Shown: in pieces, positions 1-36,480 of the stretch
Numbering within the stretch: position 1 is the stretch's first letter
How the letters are laid out: the number at the start of each line of letters is the position of its first letter
Virus record (IMG/VR): IMGVR_UViG_3300030012_003002
Span: 1 to 36,480 of that record
Strand: one strand, 5' to 3'
From: a virus
DNA: 36,480 nt
Notes under the pieces: model-generated
The model's database searches: none
The model's input: the letters and a program-made list of their open reading frames with translations, nothing else
What the model was told of the DNA's origin: nothing
Position numbers and translations under genes: made by a program

Positions 1-6
1 TTTACC

Positions 7-1254
7 ATGTCTAATGGAATCGGACCTAATCCTTTGAATGCAATCTCAAAGGTATACTTAGATCAAATTGTTGAGAAAAAGAAAGACGATACCTATCTTG
101 AACCTGACATGAAGAAACGTCAGGCAAATAATGAAAAGGCACGCAAAGAACTTGCCAAGGGTCCTCAAATGAAGAACCCTCATTTTGAGTCTGCTGAGAA
201 GAGTGGTTGGGATGCTGTCAACTCCCTCGCAGATGTTTATAAGAATATGACTGATGTTGAAGAAGGAATGCATCGTGATGCCAAGACTGGTGAGGTAGTG
301 GACAAGGCAGAAGTTGGTAAGACTTATTATCCCAACATGCCTAAGAAAAAGACTTCGGTCGCTCTTCGTAAAGAGAAGATGAAAGAAGCACTTGATCCTG
401 TGGGTAAGGAAGATGGTGATGTCAATAATGATGGTAAGAAGGACAGCACCGACTCTTACCTGATGAAACGTCGCAAGGCAATTGGCAAGGCAATCAAGAG
501 TAAGATGTCAGAAGGTGTTCGTGACATGGACCCTGAGAAAGGCACTGCTGAAAGAAAAGCACGTCTTGAGAAAAAACGTGGAATGAAACTGGACGATCAT
601 CCAGAGTATAAGAAGGAAGAAGTAGAAGTAGTTGCTGAGGGTGATGGTGATCCTTGCTGGGATACTCACAAGCAAGTTGGTATGAAGAAGAAAGGTGGTA
701 AGATGGTTCCCAACTGTGTGCCCAAAACTAGAACTGAGTCATTTTCCTCTTGGAGAAATGATCTCTCCGAAGTTATGAGTGATGATGTTGAGGATAAACC
801 TATTAAGGAAAAAAAAGTAAACAATAAAGTTACTATTAACCCTAAACTGGGAGAAGCAGTTGAAGAACTGGGTGGTAAAATTGTTGAGATGGTTGAAGTT
901 TCTGAAGATGAAATTGTTGCAAATGAAGAAATGTCTCCTCAAGAGTTAGCACTTCAGAAAAGAAAGACTACAATTGATCAAATGATTGCTAAAAAAAGAA
1001 AGCAACAATTGGATAAATCAAAAAATGAACCTGTCAAGGCAATGGGTGAAGAGGCATCTGATGCGATGAAGGATCGTCGCATGGAACGTGGTGGTGTTGA
1101 CGGCAACAACCGTTATAATAGTGCTCCGAAGAATGTTGCTATGGGTGGTGGAAACAAAAAACCCTATGATGGTATGTCCGCACTTGAAAGAGTAAAGGCA
1201 GAAATTCGTGCCAAGCATGGCAAAGGTGCCATCATGGACACCAAGAAAAAGTAA
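7..1254 (+). CDS. conserved phage protein, possibly virion-associated
   Basis: A 415-residue, highly charged, Lys/Glu-rich protein of unknown function. Residues 136-149 hold an Asp/Asn-rich loop (DVNNDGKKD, acidic positions 138, 140, 142, 146 and 149). Its spacing matches an EF-hand or dockerin-type calcium loop. The rest is low-complexity charged sequence with no membrane segment or signal peptide. The ATG at 7 is followed by a plausible N-terminus, but the two codons before it are open and the window starts there, so the true start could lie further left. It sits at the head of a run of small late-type phage genes, which is the basis for suggesting a virion role. Existence is near certain; function is unproven. 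Confidence 0.75.
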   Translation: MSNGIGPNPLNAISKVYLDQIVEKKKDDTYLEPDMKKRQANNEKARKELAKGPQMKNPHFESAEKSGWDAVNSLADVYKNMTDVEEGMHRDAKTGEVVDKAEVGKTYYPNMPKKKTSVALRKEKMKEALDPVGKEDGDVNNDGKKDSTDSYLMKRRKAIGKAIKSKMSEGVRDMDPEKGTAERKARLEKKRGMKLDDHPEYKKEEVEVVAEGDGDPCWDTHKQVGMKKKGGKMVPNCVPKTRTESFSSWRNDLSEVMSDDVEDKPIKEKKVNNKVTINPKLGEAVEELGGKIVEMVEVSEDEIVANEEMSPQELALQKRKTTIDQMIAKKRKQQLDKSKNEPVKAMGEEASDAMKDRRMERGGVDGNNRYNSAPKNVAMGGGNKKPYDGMSALERVKAEIRAKHGKGAIMDTKKK

Positions 1255-1460
1255 TGCCTGCTGTATCTAAAAAACAGCAACGGTTCTTTGGAATAGTTCG
1301 TGCCATTCAAAAAGGTGAAGTGGCACCTACTACTCCTGAGACTGCGAAGGCAGCTGCTGATATGAAGAAGGGTGACGTAAAAGATTTTGCGTCAACTAAA
1401 CACAAAGGTTTACCTGACAAAAAGAAAAAATCACTTAAGGAATTTTTGGATAATATATAG
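1254..1460 (+). CDS. small basic protein, DUF3008-like
   Basis: A 68-residue basic protein. Its N-terminus (MPAVSKKQQRFFG) matches what I recall of the DUF3008 family, small proteins of unknown function found in phages and bacteria. The C-terminal third is very lysine-rich. The start codon overlaps the stop of the preceding gene (TAATG), so the two are probably translationally coupled. No catalytic motif is visible. Confidence 0.75.
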   Translation: MPAVSKKQQRFFGIVRAIQKGEVAPTTPETAKAAADMKKGDVKDFASTKHKGLPDKKKKSLKEFLDNI

Positions 1461-1481
1461 AGTGTAGAACTGAGGTTCATT

Positions 1482-1685
1482 ATGCTCGCATTTTTACTCC
1501 CTTTAGCTTCAAAAATTATCAAAGATGCCGTCGCTCAGATTCCAGAAAATGAGGAACTTGGTGAGAAGATGGTTGAGATTTGTCTTATTATACTTGCTAA
1601 AGCAGTTAAGTTGACGAAGACTGATATGGACGACCAACTTCTTGAGGTTGTAACTAAAGCAATTAAAGCCCGTGAGGGTGAGTGA
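1482..1685 (+). CDS. small conserved helical protein of unknown function
   Basis: A 67-residue, mostly helical protein with a hydrophobic N-terminal segment (about residues 1-12) and a second hydrophobic helix around residues 33-44. The rest is charged. A GAGG ribosome-binding site lies about seven bases before the ATG. It ends just before a perfect late promoter, so it closes the preceding transcription group. I do not recognise a function. Confidence 0.65.
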   Translation: MLAFLLPLASKIIKDAVAQIPENEELGEKMVEICLIILAKAVKLTKTDMDDQLLEVVTKAIKAREGE

Positions 1686-1688
1686 TTT

Positions 1689-1696
1689 TATAAATA
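1689..1696 (+). promoter_or_regulatory. T4-type late promoter TATAAATA
   Basis: An exact match to the T4 late promoter consensus TATAAATA, which is recognised by the phage sigma factor gp55 with gp33 and gp45. It lies in the gap between two genes, 34 bases upstream of the ATG at 1731. That placement is ideal for late expression of the following virion-type gene. Confidence 0.75.
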
Positions 1697-1730
1697 TCTT
1701 ATAGCAAATAAATTTTATCGGAAGAGAGAC

Positions 1731-2273
1731 ATGGCACTTTGGGGCAATAATGACAACCTGAATAACGCAGGAACGGTATCTCTTAACTATGCTACTAAGG
1801 TCGTTACTGGAACTGGTACTACTTTCGGTGCTGCAGGTGCCGGTCATACTGAAGCAAGAGTTGGTGACATTATCAGATTTGGTCACAGAGAGGCTTCCTC
1901 TGGAGTCTCCACTTACTTTGGTGATGCTGTTATCGTCGGGATTACCAGTGTTGGAGAATTAAGCATCGCTTCAACAGCAGGACTTAAGACTGGAATGGGC
2001 AGCACAGTCTACACTATTTCTCAGTGTCCTAAGAGCACTATTACTGATTCTAATTACAGTCAAACTAATAGTGATAAAGACACATTTGTCTATGGTGTTG
2101 CTAAAGGTGGATCACAAGCAGCAGCAGGAACTCAGTATGAAGCAGGTGTTGGTTGGGTTGGCATTACAACCTACAATGACAACTCTGGAAACCTAAGAGT
2201 TAAGAAAGAAATTCTTGTTGCTATGTCTGGAATCTCCACTGGCAACCGTCCCGCATTCCCTGGTCAAAAGTGA
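1731..2273 (+). CDS. putative virion structural protein
   Basis: A 180-residue protein rich in Gly, Thr, Ser and Val with very few charged stretches. This composition suggests a beta-rich structural protein. Repeated Gly-Thr and Val-Gly patterns occur through residues 17-90. There is no signal peptide or membrane helix. A GA-rich ribosome-binding site precedes the ATG, and a perfect late promoter lies 34 bases upstream, which supports expression with virion genes. The exact role (capsid decoration, tail or neck) cannot be told from the sequence. Confidence 0.7.
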   Translation: MALWGNNDNLNNAGTVSLNYATKVVTGTGTTFGAAGAGHTEARVGDIIRFGHREASSGVSTYFGDAVIVGITSVGELSIASTAGLKTGMGSTVYTISQCPKSTITDSNYSQTNSDKDTFVYGVAKGGSQAAAGTQYEAGVGWVGITTYNDNSGNLRVKKEILVAMSGISTGNRPAFPGQK

Positions 2274-2277
2274 TTAA

Positions 2278-2661
2278 ATGATATTTAATGAATTGAATGA
2301 GGATAATTTCCTTCTTTTTGCGATTAAAAATTATGAGAATCCCCAAGCTGTCACAAAAGAAGATTTTGATCGGGACTTAAATCATTTTAAGTATATCAAA
2401 CGATTACTTAAACGGTATAAGAATACTGGGCAACTTAAGTCCCATCTTCTTTTGAACCATTTTATAATACTCTACAATATTTTTGGTGAAGCAACTACTC
2501 CAATGTTGTTTTTTAAAATTGAGAGTGATCTCTGGTCATCTATGAAAAGTTTCATTATATTTCTTGGTAAATTGCCTGAATTTCCACACTCAGCAATACA
2601 CGACATACAAGTTGATATAAATTGTTTGTCCGAACTTTACAAAATCTACAATGAAAAATAA
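2278..2661 (+). CDS. conserved phage protein of unknown function
   Basis: A 127-residue, helical-looking protein with many aromatic and basic residues (for example FKYIKRLLKRYK around 37-48). No signal peptide, membrane helix or cysteine pair suggests a role. It starts four bases after the preceding stop and overlaps the next gene by 11 bases, so it belongs to the same late unit as the gene at 1731. I recall similar small proteins at this place in T4-like cyanophages but know of no function. Confidence 0.65.
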   Translation: MIFNELNEDNFLLFAIKNYENPQAVTKEDFDRDLNHFKYIKRLLKRYKNTGQLKSHLLLNHFIILYNIFGEATTPMLFFKIESDLWSSMKSFIIFLGKLPEFPHSAIHDIQVDINCLSELYKIYNEK

Positions 2662-2857
2662 AGCAGTTGATAAAGTTCTAGATATAGTTCGTTCATATCT
2701 TCATGAGCAACCAACAAATAATGTTGGTGGAGGACAAATCGCAGGAACAAAAGAAGCAGGTGATGATCCACCAGTCCCTAAGAAGAGAAAGAAATATATT
2801 TACATGAAGGGTGTCAGAAAGATGTGGAAACCCAACAATGGACAATCAACAAATTAA
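2651..2857 (+). CDS. small basic conserved phage protein
   Basis: A 68-residue protein with a short N-terminal helix, a Gly/Asn linker, an acidic turn (AGDDPP, about 36-41) and a strongly basic tail (KKRKK about 44-48). The pattern of turn followed by basic patch looks like a small nucleic-acid-binding or scaffolding peptide, but that is only an impression. It overlaps both neighbours, which supports real, coupled translation. Confidence 0.6.
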   Translation: MKNKAVDKVLDIVRSYLHEQPTNNVGGGQIAGTKEAGDDPPVPKKRKKYIYMKGVRKMWKPNNGQSTN

Positions 2858-3242
2858 ACTCGCCGTTTTAGATCAAAGGTTAGAGACCTTTGAAGGTATA
2901 GTTTCTAAACTTGATGCCGCAATTGAAAAAATTGCAGAGGTAAATAACAATGTGAGTAGGATGCTTGCCGTACATGAAGAAAGAATTTCAAAGCAAGAGG
3001 ATATCGACGCAGTTTTGTTTGATAAAATCGACAAACTGCGTGATAAAATGGACATCGATCATGACATCGTTAACAGACGACTTTCATTATTGGAACGGAA
3101 ATTTTGGATTGGTATCGGAGCATTGGGATCGATATTAATATTAACTAATCCACAAGCAATAAAGATTATTAAACCCTTGTTGTCGTCTGCTGAGAGTGCT
3201 ATAATACAACCAGCAGTTGCTGTTATGAATGAATCACGTTGA
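2838..3242 (+). CDS. coiled-coil protein with C-terminal membrane helix
   Basis: A 134-residue protein when started at the ATG at 2838; a longer frame opens at 2811 inside the previous gene. Residues 1-85 are a long amphipathic coiled coil. A hydrophobic helix follows (about 89-105, WIGIGALGSILILT), then a short tail. This is the shape of a small membrane-anchored coiled-coil protein. Lysis accessory or membrane-tethering roles are possible but unproven. It overlaps the primase gene downstream. Confidence 0.6.
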   Translation: MDNQQIKLAVLDQRLETFEGIVSKLDAAIEKIAEVNNNVSRMLAVHEERISKQEDIDAVLFDKIDKLRDKMDIDHDIVNRRLSLLERKFWIGIGALGSILILTNPQAIKIIKPLLSSAESAIIQPAVAVMNESR

Positions 3243-4197
3243 TTCAAAATTTATTGGTATTCTTTCTTCCCGTCTTCAAAGATTTAAAAGAGTAAAAGCA
3301 GATCTATACAACTTTCGTTGTCCTGTTTGTGGTGACTCAAAGAAGAATAAGTCAAAGACAAGAGGATATCTGTATAATATGAAGGCAGATGTGAACTTTA
3401 AGTGTCACAATTGCGGTGCTTCAATGACGCTTAGTAATTTTATTAAGACGGTAGATCCCACATTACACAAACAGTATGTTTTTGAAAGATTTAAAGAAGG
3501 ACATACTGGCAGAGCAACTGTTGTTCAGGAACCTGATTTTAAATTTGAAGCACCTAAGTTTAAAAAGAAACTAAAACTTCCAAAGGCATCTGAACATCCC
3601 AGACCTGAAGGATATCTAACAGCAAGAAAACTCAACCCTGATGATTTTTACTATGCTGAACACTTTAAAAAGTTTGTTAATAGTCTTAAACCTACCTTTG
3701 ATAGTGAGGAGCATGATGAAGAACGCATCATCATTCCTCTTTATTACAAAAAAAACTTAATTGGATTTCAGGGAAGATCTATAGGACCTAGCAAGGTTAA
3801 ATACATTACCGTGATGCTTGATGATGACGCACCAAAAATCTACGGATTGGATAACATCAGAAGAGATGCTCCAGTCTATGTTACAGAAGGACCTTTCGAC
3901 AGCACGTTTATTCGCAACTCGATTGCTATGTGCGGAGCTGATGCTGATATCAGTCGTTGGGGGATTAGCAATCTTGTGTGGATTTATGATAACGAACCCC
4001 GCAACAGAGAAATTACAAACAGAATATCCAAAACAATCGATTCTGGTCAGTCGGTAGTCATCTGGCCTGAGAGCATAGATGATAAAGACATAAATGATAT
4101 GGTAATGTCTGGACTGAATGTTCAGTCTGTGATAGAATCAAATACATACTCTGGTTTAGAAGCAAAACTTAAATTTAACACCTGGAAAAAGATATGA
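3229..4197 (+). CDS. DNA primase, T4 gp61-like
   Basis: This 322-residue protein should make RNA primers for lagging-strand synthesis together with a gp41-type helicase. An N-terminal zinc-binding domain is visible, with cysteine pairs at 31/34 and 59/62. A TOPRIM-like catalytic region follows, with the motif VTEGPFD (E220, D224) and a downstream acidic site near WIYDNE (D254). Length and domain order fit the short T4-type primase. It overlaps the preceding gene by 14 bases and nrdA by 4 bases (ATGA), placing replication and nucleotide supply in one unit. Confidence 0.85.
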   Translation: MNHVDSKFIGILSSRLQRFKRVKADLYNFRCPVCGDSKKNKSKTRGYLYNMKADVNFKCHNCGASMTLSNFIKTVDPTLHKQYVFERFKEGHTGRATVVQEPDFKFEAPKFKKKLKLPKASEHPRPEGYLTARKLNPDDFYYAEHFKKFVNSLKPTFDSEEHDEERIIIPLYYKKNLIGFQGRSIGPSKVKYITVMLDDDAPKIYGLDNIRRDAPVYVTEGPFDSTFIRNSIAMCGADADISRWGISNLVWIYDNEPRNREITNRISKTIDSGQSVVIWPESIDDKDINDMVMSGLNVQSVIESNTYSGLEAKLKFNTWKKI

Positions 4198-6491
4198 GTA
4201 ATGGCACCAAGGTTAAAAAAAGAGATGGTCGAATTGAACCCCTTGACCTAGATAAAATGCATCTCATGGTTGAAGAAGCAACCAAAGGCATTGCAGGCGT
4301 GTCTGCAAGTCAGGTAGAGATGAAGTCTGGTATTCAGTTTTATGATGGCATTACTACTGAGGAAATTCAAGAAATTTTAATTCGTGCTGCTTCCGACTTG
4401 ATTGATCTGGATCATCCTAACTACCAGTTTGTTGCAGCAAGGTTGCTCCTGTTTGCCGTGCGTAAACAAATCTATGGAAAGATGCGTGAGTTACCCAACC
4501 TTGAAACTCACATTTATAACTGCACTAACATTGACGTTTACGATAAAGAAATTTTCCTCAAATATTCTAAGGAAGAGATTGATAAGGTAAATAGTTTTAT
4601 AGATCATGATAGGGATTTTCTCTTTACCTATGCAGGTCTTCGTCAGGTAGTTGACAAATACTTGGTACAGGATAGAAGCACCAGTGGAGTATATGAAACT
4701 CCTCAATTTATGTACATTATGATTGCTTTGACAATTTTCTCTGAATATCCCAAAGAGACACGTCTTTCATACGTCAAAAGGTACTATGACGCAATCAGCA
4801 AACACAAAATCAACATTCCCACACCTATCATGGCAGGAGTGCGAACTCCACTTCGACAATTTGCTAGCTGTGTTCTTGTTGATGTTGATGACACCCTCGA
4901 TAGTATCTTTAGCTCTGATATGGCAATTGGCAAATACGTTGCACAAAGGGCGGGTATCGGTATCAACGCAGGCAGAATCCGTGGCATCAACAGCAAGATC
5001 AGAGGTGGAGAAGTTCAACACACAGGTGTTGTACCATTCCTTAAAAAGTTTGAATCGACTGTCAGGTGTTGTACACAAAATGGAATTCGAGGTGGCTCAG
5101 CGACTGTCCACTTCCCAATCTGGCACCAAGAGATCGAAGACATCATCGTCCTAAAAAACAACAAAGGAACCGAAGATAATCGTGTTCGCAAACTTGATTA
5201 TTCAATCCAAATCTCTAAGTTGTTCTATGAACGATTTATCCAAGACACAGAAATATCACTCTTCAGTCCTCACGACGTTCCTGGTCTGTATGATGCTTTT
5301 GGCACTGATAGATTTGATGAGTTGTATGTGGATTTTGAACGAGATGACTCTATTCCGAGAAAGACTATTGGAGCTCAAAAACTCATTCTGGATCTTCTAA
5401 AGGAACGTGCTGAGACTGGTCGTGTTTATATCATGAACATTGATCATTGTAACTCTCACTCATCGTTCAAAGATAAAGTAAATATGAGTAATCTGTGTCA
5501 AGAGATTACTCTGCCTACAGATCCTATCAATCATATTGATGATGAGTTTGGTGAGATTGCACTTTGTATTTTGTCCGCAATCAATGTAGGTAAAGTCAAG
5601 TCTGATGATGAACTTGAGGAACTCTGTGATCTTTCAGTTCGTGGTTTGGAAGAGTTAATTGACTATCAGGAGTACCCTGTAAAGGCAGCAGAACGTGCTA
5701 CAAAGGCACGTAGATCTCTTGGTATTGGGTTTATTGGTTTGGCACACTATTTGGCAAAACTGGGATATAGTTATGGATCTCAAGAGGCATGGGATGCTGT
5801 ACACGGACTAACAGAAGCATTCCAATACTATCTCTTAAAGTCATCTAATCAAATTGCTAAAGAGAAAGGTTGGTGTCATGACTTTGGTCGTACTAAGTAT
5901 GCTGACGGTATTCTTCCTATTGATACATATAAGAAGGACGTAGATGAGATTACCTCAGAAAAGTTACAGCATGATTGGGAAGGTCTTAGAGCATCTATCA
6001 ATGAGTTCGGACTCAGACACAGCACACTGTCCGCACAAATGCCTTCGGAGAGTAGTTCCGTTGTGTCAAACGCAACTAATGGAATCGAACCTCCTAGAGG
6101 ATACCTGTCCATTAAAAAATCAAAGAAAGGACCTCTTAAGCAAATTGTTCCGTCTTACTCAACTTTGAAGAATAATTACACTCTTTTGTGGGATATGCCT
6201 GATAATAAAGGTTACATAAATGTAGTGTCTGTAATGCAAAAATTCTTTGATCAGGCTATATCTGGTAATTGGTCATATAATCCTGAACACTTTGAGGATA
6301 ATGAAGTGCCTGTCTCCGTGATGGCAAATGATCTATTGACTACATATAAGTATGGTTGGAAGACTTCTTACTATCAGAATACAAATGACCTTAAGAGTGA
6401 TGAGGTTGAAGAGGAGAAGTCTGATTTAAATAATCTGTTAAACCAATTAGAACAAGCCGAGGAGGAAGAGTGTGAATCCTGTGCAGTTTAA
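4194..6491 (+). CDS. nrdA: ribonucleotide reductase class Ia, large subunit
   Basis: The 765-residue alpha subunit reduces ribonucleoside diphosphates to dNDPs and supplies phage DNA synthesis. It aligns along its whole length with E. coli NrdA (761 residues). An N-terminal ATP-cone is kept (KKRDGRIEPLDLDK, about 8-21). The active-site set is present: C226 and C458 as the redox pair, and the N433/C435/E437 radical triad in SNLCQEI. The C-terminal redox tail ends in CESC (760 and 763), a tighter CxxC than the C-x4-C of E. coli. It overlaps the primase stop by ATGA. Confidence 0.96.
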   Translation: MSNGTKVKKRDGRIEPLDLDKMHLMVEEATKGIAGVSASQVEMKSGIQFYDGITTEEIQEILIRAASDLIDLDHPNYQFVAARLLLFAVRKQIYGKMRELPNLETHIYNCTNIDVYDKEIFLKYSKEEIDKVNSFIDHDRDFLFTYAGLRQVVDKYLVQDRSTSGVYETPQFMYIMIALTIFSEYPKETRLSYVKRYYDAISKHKINIPTPIMAGVRTPLRQFASCVLVDVDDTLDSIFSSDMAIGKYVAQRAGIGINAGRIRGINSKIRGGEVQHTGVVPFLKKFESTVRCCTQNGIRGGSATVHFPIWHQEIEDIIVLKNNKGTEDNRVRKLDYSIQISKLFYERFIQDTEISLFSPHDVPGLYDAFGTDRFDELYVDFERDDSIPRKTIGAQKLILDLLKERAETGRVYIMNIDHCNSHSSFKDKVNMSNLCQEITLPTDPINHIDDEFGEIALCILSAINVGKVKSDDELEELCDLSVRGLEELIDYQEYPVKAAERATKARRSLGIGFIGLAHYLAKLGYSYGSQEAWDAVHGLTEAFQYYLLKSSNQIAKEKGWCHDFGRTKYADGILPIDTYKKDVDEITSEKLQHDWEGLRASINEFGLRHSTLSAQMPSESSSVVSNATNGIEPPRGYLSIKKSKKGPLKQIVPSYSTLKNNYTLLWDMPDNKGYINVVSVMQKFFDQAISGNWSYNPEHFEDNEVPVSVMANDLLTTYKYGWKTSYYQNTNDLKSDEVEEEKSDLNNLLNQLEQAEEEECESCAV

Positions 6492-6531
6492 GGTGTCGTC
6501 AGTGGAAAATGTGAAAACTAATGTTAAAGGT

Positions 6532-7662
6532 ATGACAGTCTTTAACACAGAACAAGTAAATACTAAAAAGCAACCGATGTTTTTCGGTAAACCTTTGGGT
6601 GTTCAGAGATATGATTCATACAAATATCCAATCTTTGATAAACTCACCACACAACAACTAGGATACTTCTGGAGACCTGAAGAGGTTTCTCTACAGAAGG
6701 ATCGTGGTGACTATCAAACTCTCCGTCCGGAGCAAAAGCATATCTATACTTCTAACCTAAAGTATCAGATTATGCTTGATTCTATTCAGGGTCGTGGTCC
6801 TGGTATGGCATTTATTCCATATTGCTCCCTACCTGAACTAGAAGCATGTATGGAGGTTTGGGGGTTTATGGAAATGATTCATAGTCGATCCTATACCTAC
6901 ATCATCAAAAACGTCTATGCAGATCCCTCTGAAGTGTTTGACAAGATTGTCACCGATGAACGCATCCTAGAACGTGCTGCAAGTGTCACAAAGGGTTATG
7001 ACGACTTTATCCAAGGTGCCCATCAATATGATAATGGTATGATGTGGGAACTTGCTGCAGAAGGTCATTGTGCAGGATCTATTGAGAGACGTGAACTAAA
7101 GAGAAAACTTTATAGAGCAATTGCAAATGTCAATATCCTGGAAGGAATACGGTTTTATGTTTCTTTTGCTTGCAGTTTTGCTTTTGGTGAACTTAAACTC
7201 ATGGAAGGTTCAGCAAAAATTATCTCCCTTATTGCTAGAGATGAGAATCAACACCTCGCAATCACCCAAAACATTTTGAATAAGTGGAAGAAAGGTGATG
7301 ATCCTGAAATGAAGCAGATCATGAAAGAGGAAGAAGAATGGACCTATAAGGCATTTGACAATGCTGTGAACGAAGAGAAACGTTGGGCAGATTACCTGTT
7401 CAGAGATGGATCGATGATTGGTCTTAATGATAAACTTCTACAACAATATGTTGAATGGATTGCTAATCGTCGTTTGAAGGGTGTCGGACTGAAACCAGTT
7501 TATGATATTGCAGCATCTGCCAACCCACTACCCTGGACGCAGCACTGGATCTCCTCTAAGGGTCTTCAGGTAGCACCGCAAGAGACGGAAGTAGAGTCAT
7601 ACGTGGTGGGTGGTATCAAGCAAGATGTTAAAAAGGACACATTTAGTGGTTTTCAACTCTGA
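6532..7662 (+). CDS. nrdB: ribonucleotide reductase class Ia, small subunit
   Basis: The 376-residue beta subunit makes the tyrosyl radical used by NrdA. All diiron ligands are present at D83, E114, H117, E204, E238 and H241, and the radical tyrosine is Y121. The C-terminus (DTFSGFQL) is the usual docking peptide for the large subunit. I chose the ATG at 6532 because the protein then has exactly the E. coli NrdB length and its N-terminus aligns. A GTG at 6472, overlapping nrdA, would add 20 poorly matching residues. No strong ribosome-binding site decides between them. Confidence 0.95.
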   Translation: MTVFNTEQVNTKKQPMFFGKPLGVQRYDSYKYPIFDKLTTQQLGYFWRPEEVSLQKDRGDYQTLRPEQKHIYTSNLKYQIMLDSIQGRGPGMAFIPYCSLPELEACMEVWGFMEMIHSRSYTYIIKNVYADPSEVFDKIVTDERILERAASVTKGYDDFIQGAHQYDNGMMWELAAEGHCAGSIERRELKRKLYRAIANVNILEGIRFYVSFACSFAFGELKLMEGSAKIISLIARDENQHLAITQNILNKWKKGDDPEMKQIMKEEEEWTYKAFDNAVNEEKRWADYLFRDGSMIGLNDKLLQQYVEWIANRRLKGVGLKPVYDIAASANPLPWTQHWISSKGLQVAPQETEVESYVVGGIKQDVKKDTFSGFQL

Positions 7663-7674
7663 TATTTGCTATAC

Positions 7675-7697
7675 ATAAGGGGAGTAGTTCCCCTTAT
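7675..7697 (+). promoter_or_regulatory. perfect hairpin directly before an ATG
   Basis: A 9-bp perfect inverted repeat (ATAAGGGGA, 5-base loop, TCCCCTTAT). It starts 13 bases after the nrdB stop, and the next start codon begins immediately after its last base. It has no T-tract, so it is at best a weak terminator, or an mRNA-stabilising or translation-control hairpin. A TATACA hexamer (7670-7675) abuts its left arm and could be a -10 element, but I see no good -35. Confidence 0.6.
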
Positions 7698-7859
7698 ATG
7701 CCACGTAATCAAATCACTATCGCAGAAATCAAATCAAGAGTAGAGAAAATTAAAAATGAACTCTACTGGGAAGAAAACAAGTATAGTGAGGAAGCCAGAG
7801 ATTTAGCACATAAATATGTCAATATGGTGCTAGACGCTATTAATGAATATAGACTATGA
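7698..7859 (+). CDS. small helical protein of unknown function
   Basis: A 53-residue protein (starts MPRNQITIAE, ends INEYRL). It is strongly helical and rich in Glu and Lys, like a short coiled coil. Its ATG directly follows a perfect hairpin and has no Shine-Dalgarno sequence. The reading frame ends 17 bases into the next gene, which supports a coupled real gene. No function recognised. Confidence 0.65.
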   Translation: MPRNQITIAEIKSRVEKIKNELYWEENKYSEEARDLAHKYVNMVLDAINEYRL

Positions 7860-8277
7860 AAACCCCTGGTATTTTGAAGGAACCCCTTTTTTATCTGAGA
7901 ATATTGACGATAACTTCGGTTTTGTCTATCTCATTACAAATCTCACAAACGATCGCAAGTACATTGGTAGAAAATACTTCTGGTCGTTCAGAAAACCTCC
8001 TGGTAAAAAACGCAAAGTAAAAAAAGAATCTGATTGGAAGAAGTACTATGGGTCTTGTCCAGAACTTAAAGAAGACATTGATAGATTGGGGAGACAAAAT
8101 TTTAGTCGCCACATCCTTAGTTTACATAAAACATCTGGCAAAACAAACTTTGAAGAAACAAGACAACTCTTCATCAACGGAGTCCTCACTGAGTCCCTTG
8201 ACACCGGCGAACCCCTCTACTACAATAGCAACATCCTCAGCAGATACTTCCGAAAAGACTACTATGGAAACGGTTGA
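7843..8277 (+). CDS. GIY-YIG-like nuclease domain protein
   Basis: A 144-residue protein. Around residues 27-41 the pattern FVYLITN...KYIGRKYF resembles the first two strands of the GIY-YIG nuclease fold (YLI and YIGR in place of GIY and YIG), followed by the conserved Arg. The downstream blocks WKKYYGSC and LSLHKT resemble T4-phage Seg-type homing endonucleases. It is short and lacks a clear DNA-recognition domain, so it may be a degenerate or non-homing member. It overlaps the small gene before it and the one after it. Confidence 0.6.
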   Translation: MNIDYENPWYFEGTPFLSENIDDNFGFVYLITNLTNDRKYIGRKYFWSFRKPPGKKRKVKKESDWKKYYGSCPELKEDIDRLGRQNFSRHILSLHKTSGKTNFEETRQLFINGVLTESLDTGEPLYYNSNILSRYFRKDYYGNG

Positions 8278-8491
8278 AATTGTAAATCACATTAGAGAAT
8301 GGGCAGAAGAAGTAATTGAATCAACAGATGATGTGGATGGTATTCTGAACAGATTAGCAATTATCGAAGAGTACAAAGAGTGGTTTAACTTTGAAGATAA
8401 GGACATTGAAATTGTAACACTTGACGAAATTAAAGATGACGACTATGATGGTTTTGTTGATTTTTTAAACGACGAAATCGAAAAAGATTAA
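8264..8491 (+). CDS. small acidic protein of unknown function
   Basis: A 75-residue, very acidic protein (starts METVEIVNHI, ends LNDEIEKD). Its frame is open upstream to 8048, but that extension lies inside the GIY-YIG-like gene and is low-complexity Ser/Thr, so I chose the ATG at 8264, 14 bases before the previous stop. The acidity could indicate a nucleic-acid mimic or a partner protein; nothing specific is recognisable. Its 3' part contains a candidate promoter for the tRNA cluster. Confidence 0.6.
   Translation: METVEIVNHIREWAEEVIESTDDVDGILNRLAIIEEYKEWFNFEDKDIEIVTLDEIKDDDYDGFVDFLNDEIEKD
8421..8449 (+). promoter_or_regulatory. candidate sigma70 promoter for the tRNA region
   Basis: TTGACG (8421-8426), exactly 17 bases, then TATGAT (8444-8449): each hexamer matches the consensus at 5 of 6 positions. 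It lies inside the end of the small acidic gene, about 50 bases before tRNA-Arg, and would start a transcript covering the tRNAs. Because it is inside a coding frame it could be chance. Confidence 0.45.
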
Positions 8492-8500
8492 TTTTTTTGG

Positions 8501-8572
8501 GGGTCATTAGTTAAGTGGATATAACCTCCGCCTTCTAAGCGGATGTCCCAGGTTCGAGTCCTGGATGACCTG
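8501..8572 (+). tRNA. tRNA-Arg(TCT)
   Basis: A complete cloverleaf: acceptor GGGTCAT/ATGACCT (first pair G-U), D stem GTTA/TAAC, and anticodon stem TCCGC/GCGGA with loop CTTCTAA (anticodon TCT). The T arm carries GGTTCGAGTCC. CCA is not encoded. It reads AGA, a codon used heavily by AT-rich phages. Confidence 0.93.
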
Positions 8573-8576
8573 CCTT

Positions 8577-8647
8577 GCGAGTGTGGTGTAGCGGTAACAT
8601 GCGAGCCTTCCAAGCTCTTGTCACGAGTTCGATCCTCGTCACTCGCT
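8577..8647 (+). tRNA. tRNA-Gly(TCC)
   Basis: Acceptor GCGAGTG pairs perfectly with CACTCGC. The anticodon stem GAGC/GCTC holds loop CTTCCAA (anticodon TCC), and the T arm contains AGTTCGATCCT. It lies only four bases after tRNA-Arg and reads GGA and GGG codons. Confidence 0.93.
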
Positions 8648-8662
8648 TGTCCTTTTTCTATC

Positions 8663-8833
8663 ATGAACCCAGTTAAAATTTTACTTCTATTATCTGAATT
8701 AGAAGGTAGTTCTGCCCACTTGGGTAACTTGGGTTTTGAAGAGGACAAAGAAGTTCTTAACATAATGAAGGGTAAGTATTACAAACTATACTTCAAACTA
8801 TGTAAAGAACAAGGGAGAAATCCCTACGGATAA
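8663..8833 (+). CDS. small protein of unknown function between tRNAs
   Basis: A 56-residue protein (starts MNPVKILLLLSE, ends EQGRNPYG). The frame is open further upstream but that part is tRNA-Gly and tRNA-Arg sequence, so the ATG at 8663 is the only sensible start. It has a hydrophobic N-terminal helix and a basic, tyrosine-rich C-terminal half. It lies between tRNA-Gly and tRNA-Val. No function recognised. Confidence 0.55.
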   Translation: MNPVKILLLLSELEGSSAHLGNLGFEEDKEVLNIMKGKYYKLYFKLCKEQGRNPYG

Positions 8834-8840
8834 TTTAATC

Positions 8841-8912
8841 GCTTGCTTAGCTCAGAGGTAGAGCATCTCGTTTACACCGAGGCGGTCGGCGGTTCAATCC
8901 CGTCAGCAAGCA
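8841..8912 (+). tRNA. tRNA-Val(TAC)
   Basis: Acceptor GCTTGCT/AGCAAGC is perfect. The D arm is TAGCTCAGAGGTAGAGC. The anticodon stem TCTCG/CGAGG holds loop TTTACAC (anticodon TAC), and the T arm has GGTTCAATCCC. It reads GTA and GTG codons. Confidence 0.93.
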
Positions 8913-8929
8913 TTTACACTAAGAGGACC

Positions 8930-9178
8930 ATGATTACAGTAAGATGCAAAGAATGTGCAAAAGAATTAACATCCACTAGTAAAGAACAATTTTGTGGTTG
9001 CCCCAATCAAGTAAGAGTTGTGGACAACAAAGTTGGTGCCGTTGACTTAGATAAAGTTGTAATGGTATCTAACAACGTAGAGAATAAGATTGATAGTCAC
9101 TTCTCTAGATCAGAACTTCTTTATCAAGAGGAGAGACGTAGACGCAAAGTTCGTAGACTAGACTTTGAAGTACGTTAG
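8930..9178 (+). CDS. small protein with zinc-ribbon-like N-terminus
   Basis: An 82-residue protein starting at the ATG at 8930, after an AGGA ribosome-binding site; the longer open frame runs back into tRNA-Val. Residues 6-28 hold CKEC and CGC, a likely four-cysteine zinc site. The C-terminus is strongly basic (RRRRKVRR about 68-75). The combination suggests nucleic-acid or protein binding, for example a transcription accessory factor, but nothing specific can be claimed. Confidence 0.65.
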   Translation: MITVRCKECAKELTSTSKEQFCGCPNQVRVVDNKVGAVDLDKVVMVSNNVENKIDSHFSRSELLYQEERRRRKVRRLDFEVR

Positions 9179-9251
9179 AATTTTTTTATATTTAATAATT
9201 TTGTAACAATTTGATACACTAGATACTGTGTAGACAATCTTTCTACCAATC

Positions 9252-9407
9252 ATGCATCCCGACGAGTTACAAAACTGGCAGATCATTAAAGAAAAATTTG
9301 AGGAAAACGGCACAACAGACAATTTCTTTTATAAGAGAGCTTGTGCTATAGTGAGTGGGTTACCGGATCCTATGAGTAACTTACCAAATGTCACACAGGA
9401 TGGATGA
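9252..9407 (+). CDS. small protein of unknown function
   Basis: A 51-residue protein (starts MHPDELQNWQ, ends NVTQDG). It follows an AT-rich gap of 73 bases that contains a run of seven T (9181-9187) and a weak promoter-like pair (TTGATA at 9211, GACAAT at 9233). It overlaps the next gene by 8 bases. The composition is ordinary soluble protein. No function recognised. Confidence 0.5.
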   Translation: MHPDELQNWQIIKEKFEENGTTDNFFYKRACAIVSGLPDPMSNLPNVTQDG

Positions 9408-9570
9408 GATCAAACCTGAGCACTACGTTACCAAGAAAGAGTGTCAGGAAATGATCGATAAAGCAATTGACAAACATAATAAAACTGCTACAATTATAAG
9501 TGCCATACTCGGTGGCATATTACTTGCCTTTTACTCACATGGTGTATTGTCACTAGTGGGTCGAGTATAG
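9400..9570 (+). CDS. small membrane protein
   Basis: A 56-residue protein with a charged, Lys/Glu-rich helix (about 1-31) followed by a single membrane helix (about 33-50, TIISAILGGILLAFY). I chose the ATG at 9400, which overlaps the preceding stop region; an in-frame ATG at 9388 would add four residues. Single-span phage proteins of this size can be lysis or membrane-stress factors, but there is no direct evidence. Confidence 0.55.
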   Translation: MDEIKPEHYVTKKECQEMIDKAIDKHNKTATIISAILGGILLAFYSHGVLSLVGRV

Positions 9571-9592
9571 GCTGCGGTGACCTCCTTGGTAG

Positions 9593-9619
9593 TTCAGGGT
9601 TAGCGGCGATAGGAACTAC
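9593..9619 (+). repeat. inverted repeat, possible tRNA remnant
   Basis: TGGTAGTTC and its exact complement GAACTACCA flank about 17 bases (9-bp arms). The enclosed sequence (AGGGTTAGCGG) resembles part of a D arm, and the element lies just before tRNA-Pro inside the tRNA cluster. It could be a decayed tRNA, a processing signal or a weak terminator without a T-tract. Confidence 0.4.
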
Positions 9620-9624
9620 CATCA

Positions 9625-9698
9625 CGGGGTGTAGCTCAGTTTGGTAGAGCACTCGTTTTGGGAGCGAGATGCCGCAGGTTCAAATCCTGTCACCCCGA
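9625..9698 (+). tRNA. tRNA-Pro(TGG)
   Basis: Acceptor CGGGGTG/CACCCCG is perfect and carries the C1-G72 pair usual for bacterial tRNA-Pro. The D arm is TAGCTCAGTTTGGTAGAGC. The anticodon loop TTTGGGA gives anticodon TGG, and the T arm has GGTTCAAATCC. It reads CCA and related Pro codons. Confidence 0.93.
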
Positions 9699-9716
9699 TT
9701 CATAAATATCACAACT

Positions 9717-9884
9717 ATGGAAATTTTCTCTGTGGAACACTGGCAAAAAAACTGGGAAAAGTTAATGGAAAGAGTTGAGAATGGAGAACATATTGGAGTG
9801 ACAAATGGAAAGGACACTGCTATAATGATGCCTGCGGATGACGAACTCATACGCATATACACAGATCACAATGAAGGGTCTTGA
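9717..9884 (+). CDS. orphan Phd/YefM-like antitoxin
   Basis: A 55-residue protein (starts MEIFSVEHWQ). Its layout matches the DNA-binding half of Phd/YefM antitoxins: an opening strand, then a helix of the form KNWEKLMERVENGE (about 12-25), then the strand IGVTNGKDTAIMMP (about 27-40), which corresponds to the family's GE...IT.NGKP.AVL block. The toxin-binding C-terminal tail is short and no toxin gene is adjacent. The longer open frame upstream is tRNA-Pro. A late-promoter-like CATAAATA sits at 9701. It ends at the first base pair of tRNA-Ile. It may neutralise a host toxin or act as a repressor. Confidence 0.6.
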   Translation: MEIFSVEHWQKNWEKLMERVENGEHIGVTNGKDTAIMMPADDELIRIYTDHNEGS

Positions 9885-9956
9885 GGGACTGTCGCCTAAT
9901 GGTTAAGGCCCACTGCTTATAACGGTGTGACCTGGGTTCAAATCCCAGCAGTCCTA
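9885..9956 (+). tRNA. tRNA-Ile(TAT)
   Basis: Acceptor GGGACTG/CAGTCCT (first pair G-U). The anticodon stem CACTG/CGGTG holds loop CTTATAA, anticodon TAT, and the T arm has GGTTCAAATCC. A TAT anticodon reads ATA directly, avoiding the lysidine-modified CAT tRNA most bacteria use. It begins immediately after the stop codon of the Phd-like gene. Confidence 0.88.
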
Positions 9957-9959
9957 CCA

Positions 9960-10032
9960 GCAGGTTTAGCAATCTGGTGAATGCAGCAAACTCATAATTT
10001 GCCTAAGGTGAGTTCGATCCTCACAACCTGCA
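9960..10032 (+). tRNA. tRNA-Met(CAT)
   Basis: Acceptor GCAGGTT/AACCTGC is perfect. The anticodon stem GCAAA/TTTGC holds loop CTCATAA (anticodon CAT), and the T arm has AGTTCGATCCT. The paired first base argues against an initiator. An elongator Met tRNA is most likely; a lysidine-modified Ile tRNA cannot be excluded from sequence alone. Confidence 0.88.
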
Positions 10033-10033
10033 C

Positions 10034-10062
10034 TTGACGAATTACCGTCAAACCTCTATAAT
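10034..10062 (+). promoter_or_regulatory. sigma70-type promoter after the tRNA cluster
   Basis: TTGACG (10034-10039), exactly 17 bases, then TATAAT (10057-10062). It begins two bases after tRNA-Met and would start transcription near 10069, 16 bases before the ATG at 10085. It is a strong early-type promoter using the host sigma factor, and it rules out the longer open frame starting at 10034. Confidence 0.75.
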
Positions 10063-10084
10063 TAGAAGGTCAACAAACGAGACA

Positions 10085-10297
10085 ATGACACTGACTAGTA
10101 AGTTCAAGAAAGACATTCAGACCCTACGTGGTGCTGTGAATGGTGAATTTTTCCTTGATGTGAAGAATCCGAAACTTCTCAAAAAGGTCCGTCGTTATTA
10201 TGAGAACAACGGAGTTGTATTTTCTGGTGATGCTCTTGACGACTATGATATTCTAATGGAGCAAATCTCAATTGATCTTGAAGCAGTAGAAGCATGA
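10085..10297 (+). CDS. conserved small phage protein of unknown function
   Basis: A 70-residue soluble protein (starts MTLTSKFKKD). It has a basic central helix (KLLKKVRRYYENNG about 32-45) and an acidic C-terminus. The ATG at 10085 was chosen because the promoter hexamers at 10034-10062 occupy the upstream extension of the frame. It overlaps the next gene by ATGA, so the pair is likely translated together from that promoter. Function unknown. Confidence 0.65.
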   Translation: MTLTSKFKKDIQTLRGAVNGEFFLDVKNPKLLKKVRRYYENNGVVFSGDALDDYDILMEQISIDLEAVEA

Positions 10298-10533
10298 AAG
10301 TTCTCCTTGAACGTTTCCCCTATCGTTACGTTGAGTCGGGCACACTAGAAAATGGTATGCCCGACTATCGCATTCAAAAAGCACATCACTATACCAAACG
10401 ATATAGTGACATGTATCTGCTTGATAATCAGATGCAACTATTGACTGCGATTGATGATTTTGAGTATACCAAATGGTTAGATCCTGAAGGTGTGCCTTGT
10501 TACATCAAAGACTCGGTAAGTCGTTTAAACTAG
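10294..10533 (+). CDS. conserved small phage protein of unknown function
   Basis: A 79-residue protein, rich in Tyr and Asp, with no cysteine pair, membrane helix or known motif. It overlaps the preceding gene by four bases (ATGA) and closes the two-gene unit that starts from the promoter at 10034. About 105 bases without a gene follow, in which I see no firm structure apart from a late-promoter-like element. Confidence 0.6.
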   Translation: MKVLLERFPYRYVESGTLENGMPDYRIQKAHHYTKRYSDMYLLDNQMQLLTAIDDFEYTKWLDPEGVPCYIKDSVSRLN

Positions 10534-10605
10534 CCCTGGTCGGGATACCCCCTCAGTCACGGATGGACTTAAACAGAACTGGTGGAGTCACTAGACCCTC
10601 TTAAA

Positions 10606-10613
10606 ACTAAATA
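10606..10613 (+). promoter_or_regulatory. candidate late promoter (ACTAAATA)
   Basis: ACTAAATA matches six of eight bases of the T4 late consensus and fits the CTAAATA form I recall being proposed for cyanophages. It lies 26 bases before the ATG at 10639, a normal late-promoter distance. Confidence 0.4.
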
Positions 10614-10638
10614 TTAAAAGAGTTCATTTTTTAATAAC

Positions 10639-10845
10639 ATGGCAACGAAAGGAACGGCAGCAAAGTCTGCAAGTGGTGCATCGATGTCAAAGTATGATGT
10701 CGAAGTAGAAGGAAGACTCCAAAAACTAGAAGCAGCAATTCATTCTCATGATGGTGGTGGTGAAGTAGATGGAGACAGACTCGCAGCACTTGAAGCTAAG
10801 GTTGATGACCTAATTCAAAGATTGCAAAGAAAATTAAGTTTCTAA
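10639..10845 (+). CDS. small coiled-coil protein
   Basis: A 68-residue protein. It has a Thr/Ala/Ser-rich N-terminus (1-16), an acidic heptad-like segment (about 20-35), a Gly/His linker (HSHDGGGEVDG) and a second coiled-coil helix (about 46-66). It probably oligomerises, and its likely late promoter suggests a virion or assembly role. The stop codon is followed within four bases by a long structured stretch. Function unknown. Confidence 0.6.
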   Translation: MATKGTAAKSASGASMSKYDVEVEGRLQKLEAAIHSHDGGGEVDGDRLAALEAKVDDLIQRLQRKLSF

Positions 10846-10848
10846 TTT

Positions 10849-10946
10849 CTTGCTTTACTTTAAAGCAAGTGGTGCGGATGGAGGTAACTCCCGCCCTGTT
10901 TCTTACTTCAGGTAAAAGAGTAAGTGGCGTGCATGTAAAGACCTAT
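10849..10946 (+). ncRNA. candidate structured RNA before the sugar island
   Basis: Three successive helices fill a gap without genes. The first is a perfect 9-bp hairpin (CTTGCTTTA, 3-base loop, TAAAGCAAG; 10849-10869). The second is a GGAG-GTAA-CTCC tetraloop hairpin inside a GCGG/CCGC frame (10874-10895). The third is CTTACT/AGTAAG with an 11-base loop (10902-10924). The last loop contains AGGT, which could pair with ACCT at 10941 as a pseudoknot. A strong terminator follows. From memory, the wcaG RNA motif of cyanophages also contains a pseudoknot and precedes sugar-synthesis or light-inducible genes, but I cannot check the consensus here. It may be a 3'-UTR element, a stand-alone RNA or a cis-regulator. 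Confidence 0.4.
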
Positions 10947-10947
10947 G

Positions 10948-10974
10948 AGACGGTTGACTTCAACCGTCTTTTTT
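10948..10974 (+). terminator. strong intrinsic terminator
   Basis: A perfect 10-bp stem (AGACGGTTGA / TCAACCGTCT) with a two-base apex, followed by a run of six T ending at 10974. It ends transcripts from the region before the island. Its loop side also carries the -35 hexamer of the next promoter. Confidence 0.9.
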
Positions 10975-10982
10975 AGTATCAT
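10954..10982 (+). promoter_or_regulatory. sigma70-type promoter of the sugar island, interlocked with the terminator
   Basis: TTGACT (10954-10959) lies in the terminator stem-loop. Exactly 17 bases later comes TATCAT (10977-10982); each hexamer matches 5 of 6. Transcription would start near 10989, about 18 bases before the first island gene at 11007. An overlapping TATATAAAAG (10982-10991) is a weaker late-type alternative. Confidence 0.6.
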
Positions 10983-11006
10983 ATATAAAAGGCAATTGAT
11001 AATTTT

Positions 11007-12086
11007 ATGTCTGAATATAAGAAAACAGCATTAGTACTCGGTGCTGGTGGATTTATTGGAAGTCACATGGTAAAAAGACTTCGATCTGAGGGATACTGGG
11101 TGCGTGGGGTTGATCTCAAATATCCAGAATTTTCTTCGACACAATCGAATGAATTTATTCAGGGGGACCTTCGTGATGTCGATTTTGTTCGACGTTGTAT
11201 TCGTTATGCTGGTCCCTACAACAACTTTTATGCGTCCATTGTTGATAAACACTTAGGTGTTTTTGATGAGATCTATCAGTTTGCTGCTGATATGGGTGGT
11301 GCTGGTTTTGTCTTCACTGGAGAGAACGATGCAGACATCATGCACAACTCCGTATCTATTAACTTGAATGTTCTTGAAGAACAACGTAAGTGGAATGAAG
11401 ATAAAGGAGTAAATACCACCAAGATTTTCTATTCTGGGTCTGCTTGCATGTACCCAGAGCACAATCAACTTGATCCTGACAACCCCGATTGCCGTGAAGA
11501 ATCAGCATACCCCGCCAATCCAGACTCAGAATACGGATGGGAAAAACTTTTCTCAGAAAGGCTCTACTTTGCTTACAATAGGAATCACGGGATTCCTGTT
11601 CGGGTTGCTCGTTACCACAATATTTTTGGTCCCGAAGGCACCTGGGATGGAGGAAGAGAGAAAGCACCAGCTGCAATCTGCCGCAAAGTTGCTTTCCTCC
11701 CGAAGTCAGGTGGAGCAATCGAAGTGTGGGGAGATGGCCTACAAACTCGTTCCTTCCTGTTCATTGATGAATGCATTGAGGCAACTAGAAGACTGATGGA
11801 TAGTGACTTTATGGGTCCTGTCAACATTGGTTCTGAGGAGATGGTGACTATCAATGAACTTGTAAAAACTGCTGCCAAAGTTTCTGGTAAGAAAGTTAAA
11901 AAAATTCATAAACTTGATGCACCTTTGGGTGTCCGTGGTCGTAACTCTAACAATGATTTGATTCGTGAAAAACTTGATTGGGATTACTCTCAGACTTTGG
12001 AAGAAGGTATTCGCATTACCTACAATTGGATAGAATCTCAAATTGATAGTTCTGAACCATATGTTCCATTTCATCATTCAGTATGA
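11007..12086 (+). CDS. GDP-mannose 3,5-epimerase
   Basis: A 359-residue extended short-chain dehydrogenase expected to convert GDP-D-mannose to GDP-L-galactose (with GDP-L-gulose as a by-product). It has a Rossmann motif GAGGFIG (12-18), the catalytic cysteine in SACMYPE (C147), and Tyr176/Lys180 of YGWEK. The diagnostic blocks GGREKAPAA, WGDGLQTRSF and GVRGRNS are those of the plant enzyme of ascorbate synthesis, and the match runs along the full length. It is the first gene of the island. GDP-mannose must come from the host or an unrecognised island enzyme. Confidence 0.88.
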   Translation: MSEYKKTALVLGAGGFIGSHMVKRLRSEGYWVRGVDLKYPEFSSTQSNEFIQGDLRDVDFVRRCIRYAGPYNNFYASIVDKHLGVFDEIYQFAADMGGAGFVFTGENDADIMHNSVSINLNVLEEQRKWNEDKGVNTTKIFYSGSACMYPEHNQLDPDNPDCREESAYPANPDSEYGWEKLFSERLYFAYNRNHGIPVRVARYHNIFGPEGTWDGGREKAPAAICRKVAFLPKSGGAIEVWGDGLQTRSFLFIDECIEATRRLMDSDFMGPVNIGSEEMVTINELVKTAAKVSGKKVKKIHKLDAPLGVRGRNSNNDLIREKLDWDYSQTLEEGIRITYNWIESQIDSSEPYVPFHHSV

Positions 12087-12784
12087 GTAAATTAGGACCC
12101 TATGCATCTTATGATGCTGAAACAGGATATGCGACATGGGATCACCCCACAGCAGAATATGTTGGCATTTTTGAACGACTTAATGTTAATATCAACGGAA
12201 TTATACACGTTGGAATGTGGGATTTTGTAGAACATGATTGTTATACAAAATTAGTTGGCACAAATGTTATTGGTGTAGAAGCAAATAAATTTGTTTATGA
12301 AACCATGTCTAAACCAGTTGCTGATAGGTGTGGATATAAGTCTTTTAATGAGGTTGTATTCAGTGAAGATGGACTAGAAAAACAATTTTACCTTGCCAAT
12401 GATTGTTCTAGTCTCTCTCCTATTGGAGGACGATCAGTTAATGTAAAAACTAAGAAGTTATCTACGATCATTGAAGAAAACAACATTGATATGAATCAAT
12501 ACGATTTTCTTAATATTGATGCTGAAGGTGCAGAACTTGAGATTCTGAAAGGATTTGAAAATTATCTTAAGTATATCAATGTTATTGACTTAGAAACATC
12601 CTATAATGATCGCAGTAACACTGGAGCATCTCATGATGTCATTGTTGATTGGTTAAGGGACAGAAATTTCACTCTTACTGAGATGTCTGACTCATATGAA
12701 TACGAACAATGGGGAGATTCTGTCTTTGTTCGTAATGATAGAGACCTTTCACCATTTGATAAAACAAAGTATTTACTAAAATGA
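12083..12784 (+). CDS. FkbM-family methyltransferase
   Basis: A 233-residue protein with the FkbM O-methyltransferase layout: an SAM-binding strand IHVG (41-44), an acidic second strand end GVEAN (64-68), and the hallmark block NIDAEGAELEIL (144-155). Members methylate sugar hydroxyls on polyketides, glycolipids and surface glycans. The usual glycine-rich SAM loop is altered (VGMWDF instead of VGANxG), so cofactor binding may differ. It overlaps the epimerase by ATGA and the following gene by four bases. Confidence 0.8.
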   Translation: MSKLGPYASYDAETGYATWDHPTAEYVGIFERLNVNINGIIHVGMWDFVEHDCYTKLVGTNVIGVEANKFVYETMSKPVADRCGYKSFNEVVFSEDGLEKQFYLANDCSSLSPIGGRSVNVKTKKLSTIIEENNIDMNQYDFLNIDAEGAELEILKGFENYLKYINVIDLETSYNDRSNTGASHDVIVDWLRDRNFTLTEMSDSYEYEQWGDSVFVRNDRDLSPFDKTKYLLK

Positions 12785-13581
12785 AAAGAAAACTGAACTT
12801 GGTGGGTAACACTTTTACTCACTTGACGAATGGAAACAAAGGATATTCTGTTCATGGTAAAGAAAGCAAGTATATCGAGTGGGTCACTGATGGTGGTGAT
12901 GCCACTTTTTACATTGACAACACTATTAATGATGGAGTCAATGATGGAAGGAAAGGTTCTAAGTATCTCTGGCTTCTTGAGTCAAAATACATCCGGCAAG
13001 GACTTGTAGAGAGTATTATCGATAATCAACAACTTGTTGAGGACACTTACGACACCATTTTTACTCATGATCAAAGACTTCTTGCCTTAGGCGACAAGTA
13101 TAAATGGGTGCCTGCACAAGGATTTTGGATTAAAGAACCTAAAATTTATGAGAAATCTAAGATGATTTCTATGATTTCCTCCAATAAAAGGATGTGTGAA
13201 GGTCATGTAACTAGACTTGATTGGGTTGATCGCATTGGTGATCAGGTTGATCTTTACGGTCGTGGATTCAATGAGATTGTTGATAAAGAGGAGGGGTTAT
13301 GTGATTATAGATTCTCTGTTGCAATTGAAAATGGTCAATATAAAACATATTTCACTGAAAAAATCTTAGATTGTTTTGCGACAGGAACTATTCCTGTTTA
13401 TCTTGGTGCTCCTGACATTGGTGATCACTTCAATACTGACGGAATTATTACTCTAAGTGATGAATTTGAAGTATCTGAAGAGATTTACGAAAGTAAAATG
13501 GATGCGATTCAAGATAATCTTGAACGTGCAAAAAAAATGGAAGTCTTAGAAGACTTTATCTGGGAGAATTATTTTCAATGA
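12781..13581 (+). CDS. GT10-like fucosyltransferase
   Basis: A 266-residue protein with the C-terminal signature of family GT10 (alpha-1,3/4-fucosyltransferases). This comprises FSVAIEN (178-184), YFTEKILDCF (190-199) and GTIPVYLGAP (202-211), which form the nucleotide-sugar site. The N-terminal acceptor domain is short. The donor would be GDP-fucose or the GDP-L-galactose made by the upstream epimerase. It overlaps both neighbours by four bases. Confidence 0.75.
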   Translation: MKRKLNLVGNTFTHLTNGNKGYSVHGKESKYIEWVTDGGDATFYIDNTINDGVNDGRKGSKYLWLLESKYIRQGLVESIIDNQQLVEDTYDTIFTHDQRLLALGDKYKWVPAQGFWIKEPKIYEKSKMISMISSNKRMCEGHVTRLDWVDRIGDQVDLYGRGFNEIVDKEEGLCDYRFSVAIENGQYKTYFTEKILDCFATGTIPVYLGAPDIGDHFNTDGIITLSDEFEVSEEIYESKMDAIQDNLERAKKMEVLEDFIWENYFQ

Positions 13582-14285
13582 AACCTTGCCTAATTAAACA
13601 ACCTGCAGGTATTGGTGATATTTTCTTTTGTCAGAAAATTGCTAGGGTGATGATGCAAAATCGTTATCAAGTCATCTGGCCATTGAGACCTGACATTCAT
13701 TGGATTAAAGATTACATTAAGGACATTTATTTTCCTACTATTGATGATGATTTTTTAGGTAAAGATGTCTATGAAAGAGGTGCTGGTGCTGTAATTAATG
13801 AGAATGGTGCCTTCATCAGCACTGCAACTGCTGATATGACTCACAATGATGGCAAGATTATGAGTTCAAAATACTCGATGTTAGGTCTTGATCACTCTGA
13901 TTGGAAAGATTATTTCAAGTTTGAACGTAACTTTGATAAAGAGGATGATCTATACTATAATGTTCTTGATCTTAAAGATGATTCTGAGTTTGTATTCATA
14001 AACAATCTTTATAATACAGACATTAGAGATTGCGAACTCTTATCACCTGAAAACTACGATTTACCTGTAGTTGAACTTAAAATTATGGATGGATTTACTC
14101 TCTTTGATTGGTGTAAAGTCCTTGAAAAGGCAAAAAGTGTCTTCACCATTAACACATCAATCAATTATCTTATTGATGTGCTTGATACATCATATGAAAA
14201 ATATGTAATTATTGCTCATGGTGAGCAAAATAAGAGAGAAATTGATTACCTTTTTAGTACACCACATGAAATGATATGCAAGTAG
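13578..14285 (+). CDS. putative glycosyltransferase, GT-B/heptosyltransferase-like
   Basis: A 235-residue protein. The N-terminus (IKQPAGIGDIFFCQ) resembles the opening GxGD loop of GT9 heptosyltransferases and related GT-B enzymes. The C-terminal part has FTINTSINYLIDVL, in the place where these enzymes read a donor-site strand. It is shorter than typical GT9 enzymes (about 320-350). The similarity is weak and only the context (sugar island, overlapping genes) supports the call. Confidence 0.45.
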   Translation: MKPCLIKQPAGIGDIFFCQKIARVMMQNRYQVIWPLRPDIHWIKDYIKDIYFPTIDDDFLGKDVYERGAGAVINENGAFISTATADMTHNDGKIMSSKYSMLGLDHSDWKDYFKFERNFDKEDDLYYNVLDLKDDSEFVFINNLYNTDIRDCELLSPENYDLPVVELKIMDGFTLFDWCKVLEKAKSVFTINTSINYLIDVLDTSYEKYVIIAHGEQNKREIDYLFSTPHEMICK

Positions 14286-14764
14286 TAGAGTATCGGGGTG
14301 ATGTTTACCCTCAATTTCAAACTGTTGGTAATGCATCACAGTTTGCAATTCCTTTTGCCAAGCATGTTTGCAATGGTAAAGGATATGACATTGGATGCAT
14401 GAAACCAGAATGGGCATTTCCGGGTGCTACACCTATTGACCTTGATTTCAATGATCCTTGGCACGCTGATAACCTTCCACCATTCCCTGTTGACTATATT
14501 TTCTCCAGTCATTGTCTAGAACATGTGCCAGATTGGGTGGAAACTATGAATTATTGGTATAAATGTTTGAAAGGTGGTGGTGTATTGTTCTTATATCTCC
14601 CTGACTACAGTCAACAATACTGGAGACCCTGGAACAATCGTAAACATAAGCACTCATTTAAACCTGAAATTCTTCGTGATTACATGATTGATAAAGGGTT
14701 TAAAAACGTTTTTGTGTCTGGCATTGATCTAAACAATTCATTCATGGTCATGGGGGAAAAATGA
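14276..14764 (+). CDS. SAM-dependent methyltransferase
   Basis: A 162-residue class I methyltransferase of the Methyltransf_11 type. It has an SAM loop YDIGC (37-41), an acidic strand end PIDLDF (53-58), the typical FSSHCLEHVPDW block (76-87) and the LKGGGVLFLYLPD strand. It is small, close to the minimal Rossmann core. It overlaps the previous gene by 10 bases and the next by 4. It probably methylates an island sugar or glycan end; the acceptor is unknown. Confidence 0.75.
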   Translation: MQVVEYRGDVYPQFQTVGNASQFAIPFAKHVCNGKGYDIGCMKPEWAFPGATPIDLDFNDPWHADNLPPFPVDYIFSSHCLEHVPDWVETMNYWYKCLKGGGVLFLYLPDYSQQYWRPWNNRKHKHSFKPEILRDYMIDKGFKNVFVSGIDLNNSFMVMGEK

Positions 14765-15585
14765 AAAAAATTGTAATCTCAACTTGGTGTACAGATGACT
14801 ATGCTCCTCTTTTGGGGATTGAAAAACTTACAAATTCAATTAAGTATTTTCATCCAGAAGTAGATCATTTTATTGTAGATACTGAGATGACTGAAAAAAT
14901 TCGTAAGAATTATTCTTGGATGAAACCTGTATGGATGATGGCACCAACTTGTATGCCACTCATTGATGATTATGATATGGTTATTCATTTAGATGCCGAT
15001 GCTGTTGTTACTGGACCTCTTGATGAGATGTTTAATAGCACCGCTGATGTAATTGGAGTTAGAAATAATACAAGTAAAAATACTGCAGGAGCTCATAGAG
15101 GAATAACAATTCCGCACAGTCCTCCTTTTGGTAATGGTAATCCAATTCCAATGCAACAATTTATTAATGCTGGAATGGTGGGTGTAAATAAAAAAGAATT
15201 TTGGTATGACTGGCATAATTTAAATGAACAGATTGCTAAAACTGGAATGAGTGACGAGCAAGATACTCTTAATAATCTTTTTCATTGGAAAAAGTATAAC
15301 TCAGAGGTTATTGATCTGATGGGAACAGGAGTTTCTTATGGACTTTGTAATGCCTGGGGAACGGGAAATAATCATTGGGAAAGTTGGTCGCAAATTTACG
15401 TGAAATGTGATAGACTATACCTTGATGATCCTGTAACCGGAGAAGCAATGTGTATTAAGGTAATGCATCAAGCAGGTGGTGGTGCTGCCATAGAACATAA
15501 TAAATCATTGGGATTTAGAAATTGGTTGTCATCGGTTGTGTCTAATGAAGTCAATGAATACTTGAATGAGGTTCAAAATGGTTGA
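14761..15585 (+). CDS. glycosyltransferase, GT8-like
   Basis: A 274-residue GT-A-fold enzyme. The metal-binding DxD is in LDADAVV (77-83), followed by the GPLDEMF block. Further on come FINAGMVGVNK and DEQDTLNN, then a C-terminal VMHQAG histidine. This is the order seen in GT8 and related nucleotide-sugar transferases, which use UDP-Glc or UDP-Gal. The donor cannot be set from sequence. Confidence 0.7.
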   Translation: MKKIVISTWCTDDYAPLLGIEKLTNSIKYFHPEVDHFIVDTEMTEKIRKNYSWMKPVWMMAPTCMPLIDDYDMVIHLDADAVVTGPLDEMFNSTADVIGVRNNTSKNTAGAHRGITIPHSPPFGNGNPIPMQQFINAGMVGVNKKEFWYDWHNLNEQIAKTGMSDEQDTLNNLFHWKKYNSEVIDLMGTGVSYGLCNAWGTGNNHWESWSQIYVKCDRLYLDDPVTGEAMCIKVMHQAGGGAAIEHNKSLGFRNWLSSVVSNEVNEYLNEVQNG

Positions 15586-16849
15586 TATTGAATCACTTTT
15601 AGAGGGTGTAAAACCTCGTTACTTTGCTAATAGTGAGTGGAAACCAGGTAATCCAGTATATTATTCTGGTCCTTATTGGGACAACCAGGAGTTAGGAGCA
15701 GCTGTCAATGGACTTCTCAATGGTAAGTGGTTGGCATCTGGTGAGAAAGTATATGAGTTTGAGAAAAAGTTCTCTAAGCAATTCAACAAGGGATATTCTT
15801 TGATGGTGAACTCTGGTAGTTCTGCTAATCTTGTTATGATTGCCGCACTTAAAAAACGATTTGGTTGGCAAGATGGTGATGAAATCATCGTGTCATGTGT
15901 TGGTTTTCCTACCACCATTGCACCTATTGTTCAGAACGGTTTAAAACCAGTATTCGTTGATATTAATTTCTCTGACCTGAACTGGAACCTGGAAGAGATT
16001 GAAGAAAAGATCTCTACGAAGACTCGTGGCATCTTCTCCTCACCTGTTCTTGGTAATCCATACGATGTAGATGAGATCCTGGACATCTGTGATCGCAATA
16101 AGATCATGTTGATTTCTGACAATTGCGATAGTCTTGGTAGCAAGTGGAATGGTCGTTTCCTTACTGACCACTCTATCGCTGCATCTTGTTCTTTCTACCC
16201 TGCTCATCACATCTGTACTGGTGAGGGTGGTATGATCTCCTCTGATGATGAGGAACTTATTAATATTGCCCGTAGTTTGGCATGGTGGGGACGTGATTGC
16301 TACTGTGTTGGTACACAGAATCTCCTTGCCTGTGGAACATGTGGTAAGAGATTTGATAAGTGGATTGAAAATTACGATGGTATTATTGACCACAAGTATG
16401 TGTACTCTCAGATGGGTTATAATCTGAAGCCCATGGATTTCCAGGGTGCTATCGGGACTGTTCAGTTGACTAAACAGGATGAGATTCATCGTCTGCGTCG
16501 TAAGAACAAGGTTCTGATGCAGAAGATCTTTGAACGTATTCCTGGTGTCCGTAGTGTGAATGAACTGCCTAAAGCAGAGACCAGTTGGTTTGGTGTCCCT
16601 ATCATCTGTGATAGTGTAGAAACTAAGACTAAACTGACTAAGCACTTGGAAGATAATAAGGTTCAGACTCGTAACTACTTTGCTGGCAACATTCTGATGC
16701 ACCCTGGTTATCGTCACCTTGATTATTATCGAAACTATCCAAATGCATGTAAGGTGCTTGATTTGGTGTTCTTTGTTGGTTGTTCTCCCACGATTACTGA
16801 GGAGATGATTGATTATGTTGGAACTGTAGTTGATTCTTTTGAGAAATGA
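15578..16849 (+). CDS. RfbH-like PLP/[2Fe-2S] sugar 3-dehydratase
   Basis: A 423-residue DegT/DnrJ/EryC1-fold enzyme. The PLP-anchoring lysine is replaced by a His-His pair (210-211, in YPAHHICTGEGG), as in RfbH/E1, the CDP-4-keto-6-deoxyglucose 3-dehydrase. The iron-sulfur pattern is kept: C183, then 57 residues, then C241 and C243, with further cysteines at 252 and 255 (RfbH has X7 where this has X8 or X11). HKYVYSQMGYNLK also matches RfbH. It should dehydrate C3 of a 4-keto-6-deoxy nucleotide sugar, with an electron-donating partner reductase. ColD has the His but no cluster. The ATG at 15578 has a good GAGG site. Confidence 0.82.
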   Translation: MVDIESLLEGVKPRYFANSEWKPGNPVYYSGPYWDNQELGAAVNGLLNGKWLASGEKVYEFEKKFSKQFNKGYSLMVNSGSSANLVMIAALKKRFGWQDGDEIIVSCVGFPTTIAPIVQNGLKPVFVDINFSDLNWNLEEIEEKISTKTRGIFSSPVLGNPYDVDEILDICDRNKIMLISDNCDSLGSKWNGRFLTDHSIAASCSFYPAHHICTGEGGMISSDDEELINIARSLAWWGRDCYCVGTQNLLACGTCGKRFDKWIENYDGIIDHKYVYSQMGYNLKPMDFQGAIGTVQLTKQDEIHRLRRKNKVLMQKIFERIPGVRSVNELPKAETSWFGVPIICDSVETKTKLTKHLEDNKVQTRNYFAGNILMHPGYRHLDYYRNYPNACKVLDLVFFVGCSPTITEEMIDYVGTVVDSFEK

Positions 16850-18531
16850 GAGTTGCAGATTATGTAATCGACCAGATTTACAAGGCAGGTTGTGAACATA
16901 TCTTCCTTGTAACTGGTGGTGGTGCCATGCATCTTAACGATGCTGTTGCAGCACATGGTAAAATCAAACCTGTGTGTAATCATCATGAACAAGCATCTGC
17001 CATGGCTGCTGTAGCATATGCCAAATACAATAATAGTCTGGCAGCAGTTAATGTAACCACGGGATGTGGTGGTACGAATGCTATTACAGGACTCTTAGAT
17101 GCATGGCAGGATAGTGTTCCTGTCATCTTTGTGTCTGGCAATGTCAATCGACCTCACATGGCACCAGAGGGAAGTAGAAATCTTGGTGTACAGGAAGCAA
17201 ACATCATTGATATTGTGAAACCAATCACAAAATATGCAAAGGTTGTTACTGATTCCCAGGATATTGATGAGGTAATGAAAGATGCGATTCGGATTGCTAC
17301 TCACGGTCGTCCTGGTCCTGTATGGATTGACATTCCTATGGATGTACAGGGGGCTCAGTTTACTACCATAGAAGAACTTATATGGAAGTCTGAACGTCCA
17401 CTGATTCTTGCTGGTAATGGTATCAATTGTGCTGATGCAAGAAAAGAATTTGTTGACTTTGTTCAGCATACAAACATTCCTGTGGTCACCACATATAATG
17501 CAGTTGATATATTTCCGTCTTGTTATGATAATTTTGTAGGTAGAGTAGGAATTAAAGGCACAAGAGCTGGTAATTTTGCTATGCAAAATTGTGATCTATT
17601 GCTTGTTATTGGTTCTCGTCTTCCTGTTCCTGTCACTGGATATAATTATAAAACATTTGCTAGAGATGCAACAGTTGTTGTAGTTGATATTGACAAAGAT
17701 GAACACTCCAAGAATACAGTTGAGATCGATTGGTTTATTCACCGAGATGTAAAAGATTTTCTCATACTTAATAATTTTGATCGTCCAAAGTATGGTTGGA
17801 ATAAAACATGTGCTAGATGGAGAGATCAATGGCCTGTTTGTCCTAATGAAAATTTATCAAAAAAGGTTGATCTCTACTATTTCATGAAGGTTCTGAACGA
17901 TAGTAAACGCAACAATGACGTTGTAATTTCAGATGCAGGTTCAGCATTTTATGTGTGTTCTCAGGCAACTGAGATCAAATCTAATCAAAGATATATAACC
18001 TCTAGTTCCCAAGCAGAAATGGGATTTACAATTCCCGCATGCATTGGTGCAGCATTTGCCAAGAATGGTGATGTCATTGGAGTAACGGGTGATGGTTCTT
18101 TTATGATGAATCTACAAGAACTTCAAACTATCAAACACTACAATCTTCCTATTAAGTTGTTTGTGTGGAATAATGATGGATATCTTTCTATTCGCACCAC
18201 ACAGAAAAAATTCTTTGAAGGGAGAGAGATTGGTACAGATGCAGAAAGTGGTGTATCTCTTCCAAACATTCGTAAGGTAGTTGAAAGTTTTGGAATCGAA
18301 TATGCTATTGCTGATGCTGATGGACTAAAGGGTGCCATCAAATATACTTTAGACTATGATGGACCTATTGTTTGTGAAGTATTTTGTGAGAGATGGCAAG
18401 AGGTCGTACCTACGATGCAAGGTAGAAAAAACCCAGACGGAACCATTAGCGCACCACCCCTTGAAGATATGTACCCTTTCTTGTCGAGAAAGGAATTTTA
18501 TGATAACATGATTGTTAAACCCTTAGACTAA
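16846..18531 (+). CDS. thiamine diphosphate enzyme, acetolactate synthase-like
   Basis: A 561-residue ThDP enzyme with the full three-domain layout: catalytic Glu48 in HHEQAS and the ThDP/Mg motif GDG (415-417)...NN (442-443). It is related to acetolactate synthase but has the C-terminal APPLEDMYPFL pattern I associate with surface-polysaccharide loci. One characterised relative is YerE, which adds a two-carbon unit from pyruvate to the C4 keto group of a CDP-3,6-dideoxy sugar. Its position after an RfbH-like dehydratase matches that chemistry. It overlaps the upstream gene by ATGA. The alternative is plain acetolactate synthesis. Confidence 0.82.
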   Translation: MRVADYVIDQIYKAGCEHIFLVTGGGAMHLNDAVAAHGKIKPVCNHHEQASAMAAVAYAKYNNSLAAVNVTTGCGGTNAITGLLDAWQDSVPVIFVSGNVNRPHMAPEGSRNLGVQEANIIDIVKPITKYAKVVTDSQDIDEVMKDAIRIATHGRPGPVWIDIPMDVQGAQFTTIEELIWKSERPLILAGNGINCADARKEFVDFVQHTNIPVVTTYNAVDIFPSCYDNFVGRVGIKGTRAGNFAMQNCDLLLVIGSRLPVPVTGYNYKTFARDATVVVVDIDKDEHSKNTVEIDWFIHRDVKDFLILNNFDRPKYGWNKTCARWRDQWPVCPNENLSKKVDLYYFMKVLNDSKRNNDVVISDAGSAFYVCSQATEIKSNQRYITSSSQAEMGFTIPACIGAAFAKNGDVIGVTGDGSFMMNLQELQTIKHYNLPIKLFVWNNDGYLSIRTTQKKFFEGREIGTDAESGVSLPNIRKVVESFGIEYAIADADGLKGAIKYTLDYDGPIVCEVFCERWQEVVPTMQGRKNPDGTISAPPLEDMYPFLSRKEFYDNMIVKPLD

Positions 18532-18532
18532 T

Positions 18533-19399
18533 ATGCCTGCCGATAACAAAGATAAGGTAACTATTCTAAAGTTACGCAAACAAAAACAGAACAATGTGAA
18601 GACTGTTGGTGTTACTGCCTATGATTATCCTCAGGCGTTAATGGCAGATAATGCTGGTGTTGATTGGATTTTGGTTGGTGATTCTCTTGGTATGACCACT
18701 CTGGGATACAAAAGCACTATTCCTGTGACCATGGATGATATGTTGCGGTCTGCTAAAGCAGTAGCACGAGGTGCAACCCGTGCATTTACCGTAGGTGACC
18801 TACCATATATGTCCTACCAGGTCTCTAATGAAGAGGCAGTAAGAAATGCTGGTGATTTTATTCAAGCTGGTATGGATGCTGTCAAGGTCGAGGGTTGTAT
18901 GGTAGAAAGGGTTAAGGCAATCTGTGATGCAGGTATCATGGTAATGAGCCATCTTGGACTGACTCCACATACTAGGGCAAAACTGGGTGGATATCGTGTT
19001 CAAGGAAAGACTGCAGATCAGGCAAAGGTAATTCTTGACCAGGCGTTGCGTCTGCAGGATGCTGGATGCACGTTCCTTCTACTTGAAGGTATGCCTAGGG
19101 AGTCCGCTGAAATGATTGCCACCAATCTTCAAATACCTGTGTATGGCATTGGTGCTGGAGATAAAGTTGATGGTCAATTGGTTATCATGCACGACTTAGT
19201 TGGACTCTTCTGGGAGTTCAAATCTAAGTTTGTAAAGAGGTATTGTGAGGCAGGTCAGATGATCCAATCTGCTTTAACTGAATATGTGAATGAAGTTCGT
19301 GATCTTCAGTTCCCATCACAAGATAACTTCTATGAGATCAAGGACGAAGAACTTGAGAAACTGTTGGGTCAAGGTGCGGGATGGAAACATGACAAATAA
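18533..19399 (+). CDS. panB: ketopantoate hydroxymethyltransferase (PanB)
   Basis: A 288-residue TIM-barrel enzyme with the PanB signature throughout (VGDSLGM, HLGLTPH, GGYRVQGK, GIGAG). The metal ligands D50 and D89, E120 and the catalytic E185 are all in place. PanB transfers a hydroxymethyl group from methylene-tetrahydrofolate to 2-oxoisovalerate in pantothenate synthesis. No other pantothenate gene is nearby. It lies one base after a ThDP enzyme and overlaps a sugar SDR, so here it may hydroxymethylate a keto compound used for an unusual sugar or glycan substituent. I considered PEP mutase but the sequence is clearly PanB. Confidence 0.88.
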   Translation: MPADNKDKVTILKLRKQKQNNVKTVGVTAYDYPQALMADNAGVDWILVGDSLGMTTLGYKSTIPVTMDDMLRSAKAVARGATRAFTVGDLPYMSYQVSNEEAVRNAGDFIQAGMDAVKVEGCMVERVKAICDAGIMVMSHLGLTPHTRAKLGGYRVQGKTADQAKVILDQALRLQDAGCTFLLLEGMPRESAEMIATNLQIPVYGIGAGDKVDGQLVIMHDLVGLFWEFKSKFVKRYCEAGQMIQSALTEYVNEVRDLQFPSQDNFYEIKDEELEKLLGQGAGWKHDK

Positions 19400-20234
19400 A
19401 AAGATTTTATTTACTGGTGGTAATGGTTTTATTGGACGACAAATCATTCCATTTATTCAAGAGGCAGGATATGAAGTAGTTCGACCTAAATCAACTCAGG
19501 TTCGTCTTGAGGTTGATAATGAAGTTGCTACACTGTTCAATAATGGTCAGCACTATGATGCCATCATTCATGCTGCTATCGTTGGTGGTCGTAGAGACCA
19601 TGATGATGACAATCGGGTTCTACGTACAAATCTCAACATGTTTGAGACATTGTTTAAATATGTTGACCAGACAGATATGTTTATCAATCTGGATAGTGGT
19701 GCATCATATGGCCGTCCTGCTGCTGTTGAGGAACCATCACCAGATGACTTTGGTAAAGTAATCCCAGATGACCCATATGGGTTCTCAAAATATATTATTA
19801 CAAAACGAGTTCTTGGTGATCCAAGGGGTGTAAACCTTCGCATCTTTGGATGCTTTGGTCATCATGAGGAGAATACTCGATTCTTTAGTACAAACATCAA
19901 TAAGTACATCAATAAAGAACCAATTCAATTGATTAAAGATAGGAAGATGGATTTCATTTTTGCTGATGATCTATATAAAATCATTCAGTATTATCTTGAT
20001 GGTAATGATGGACCAAGAGATATAAACTGTGTGTATAATCGTAAGTATATGCTCAGTGATATTGCTGAGATTATCAATCATTTAGGTCCCTACAAAGTTG
20101 AAATTCAATCTGAAGGACAATATCCCATGTTTCCATACATTGGAAAGGCAAATAATTTGCCTATTAAATACGATGGTTTAGCTAAAGGTATACAAAAAGT
20201 TTATGAAAAATATCTTTGTCAACGGAACTTTTGA
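19389..20234 (+). CDS. NAD-dependent sugar epimerase/reductase (SDR)
   Basis: A 281-residue extended SDR with Rossmann motif GGNGFIG (10-16), catalytic serine region LDSGASYG and Tyr130/Lys134. It resembles GDP-fucose synthase (WcaG) and CDP-sugar 4-ketoreductases in outline, but the substrate is not readable. The ATG at 19389 lies inside the end of panB (11-base overlap); a longer frame from 19290 would run through panB. Its position after the dehydratase, ThDP and PanB genes suggests it reduces their product. Confidence 0.75.
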   Translation: MTNKKILFTGGNGFIGRQIIPFIQEAGYEVVRPKSTQVRLEVDNEVATLFNNGQHYDAIIHAAIVGGRRDHDDDNRVLRTNLNMFETLFKYVDQTDMFINLDSGASYGRPAAVEEPSPDDFGKVIPDDPYGFSKYIITKRVLGDPRGVNLRIFGCFGHHEENTRFFSTNINKYINKEPIQLIKDRKMDFIFADDLYKIIQYYLDGNDGPRDINCVYNRKYMLSDIAEIINHLGPYKVEIQSEGQYPMFPYIGKANNLPIKYDGLAKGIQKVYEKYLCQRNF

Positions 20235-20601
20235 CATTCTACATCCGGGTCACGTTCAACTTCTTAACTATGCAAAGTCTCTTGGAGACACTCTTACAGT
20301 TGGCATAGATAGTGATCGGAGAGTAAAAGAAAATAAAGGATATGCTCGACCAGTTTATAATGTAGGTGACAGAGCATACATGCTTCAGAATCTTAAAGCT
20401 GTCGATTATGTTGTAATCTTTGATAGTGATGAGGAACTGGAGAGATGTATCAAAACTGTAAAACCTGATATAATGGTTGTAGGATCTGACTGGAAAGGAA
20501 AGTCAGTTATTGGGTCTATGTATTCTGCTGAGTTGAGGTTTTTTGATAGGATAGAAGAGTATGCAACAACAAAAACAATTCAAAGTATTATTAATCGGTG
20601 A
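20203..20601 (+). CDS. hldC: heptose-1-phosphate adenylyltransferase (HldE C-terminal type)
   Basis: A 132-residue nucleotidyltransferase of the cytidylyltransferase-like fold, with GTFDILHPGH (HxGH at 14-17) and SDRRVKENKG, the pattern of the HldE C-terminal domain. That domain makes ADP-D-glycero-beta-D-manno-heptose. It stands alone here and precedes the kinase, the reverse of the domain order in fused HldE. It overlaps the upstream SDR by 32 bases. A glycerol-phosphate cytidylyltransferase is the main alternative, but the adjacent kinase favours HldC. Confidence 0.78.
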   Translation: MKNIFVNGTFDILHPGHVQLLNYAKSLGDTLTVGIDSDRRVKENKGYARPVYNVGDRAYMLQNLKAVDYVVIFDSDEELERCIKTVKPDIMVVGSDWKGKSVIGSMYSAELRFFDRIEEYATTKTIQSIINR

Positions 20602-21310
20602 TAGTTGTACTGATGAATATGTGTATGGTGTATGTGAAAGGTTAAATCCTGAAGCACCTGTGCCTATTCTTAAGAAGACCAGAGTTGACACCCAGAGTGG
20701 TATGGTGCTAAATGTGCAACAAAATCTTCTAGCATTTAATATTCAGGTTACTCTTATTACACAAGGAAAGTTAATTGTTAAACGCAGATTTATTGATGAA
20801 AGATACAATCAACAAATACTTAGAGTTGATATTGAAGACAAGATAGAACCTTTTAAAGGCAATGTGCCAGATGAAGATTATGATGCACTTGTTATATCAG
20901 ACTATGATAAAGGGTTTCTTACAACAGAAAAAATTTTTGAGTTGGTAAAATGGTTTGATGGACCAGTATTCATTGATAGTAAAAAAACTACTCTTCCAGT
21001 AAATGATGCATTCATCAAAATTAATGAAGATGAATATAACAAACTAAATGATAAGACTGGTAACTTAATCGTCACCAAAGGACCTAGAGGTGCTGATTAT
21101 CAAGGCAAGAATTATCCAGGTGTTAGAGTTGGTGTCTTTGATGTTGTGGGTGCTGGTGATACATTTCTCTCGACTTTAGTTTATTTTTACTTGATCTATG
21201 GTAGAATAGAGGATGCAATTCCACACGCAAACAAAGCAGCAGCGATTGCTGTAACACACTTTGGAACCTATGTTTTATCTGAGAGGGATGTAAATGAGAT
21301 ACGTGGTTGA
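20561..21310 (+). CDS. hldA: heptose-7-phosphate kinase (HldE N-terminal type), compact
   Basis: A 249-residue PfkB/ribokinase-family kinase with the catalytic block VVGAGDTF (GAGD 197-200), the conserved RLNPEAPVPIL opening of HldA and the SDYDKG motif. HldA enzymes are usually about 320 residues. This one lacks roughly 35 residues after the first sheet, and its GGAANV sugar-binding loop is changed to SGMVLNV. It overlaps hldC by 41 bases, so the two are coupled. It probably phosphorylates C1 of a heptose 7-phosphate. Confidence 0.75.
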   Translation: MQQQKQFKVLLIGDSCTDEYVYGVCERLNPEAPVPILKKTRVDTQSGMVLNVQQNLLAFNIQVTLITQGKLIVKRRFIDERYNQQILRVDIEDKIEPFKGNVPDEDYDALVISDYDKGFLTTEKIFELVKWFDGPVFIDSKKTTLPVNDAFIKINEDEYNKLNDKTGNLIVTKGPRGADYQGKNYPGVRVGVFDVVGAGDTFLSTLVYFYLIYGRIEDAIPHANKAAAIAVTHFGTYVLSERDVNEIRG

Positions 21311-21623
21311 TATTGATGGAACGATTTGCACACCAGGTCCCACAGATGAGATGAGGTATGAACAAGCAATGCCAATTCAGGATAGAATTGATAAAATAAA
21401 TAAACTATACGATGAAGGTCATATCATTGTATATTTAACGGCCAGAGGTATGGGTCGATATGATAATATCGTAAACCTGGCAGTTAAAGAATTTTATGAA
21501 TTTACAGAAATACAATTAAGTTTGTGGGGATGTAAATATCATCAACTGTTTCTTGGCAAACCTTCAGCAGATTACTACATAGATGATAAAGGAATCCACT
21601 CTGATGACTTCTTCACAAAATGA
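21294..21623 (+). CDS. HAD-like phosphatase, small
   Basis: A 109-residue HAD-superfamily protein with motif I VDIDGTIC (5-12), motif II TARG, and a C-terminal GKPSADYYIDDKGI that supplies motif III/IV acids. No cap domain is present. Similar small HAD proteins sit in capsule and LPS loci. With hldC and hldA just upstream, the role of GmhB (heptose-bisphosphate phosphatase) is tempting but not proven, as GmhB is larger. It overlaps hldA by 17 bases. Confidence 0.7.
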   Translation: MRYVVDIDGTICTPGPTDEMRYEQAMPIQDRIDKINKLYDEGHIIVYLTARGMGRYDNIVNLAVKEFYEFTEIQLSLWGCKYHQLFLGKPSADYYIDDKGIHSDDFFTK

Positions 21624-21969
21624 TCCTATAAAATTTGTCCCAAAAGGTTGGGGTTATGAAAAATGGATCACTAATGGACCTTTGTATTGTGGAAAAATAC
21701 TATGGTTTTTTAGGGGAAAGAAATGTTCTTGGCATTACCATGAAAAGAAAGATGAAGTGTTCTATGTTCACAGTGGTAAACTAGAAGTTTATTGGAGTTG
21801 GTACGATGATTTTGATAAAGCATATGTAAAAACACTAATTACCGGAGATAAGTTTCATGTTCCCGTGGGAATGAGACATAGAGTGATTGCATTAGAAGAC
21901 ACTGAAATGTTTGAGTTTTCTACAGAACATTTTGACGAAGATAGTAAGAGAATAGAGAAAGGGGACTGA
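21604..21969 (+). CDS. cupin, mannose-6-phosphate isomerase type II-like
   Basis: A 121-residue single cupin. KGWGYEKW near the start and the metal-binding SWHYHEKKDEVFYVHSG block resemble the C-terminal domain of bifunctional ManC/type II phosphomannose isomerases. A second histidine lies in FHVPVGMRHRV. I chose ATG 21604, which has an AGGA site ten bases upstream; ATG 21583 is possible. It may isomerise or epimerise a sugar phosphate that feeds GDP-mannose or heptose. Confidence 0.65.
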   Translation: MTSSQNDPIKFVPKGWGYEKWITNGPLYCGKILWFFRGKKCSWHYHEKKDEVFYVHSGKLEVYWSWYDDFDKAYVKTLITGDKFHVPVGMRHRVIALEDTEMFEFSTEHFDEDSKRIEKGD

Positions 21970-23570
21970 TGAAAGTTATAATTCCAATGTCAGGTATGAG
22001 TAGCAGGTTTGCTGCTGCTGGATATGACATCCCCAAGTATCTTATTGAAGTTGACGGAAAGAAGGTCATTGAACATATCGTTGACCTATATCCTAAAGAT
22101 TCAGAATTCGTTTTTATTATTAATGAAAAACATGAACAAGAAACTGATGTTATACAGGTTTTGCAAGACCTGGTAGAGAATTCTGTCATCGTGACAGTCC
22201 CTTGCCATAAGTTAGGACCAGTTCATTCCGTACTGAAGGCATCGAAGTATATTGATGATGAGGAGCAAGTCATTGTCAACTACTGTGACTTCTCTATGAA
22301 GTGGAACTATGACAATTTTAAAGACTTTGTTGACGACACTCAGTGTGATGGATGCGTTGTGACCTACACAGGGTTTCATCCTCATATGCTGGGCAGTGAC
22401 AACTATGCTTTTTGTAGACTTGCAGAAGGTAGCACAAGAATTTCTGAGATTAGAGAGAAGCAACCTTTCACCGACAACAAGATGTCAGAACACGCATCTA
22501 CAGGAACTTATTATTTTAGGACTGGTAAGTTTGTTAAAGACTATTTCCAGAAATTAATTGATAAAGATGTCAATATTAATGGGGAATACTACGTCAGTTT
22601 AGTTCATAATCTGTTAATTCAAGATGGTTTATACAACACCATCTATGAGATCCCTCACATGCTTCAGTGGGGAACACCACTAGATCTGGACATGTATCGT
22701 CAATGGTCTAATTATTATAGAGATGCGATAAAGGAACAATTCAAACCAAATATTAATAACTGTGTTAAGGTTGTACCTATGGCAGGTAAAGGTAGTAGAT
22801 TCTTTAAAGAAGGATTTACTATTCCTAAACCATTTTTGATAGTTAATGATGATTTTATGGTTCAGAAAGCTGTAGACTGTTTACCCAATACTTCAAAAAC
22901 AATTTTTGGATGTCAGAAATATCATAAGGATTACGTAGACTTTGATAACGTAGTTTGGTTTGATGAGGTTCTTCCTGGGCAGGCATGTTCAACAGAACAA
23001 TTACTCTCTGAAATTGATAATGAGTCATTCATCGTCACTGCCTGTGATAATGGAGTTTTATATAATTCCAATAAATTTATTAATTTGGTTAATGATAAAT
23101 CAAATGATATTATTGTATGGAGTTATCGCAATAATTACACAGCACATCATAATCCAGAGATGTATTCTTGGTTAGATGTGGATGCTAATCAAAATATTCA
23201 ACAAGTATTTGTAAAGGAGTTTCCATTTAACTCAAAACCAATTAATGAATATGCTATTGTTGGCACTATGTTCTTTAGAAATAAGGACATATACAATGAA
23301 TCCTTATATAGAATGTATGAATTAGATGAAGTTGATAGTCAAATTAGAACAAATGGTGAATTTTATATTGACAACCTTCTTAATGTTGCGTTAGATTTAG
23401 GATATAAAATAAAAAACTTTGAGGTAGATCATTACATTTGTTGGGGTACACCTAACGACTTACAAACATACCGTTACTGGCAGAAATTTTTTAATAGTGT
23501 AGATTGGCATCCCTATGACTACGAAAAAGATCACTTTACCAATCCGATACTGGGATCAGAAACCTACTAG
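21969..23570 (+). CDS. tandem-duplicated sugar nucleotidyltransferase
   Basis: A 533-residue protein made of two copies of the same GT-A-like nucleotidyltransferase domain. Copy 1 covers about 1-255 (PMSGMSSRF at 6-14, DIPKYL, NYCDF at 104-108, ending WGTPLDLDMYRQW). Copy 2 covers about 266-520 (PMAGKGSRF at 270-278, TIPKPF, TACDN, ending WGTPNDLQTYRYW). The first motif is the nucleotide-binding loop of sugar-1-phosphate nucleotidyltransferases. The duplication is unusual; each half may use a different sugar or they may form a pseudo-dimer. It begins at the preceding stop (ATGA-type overlap). Confidence 0.75.
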   Translation: MKVIIPMSGMSSRFAAAGYDIPKYLIEVDGKKVIEHIVDLYPKDSEFVFIINEKHEQETDVIQVLQDLVENSVIVTVPCHKLGPVHSVLKASKYIDDEEQVIVNYCDFSMKWNYDNFKDFVDDTQCDGCVVTYTGFHPHMLGSDNYAFCRLAEGSTRISEIREKQPFTDNKMSEHASTGTYYFRTGKFVKDYFQKLIDKDVNINGEYYVSLVHNLLIQDGLYNTIYEIPHMLQWGTPLDLDMYRQWSNYYRDAIKEQFKPNINNCVKVVPMAGKGSRFFKEGFTIPKPFLIVNDDFMVQKAVDCLPNTSKTIFGCQKYHKDYVDFDNVVWFDEVLPGQACSTEQLLSEIDNESFIVTACDNGVLYNSNKFINLVNDKSNDIIVWSYRNNYTAHHNPEMYSWLDVDANQNIQQVFVKEFPFNSKPINEYAIVGTMFFRNKDIYNESLYRMYELDEVDSQIRTNGEFYIDNLLNVALDLGYKIKNFEVDHYICWGTPNDLQTYRYWQKFFNSVDWHPYDYEKDHFTNPILGSETY

Positions 23571-24627
23571 AAGAATATGTCCTACTGATGAGAACGGTAG
23601 GACACTTGAAGTTTCATATTATTTCTGGGCTAGATTTACTGGATACTCAACAACTTACCCGTTAAATCTTCTTTACTCTTATAGAGATCAACATTTGTAT
23701 CTTCCTATGAGGGAGAAGTTTATGTCTCTTAATCGTGGCACCGTCTATGAGTCAACAGACATGTCTTATGAAATGGAGGAGAAGACTTGTGGAAAGATGT
23801 GTAGTGTTCCTGTGTTTTACTTTGTTTATAACATGGCGAACTACTATCATTTTGTGTATGACACTCTTCCACATCTTTACACATATTTCAATGAAAAGAA
23901 AGTTCATCCTGACATGAAATTACTTGTCAGTCCACCAGATGGCAAAGACGATTTATATCCTTTTGTCTGGGAGTCTTTTAAATTATTGGGTATAAAAAGG
24001 CAAGATGTAATCTTTCTTGACACGGATACAGTGTATGATCGTGTATGTATTGGGTCATCATTGACTCATAATGGTTTATCAAACTGTCCTCCTCATCAAG
24101 GAGTATTTGATATACTTAACAGTATAAAGAGTGATTACATTGGTCCTGAAAAGATTTATATTTCAAGAAGAACTTGGATTAATAGTGATGTGTCTAATAT
24201 TGGAACTAATTACACAGAACGTCGTAAGTGTGTGAATGAAAATGAAGTAGCACAAATGTTTAGAGATCGTGGATTCACTGAAGTGTTCTGTGAAAACTTG
24301 ACAATGGAAGAAAAGGTTGGTATGTTTAGGAACGCAAAGTATGTTGCGGGACCAATTGGTGGAGGAATGTGTAATGTCATTTTTTCTCCATCAGAAACAA
24401 AAGTATTCTCTATTGATAGTCCTACATTTTTTGATGTAAACTTCAGATTTGAGTATACTATGAAGCATACAGATCTTACTCATTTTGAGTATACTGAATT
24501 TACTGACAAGAAAGAAGAATCTGTTGATAGTGATGGGGCATTATCCATCTCTGGAGGACTTAACTCTCCTTGGAAAGTAGATCTAAATAAACTATCCAAA
24601 TTTATTGATAAATGGATTCAATCTTAG
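23515..24627 (+). CDS. glycosyltransferase family 61 (DUF563)
   Basis: A 370-residue GT61 enzyme. Hallmarks are NYYHFVYDTLPHLY, KIYISRR, RRKCVNENEV and the glycine-rich AGPIGGGMCNVIFSP near the donor site. GT61 includes xylosyl-, arabinosyl- and GlcNAc-transferases of plants and animals and bacterial LPS enzymes. It overlaps the nucleotidyltransferase by 56 bases, one of the longest overlaps here. The sugar transferred is unknown. Confidence 0.8.
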   Translation: MTTKKITLPIRYWDQKPTRRICPTDENGRTLEVSYYFWARFTGYSTTYPLNLLYSYRDQHLYLPMREKFMSLNRGTVYESTDMSYEMEEKTCGKMCSVPVFYFVYNMANYYHFVYDTLPHLYTYFNEKKVHPDMKLLVSPPDGKDDLYPFVWESFKLLGIKRQDVIFLDTDTVYDRVCIGSSLTHNGLSNCPPHQGVFDILNSIKSDYIGPEKIYISRRTWINSDVSNIGTNYTERRKCVNENEVAQMFRDRGFTEVFCENLTMEEKVGMFRNAKYVAGPIGGGMCNVIFSPSETKVFSIDSPTFFDVNFRFEYTMKHTDLTHFEYTEFTDKKEESVDSDGALSISGGLNSPWKVDLNKLSKFIDKWIQS

Positions 24628-25274
24628 AACTGGCAAGGGCTTTAGGTCCATATGCTATTTGTGGGGAAGGAAATGTCTCTGTCAAAGATGATGATTGTTT
24701 TTGGGTGAAAGCAAGTGGAACCTCACTTGATACACTTGAGAAGAAAGATCTTGTCGCCTGTAAGATGAGTGGTGTGCCCTTTGACTCTTTGGGATTGAAA
24801 CCGAGTATTGAAACAGGATTTCATGCATGGTTGTTGAGAGAGTTTGATGAAATCAAGTTCGTTGCACATACACACCCTCCTAGAACGATGGAGGTAGTAT
24901 GTTCAGAGCAAATTCACTCTTTTGCTGACCACAGGTTGTTTCCTGATCAAGTTGTGAGGAATGGTGCAAAGTCCTGTGTGGTTCCTTTTGCCATGCCAGG
25001 TAAACCTTTGCTTGAAAAAATTAAAGAAAGTGTCACTGCTTTTGTCGAAGAACAAGGATACTTTCCTAAGTTGATTCTCTTACAAAATCATGGTATAATT
25101 GTAGCCTCTACATCACATAAAGAATGTATTGCGTCTACTATGATGTGTGAGAAGTCTGCAGAAATTTTCATTGGTGCTAAAATTCTGGGTCAAACTAGAT
25201 TTTTATCTCAAGATGAGGTTGATGAAATCGACAAGTGTCCAAGTGAAGAAAGAAGGAGAATGATGTATCGATGA
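24612..25274 (+). CDS. class II aldolase/adducin-family protein
   Basis: A 220-residue protein with the zinc-aldolase layout: GEGNVSV (18-24), catalytic-type Glu67 in PSIETGFHAW, metal ligands in HTHP (86-89) and QNHG (158-161). The relatives are L-fuculose-phosphate and L-ribulose-phosphate aldolase/epimerase and the methylthioribulose dehydratase. In this island it could release or condense a C3/C2 fragment while making an unusual sugar. It overlaps GT61 by 16 bases. Confidence 0.75.
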   Translation: MDSILELARALGPYAICGEGNVSVKDDDCFWVKASGTSLDTLEKKDLVACKMSGVPFDSLGLKPSIETGFHAWLLREFDEIKFVAHTHPPRTMEVVCSEQIHSFADHRLFPDQVVRNGAKSCVVPFAMPGKPLLEKIKESVTAFVEEQGYFPKLILLQNHGIIVASTSHKECIASTMMCEKSAEIFIGAKILGQTRFLSQDEVDEIDKCPSEERRRMMYR

Positions 25275-25582
25275 AAGTAATCTATGTTGATATTGATGAA
25301 ACGATTTGTCACCGTGAATCATCAACTGACTTTGGTGTCACTCATGATTATTCTAAAGCAGTTCCTATCAAAGAGAACATTAGTAAAATCAATCAACTCT
25401 ACACGGAAGGACATACAATTGTGTATTGGACTGCTAGAGGTAGTAGGAAACAAATTGACTGGAAAGAACTTACAGAGAAACAATTGAAAGAATGGCACTG
25501 CATGTATCATGAACTTCGCACCGATAAACCATTCTACGATCTTTTCATAGAAGACAAATCATTACGCATTGAAGAACTATGA
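25271..25582 (+). CDS. HAD-like phosphatase, small (second copy)
   Basis: A 103-residue HAD-type protein with motif I VDIDETIC (6-13), motif II TARG, and a C-terminal DLFIEDKSLRIEE. It is a paralogue of the protein at 21294: same length class and the same order of blocks (KINQLY.EGH..VY.TARG). Motif I has Glu where the first copy has Gly (DIDET against DIDGT). It overlaps both neighbours by four bases. Substrate unknown; a sugar phosphate is likely. Confidence 0.68.
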   Translation: MKVIYVDIDETICHRESSTDFGVTHDYSKAVPIKENISKINQLYTEGHTIVYWTARGSRKQIDWKELTEKQLKEWHCMYHELRTDKPFYDLFIEDKSLRIEEL

Positions 25583-26031
25583 AAATCATATCTCATAGAG
25601 GCAACATTAGAGGATGCATTCCTGAAAGAGAGAATGCTCCTAGTTACATTGATTGTGCTATTGGTAATGGATATGATGTTGAAATTGATGTCTGGTTAGT
25701 GCAAGGTGATCTGTGGTTAGGACATGATGAACCACAGTACAAAGTGACTTGGAATTGGATTTTTCAAAGACAGGATAACCTATGGTTGCATTTGAAAAAT
25801 GCTGCAGCAGCAAAAACTCTAAATGTATTTCAATCATTTTGTCATACTGAAGATCCATACTGCTATACATCCAAAGGTAAAATATGGTTGCATGATTTGA
25901 ATCAAACCTTTGACGATAAAACCATCATACCACTTTTAGATTTAGAAACGATGCATAGGTTTAAAGGACGTATTAAGGAGGAAGTCCCATATGGTATTTG
26001 CACTGATTATCCCTGCATGTTAAATGACTAA
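25579..26031 (+). CDS. short glycerophosphodiesterase-like protein
   Basis: A 150-residue protein with the start of the GDPD fold: HRG (6-8), ENAPSY (19-24), VEIDVW (34-39) and GHD (48-50). These supply the metal site and the general acid/base histidines. GDPD enzymes are usually 230-300 residues, so this one keeps the catalytic edge but is compact, and may be a divergent member found in glycan loci. It might remove a glycerophosphoryl group. It overlaps neighbouring genes on both sides. Confidence 0.65.
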   Translation: MKIISHRGNIRGCIPERENAPSYIDCAIGNGYDVEIDVWLVQGDLWLGHDEPQYKVTWNWIFQRQDNLWLHLKNAAAAKTLNVFQSFCHTEDPYCYTSKGKIWLHDLNQTFDDKTIIPLLDLETMHRFKGRIKEEVPYGICTDYPCMLND

Positions 26032-26767
26032 AATTGCACTTTGTTATTCAGGAAGACCTAGGAGTGTCCTTGAGTGTTTTGAAAATCATAGAGAGCATTT
26101 TCTTCTAGGTCAAAATAACGTAGACGTTTTTGCACACCTATGGTTTGATGAAAACCTTACAGGATCAAACTTTAGAAGTGACGTAGGACAAGGTACATGG
26201 CCTGACTCTCGTATCAAAGATTGGATTGATATTAATTGGCAACCTAAAAAAATCTTATACGAACAACCTAGATCTTTTGAAAATTTTTTTCCAGACTGGA
26301 ATGTTCAATGGCACTCTAGCCACCCTAAAGATAATCAAATCTCTATGTTTTATGGAATAGAGAAAGTGATGAATCTTAAAAGAGAATATGAAGAATTGAA
26401 TAACTTTAAGTATGATTATGTTATTCGCATGAGAACTGATCTTGTATTCTTAAGATCTCCCGGTAAGTTTGAAGATTATAATCCAGATAAACTTCATGTA
26501 TTTGATATGCAAGCAGGACCTGATTGGATACGCACTGGAGTAGAAAATTATGGTATACTTGATATTGTTGCGTGGGGTGGGTCTGAAGTAATGGATAAAT
26601 ATGGTACAACCTATTCTAATTTGCAAAGGATTACAGAGGAAGGATGTCCAATGTTCTCTCCTGATTCTGCTTTGGGTTATAATGCTAAAAGAATTAATAA
26701 TCTAGAGTATGAAAAACATAACTGGAACTTCAAAATTTTTGTAGGAAATCACATCTACGGTAACTGA
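26024..26767 (+). CDS. putative glycosyltransferase of unknown family
   Basis: A 247-residue protein. It opens with a strand and turn typical of GT-A enzymes (KIALCYSGRPRS) and has YDYVIRMRTDLVF (about 135-147), an Arg/Asp-bearing strand that may replace the DxD region. FSPDSALGYNAKR follows near the C-terminus. I have the impression of similar unassigned proteins in phage and capsule loci, but cannot name a family. Context supports a sugar role. Confidence 0.5.
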   Translation: MTKIALCYSGRPRSVLECFENHREHFLLGQNNVDVFAHLWFDENLTGSNFRSDVGQGTWPDSRIKDWIDINWQPKKILYEQPRSFENFFPDWNVQWHSSHPKDNQISMFYGIEKVMNLKREYEELNNFKYDYVIRMRTDLVFLRSPGKFEDYNPDKLHVFDMQAGPDWIRTGVENYGILDIVAWGGSEVMDKYGTTYSNLQRITEEGCPMFSPDSALGYNAKRINNLEYEKHNWNFKIFVGNHIYGN

Positions 26768-26776
26768 TTTGAGTAT

Positions 26777-27628
26777 ATGAAAGTTTTAAATCTTGGATCA
26801 AGTGGGCAAATCGGTGCCTACTTGACAGAATACCTTCGTAAGAAAGGGCATGAGGTTATTGAGTATGATAAAAACCTTGGACCACAATACAACCTTACTG
26901 CTATCCCTAGCACTTGGTTAGAGCACCGCATTAAAGAAGCAGACTTTGTATTCTTCCTTGCTTTTGATGTAGGTGGATCACGATACCTAAAGAAGTATCA
27001 GCATACCTTTGACTTTATTAATAACAACACTAGACTGATGGCAAATGTCTTCGGTCTGTTAGAAAAATACAATAAAAGATTTGTATTCGCATCATCTCAG
27101 ATGAGTAACATGTCTTACTCTCCTTATGGTGTAATGAAAAGAGTGGGTGAGATGTACACCACATCACTAAAAGGATTAACCGTTAAATTCTGGAATGTGT
27201 ATGGTGTTGAGAAGGACATGGACAAGGCTCATGTTATCACTGACTTTATCAAGAAAGGATTTGAAGAGGGTGATTTTGAGATGATGACTGATGGCACTGA
27301 AGAACGTCAGTTCCTCTATGCTGAGGACTGCTGTGAAGCACTTGAGACTATCATGGAGAACTACACTGACTTTAAACCAGAAGACCCTCTGCACATCACA
27401 TCTTTCCATGCAACATCTATTAAAGAAGTTGCTGCAATCATCATGGGTCAGTTCAATCTAATTGACAAACCAGTCATTATTAAACCTGGTCTTGCCAAAG
27501 ATAGTGTGCAGATGGATAAGAGAAATGAGGCAGATGCTTATATCACTGGATGGTGGTTACCTAAAACTAATATGCAAGACGGTATTAAAGCAGTCTTTGA
27601 TGAAATGAAAAAGGAGTATGGATACTGA
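26777..27628 (+). CDS. NAD-dependent sugar epimerase/dehydratase (SDR)
   Basis: A 283-residue extended SDR with Rossmann motif GSSGQIG (7-13), serine triplet ASSQMS (105-110) and Tyr117/Lys121 of YGVMK. The C-terminal half contains RQFLYAEDCC, the usual substrate-binding stretch of nucleotide-sugar epimerases. It has the largest gap before it in the island, nine bases. The substrate is unknown. Confidence 0.75.
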   Translation: MKVLNLGSSGQIGAYLTEYLRKKGHEVIEYDKNLGPQYNLTAIPSTWLEHRIKEADFVFFLAFDVGGSRYLKKYQHTFDFINNNTRLMANVFGLLEKYNKRFVFASSQMSNMSYSPYGVMKRVGEMYTTSLKGLTVKFWNVYGVEKDMDKAHVITDFIKKGFEEGDFEMMTDGTEERQFLYAEDCCEALETIMENYTDFKPEDPLHITSFHATSIKEVAAIIMGQFNLIDKPVIIKPGLAKDSVQMDKRNEADAYITGWWLPKTNMQDGIKAVFDEMKKEYGY

Positions 27629-28485
27629 TGTTATCTTTTAATAAACTTGGCAAATCTGGTCGTCTCGGTAACCAGATGTTTCAATATGCAGCACTGAGAG
27701 GTATTGCTGCCAACCGTGGGTTTGACTGGGTTGTCCCACCTCCAGGCACGTCAGGTGTTGATGAGTTTGGTTGTGAGAACAACTACTGTATGTTTGAAAC
27801 TTTCAAGATGACTGGTGCTACAGAGGAGCACCATGGTATTCCTGGTAATGTGCCCTGGGCTATCTGGAAAGAGTTTCACTTCAACGAACAACTTTTTAAT
27901 GAATGTCCCGATAATGTGAATTTGGATGGATATTTCCAGACTGAAAAGTATTTCAAGAATGTAGAGAAAGAGATTCGTGAGGACTTTAAGTTTCAGGATT
28001 CTATCTACAAACCCTGCAAAGAGATGATGGATAGTCTTGAAGGTGATCGTAAGATTTTCCTGCACATCCGTCGTGGTGATCCTAAGTTGCCTTGGGCCTA
28101 TGTGAACCTGGAGGCAGCACATCCTGTCTGTACGTTTGATTACTATGAGAAGGCACTTGCTGAGTTTCCTGATGATATTCCTGTCATTGTATTCTCTGAT
28201 GTTATTGAATGGTGTAAAGAACAAGAATTTTTCAAACCGGATCGATTCATTTTCTCCGAAACCACAGATGAATTAGCAGATGGGCAGAGAGTGCCCTGGA
28301 CAGATCTATGTCTAATGTCTCTATGCACTGATGCAATTATTGCTAACTCATCATTTTCTTGGTGGGGTGCATGGTTGATTGATAATCCTGAGAAGAAAGT
28401 GATTGCACCTAAGAGGTGGTTTGGTCCACAGTATGATCACTATCACATGGATGATTTGATTCCCGAAACCTGGACTGTTCTGTGA
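27628..28485 (+). CDS. GT11 alpha-1,2-fucosyltransferase, copy A
   Basis: A 285-residue family GT11 enzyme. Motif I is the GRLGNQMFQYAALRG block near the N-terminus, the donor motif is HIRRGD, and SSFSWWGAWL lies near the C-terminus. GT11 enzymes move L-fucose, or L-galactose in some cases, from the GDP sugar to galactose acceptors. The island's GDP-mannose 3,5-epimerase would supply GDP-L-galactose. It is a clear paralogue of the gene at 29288. Confidence 0.88.
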   Translation: MLSFNKLGKSGRLGNQMFQYAALRGIAANRGFDWVVPPPGTSGVDEFGCENNYCMFETFKMTGATEEHHGIPGNVPWAIWKEFHFNEQLFNECPDNVNLDGYFQTEKYFKNVEKEIREDFKFQDSIYKPCKEMMDSLEGDRKIFLHIRRGDPKLPWAYVNLEAAHPVCTFDYYEKALAEFPDDIPVIVFSDVIEWCKEQEFFKPDRFIFSETTDELADGQRVPWTDLCLMSLCTDAIIANSSFSWWGAWLIDNPEKKVIAPKRWFGPQYDHYHMDDLIPETWTVL

Positions 28486-29291
28486 TGGATCTTACTTTTC
28501 TAATTCCCACTAGGATTGAAACAGAAGACCGACTGAGAAATATCATCTCGTCGGTCTCTTATTTGTTGAGACATGTACCTGCTAAGGTAATTGTCAAAGA
28601 AGTATCTGGAAGAAATACTTTTAGGTTTAGAGCACTCCCCGAAATCAAGAAGTATGCTGATACAGAAAATCTGACATGTCTTTTTGAAGAGAATAATGAT
28701 CCTTTGTTTTGTAAAAGCAAAGTATTGAATGATTTAATTGTTGAGTCGGATACAAAAATTGTAGCAAATTATGATGCAGATTGTATTCTTCCTATCTCAT
28801 CATATAAAGAAGCATATGATTTGATTGATAAAGGACATGCTGATGTGGTGTATCCTTATCAGATTGGTATCTATCAGTGGTGTGCTGATTATAACATGAA
28901 TATTTTTTCAGAGTTTGTAAAGTCATGGAGTGGTACATCTGTTCTTGATAAAAATAAAAGACTTTCAAACTCTACTATTGGTTGGTCTCAATTTATTGAT
29001 AGGCAAAAATATATTGACTCTTACATGATGAATGAAAACTTTGTATCTTGGGGGTGTGAGGATGATGAATTTTATTTTCGCATGAGCACACTGGGTAATA
29101 GGATTGCCAGAGTTAATAATTATGTTTATCACCTGGAACATGCTAGGACACATAACTCATGGTTTAGCAATCCAAACTTCAATAACAATTGGCAACTCTG
29201 GAACACAATCAAGACATTTGACAGAGACCAATTGGTGAAGTATTATGAGAACCAGGATTATCTGAAAACACGTAAAGCACAACTCAAATGA
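28485..29291 (+). CDS. GT2/galactosyltransferase-type glycosyltransferase
   Basis: A 268-residue GT-A enzyme that keeps the nucleotide-binding DAD (in NYDADCILP) and a C-terminal WGCEDDEFYFRM block. That block is typical of the galactosyltransferase C-terminal domain found in chondroitin-synthase-like GT2/GT27 enzymes. I chose ATG 28485; a GTG at 28482 is also possible. It lies between the two GT11 copies and overlaps both, suggesting it makes the acceptor that they fucosylate. Confidence 0.75.
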   Translation: MDLTFLIPTRIETEDRLRNIISSVSYLLRHVPAKVIVKEVSGRNTFRFRALPEIKKYADTENLTCLFEENNDPLFCKSKVLNDLIVESDTKIVANYDADCILPISSYKEAYDLIDKGHADVVYPYQIGIYQWCADYNMNIFSEFVKSWSGTSVLDKNKRLSNSTIGWSQFIDRQKYIDSYMMNENFVSWGCEDDEFYFRMSTLGNRIARVNNYVYHLEHARTHNSWFSNPNFNNNWQLWNTIKTFDRDQLVKYYENQDYLKTRKAQLK

Positions 29292-30091
29292 TTGGATTTA
29301 ATGCGCTAGGACGAATGGGTCGTCTTGGCAATCAGATGTTTCAATATGCTGCCCTGAGAGGCATTGCAAAAAACATTGGAGTAGACATTACTATTCCATA
29401 TTATCAAGACGCAGTGAATGATGGTATTGGCAATATGCTTCGGACAGAACTGTTTGACTCTTTTGATCTAAGAGTCAAAGTTGGATTGCTTAACAATGGA
29501 CATGCTCCAGTTGTGCAAGAAAGGCAGTTTCATTTTGATGAAGAATTGTTTGGTATGTGTCCTGATCATGTGAGTTTGCAGGGATATTTTCAGACTGAAA
29601 AATATTTCAAACACATTGAAAGTGAAATTCGTGAAGATTTTACTTTTAAAGATGAGATTCTTGATCCGTGTAAAGCAATGATTTCTAGTGTTGATAATCC
29701 CATTGCACTTCATGTTCGTCGTACTGACTATGTGACTAATAGTGCTAACCATCCACCATGTACTCTTGAGTATTATGAGGAAGCATTGAAGAACTTTGAT
29801 GATGATCGTAATGTGATTGTGTTTTCAGATGATCCTGTTTGGTGTAATGAGCAAGATTTATTTGCAGGTGATCGTTTCTTGATTTCTGAAAATGAGGATA
29901 ATCGTGTCGATCTTTGCCTAATGACACTTTGTAATGATTTTATTATTGCCAACTCATCGTTCTCCTGGTGGGGAGCATGGTTGGCAAACAGTGGTAAAGT
30001 GATTGCTCCTACTCGTTGGTTTGGAACTGAGGGTTATACTAAAGATCACAATACTAAAGACGTTGTTCCCGAGACTTGGACTAGAATTTGA
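29288..30091 (+). CDS. GT11 alpha-1,2-fucosyltransferase, copy B
   Basis: A 267-residue GT11 enzyme with the same order of motifs as copy A: GRLGNQMFQYAALRG near the start, HVRRTDY at the donor motif, and SSFSWWGAWL near the end. The donor motif differs (RRTD against RRGD), and copy B lacks a stretch of about 15 residues in the variable middle. The two genes flank one GT2 gene and are recognisably similar at DNA level, so they look like a duplication followed by divergence, perhaps to different acceptors. Confidence 0.88.
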   Translation: MIGFNALGRMGRLGNQMFQYAALRGIAKNIGVDITIPYYQDAVNDGIGNMLRTELFDSFDLRVKVGLLNNGHAPVVQERQFHFDEELFGMCPDHVSLQGYFQTEKYFKHIESEIREDFTFKDEILDPCKAMISSVDNPIALHVRRTDYVTNSANHPPCTLEYYEEALKNFDDDRNVIVFSDDPVWCNEQDLFAGDRFLISENEDNRVDLCLMTLCNDFIIANSSFSWWGAWLANSGKVIAPTRWFGTEGYTKDHNTKDVVPETWTRI

Positions 30092-30909
30092 TGGATAAAA
30101 ATAAATCTGTACATAAATTAAAAGGTCTTCCTCATATCTACTGGTTGAATCTTGACGCTGACACAGATCGTCGTCAGTACATGGAGGAACAATTTAAATA
30201 TTGGGAGATTGAAAATCACACACGCATCGAAGGATATGATGCTAGAGAGGATGATGCCTCTGAATATCTGAAGGGTAGGATTCCTGACAATGTAAGTCAG
30301 GCAGAATTAGGATGCTGCATGTCTCATCTTAAAGCAATCAAACATTTCTATGAAGAAACTAACGATGACTACTGCATGATCCTTGAGGATGATGTGGATT
30401 TTTCACCAGTGAAGTGTTGGAATTTTACTTGGCAAGAGTTCATCGGTCTTGCTCCATATGATTGGGATTGTCTTCAACTTACAACTATTTGCACTGGAGA
30501 TATTCACGTCAAATTGCATTTGAAATTTATTAATGATTTCTCTGCTGCAGTGTATCTAATTACTAGACATCATGCAGCAAAAGTTTTACGTAATCACTTG
30601 CGAGGAAACAAATGGAAATTGGATAATGGTGTTAAACCTAGAGCAGTTTCAGAAGATACTATTCTTGAATCTGGAAAGACTTATACTATGCCTTTATTCT
30701 TGTATAATTTGAATTTCAAATCTACAATTCATCAGGAACATATTGGTGTCTTTCATCAAGGGCCTCATTCTGCACTATCAAACTATTGGCAGAATTCTGG
30801 TTCTACTATTGACATTAAACAGTGGATGGATTATGATCCTTATCTTGGTCGGATCGTTGAAAACTCTGCCGCAAAAGCAGCAAAAGAGTCGGAAAACCCA
30901 CCAGGTTGA
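30091..30909 (+). CDS. GT25-like glycosyltransferase
   Basis: A 272-residue protein of the LPS/collagen GT25 type. It has the opening YWLNLDADTDRR, the central AELGCCMSHLKAI, and the acidic metal site LEDDVDF (EDD at 99-101). GT25 enzymes usually transfer galactose or related sugars to LPS or collagen. It ends the island; its last codons contain the -35 hexamer of the promoter for the next region. The ATG at 30091 follows the previous stop directly, and a TTG at 30088 is less likely. Confidence 0.8.
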   Translation: MDKNKSVHKLKGLPHIYWLNLDADTDRRQYMEEQFKYWEIENHTRIEGYDAREDDASEYLKGRIPDNVSQAELGCCMSHLKAIKHFYEETNDDYCMILEDDVDFSPVKCWNFTWQEFIGLAPYDWDCLQLTTICTGDIHVKLHLKFINDFSAAVYLITRHHAAKVLRNHLRGNKWKLDNGVKPRAVSEDTILESGKTYTMPLFLYNLNFKSTIHQEHIGVFHQGPHSALSNYWQNSGSTIDIKQWMDYDPYLGRIVENSAAKAAKESENPPG

Positions 30910-30939
30910 CAGAATCTTAAGACTCTGTTAGTATAAATA
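30906..30939 (+). promoter_or_regulatory. overlapping sigma70-type and T4 late promoters
   Basis: TTGACA (30906-30911) and, 17 bases later, TAGTAT (30929-30934, 4 of 6) form a sigma70-type promoter. A perfect T4 late promoter TATAAATA (30932-30939) overlaps the -10. Both would read into the barrel protein gene with a leader of about 100 bases. The overlap would let early and late polymerase forms share one start region. Confidence 0.65.
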
Positions 30940-30974
30940 CTTAACCTTTTGTCATAATTAAGACAAAGGTATAC

Positions 30975-31018
30975 GGGGACTGTCGATTCCCCTTTCATCT
31001 GCGGGTAACCATTCCGCA
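30975..31018 (+). promoter_or_regulatory. structured 5' leader of the barrel protein gene
   Basis: Two hairpins lie in the leader between the promoter and the ATG at 31042: GGGGA/TCCCC with an 8-base loop (30975-30992) and TGCGG/CCGCA with a 9-base loop (31000-31018). The loop of the second contains GGTAACC. A GAGG ribosome-binding site follows at 31030. They may control mRNA stability or translation. Confidence 0.45.
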
Positions 31019-31041
31019 AGTAAACAAACGAGGTAAAACTA

Positions 31042-31410
31042 ATGTTCAAAACGACTATCGCTGCAGCAGCTGCCGCTGTTGCTTTTGCTCCTGCTGCTGC
31101 CCTAGCCGGTCCATATGTAAACGTCGAGACCAATGCTGGTTGGACTGGAGACAATTACACCGGAGCGACGACAGACATCCATGTGGGCTATGAAGGAGAA
31201 GCAGGTGCTGCTTCCTACTACGTCCAGGCTGGCCCTGCTGTAGTTGCTGTTGACGGTGAAGAGGCTGATACCCAGTTCTCTGGTAAGGCAGGTCTGGGCC
31301 TCCCCGTTTCTGATGCTATTGGAGTCTATGGTGAGGTTTCCTTCCTGACTGCAGAAGACGAAGATGACTTTGGTCTGGGTGGTAAGTTGGGTCTGAAGTA
31401 CAACTTCTGA
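31042..31410 (+). CDS. secreted outer-membrane beta-barrel-like protein
   Basis: A 122-residue protein with a clear signal peptide: basic start, Ala-rich core (about 7-22) and cleavage after AAALA. The mature part alternates polar and hydrophobic residues in short strands and ends in an aromatic (GLKYNF), the usual signal for outer-membrane barrel insertion. The length would allow a small eight-strand barrel at most. It has its own early and late promoters, a structured leader and a terminator, so it is a stand-alone unit. It might alter the host surface after infection. Confidence 0.65.
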   Translation: MFKTTIAAAAAAVAFAPAAALAGPYVNVETNAGWTGDNYTGATTDIHVGYEGEAGAASYYVQAGPAVVAVDGEEADTQFSGKAGLGLPVSDAIGVYGEVSFLTAEDEDDFGLGGKLGLKYNF

Positions 31411-31416
31411 TCTAAG

Positions 31417-31444
31417 TAGACAATCAATATCTAGATACTATACT
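31417..31444 (+). promoter_or_regulatory. sigma70-type promoter abutting a terminator
   Basis: TAGACA (31417-31422, 5 of 6), 16 bases, then TATACT (31439-31444, 5 of 6). The -10 touches the first base of the terminator stem at 31445. The start would fall near 31451, inside the hairpin, giving a leader of about 18 bases before the ATG at 31469. Confidence 0.5.
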
Positions 31445-31468
31445 GGGGTGCGACGGCACCCCTTTTTT
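31445..31468 (+). terminator. intrinsic terminator directly before an ATG
   Basis: A GC-rich 7-bp stem GGGGTGC/GCACCCC with loop GACG, followed by six T (31463-31468). The next start codon ATG begins at 31469. It ends the barrel-protein transcript. Confidence 0.9.
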
Positions 31469-31648
31469 ATGAAAAAAATTCTGCTCTCACCAGTTACTTA
31501 TTTTAATTTAATGTTAGTGGGTATTTTAATTTTTATTGGAGTGCTACACGAACACACTCACCGTGCCATGGAGGTAGATGTGCATGGGTATGTCAGACAA
31601 TTCTGTAGAAAAAACCCTGATACTTGCAAGTCTATGGCGTCAAATTGA
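31469..31648 (+). CDS. small single-span membrane protein
   Basis: A 59-residue protein with an N-terminal membrane helix (about 8-26, VTYFNLMLVGILIFIGVL), a His-rich juxtamembrane stretch (HEHTH) and a short C-terminal domain with two cysteines (CRKNPDTC). A GTG at 31448 in the same frame lies inside the terminator stem, so I prefer the ATG at 31469. No Shine-Dalgarno sequence is present. Function unknown. Confidence 0.6.
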   Translation: MKKILLSPVTYFNLMLVGILIFIGVLHEHTHRAMEVDVHGYVRQFCRKNPDTCKSMASN

Positions 31649-31667
31649 AATCTTAAGAAAATATGTG

Positions 31668-31696
31668 TTGACAAAACTTTAGAAATACTATATAAT
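31668..31696 (+). promoter_or_regulatory. perfect sigma70 consensus promoter
   Basis: TTGACA (31668-31673), exactly 17 bases, then TATAAT (31691-31696): a full match to the consensus. It would start transcription near 31703, about 20 bases before the hli gene at 31723, and gives strong early expression by host polymerase. Confidence 0.88.
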
Positions 31697-31722
31697 ATGT
31701 AAAGTTATGCAACACAAAGTAA

Positions 31723-31932
31723 ATGACCGTAACGACTAATGACCGTGGACAGCAAAATCTTTTTGCCAGAGAACCACGCATGTATATCGATCAAACTGCG
31801 GCGGAACGTTACGGTTATGAGACCTATGCAGAACGTTCGGAAAAACTGAACGGTCGCACAGCAATGGTTGGTTTTGTCTTTGGAGTGCTGTCTTATGCAC
31901 TTACAGGGAACCTCTTCTTCGGTCTCGTCTGA
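31723..31932 (+). CDS. hli: high-light-inducible protein (Hli)
   Basis: A 69-residue thylakoid protein. The C-terminal half holds the chlorophyll-binding helix of the Hli/ELIP family, EKLNGRTAMVGF, followed by the hydrophobic stretch to about residue 66. The N-terminal half is soluble. Hli proteins bind chlorophyll and carotenoids and protect photosystem II under stress; cyanophages use them to keep photosynthesis going during infection. It has a perfect promoter directly upstream. Confidence 0.93.
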   Translation: MTVTTNDRGQQNLFAREPRMYIDQTAAERYGYETYAERSEKLNGRTAMVGFVFGVLSYALTGNLFFGLV

Positions 31933-31963
31933 AGTTGTATTTTATAAACATAGGAGTAAAACA

Positions 31964-32071
31964 ATGAACGAAAAGGCAGAACGCATTAACGGTTGGGCAG
32001 CTATGCTTGGTGTAGTTGCAGCAATGGGATCTTACGCAGCAACAGGACAACTTATTCCTGGTATTTGGTGA
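31964..32071 (+). CDS. hli: minimal Hli protein
   Basis: A 35-residue protein consisting only of the Hli helix: ERINGWAAMLG (about 6-16) and a hydrophobic tail. The Arg of the usual NGR motif is Trp here. An AGGAG site lies eight bases before the ATG at 31964; the longer open frame upstream is the shadow of the first hli gene. A near-late promoter TATAAACA is at 31943. Hli proteins bind chlorophyll as dimers, so a one-helix form is plausible. Confidence 0.8.
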   Translation: MNEKAERINGWAAMLGVVAAMGSYAATGQLIPGIW

Positions 32072-32136
32072 TGGGATTTATAGCAGTAGCAGTGCTGTTG
32101 CTAATCCCAATTGCCGCTGCAGCAAAAAAATCATGA
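32071..32136 (+). CDS. 21-residue hydrophobic peptide
   Basis: A tiny frame starting within the stop of the minimal hli gene (TGATG) and ending at TGA 32134: MGFIAVAVLLLIPIAAAA followed by KKS. It looks like a single membrane helix with a charged end. The tight overlaps on both sides are the main support for it being translated; it could still be chance. Confidence 0.4.
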   Translation: MGFIAVAVLLLIPIAAAAKKS

Positions 32137-32279
32137 CATATGATTGGACTATATTTCAAACACTTGTTTTTGTTATTACACCACTTTTTGTAATGCTTGC
32201 ACTGAGTGAGAATGAAGACGATGATGGTCCACCGGACGGAGGAGTGATGACACCAGCATTTGCACCATCACCCTCTTGA
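32133..32279 (+). CDS. small membrane protein
   Basis: A 48-residue protein with one membrane helix (about 6-25, TIFQTLVFVITPLFVMLALS) and an acidic, Gly/Pro-rich tail (ENEDDDGPPDGG). It starts at the ATG at 32133, overlapping the preceding tiny frame by four bases (ATGA). The tail-out topology resembles small photosystem- or oxidase-associated subunits, but nothing specific is recognisable. Confidence 0.55.
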   Translation: MTYDWTIFQTLVFVITPLFVMLALSENEDDDGPPDGGVMTPAFAPSPS

Positions 32280-32304
32280 CAAAAAATAAATAAATTAGTA
32301 TCAT
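32276..32304 (+). promoter_or_regulatory. sigma70-type promoter abutting a terminator
   Basis: TTGACA (32276-32281, perfect), exactly 17 bases, then TATCAT (32299-32304, 5 of 6). The terminator stem starts two bases later. The start site near 32311 lies in the stem, leaving a leader of about 19 bases before ATG 32330. AATAAATA (32285-32292) within the spacer resembles a late promoter. Confidence 0.6.
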
Positions 32305-32305
32305 T

Positions 32306-32328
32306 GGAGCACAACGTTGCTCCTTTTT
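32306..32328 (+). terminator. intrinsic terminator directly before an ATG
   Basis: A 6-bp stem GGAGCA/TGCTCC with a 6-base loop and five T (32324-32328). The next ATG begins at 32330. It would end the hli transcript. Confidence 0.75.
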
Positions 32329-32329
32329 A

Positions 32330-32683
32330 ATGCTCAGATTCATCAAAAATCTTTTTAAGAAACCCTCTGAAAAAGACATTGAATGTTCAGTTGATGAACA
32401 GATAGTTGATTGTAAAGAGTTGGATGATGATCCATACGTTGGTGTACCTGCTCCCATTTTAAATCCTGTGGATGAATGGTTTTCTTCTCCATATGGATGT
32501 CCTCCTGCTATTACTAAAAAGCAACAAGATTATATGGCACATGAAACTGAAATAAAAAAGGCAGAGGTACAAACCAATGAACCTGACAACATTCATCAAT
32601 TGATGTATGATATTGCAACTCAAAATTCTGCTACAACTTTGCAGATAGATCCTATTGGTGGTTCCGAAAATGTCTCTCGATGA
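32330..32683 (+). CDS. conserved phage protein of unknown function
   Basis: A 117-residue acidic protein with an amphipathic, basic N-terminal helix (MLRFIKNLFKK) and a proline-rich middle (YVGVPAPILNPVDEW). There is no membrane helix or catalytic motif. The start lies directly after the terminator T-tract with no Shine-Dalgarno sequence. It overlaps the next gene by 14 bases. Function unknown. Confidence 0.6.
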   Translation: MLRFIKNLFKKPSEKDIECSVDEQIVDCKELDDDPYVGVPAPILNPVDEWFSSPYGCPPAITKKQQDYMAHETEIKKAEVQTNEPDNIHQLMYDIATQNSATTLQIDPIGGSENVSR

Positions 32684-32891
32684 TTGGCGCTACGAAGACG
32701 CAAAAATGAAAGTACGTGAGCAAGCACTAAAAATCCTCTTCTCAAAATATGGAGGTCAAATGAATGGACCCACTCCTAAATATTCCAGTCAATCAATTTA
32801 TGAGTGTGCTCACGACTGGGTGTCGCAAGGCAATATGCACACTGCGGGAATTGTAAAATACTACGAGGCTTATTATGCAAAAAGTAATTAA
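32670..32891 (+). CDS. small soluble protein of unknown function
   Basis: A 73-residue protein (starts MSLDDWRYED, ends YYAKSN). A longer frame opens at 32655 but the ATG at 32670 fits the 14-base overlap better. It is helical, with conserved-looking Trp/Tyr residues. It overlaps the next gene by 17 bases. No function recognised. Confidence 0.58.
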   Translation: MSLDDWRYEDAKMKVREQALKILFSKYGGQMNGPTPKYSSQSIYECAHDWVSQGNMHTAGIVKYYEAYYAKSN

Positions 32892-33099
32892 TGTTTTGGC
32901 AGTTCTATCATTTGTAGGAACTGCAAGTATTATTGGTGGAGGAGCAGTTGTTTATCTTCGTCGTGATGCTATTGTTGAACAAGTAAAAGAAAACGTTGCT
33001 AAGGCAGCAACAGAGGCAATCGCTGGAGCACTTCCTGGAATGATGGATGCGGCCTTGCCTGAGCTTCCCTCTACAACCGGACCTGCATTACCTTTCTAA
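32875..33099 (+). CDS. small single-span membrane protein
   Basis: A 74-residue protein with an N-terminal membrane helix (about 5-28, INVLAVLSFVGTASIIGGGAVVYL), a charged amphipathic helix (RRDAIVEQVKENVAKAATEA) and a proline-rich tail ending PALPF. It is probably anchored in the inner or thylakoid membrane with the bulk on one side. Function unknown. The next gene begins one base after its stop. Confidence 0.58.
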   Translation: MQKVINVLAVLSFVGTASIIGGGAVVYLRRDAIVEQVKENVAKAATEAIAGALPGMMDAALPELPSTTGPALPF

Positions 33100-33100
33100 T

Positions 33101-33778
33101 ATGAAAAAAATTATTATGAGTTTGCTGGCAGCAGCATCAATTGCTGCTCCTGTGCTTGCTGACCCAATTAAAGAGGATGAATACTACAGTAATCATTCCA
33201 TGGGGTGCATGTTACTTCGAGAGTGTACCGATGGAGTCAAAAAGATCTCTAATCTTTTGGATATTTCTAGTGAGTATCCCAATACTGATGATTTTTATCC
33301 TGTTGCTGACGAATTCAACAGTATGCTTGTCGCCCTTAACCAGGTCGGAGTTAACGTGTTTTTAGCAGATGAAAAATATTTTCCTATTGGACATCGTGGA
33401 GTTTATCATACCGTTGGTAATAACTTCTTTCTGAATAAATCACATATGCGTCGTCCTGGTGTATTGATGTCAGTAATGCGTCATGAGGGATGGCATGCTG
33501 CTCAAGATTGTATGGCAGGAACCATTAACAATAGCATGATTGCTATTATCTTAAATGAAGAAGATGTTCCTGAGATTTGGCAGGAGATGGCAAGAAGAAC
33601 ATATGCATTTCAACCCTCTGCTATTCCTTGGGAGAAAGAAGCAACCTGGGCAGGTAAAACTGAGGGTATGACTATGAAAGCACTTCAGTCTTGTGCTGCT
33701 GGAACTATGTGGACTGACTACGATCCAACACCTATGACTCGTGAATGGTTGGTTGAAAACGGATACCTTTCTAAATAG
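33101..33778 (+). CDS. secreted protein with HExxH zinc motif
   Basis: A 225-residue protein with a signal peptide (1-20, cleavage after PVLA). Residues 128-132 are HEGWH, inside the helix VMRHEGWHAAQD, which matches the HExxH active site of zinc metallopeptidases. Cysteines at 36, 42 and 137 plus one near the C-terminus could form disulfides in the periplasm. The longer frame from 33047 is in the previous gene. It may cut a periplasmic or cell-wall target at lysis or during infection; no known family is recognised. Confidence 0.6.
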   Translation: MKKIIMSLLAAASIAAPVLADPIKEDEYYSNHSMGCMLLRECTDGVKKISNLLDISSEYPNTDDFYPVADEFNSMLVALNQVGVNVFLADEKYFPIGHRGVYHTVGNNFFLNKSHMRRPGVLMSVMRHEGWHAAQDCMAGTINNSMIAIILNEEDVPEIWQEMARRTYAFQPSAIPWEKEATWAGKTEGMTMKALQSCAAGTMWTDYDPTPMTREWLVENGYLSK

Positions 33779-33799
33779 AGTTGCCCTTGCTGGTGACTC

Positions 33800-34246
33800 A
33801 TGTCTGAAGAAGTAAAGAAGGAAGAACCTAAAAAGAAAGGTCCTCTTGGCAGACTGAAAGATAAAGTAGAGGATGCTGATGAGCAGTTAGCAGTCCTCAG
33901 CACTTTAGTAAGACTAGGTATTCTAGTTTGGTCTGGTGGTATTCTTACTCTTAATTATGTGACCATTCCTGGATTGCCACAACAGAAGATCGATCCAACT
34001 TTCATCGCCAGCGTCTTTACAGGCGTTTTAGCTACTTTTGGCGTACAGACGGCAAAGAAATCTAATGATGGCACTATGAAGATGAATGGTGCAAATGGTG
34101 CCGTGGCTACTGGTGGTGCTGCAATTACCAAAGCAGATCTTGAAAAACTTATTGCTGCTGCAAAGGAAACTGCACCTGCTCAAACAATTAGAGTCGAGCA
34201 AGGACCAATCAAAATTGTAACTGATCAACCTCCATACAAAATGTGA
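33800..34246 (+). CDS. membrane protein with two hydrophobic segments
   Basis: A 148-residue protein with a highly charged N-terminus (1-30), two hydrophobic helices (about 36-54 and 67-84), a Gly/Ala-rich linker and a mixed C-terminal tail. Charged end plus two helices is a common holin shape, but the tail is long and no lysozyme is adjacent. Function therefore open. Confidence 0.58.
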   Translation: MSEEVKKEEPKKKGPLGRLKDKVEDADEQLAVLSTLVRLGILVWSGGILTLNYVTIPGLPQQKIDPTFIASVFTGVLATFGVQTAKKSNDGTMKMNGANGAVATGGAAITKADLEKLIAAAKETAPAQTIRVEQGPIKIVTDQPPYKM

Positions 34247-34247
34247 C

Positions 34248-34832
34248 ATGAAAACAAAACCTTATCTCAAGTGGACTGCCATTAGTGTTGGTAGTGTAAT
34301 AGCAATCGCACACATTGGTGTGTTGGGACATTTAATCGGAAGACAATCCTATAGGACTGTTCAAGTCCCGACAATTAATATTCCTCGTGGCACCCCATAT
34401 TCCTCTTATAAAATTGAAGCAGGTAAGGATGGATATACAATTGAGTATAAGGCAAATGATCCTAAGGTATTAGAATCTCATAGATCATTAGATCTTGATA
34501 AGAATAAGACGGGATTCTTTGGTGGAGGATCAGAAAAAAGAACAGAATATCGTAGTGATGAATACACGATGGAGGGTGTGAGAAACATAGGAGGTGCCGC
34601 AGATTACGGCGAGGGAAAGAGTGCAAAAGACGTAGAGTGTATCGTGGCGGACGCTGGAGCACGGTCACAAGGTGCGATGGCGGGTAGTGCTGTTGCTTCA
34701 GGTGTTCTTGTCCCTGCAGTTGTCAACATTCCATATATCGGATGGTTGGCAGCAGGTTGGGCAGCACTATTTGGTCAAAATATCGGATCTGAAGTAGGAT
34801 CTCAGGTCAATTCTATCATTAGTGATTGCTGA
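34248..34832 (+). CDS. membrane protein with glycine-rich C-terminus
   Basis: A 194-residue protein with an N-terminal membrane anchor (about 8-30, WTAISVGSVIAIAHIGVLGHLIG) and a soluble middle rich in Lys/Asp. The glycine-zipper-like C-terminal region (GAMAGSAVASG, then GWLAAGWAALFGQNIGSEVG) resembles lipid-associated or pore-lining segments. It ends in Cys. It starts two bases after the preceding stop, so the two are probably cotranslated. Function unknown. Confidence 0.58.
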   Translation: MKTKPYLKWTAISVGSVIAIAHIGVLGHLIGRQSYRTVQVPTINIPRGTPYSSYKIEAGKDGYTIEYKANDPKVLESHRSLDLDKNKTGFFGGGSEKRTEYRSDEYTMEGVRNIGGAADYGEGKSAKDVECIVADAGARSQGAMAGSAVASGVLVPAVVNIPYIGWLAAGWAALFGQNIGSEVGSQVNSIISDC

Positions 34833-34889
34833 CATTTCTGTTTACACACTAAGCAAAACTTACTAGATAGTGTAGTTGCACGAACTTAT

Positions 34890-35213
34890 ATGAAGTTCTT
34901 TTTTGCACTTCTCACCACATTATTTCTTGCTGCTCCAGCATGGGCAGTAGACGTTCAAATGGGATCAAATGGTAATCTTGTGTTTGATCCTGCCGAAGTA
35001 ACCATATCTGCAGGTGAATCAGTTCATTTTATTAATAATATGCTTCCACCACATAATGTGATTGTGGAAGATCATCCAGAATTAAGTCATGATGCCTTAG
35101 CAATGTCACCAGGTGAAGACTTTGAAGTTGCTTTTACTAAGTCGGGCGATTATACTTACTACTGTGGCCCTCACAGAGGTGCGGGTATGATTGGTACGGT
35201 GCATGTTGAATGA
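34890..35213 (+). CDS. petE: plastocyanin
   Basis: A 107-residue copper protein that carries electrons from cytochrome b6f to photosystem I in the thylakoid lumen. It has a signal peptide (1-19, ending AWA). The type 1 copper ligands are all present: H55 (PPHN), C92 (YYCGPH), H95 and M100 (GAGMIG). It is a phage copy of a host gene. A weak promoter-like pair (TTTACA at 34841, then TAGATA after 17 bases) precedes it. Its end overlaps the small gene at 35203. Confidence 0.96.
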   Translation: MKFFFALLTTLFLAAPAWAVDVQMGSNGNLVFDPAEVTISAGESVHFINNMLPPHNVIVEDHPELSHDALAMSPGEDFEVAFTKSGDYTYYCGPHRGAGMIGTVHVE

Positions 35214-35343
35214 TAATGATCAAAGAGATTTACTAAAATCTCTTAGAGAAAGAATCAAACAACTTCGTATGTATGATGATATCCTAAATGATATCTCCGA
35301 TGATGATGAAGAACCAGAAGTCTTTATAGGAGACGGTATATGA
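35203..35343 (+). CDS. small acidic protein between petE and the oxidase
   Basis: A 46-residue frame (starts MLNDNDQRDL, ends EVFIGDGI). It begins inside the last codons of petE (11-base overlap) and ends in the start of the oxidase gene (ATGA). The first half is a basic amphipathic helix, the second a strongly acidic tail. The exact fit between two genes supports translation; its role is unknown. Confidence 0.55.
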   Translation: MLNDNDQRDLLKSLRERIKQLRMYDDILNDISDDDEEPEVFIGDGI

Positions 35344-35843
35344 AAAAACTCAATGAAGTTACTTTGAATATCACAGTAGCAATCATTGATTTCTTATATC
35401 AAGGCAGAGATTATCAAAGATTTTGGGTACTAGAAGAAATTGCTAGAGCACCCTACTTTGCTTTTCTTAGTGTGTTGCATTTAAGAGAATCTATGGGGCT
35501 ACGTGGTCCAGAACATCTCTATCTAATGGAGGAACATTTTGCTCAAACTCTTAACGAAACAGAACATCTGGAGTACATGGAATCTAGGGGCGGTAATGCT
35601 TATTGGGTGGATCGTGCTTTCGCCAGACACCTTGTACTTATCTACTATTGGGTCAATGTGGTTTATTATTGGTTGGCTCCTAGGTCTGCTTACCATCTCT
35701 CCTACGAAGTAGAGATTCATGCAGCACATACTTATGAGAAATTTTTGGAAACCAATAAAGACGATGAACGCATTGTAGAAATTATGAATGATGAAGTAGA
35801 ACATGCAAAAGAATTATTAAATGCAATGGAGTTAATTAACTGA
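35340..35843 (+). CDS. ptox: plastoquinol terminal oxidase
   Basis: A 167-residue diiron oxidase of the AOX/PTOX family. It would pass electrons from plastoquinol to oxygen and relieve an over-reduced electron chain. The four-helix ligand set is present: E32/E33 (LEEIARAPYF), E73 and H76 (NETEHLE), E125 (YEVEIHAAH), and E152 with H155 (DEVEHAKE). Cyanophages are known to carry this gene next to plastocyanin. It overlaps its neighbours at both ends (ATGA and TGATG). Confidence 0.94.
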   Translation: MKKLNEVTLNITVAIIDFLYQGRDYQRFWVLEEIARAPYFAFLSVLHLRESMGLRGPEHLYLMEEHFAQTLNETEHLEYMESRGGNAYWVDRAFARHLVLIYYWVNVVYYWLAPRSAYHLSYEVEIHAAHTYEKFLETNKDDERIVEIMNDEVEHAKELLNAMELIN

Positions 35844-36480
35844 TGAAAGTTGGAATTATCGGATTAGGAAGGATGGGTGAGGGTATGTCTCGCCGTATGA
35901 TGAAAGCAGGCATTGAAGTTTGGGGTTACAGACGTAACTACAAAAAAGCAGAAGAAGCATTTGAAAAAGGTTATGTGAGTGGAGTTACTACTAGCATTGA
36001 AAATCTTGTAACACAAGTGCATCATCAAGACACTCAAGTTGGTAAATGCCCTGGCATCTTTCAACTTGTCATCCCTGCAGAATTAGTTGAGGACACACTA
36101 AATGAGTTACTACCACTACTTGGCGACGGGGATATTATTATTGATCATGGCAATAGCAACTTTAAAGATTCTCGACGGAGAGCAGAGAGGCTTTCTAAGT
36201 ATGGTATCCAATATATTGACTGCGGTACTTCTGGTGGAGTTTACGGTCTGGAGCGTGGATACTGTCTTATGGTTGGTGGTGCAAGTGGAGCAGTATCTGT
36301 CTGTGCCCCCATTTTCAGGGCACTGGCACCTGGTATTGCCTCTGCACCCCGCACGGACCCTCACACAAACGCAACATCTGCTGAGTATGGTTGGTTACAC
36401 TGCGGTGGACCTGGTGCAGGACACTTTGTCAAAATGGTCCATAATGGTGTAGAATATGGAATCATGCAAGCGTATGCCGA
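35843..36480 (+). CDS. gnd: 6-phosphogluconate dehydrogenase, 5' part
   Basis: The first 212 codons of a gene that runs off the right edge. The N-terminus MKVGIIGLGRMGEGM holds the NADP Rossmann motif. Further on come IIIDHGNSNF, the substrate-site block YIDCGTSGGVYG, and PGAGHFVKMVHNG. The family catalyses oxidative decarboxylation of 6-phosphogluconate to ribulose-5-phosphate with NADPH formation. In cyanophages this feeds dNTP synthesis, matching the RNR genes in this window. The start overlaps the oxidase stop (TGATG). Confidence 0.95.
   Translation, partial: MKVGIIGLGRMGEGMSRRMMKAGIEVWGYRRNYKKAEEAFEKGYVSGVTTSIENLVTQVHHQDTQVGKCPGIFQLVIPAELVEDTLNELLPLLGDGDIIIDHGNSNFKDSRRRAERLSKYGIQYIDCGTSGGVYGLERGYCLMVGGASGAVSVCAPIFRALAPGIASAPRTDPHTNATSAEYGWLHCGGPGAGHFVKMVHNGVEYGIMQAYA

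Follow-up and report, generated by a model that had tools for sequence, protein, structure and literature searches.

The window analysed here, a stretch of 36,480 nucleotides from a virus (IMG/VR record IMGVR_UViG_3300030012_003002), carries a genuine copy of the wcaG RNA, and wcaG, as comparison of related loci shows at the sequence level, makes up the final two units of a longer array composed of pseudoknots and hairpins. We give about even chances to the reading that this array is a 3'-terminal or intercistronic RNA on the upstream transcript and not a metabolite switch for the epimerase gene behind it. Since 2010, wcaG has figured as a probable cis-regulator or riboswitch candidate for sugar and high-light genes of cyanophages. 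The original survey describes a marine and cyanophage motif, usually ahead of exopolysaccharide or high-light genes, as a possible riboswitch (PMC2864571). Two cyanophage papers repeat the riboswitch-candidate view, one of them PMC9964418, and our search of the open literature found no experimental work on wcaG. The usual label of 5'-UTR cis-regulator and riboswitch candidate seems to fit poorly. The window has the following features.

8501-10032, +: cluster of six tRNA genes and small ORFs (Rfam scan)
10294-10533, +: small gene, 79 aa, phrog_481 (profile family membership)
10510-10552, +: array unit 1, pseudoknot-type hairpin GACUCGGUAAGUC-(linker)-CCC, then UGGUCGGGAUACCCCC (unit found in relatives; model R2)
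10555-10598, +: array unit 2, hairpin AGUC-ACGGAUG-GACU, linker, UGGUGGAGUC...GACCC (model R2)
10607-10613, +: late-promoter-like CTAAATA, 32 nt upstream of the 68-aa gene's start codon (motif)
10639-10845, +: small gene of 68 aa, phrog_35121, flanked by array units 2 and 3 (ORF, profile family)
10841-10938, +: wcaG RNA, RF01761, equal to array units 3 and 4 (Rfam covariance model, 91.6 bits)
10849-10869, +: H1, the unit 3 hairpin, CUUGCUUU (10849-10856) with AAAGCAAG (10862-10869) (folding, alignment)
10870-10895, +: conserved UGGUGCGGAUGG and P2 hairpin with GUAA loop (folding, alignment A1)
10874-10894, +: H2, the P2 hairpin itself, GCGG..GGAG(GUAA)CUCC..CCGC (folding)
10895-10924, +: unit 4, H-type pseudoknot of CCUG (10895-10898) with CAGG (10909-10912), plus helix CUUACU/AGUAAG (covariation)
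10902-10907 with 10919-10924, +: H3, the unit-4 helix CUUACU/AGUAAG (folding)
10925-10935, +: terminal motif UGGCGUGCAUG, which closes the last unit in most relatives (alignment)
10947-10975, +: intrinsic terminator GAGACGGUUGACUUCAACCGUC with U tract, hairpin at 10947-10970 (mechanical scan)
10954-10982, +: sigma-70-type promoter TTGACT-17-TATCAT, which overlaps the terminator and precedes the epimerase gene (mechanical scan, consensus match)
11007-12086, +: NAD-dependent epimerase/dehydratase, first gene of the sugar island (PF01370, E 3.4e-34)

The family of the element is settled. The Rfam 15 wcaG model matches 10841-10938 on the + strand with 91.6 bits (cut-off 42, E 2.9e-16) over model positions 1-98 of 98, and no other Rfam 15 family comes near its own cut-off at this stretch. 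The initial annotation had pointed to the wcaG motif of cyanophages and proposed a check with the Rfam covariance models, and this score, far above the cut-off and with no competing family, bears the identity out. Our own model R1, whose training set includes the window sequence, gives 103.5 bits for 10836-10945. The stop codon of the 68-aa ORF overlaps the first bases of the match, and the next gene after it is the 359-aa epimerase. Folded together with its terminator (10840-10980), the stretch yields three hairpins plus the terminator at -43 kcal/mol (z -3.26) and beats 199 of 200 dinucleotide shuffles; H1, H2 and H3 are thus the three hairpins proposed earlier for 10846-10974. Of the finer details suggested there, the GTAA tetraloop is present in the window copy but does not define the element, as the P2 loop differs in sequence and length between relatives. 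The AGGT/ACCT pseudoknot is not supported: the ACCT behind H3 is not conserved in alignment A1, and covariation backs CCUG 10895-10898 with CAGG 10909-10912.

Relatives were collected by searching IMG/VR with a pattern derived from the core, which gave at least 120 stretches. After the window and two isolates were added and identical copies removed, the set comprised 115 sites, among the matches listed; locus L016, an apparent chance match, was excluded. Since the pattern fixes UGGUGCGGA, CC.CC and GUUUC, the invariance of those bases is no evidence. All counts of relatives refer to related loci and not to independent events, their frequencies describe the sample and not the population, and genes in metagenome loci were called with a simple ORF caller. 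The relatives belong to Kyanoviridae isolates (T4-like cyanophages) and marine metagenomes. No wcaG match was found in 386 Cyanobacteriota genomes under stricter filters, and pattern matches in genome contigs of scattered bacteria were set aside as apparent chance matches.

Alignment A1 contains 92 wcaG copies, in which the unit-4 pseudoknot, the unit-4 helix and the outer P2 helix are paired in 99.1% of cells and carry 209 double changes, compared with 85% and 69 in shuffles. When the partner is slid by one column, pairing in the same helices falls to about 50%. The P2 outer helix is invariant, partly through the search pattern. In the unit-4 pseudoknot the outer C and G are likewise fixed by the pattern, while the two pairs inside them are unconstrained and covary: CUGG/CCAG occurs in 59 copies, CCUG/CAGG in 10 (the window included), CAGG/CCUG in 9, CCAG/CUGG in 6 and CUAG/CUAG in 5. 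A model match in the window and compensatory changes in relatives, whose joint absence the initial annotation had named as refuting it, were both found. The first pseudoknot of wcaG, in unit 3, is supported more weakly than that of unit 4. In relatives the unit 3 loop pairs with bases before UUUC; 48 of 58 copies can form this pairing, where permutations average 38 and reach 45 at most. The window copy allows only a weak version made of a few A-U pairs. The unit-4 helix contains nine G-U pairs and no A-C mismatches, which points to an RNA of this strand. Many bases outside the helices are also conserved in A1, beyond the need of a plain stability element, and so wcaG is likely to bind a specific partner or ligand.

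It could be argued that this conservation reflects a short protein-coding gene instead of an RNA. GenBank ORFs overlie the element in S-SM2, Syn1 and syn9, and the wcaG core contains an invariant AUG. Yet the distances from this AUG to the next fixed motif fall in all three frames (mod 3: 49, 33, 32), the ORFs that begin at it scatter in length from 0 to over 100 aa, and the helices carry compensatory changes, so that we hold a coding gene to be extremely improbable. The short ORF within wcaG was rejected, as no frame is conserved. For the same reason the hypothetical proteins drawn over wcaG in S-SM2 (L239, 4947-5141), Syn1 (L240, 2979-3068) and syn9 (gp208; L241, 2940-3098) are probably spurious genes.

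The first half of the array lies at 10510-10598, across the small gene, and is an addition to the initial annotation. Unit 1 uses the last codons and the stop of the ORF at 10294-10533. Model R2, built from 34 units of other loci without the window, matches unit 2 at 10552-10604 with 66.1 bits (E 1.4e-19), and unit 1 at 10509-10540 with 17.1 bits (E 0.005), a match that is weak alone; it also finds array sites in several isolates. In relatives a unit consists of a small pseudoknot or hairpin, UGGU and then a spacer hairpin, and the last unit normally closes with UGGCG(A/U)GC(A/C)UG. In 74 of 104 loci the 130 nt upstream of wcaG contain one or more extra units, and a further 66 unit matches lie 131-450 nt upstream, while the opposite strand yields only 7 over all loci (all among the matches listed). 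The second unit type is a stem, a 7-nt loop with GG, the other arm of the stem, a linker and UGGU; it is represented by 132 distinct copies with compensatory stems (AGUC/GACU, AGAC/GUCU, CGUC/GACG, CAUG/CAUG, CGUG/CACG and others), and its fold appears at 37 of 1360 control sites. The start of its loop tracks the end of the linker, ACGG going with NAC, and UCGG, AUGG and UUGG with CCC, a link that hints at further pairing. Taken alone, 10510-10640 shows no significant minimum free energy fold (z -0.50), nested folding being blind to these pseudoknots. Rfam scans of the window and of six array loci returned no family for the upstream units, and manA or another Rfam family was ruled out as their identity. 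In Bellamy and Syn9, scanned over nearly their whole genomes, convincing units occur at one place only in each.

In the window the array is split, with units 1 and 2 at 10510-10598 followed by CTAAATA and the 68-aa gene, and then by units 3 and 4, which are wcaG. Phages S-SM2 and Bellamy have an array split in the same manner. Among 59 dereplicated relatives of this gene (among the matches listed), units flank it on both sides in 27, on neither in 19, after it only in 11 and before it only in 2. This co-occurrence has a Fisher p of 6e-6, to be read with the shared ancestry of the loci and with partly imperfect assignments by simple patterns. The 68-aa late gene stands exactly at a unit boundary, as if inserted at a unit junction. 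Compared with RF01761 as described, the window copy is the same in its full-length match, three hairpins, conserved bases, cyanophage setting and epimerase neighbour, but it makes up one half of an array that a small late gene divides, and its unit-4 pseudoknot pairs are missing from the nested family structure printed by cmscan.

Since the parts co-occur even where a gene splits the array, they may act as a whole. We tentatively propose that wcaG is a fragment of an undescribed class of phage RNA, in which one to about five unlike pseudoknot units and a fixed closing unit would end a cyanophage tRNA/small-gene operon and act together through a specific partner, not as a sugar leader; we see this broader proposal as possible, though clearly less probable than the reading with which we opened. 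In two loci (L288 and L291) the epimerase comes straight after phrog_481, neither array nor terminator lying between them, and the array therefore seems dispensable in some phages. Three cyanophage contigs (L399, L405 and L412) likewise have phrog_481 directly before the epimerase, array and terminator being naturally absent.

Repeated structured RNAs are known from other systems. The STAXI motif (Weinberg et al. 2010; PMC2864571) is a pseudoknot repeated two or three times, but its gene neighbours handle DNA, and Rfam scans of the array loci gave no STAXI match. The manA RNA (RF01745) is another cyanophage RNA of that survey (PMC2864571) and comes from the same kind of phages, yet neither the window nor six array loci match it. 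Type III antitoxins (ToxI, TenpI, CptI) are tandem small structured RNAs followed by an intrinsic terminator (PMC12373285), a layout shared by the array. The array might accordingly be an antitoxin-like or sponge RNA acting in trans, its pseudoknots being cut from the transcript to titrate a host protein, much as type III pseudoknot repeats bind their toxin, and in phage S-CREM1 wcaG, manA and abiF RNA lie within about 1 kb (PMC9964418). The abiF co-occurrence is nevertheless a single published case, and the window has no Rfam match to abiF RNA. No recognisable toxin gene stands behind the array, where the window has an epimerase and the relatives mainly sugar-enzyme families. The units are moreover diverse in sequence and unlike each other, not short tandem repeats as in type III antitoxins, and we judge such a role in trans unlikely.

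The gene neighbourhood suggests that wcaG sits at the end of a tRNA/small-gene block, before a new promoter. Among the matches listed, 84 of 95 relatives have tRNAs in the 2.5 kb before wcaG and 8 of 93 in the 2.5 kb after it; within 1.5 kb upstream, phrog_552 is found in 76 and phrog_481 homologues in 67 of 90. The genes downstream in the sample are mostly sugar enzymes, with hli, tRNAs or an oxygenase in several isolates. In the window the sugar island covers 11007-16849 and encodes the epimerase, an FkbM methyltransferase, a GT10-type glycosyltransferase, another methyltransferase and a DegT-type aminotransferase. Neither neighbour is an obligate partner: searches that started from phrog_481 found wcaG further on in 39 of 70 loci, and those from the epimerase found it at most 250 nt upstream in 31 of 80 (among the matches listed). 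The [AC]TAAATA motif is enriched ahead of genes in Bellamy and Syn9, and a late-promoter-like motif precedes 55 of 59 relatives of the 68-aa gene, among the matches listed. The idea that wcaG is generally a late 3' UTR was rejected, as late promoters stand before 13 of 88 upstream genes, mainly of the 68-aa gene family.

Promoters and terminators are throughout consensus matches, read from sequence alone. In the window, the placement of the element between a small gene and a terminator was confirmed by the ORF at 10639-10845 and by the hairpin at 10947-10970 with its T tract, and the mechanical scan recovered the promoter noted inside that terminator. An intrinsic terminator stands right behind wcaG in 89 of 106 IMG/VR relatives (among the matches listed). 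Within this terminator-bearing group, 75 of 89 have a -10 box just behind the terminator, mostly 5-7 nt past the stem (among the matches listed), and 17 nt upstream of that box, inside the terminator hairpin, lies TTGCAT (42), TTGACA (10) or TTTACA (6). Promoter-like pairs occur in the 150 nt behind wcaG in 78 of 107 relatives (73%) but in two 150-nt windows before it in only 5 of 112 and 3 of 107 (3-5%), all among the matches listed, and in 246 of 2000 random background windows (12%). Applied to Bellamy and Syn9, the same loose rule classes 9 of 44 and 5 of 24 terminators, respectively, as such composites; no paper mapping Syn9 transcription starts was found in the open literature. From these positions in relatives, wcaG probably ends the upstream tRNA/small-gene transcript, and the sugar genes probably use their own promoter. 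The initial annotation had linked the element to the sugar island behind it but, because of the promoter inside the terminator, allowed for a 3' element or separate RNA instead. The doubt has become the better-supported functional reading, through the terminators and promoter-like pairs of the relatives. As to the 5'-UTR location suggested in the literature, the next gene is an epimerase, but a terminator and a promoter lie between; the window copy, preceding this composite, is probably outside the 5' UTR of the main downstream transcript.

The composite also bears on the published suggestion that wcaG is a riboswitch or attenuator (PMC2864571), binding a metabolite such as a nucleotide sugar and gating passage through the terminator into the sugar genes. 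This would agree with the conserved unpaired bases and with a terminator directly behind wcaG. In epimerase loci a terminator is present in 29 of 31 cases where wcaG is adjacent and in 9 of 49 otherwise (among the matches listed), which also speaks for it. However, in most relatives wcaG is followed by a promoter for the downstream gene, and the pairing expected of an expression platform is absent: the longest pairing between the terminator arm and wcaG averages 7.10, at the level of permuted pairs (7.005, sd 0.08) and with no excess beyond them. Weakened by these two results, and further by the mixed downstream genes (sugar genes, tRNAs, hli, oxygenase) and by varied numbers of unlike units, an unusual layout for an aptamer, the riboswitch seems to us improbable, though somewhat less so than the sponge RNA.

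Antitermination, in which the array would act in cis and make RNA polymerase pass the following terminator and others in the sugar island, we place at the same low level as the riboswitch. The put RNA of phage HK022 and the EAR/epsC element act on RNA polymerase in this way, and as structured RNAs close to sugar operons or ahead of terminators they resemble the array, although no sequence relation to it was seen. The array is indeed followed directly by a terminator and a long operon, is associated with sugar genes and conserves unpaired bases. Against this, a promoter for the operon itself follows the array, units are also seen in gaps between small genes where there is no terminator, and some arrays lack one.

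We thus favour the array as the end of an upstream transcript. Most likely it is transcribed as the tail of the tRNA/small-gene transcript, and in the window it would also be the tail of the late transcript of the 68-aa gene, from CTAAATA at 10607. This upstream transcript would stop at the terminator (10947-10975), and the sugar genes would start at the promoter that overlaps it, so that, judging from the signal positions, the main sugar transcript most likely lacks wcaG. The array itself most likely has its effect on its own transcript, or else works as an RNA excised from that transcript. It is tempting to propose a rigid 3'-end or intercistronic structure bound by a partner, which could, for example, fix transcript ends and slow 3'-to-5' decay. 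The transcript ends and starts that we infer from these signals, service to the upstream transcript or release from it, and partner binding all belong to this proposal. Upstream readthrough would still put wcaG ahead of the sugar genes. In several loci without a terminator wcaG lies directly between two genes (e.g. S-H38 and Sf-FR1; also L024, L065, L083 and L086), and since such copies, as in S-H38, are internal to an operon, a role for the downstream gene is possible there. If the array end is tied to the upstream transcript, searches for a sugar ligand would be misdirected and the Rfam model would leave part of the RNA uncovered.

The overlapping terminator and promoter may be seen as a compact design that separates neighbouring transcription units. 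In four loci (L372, L378, L386 and L409) the composite stands ahead of the epimerase without an adjacent wcaG, and it thus exists alone too. In S-IOM18 and S-RSM4 (L278, L280) the array is followed by a hairpin and then directly by a tRNA gene, with no protein gene.
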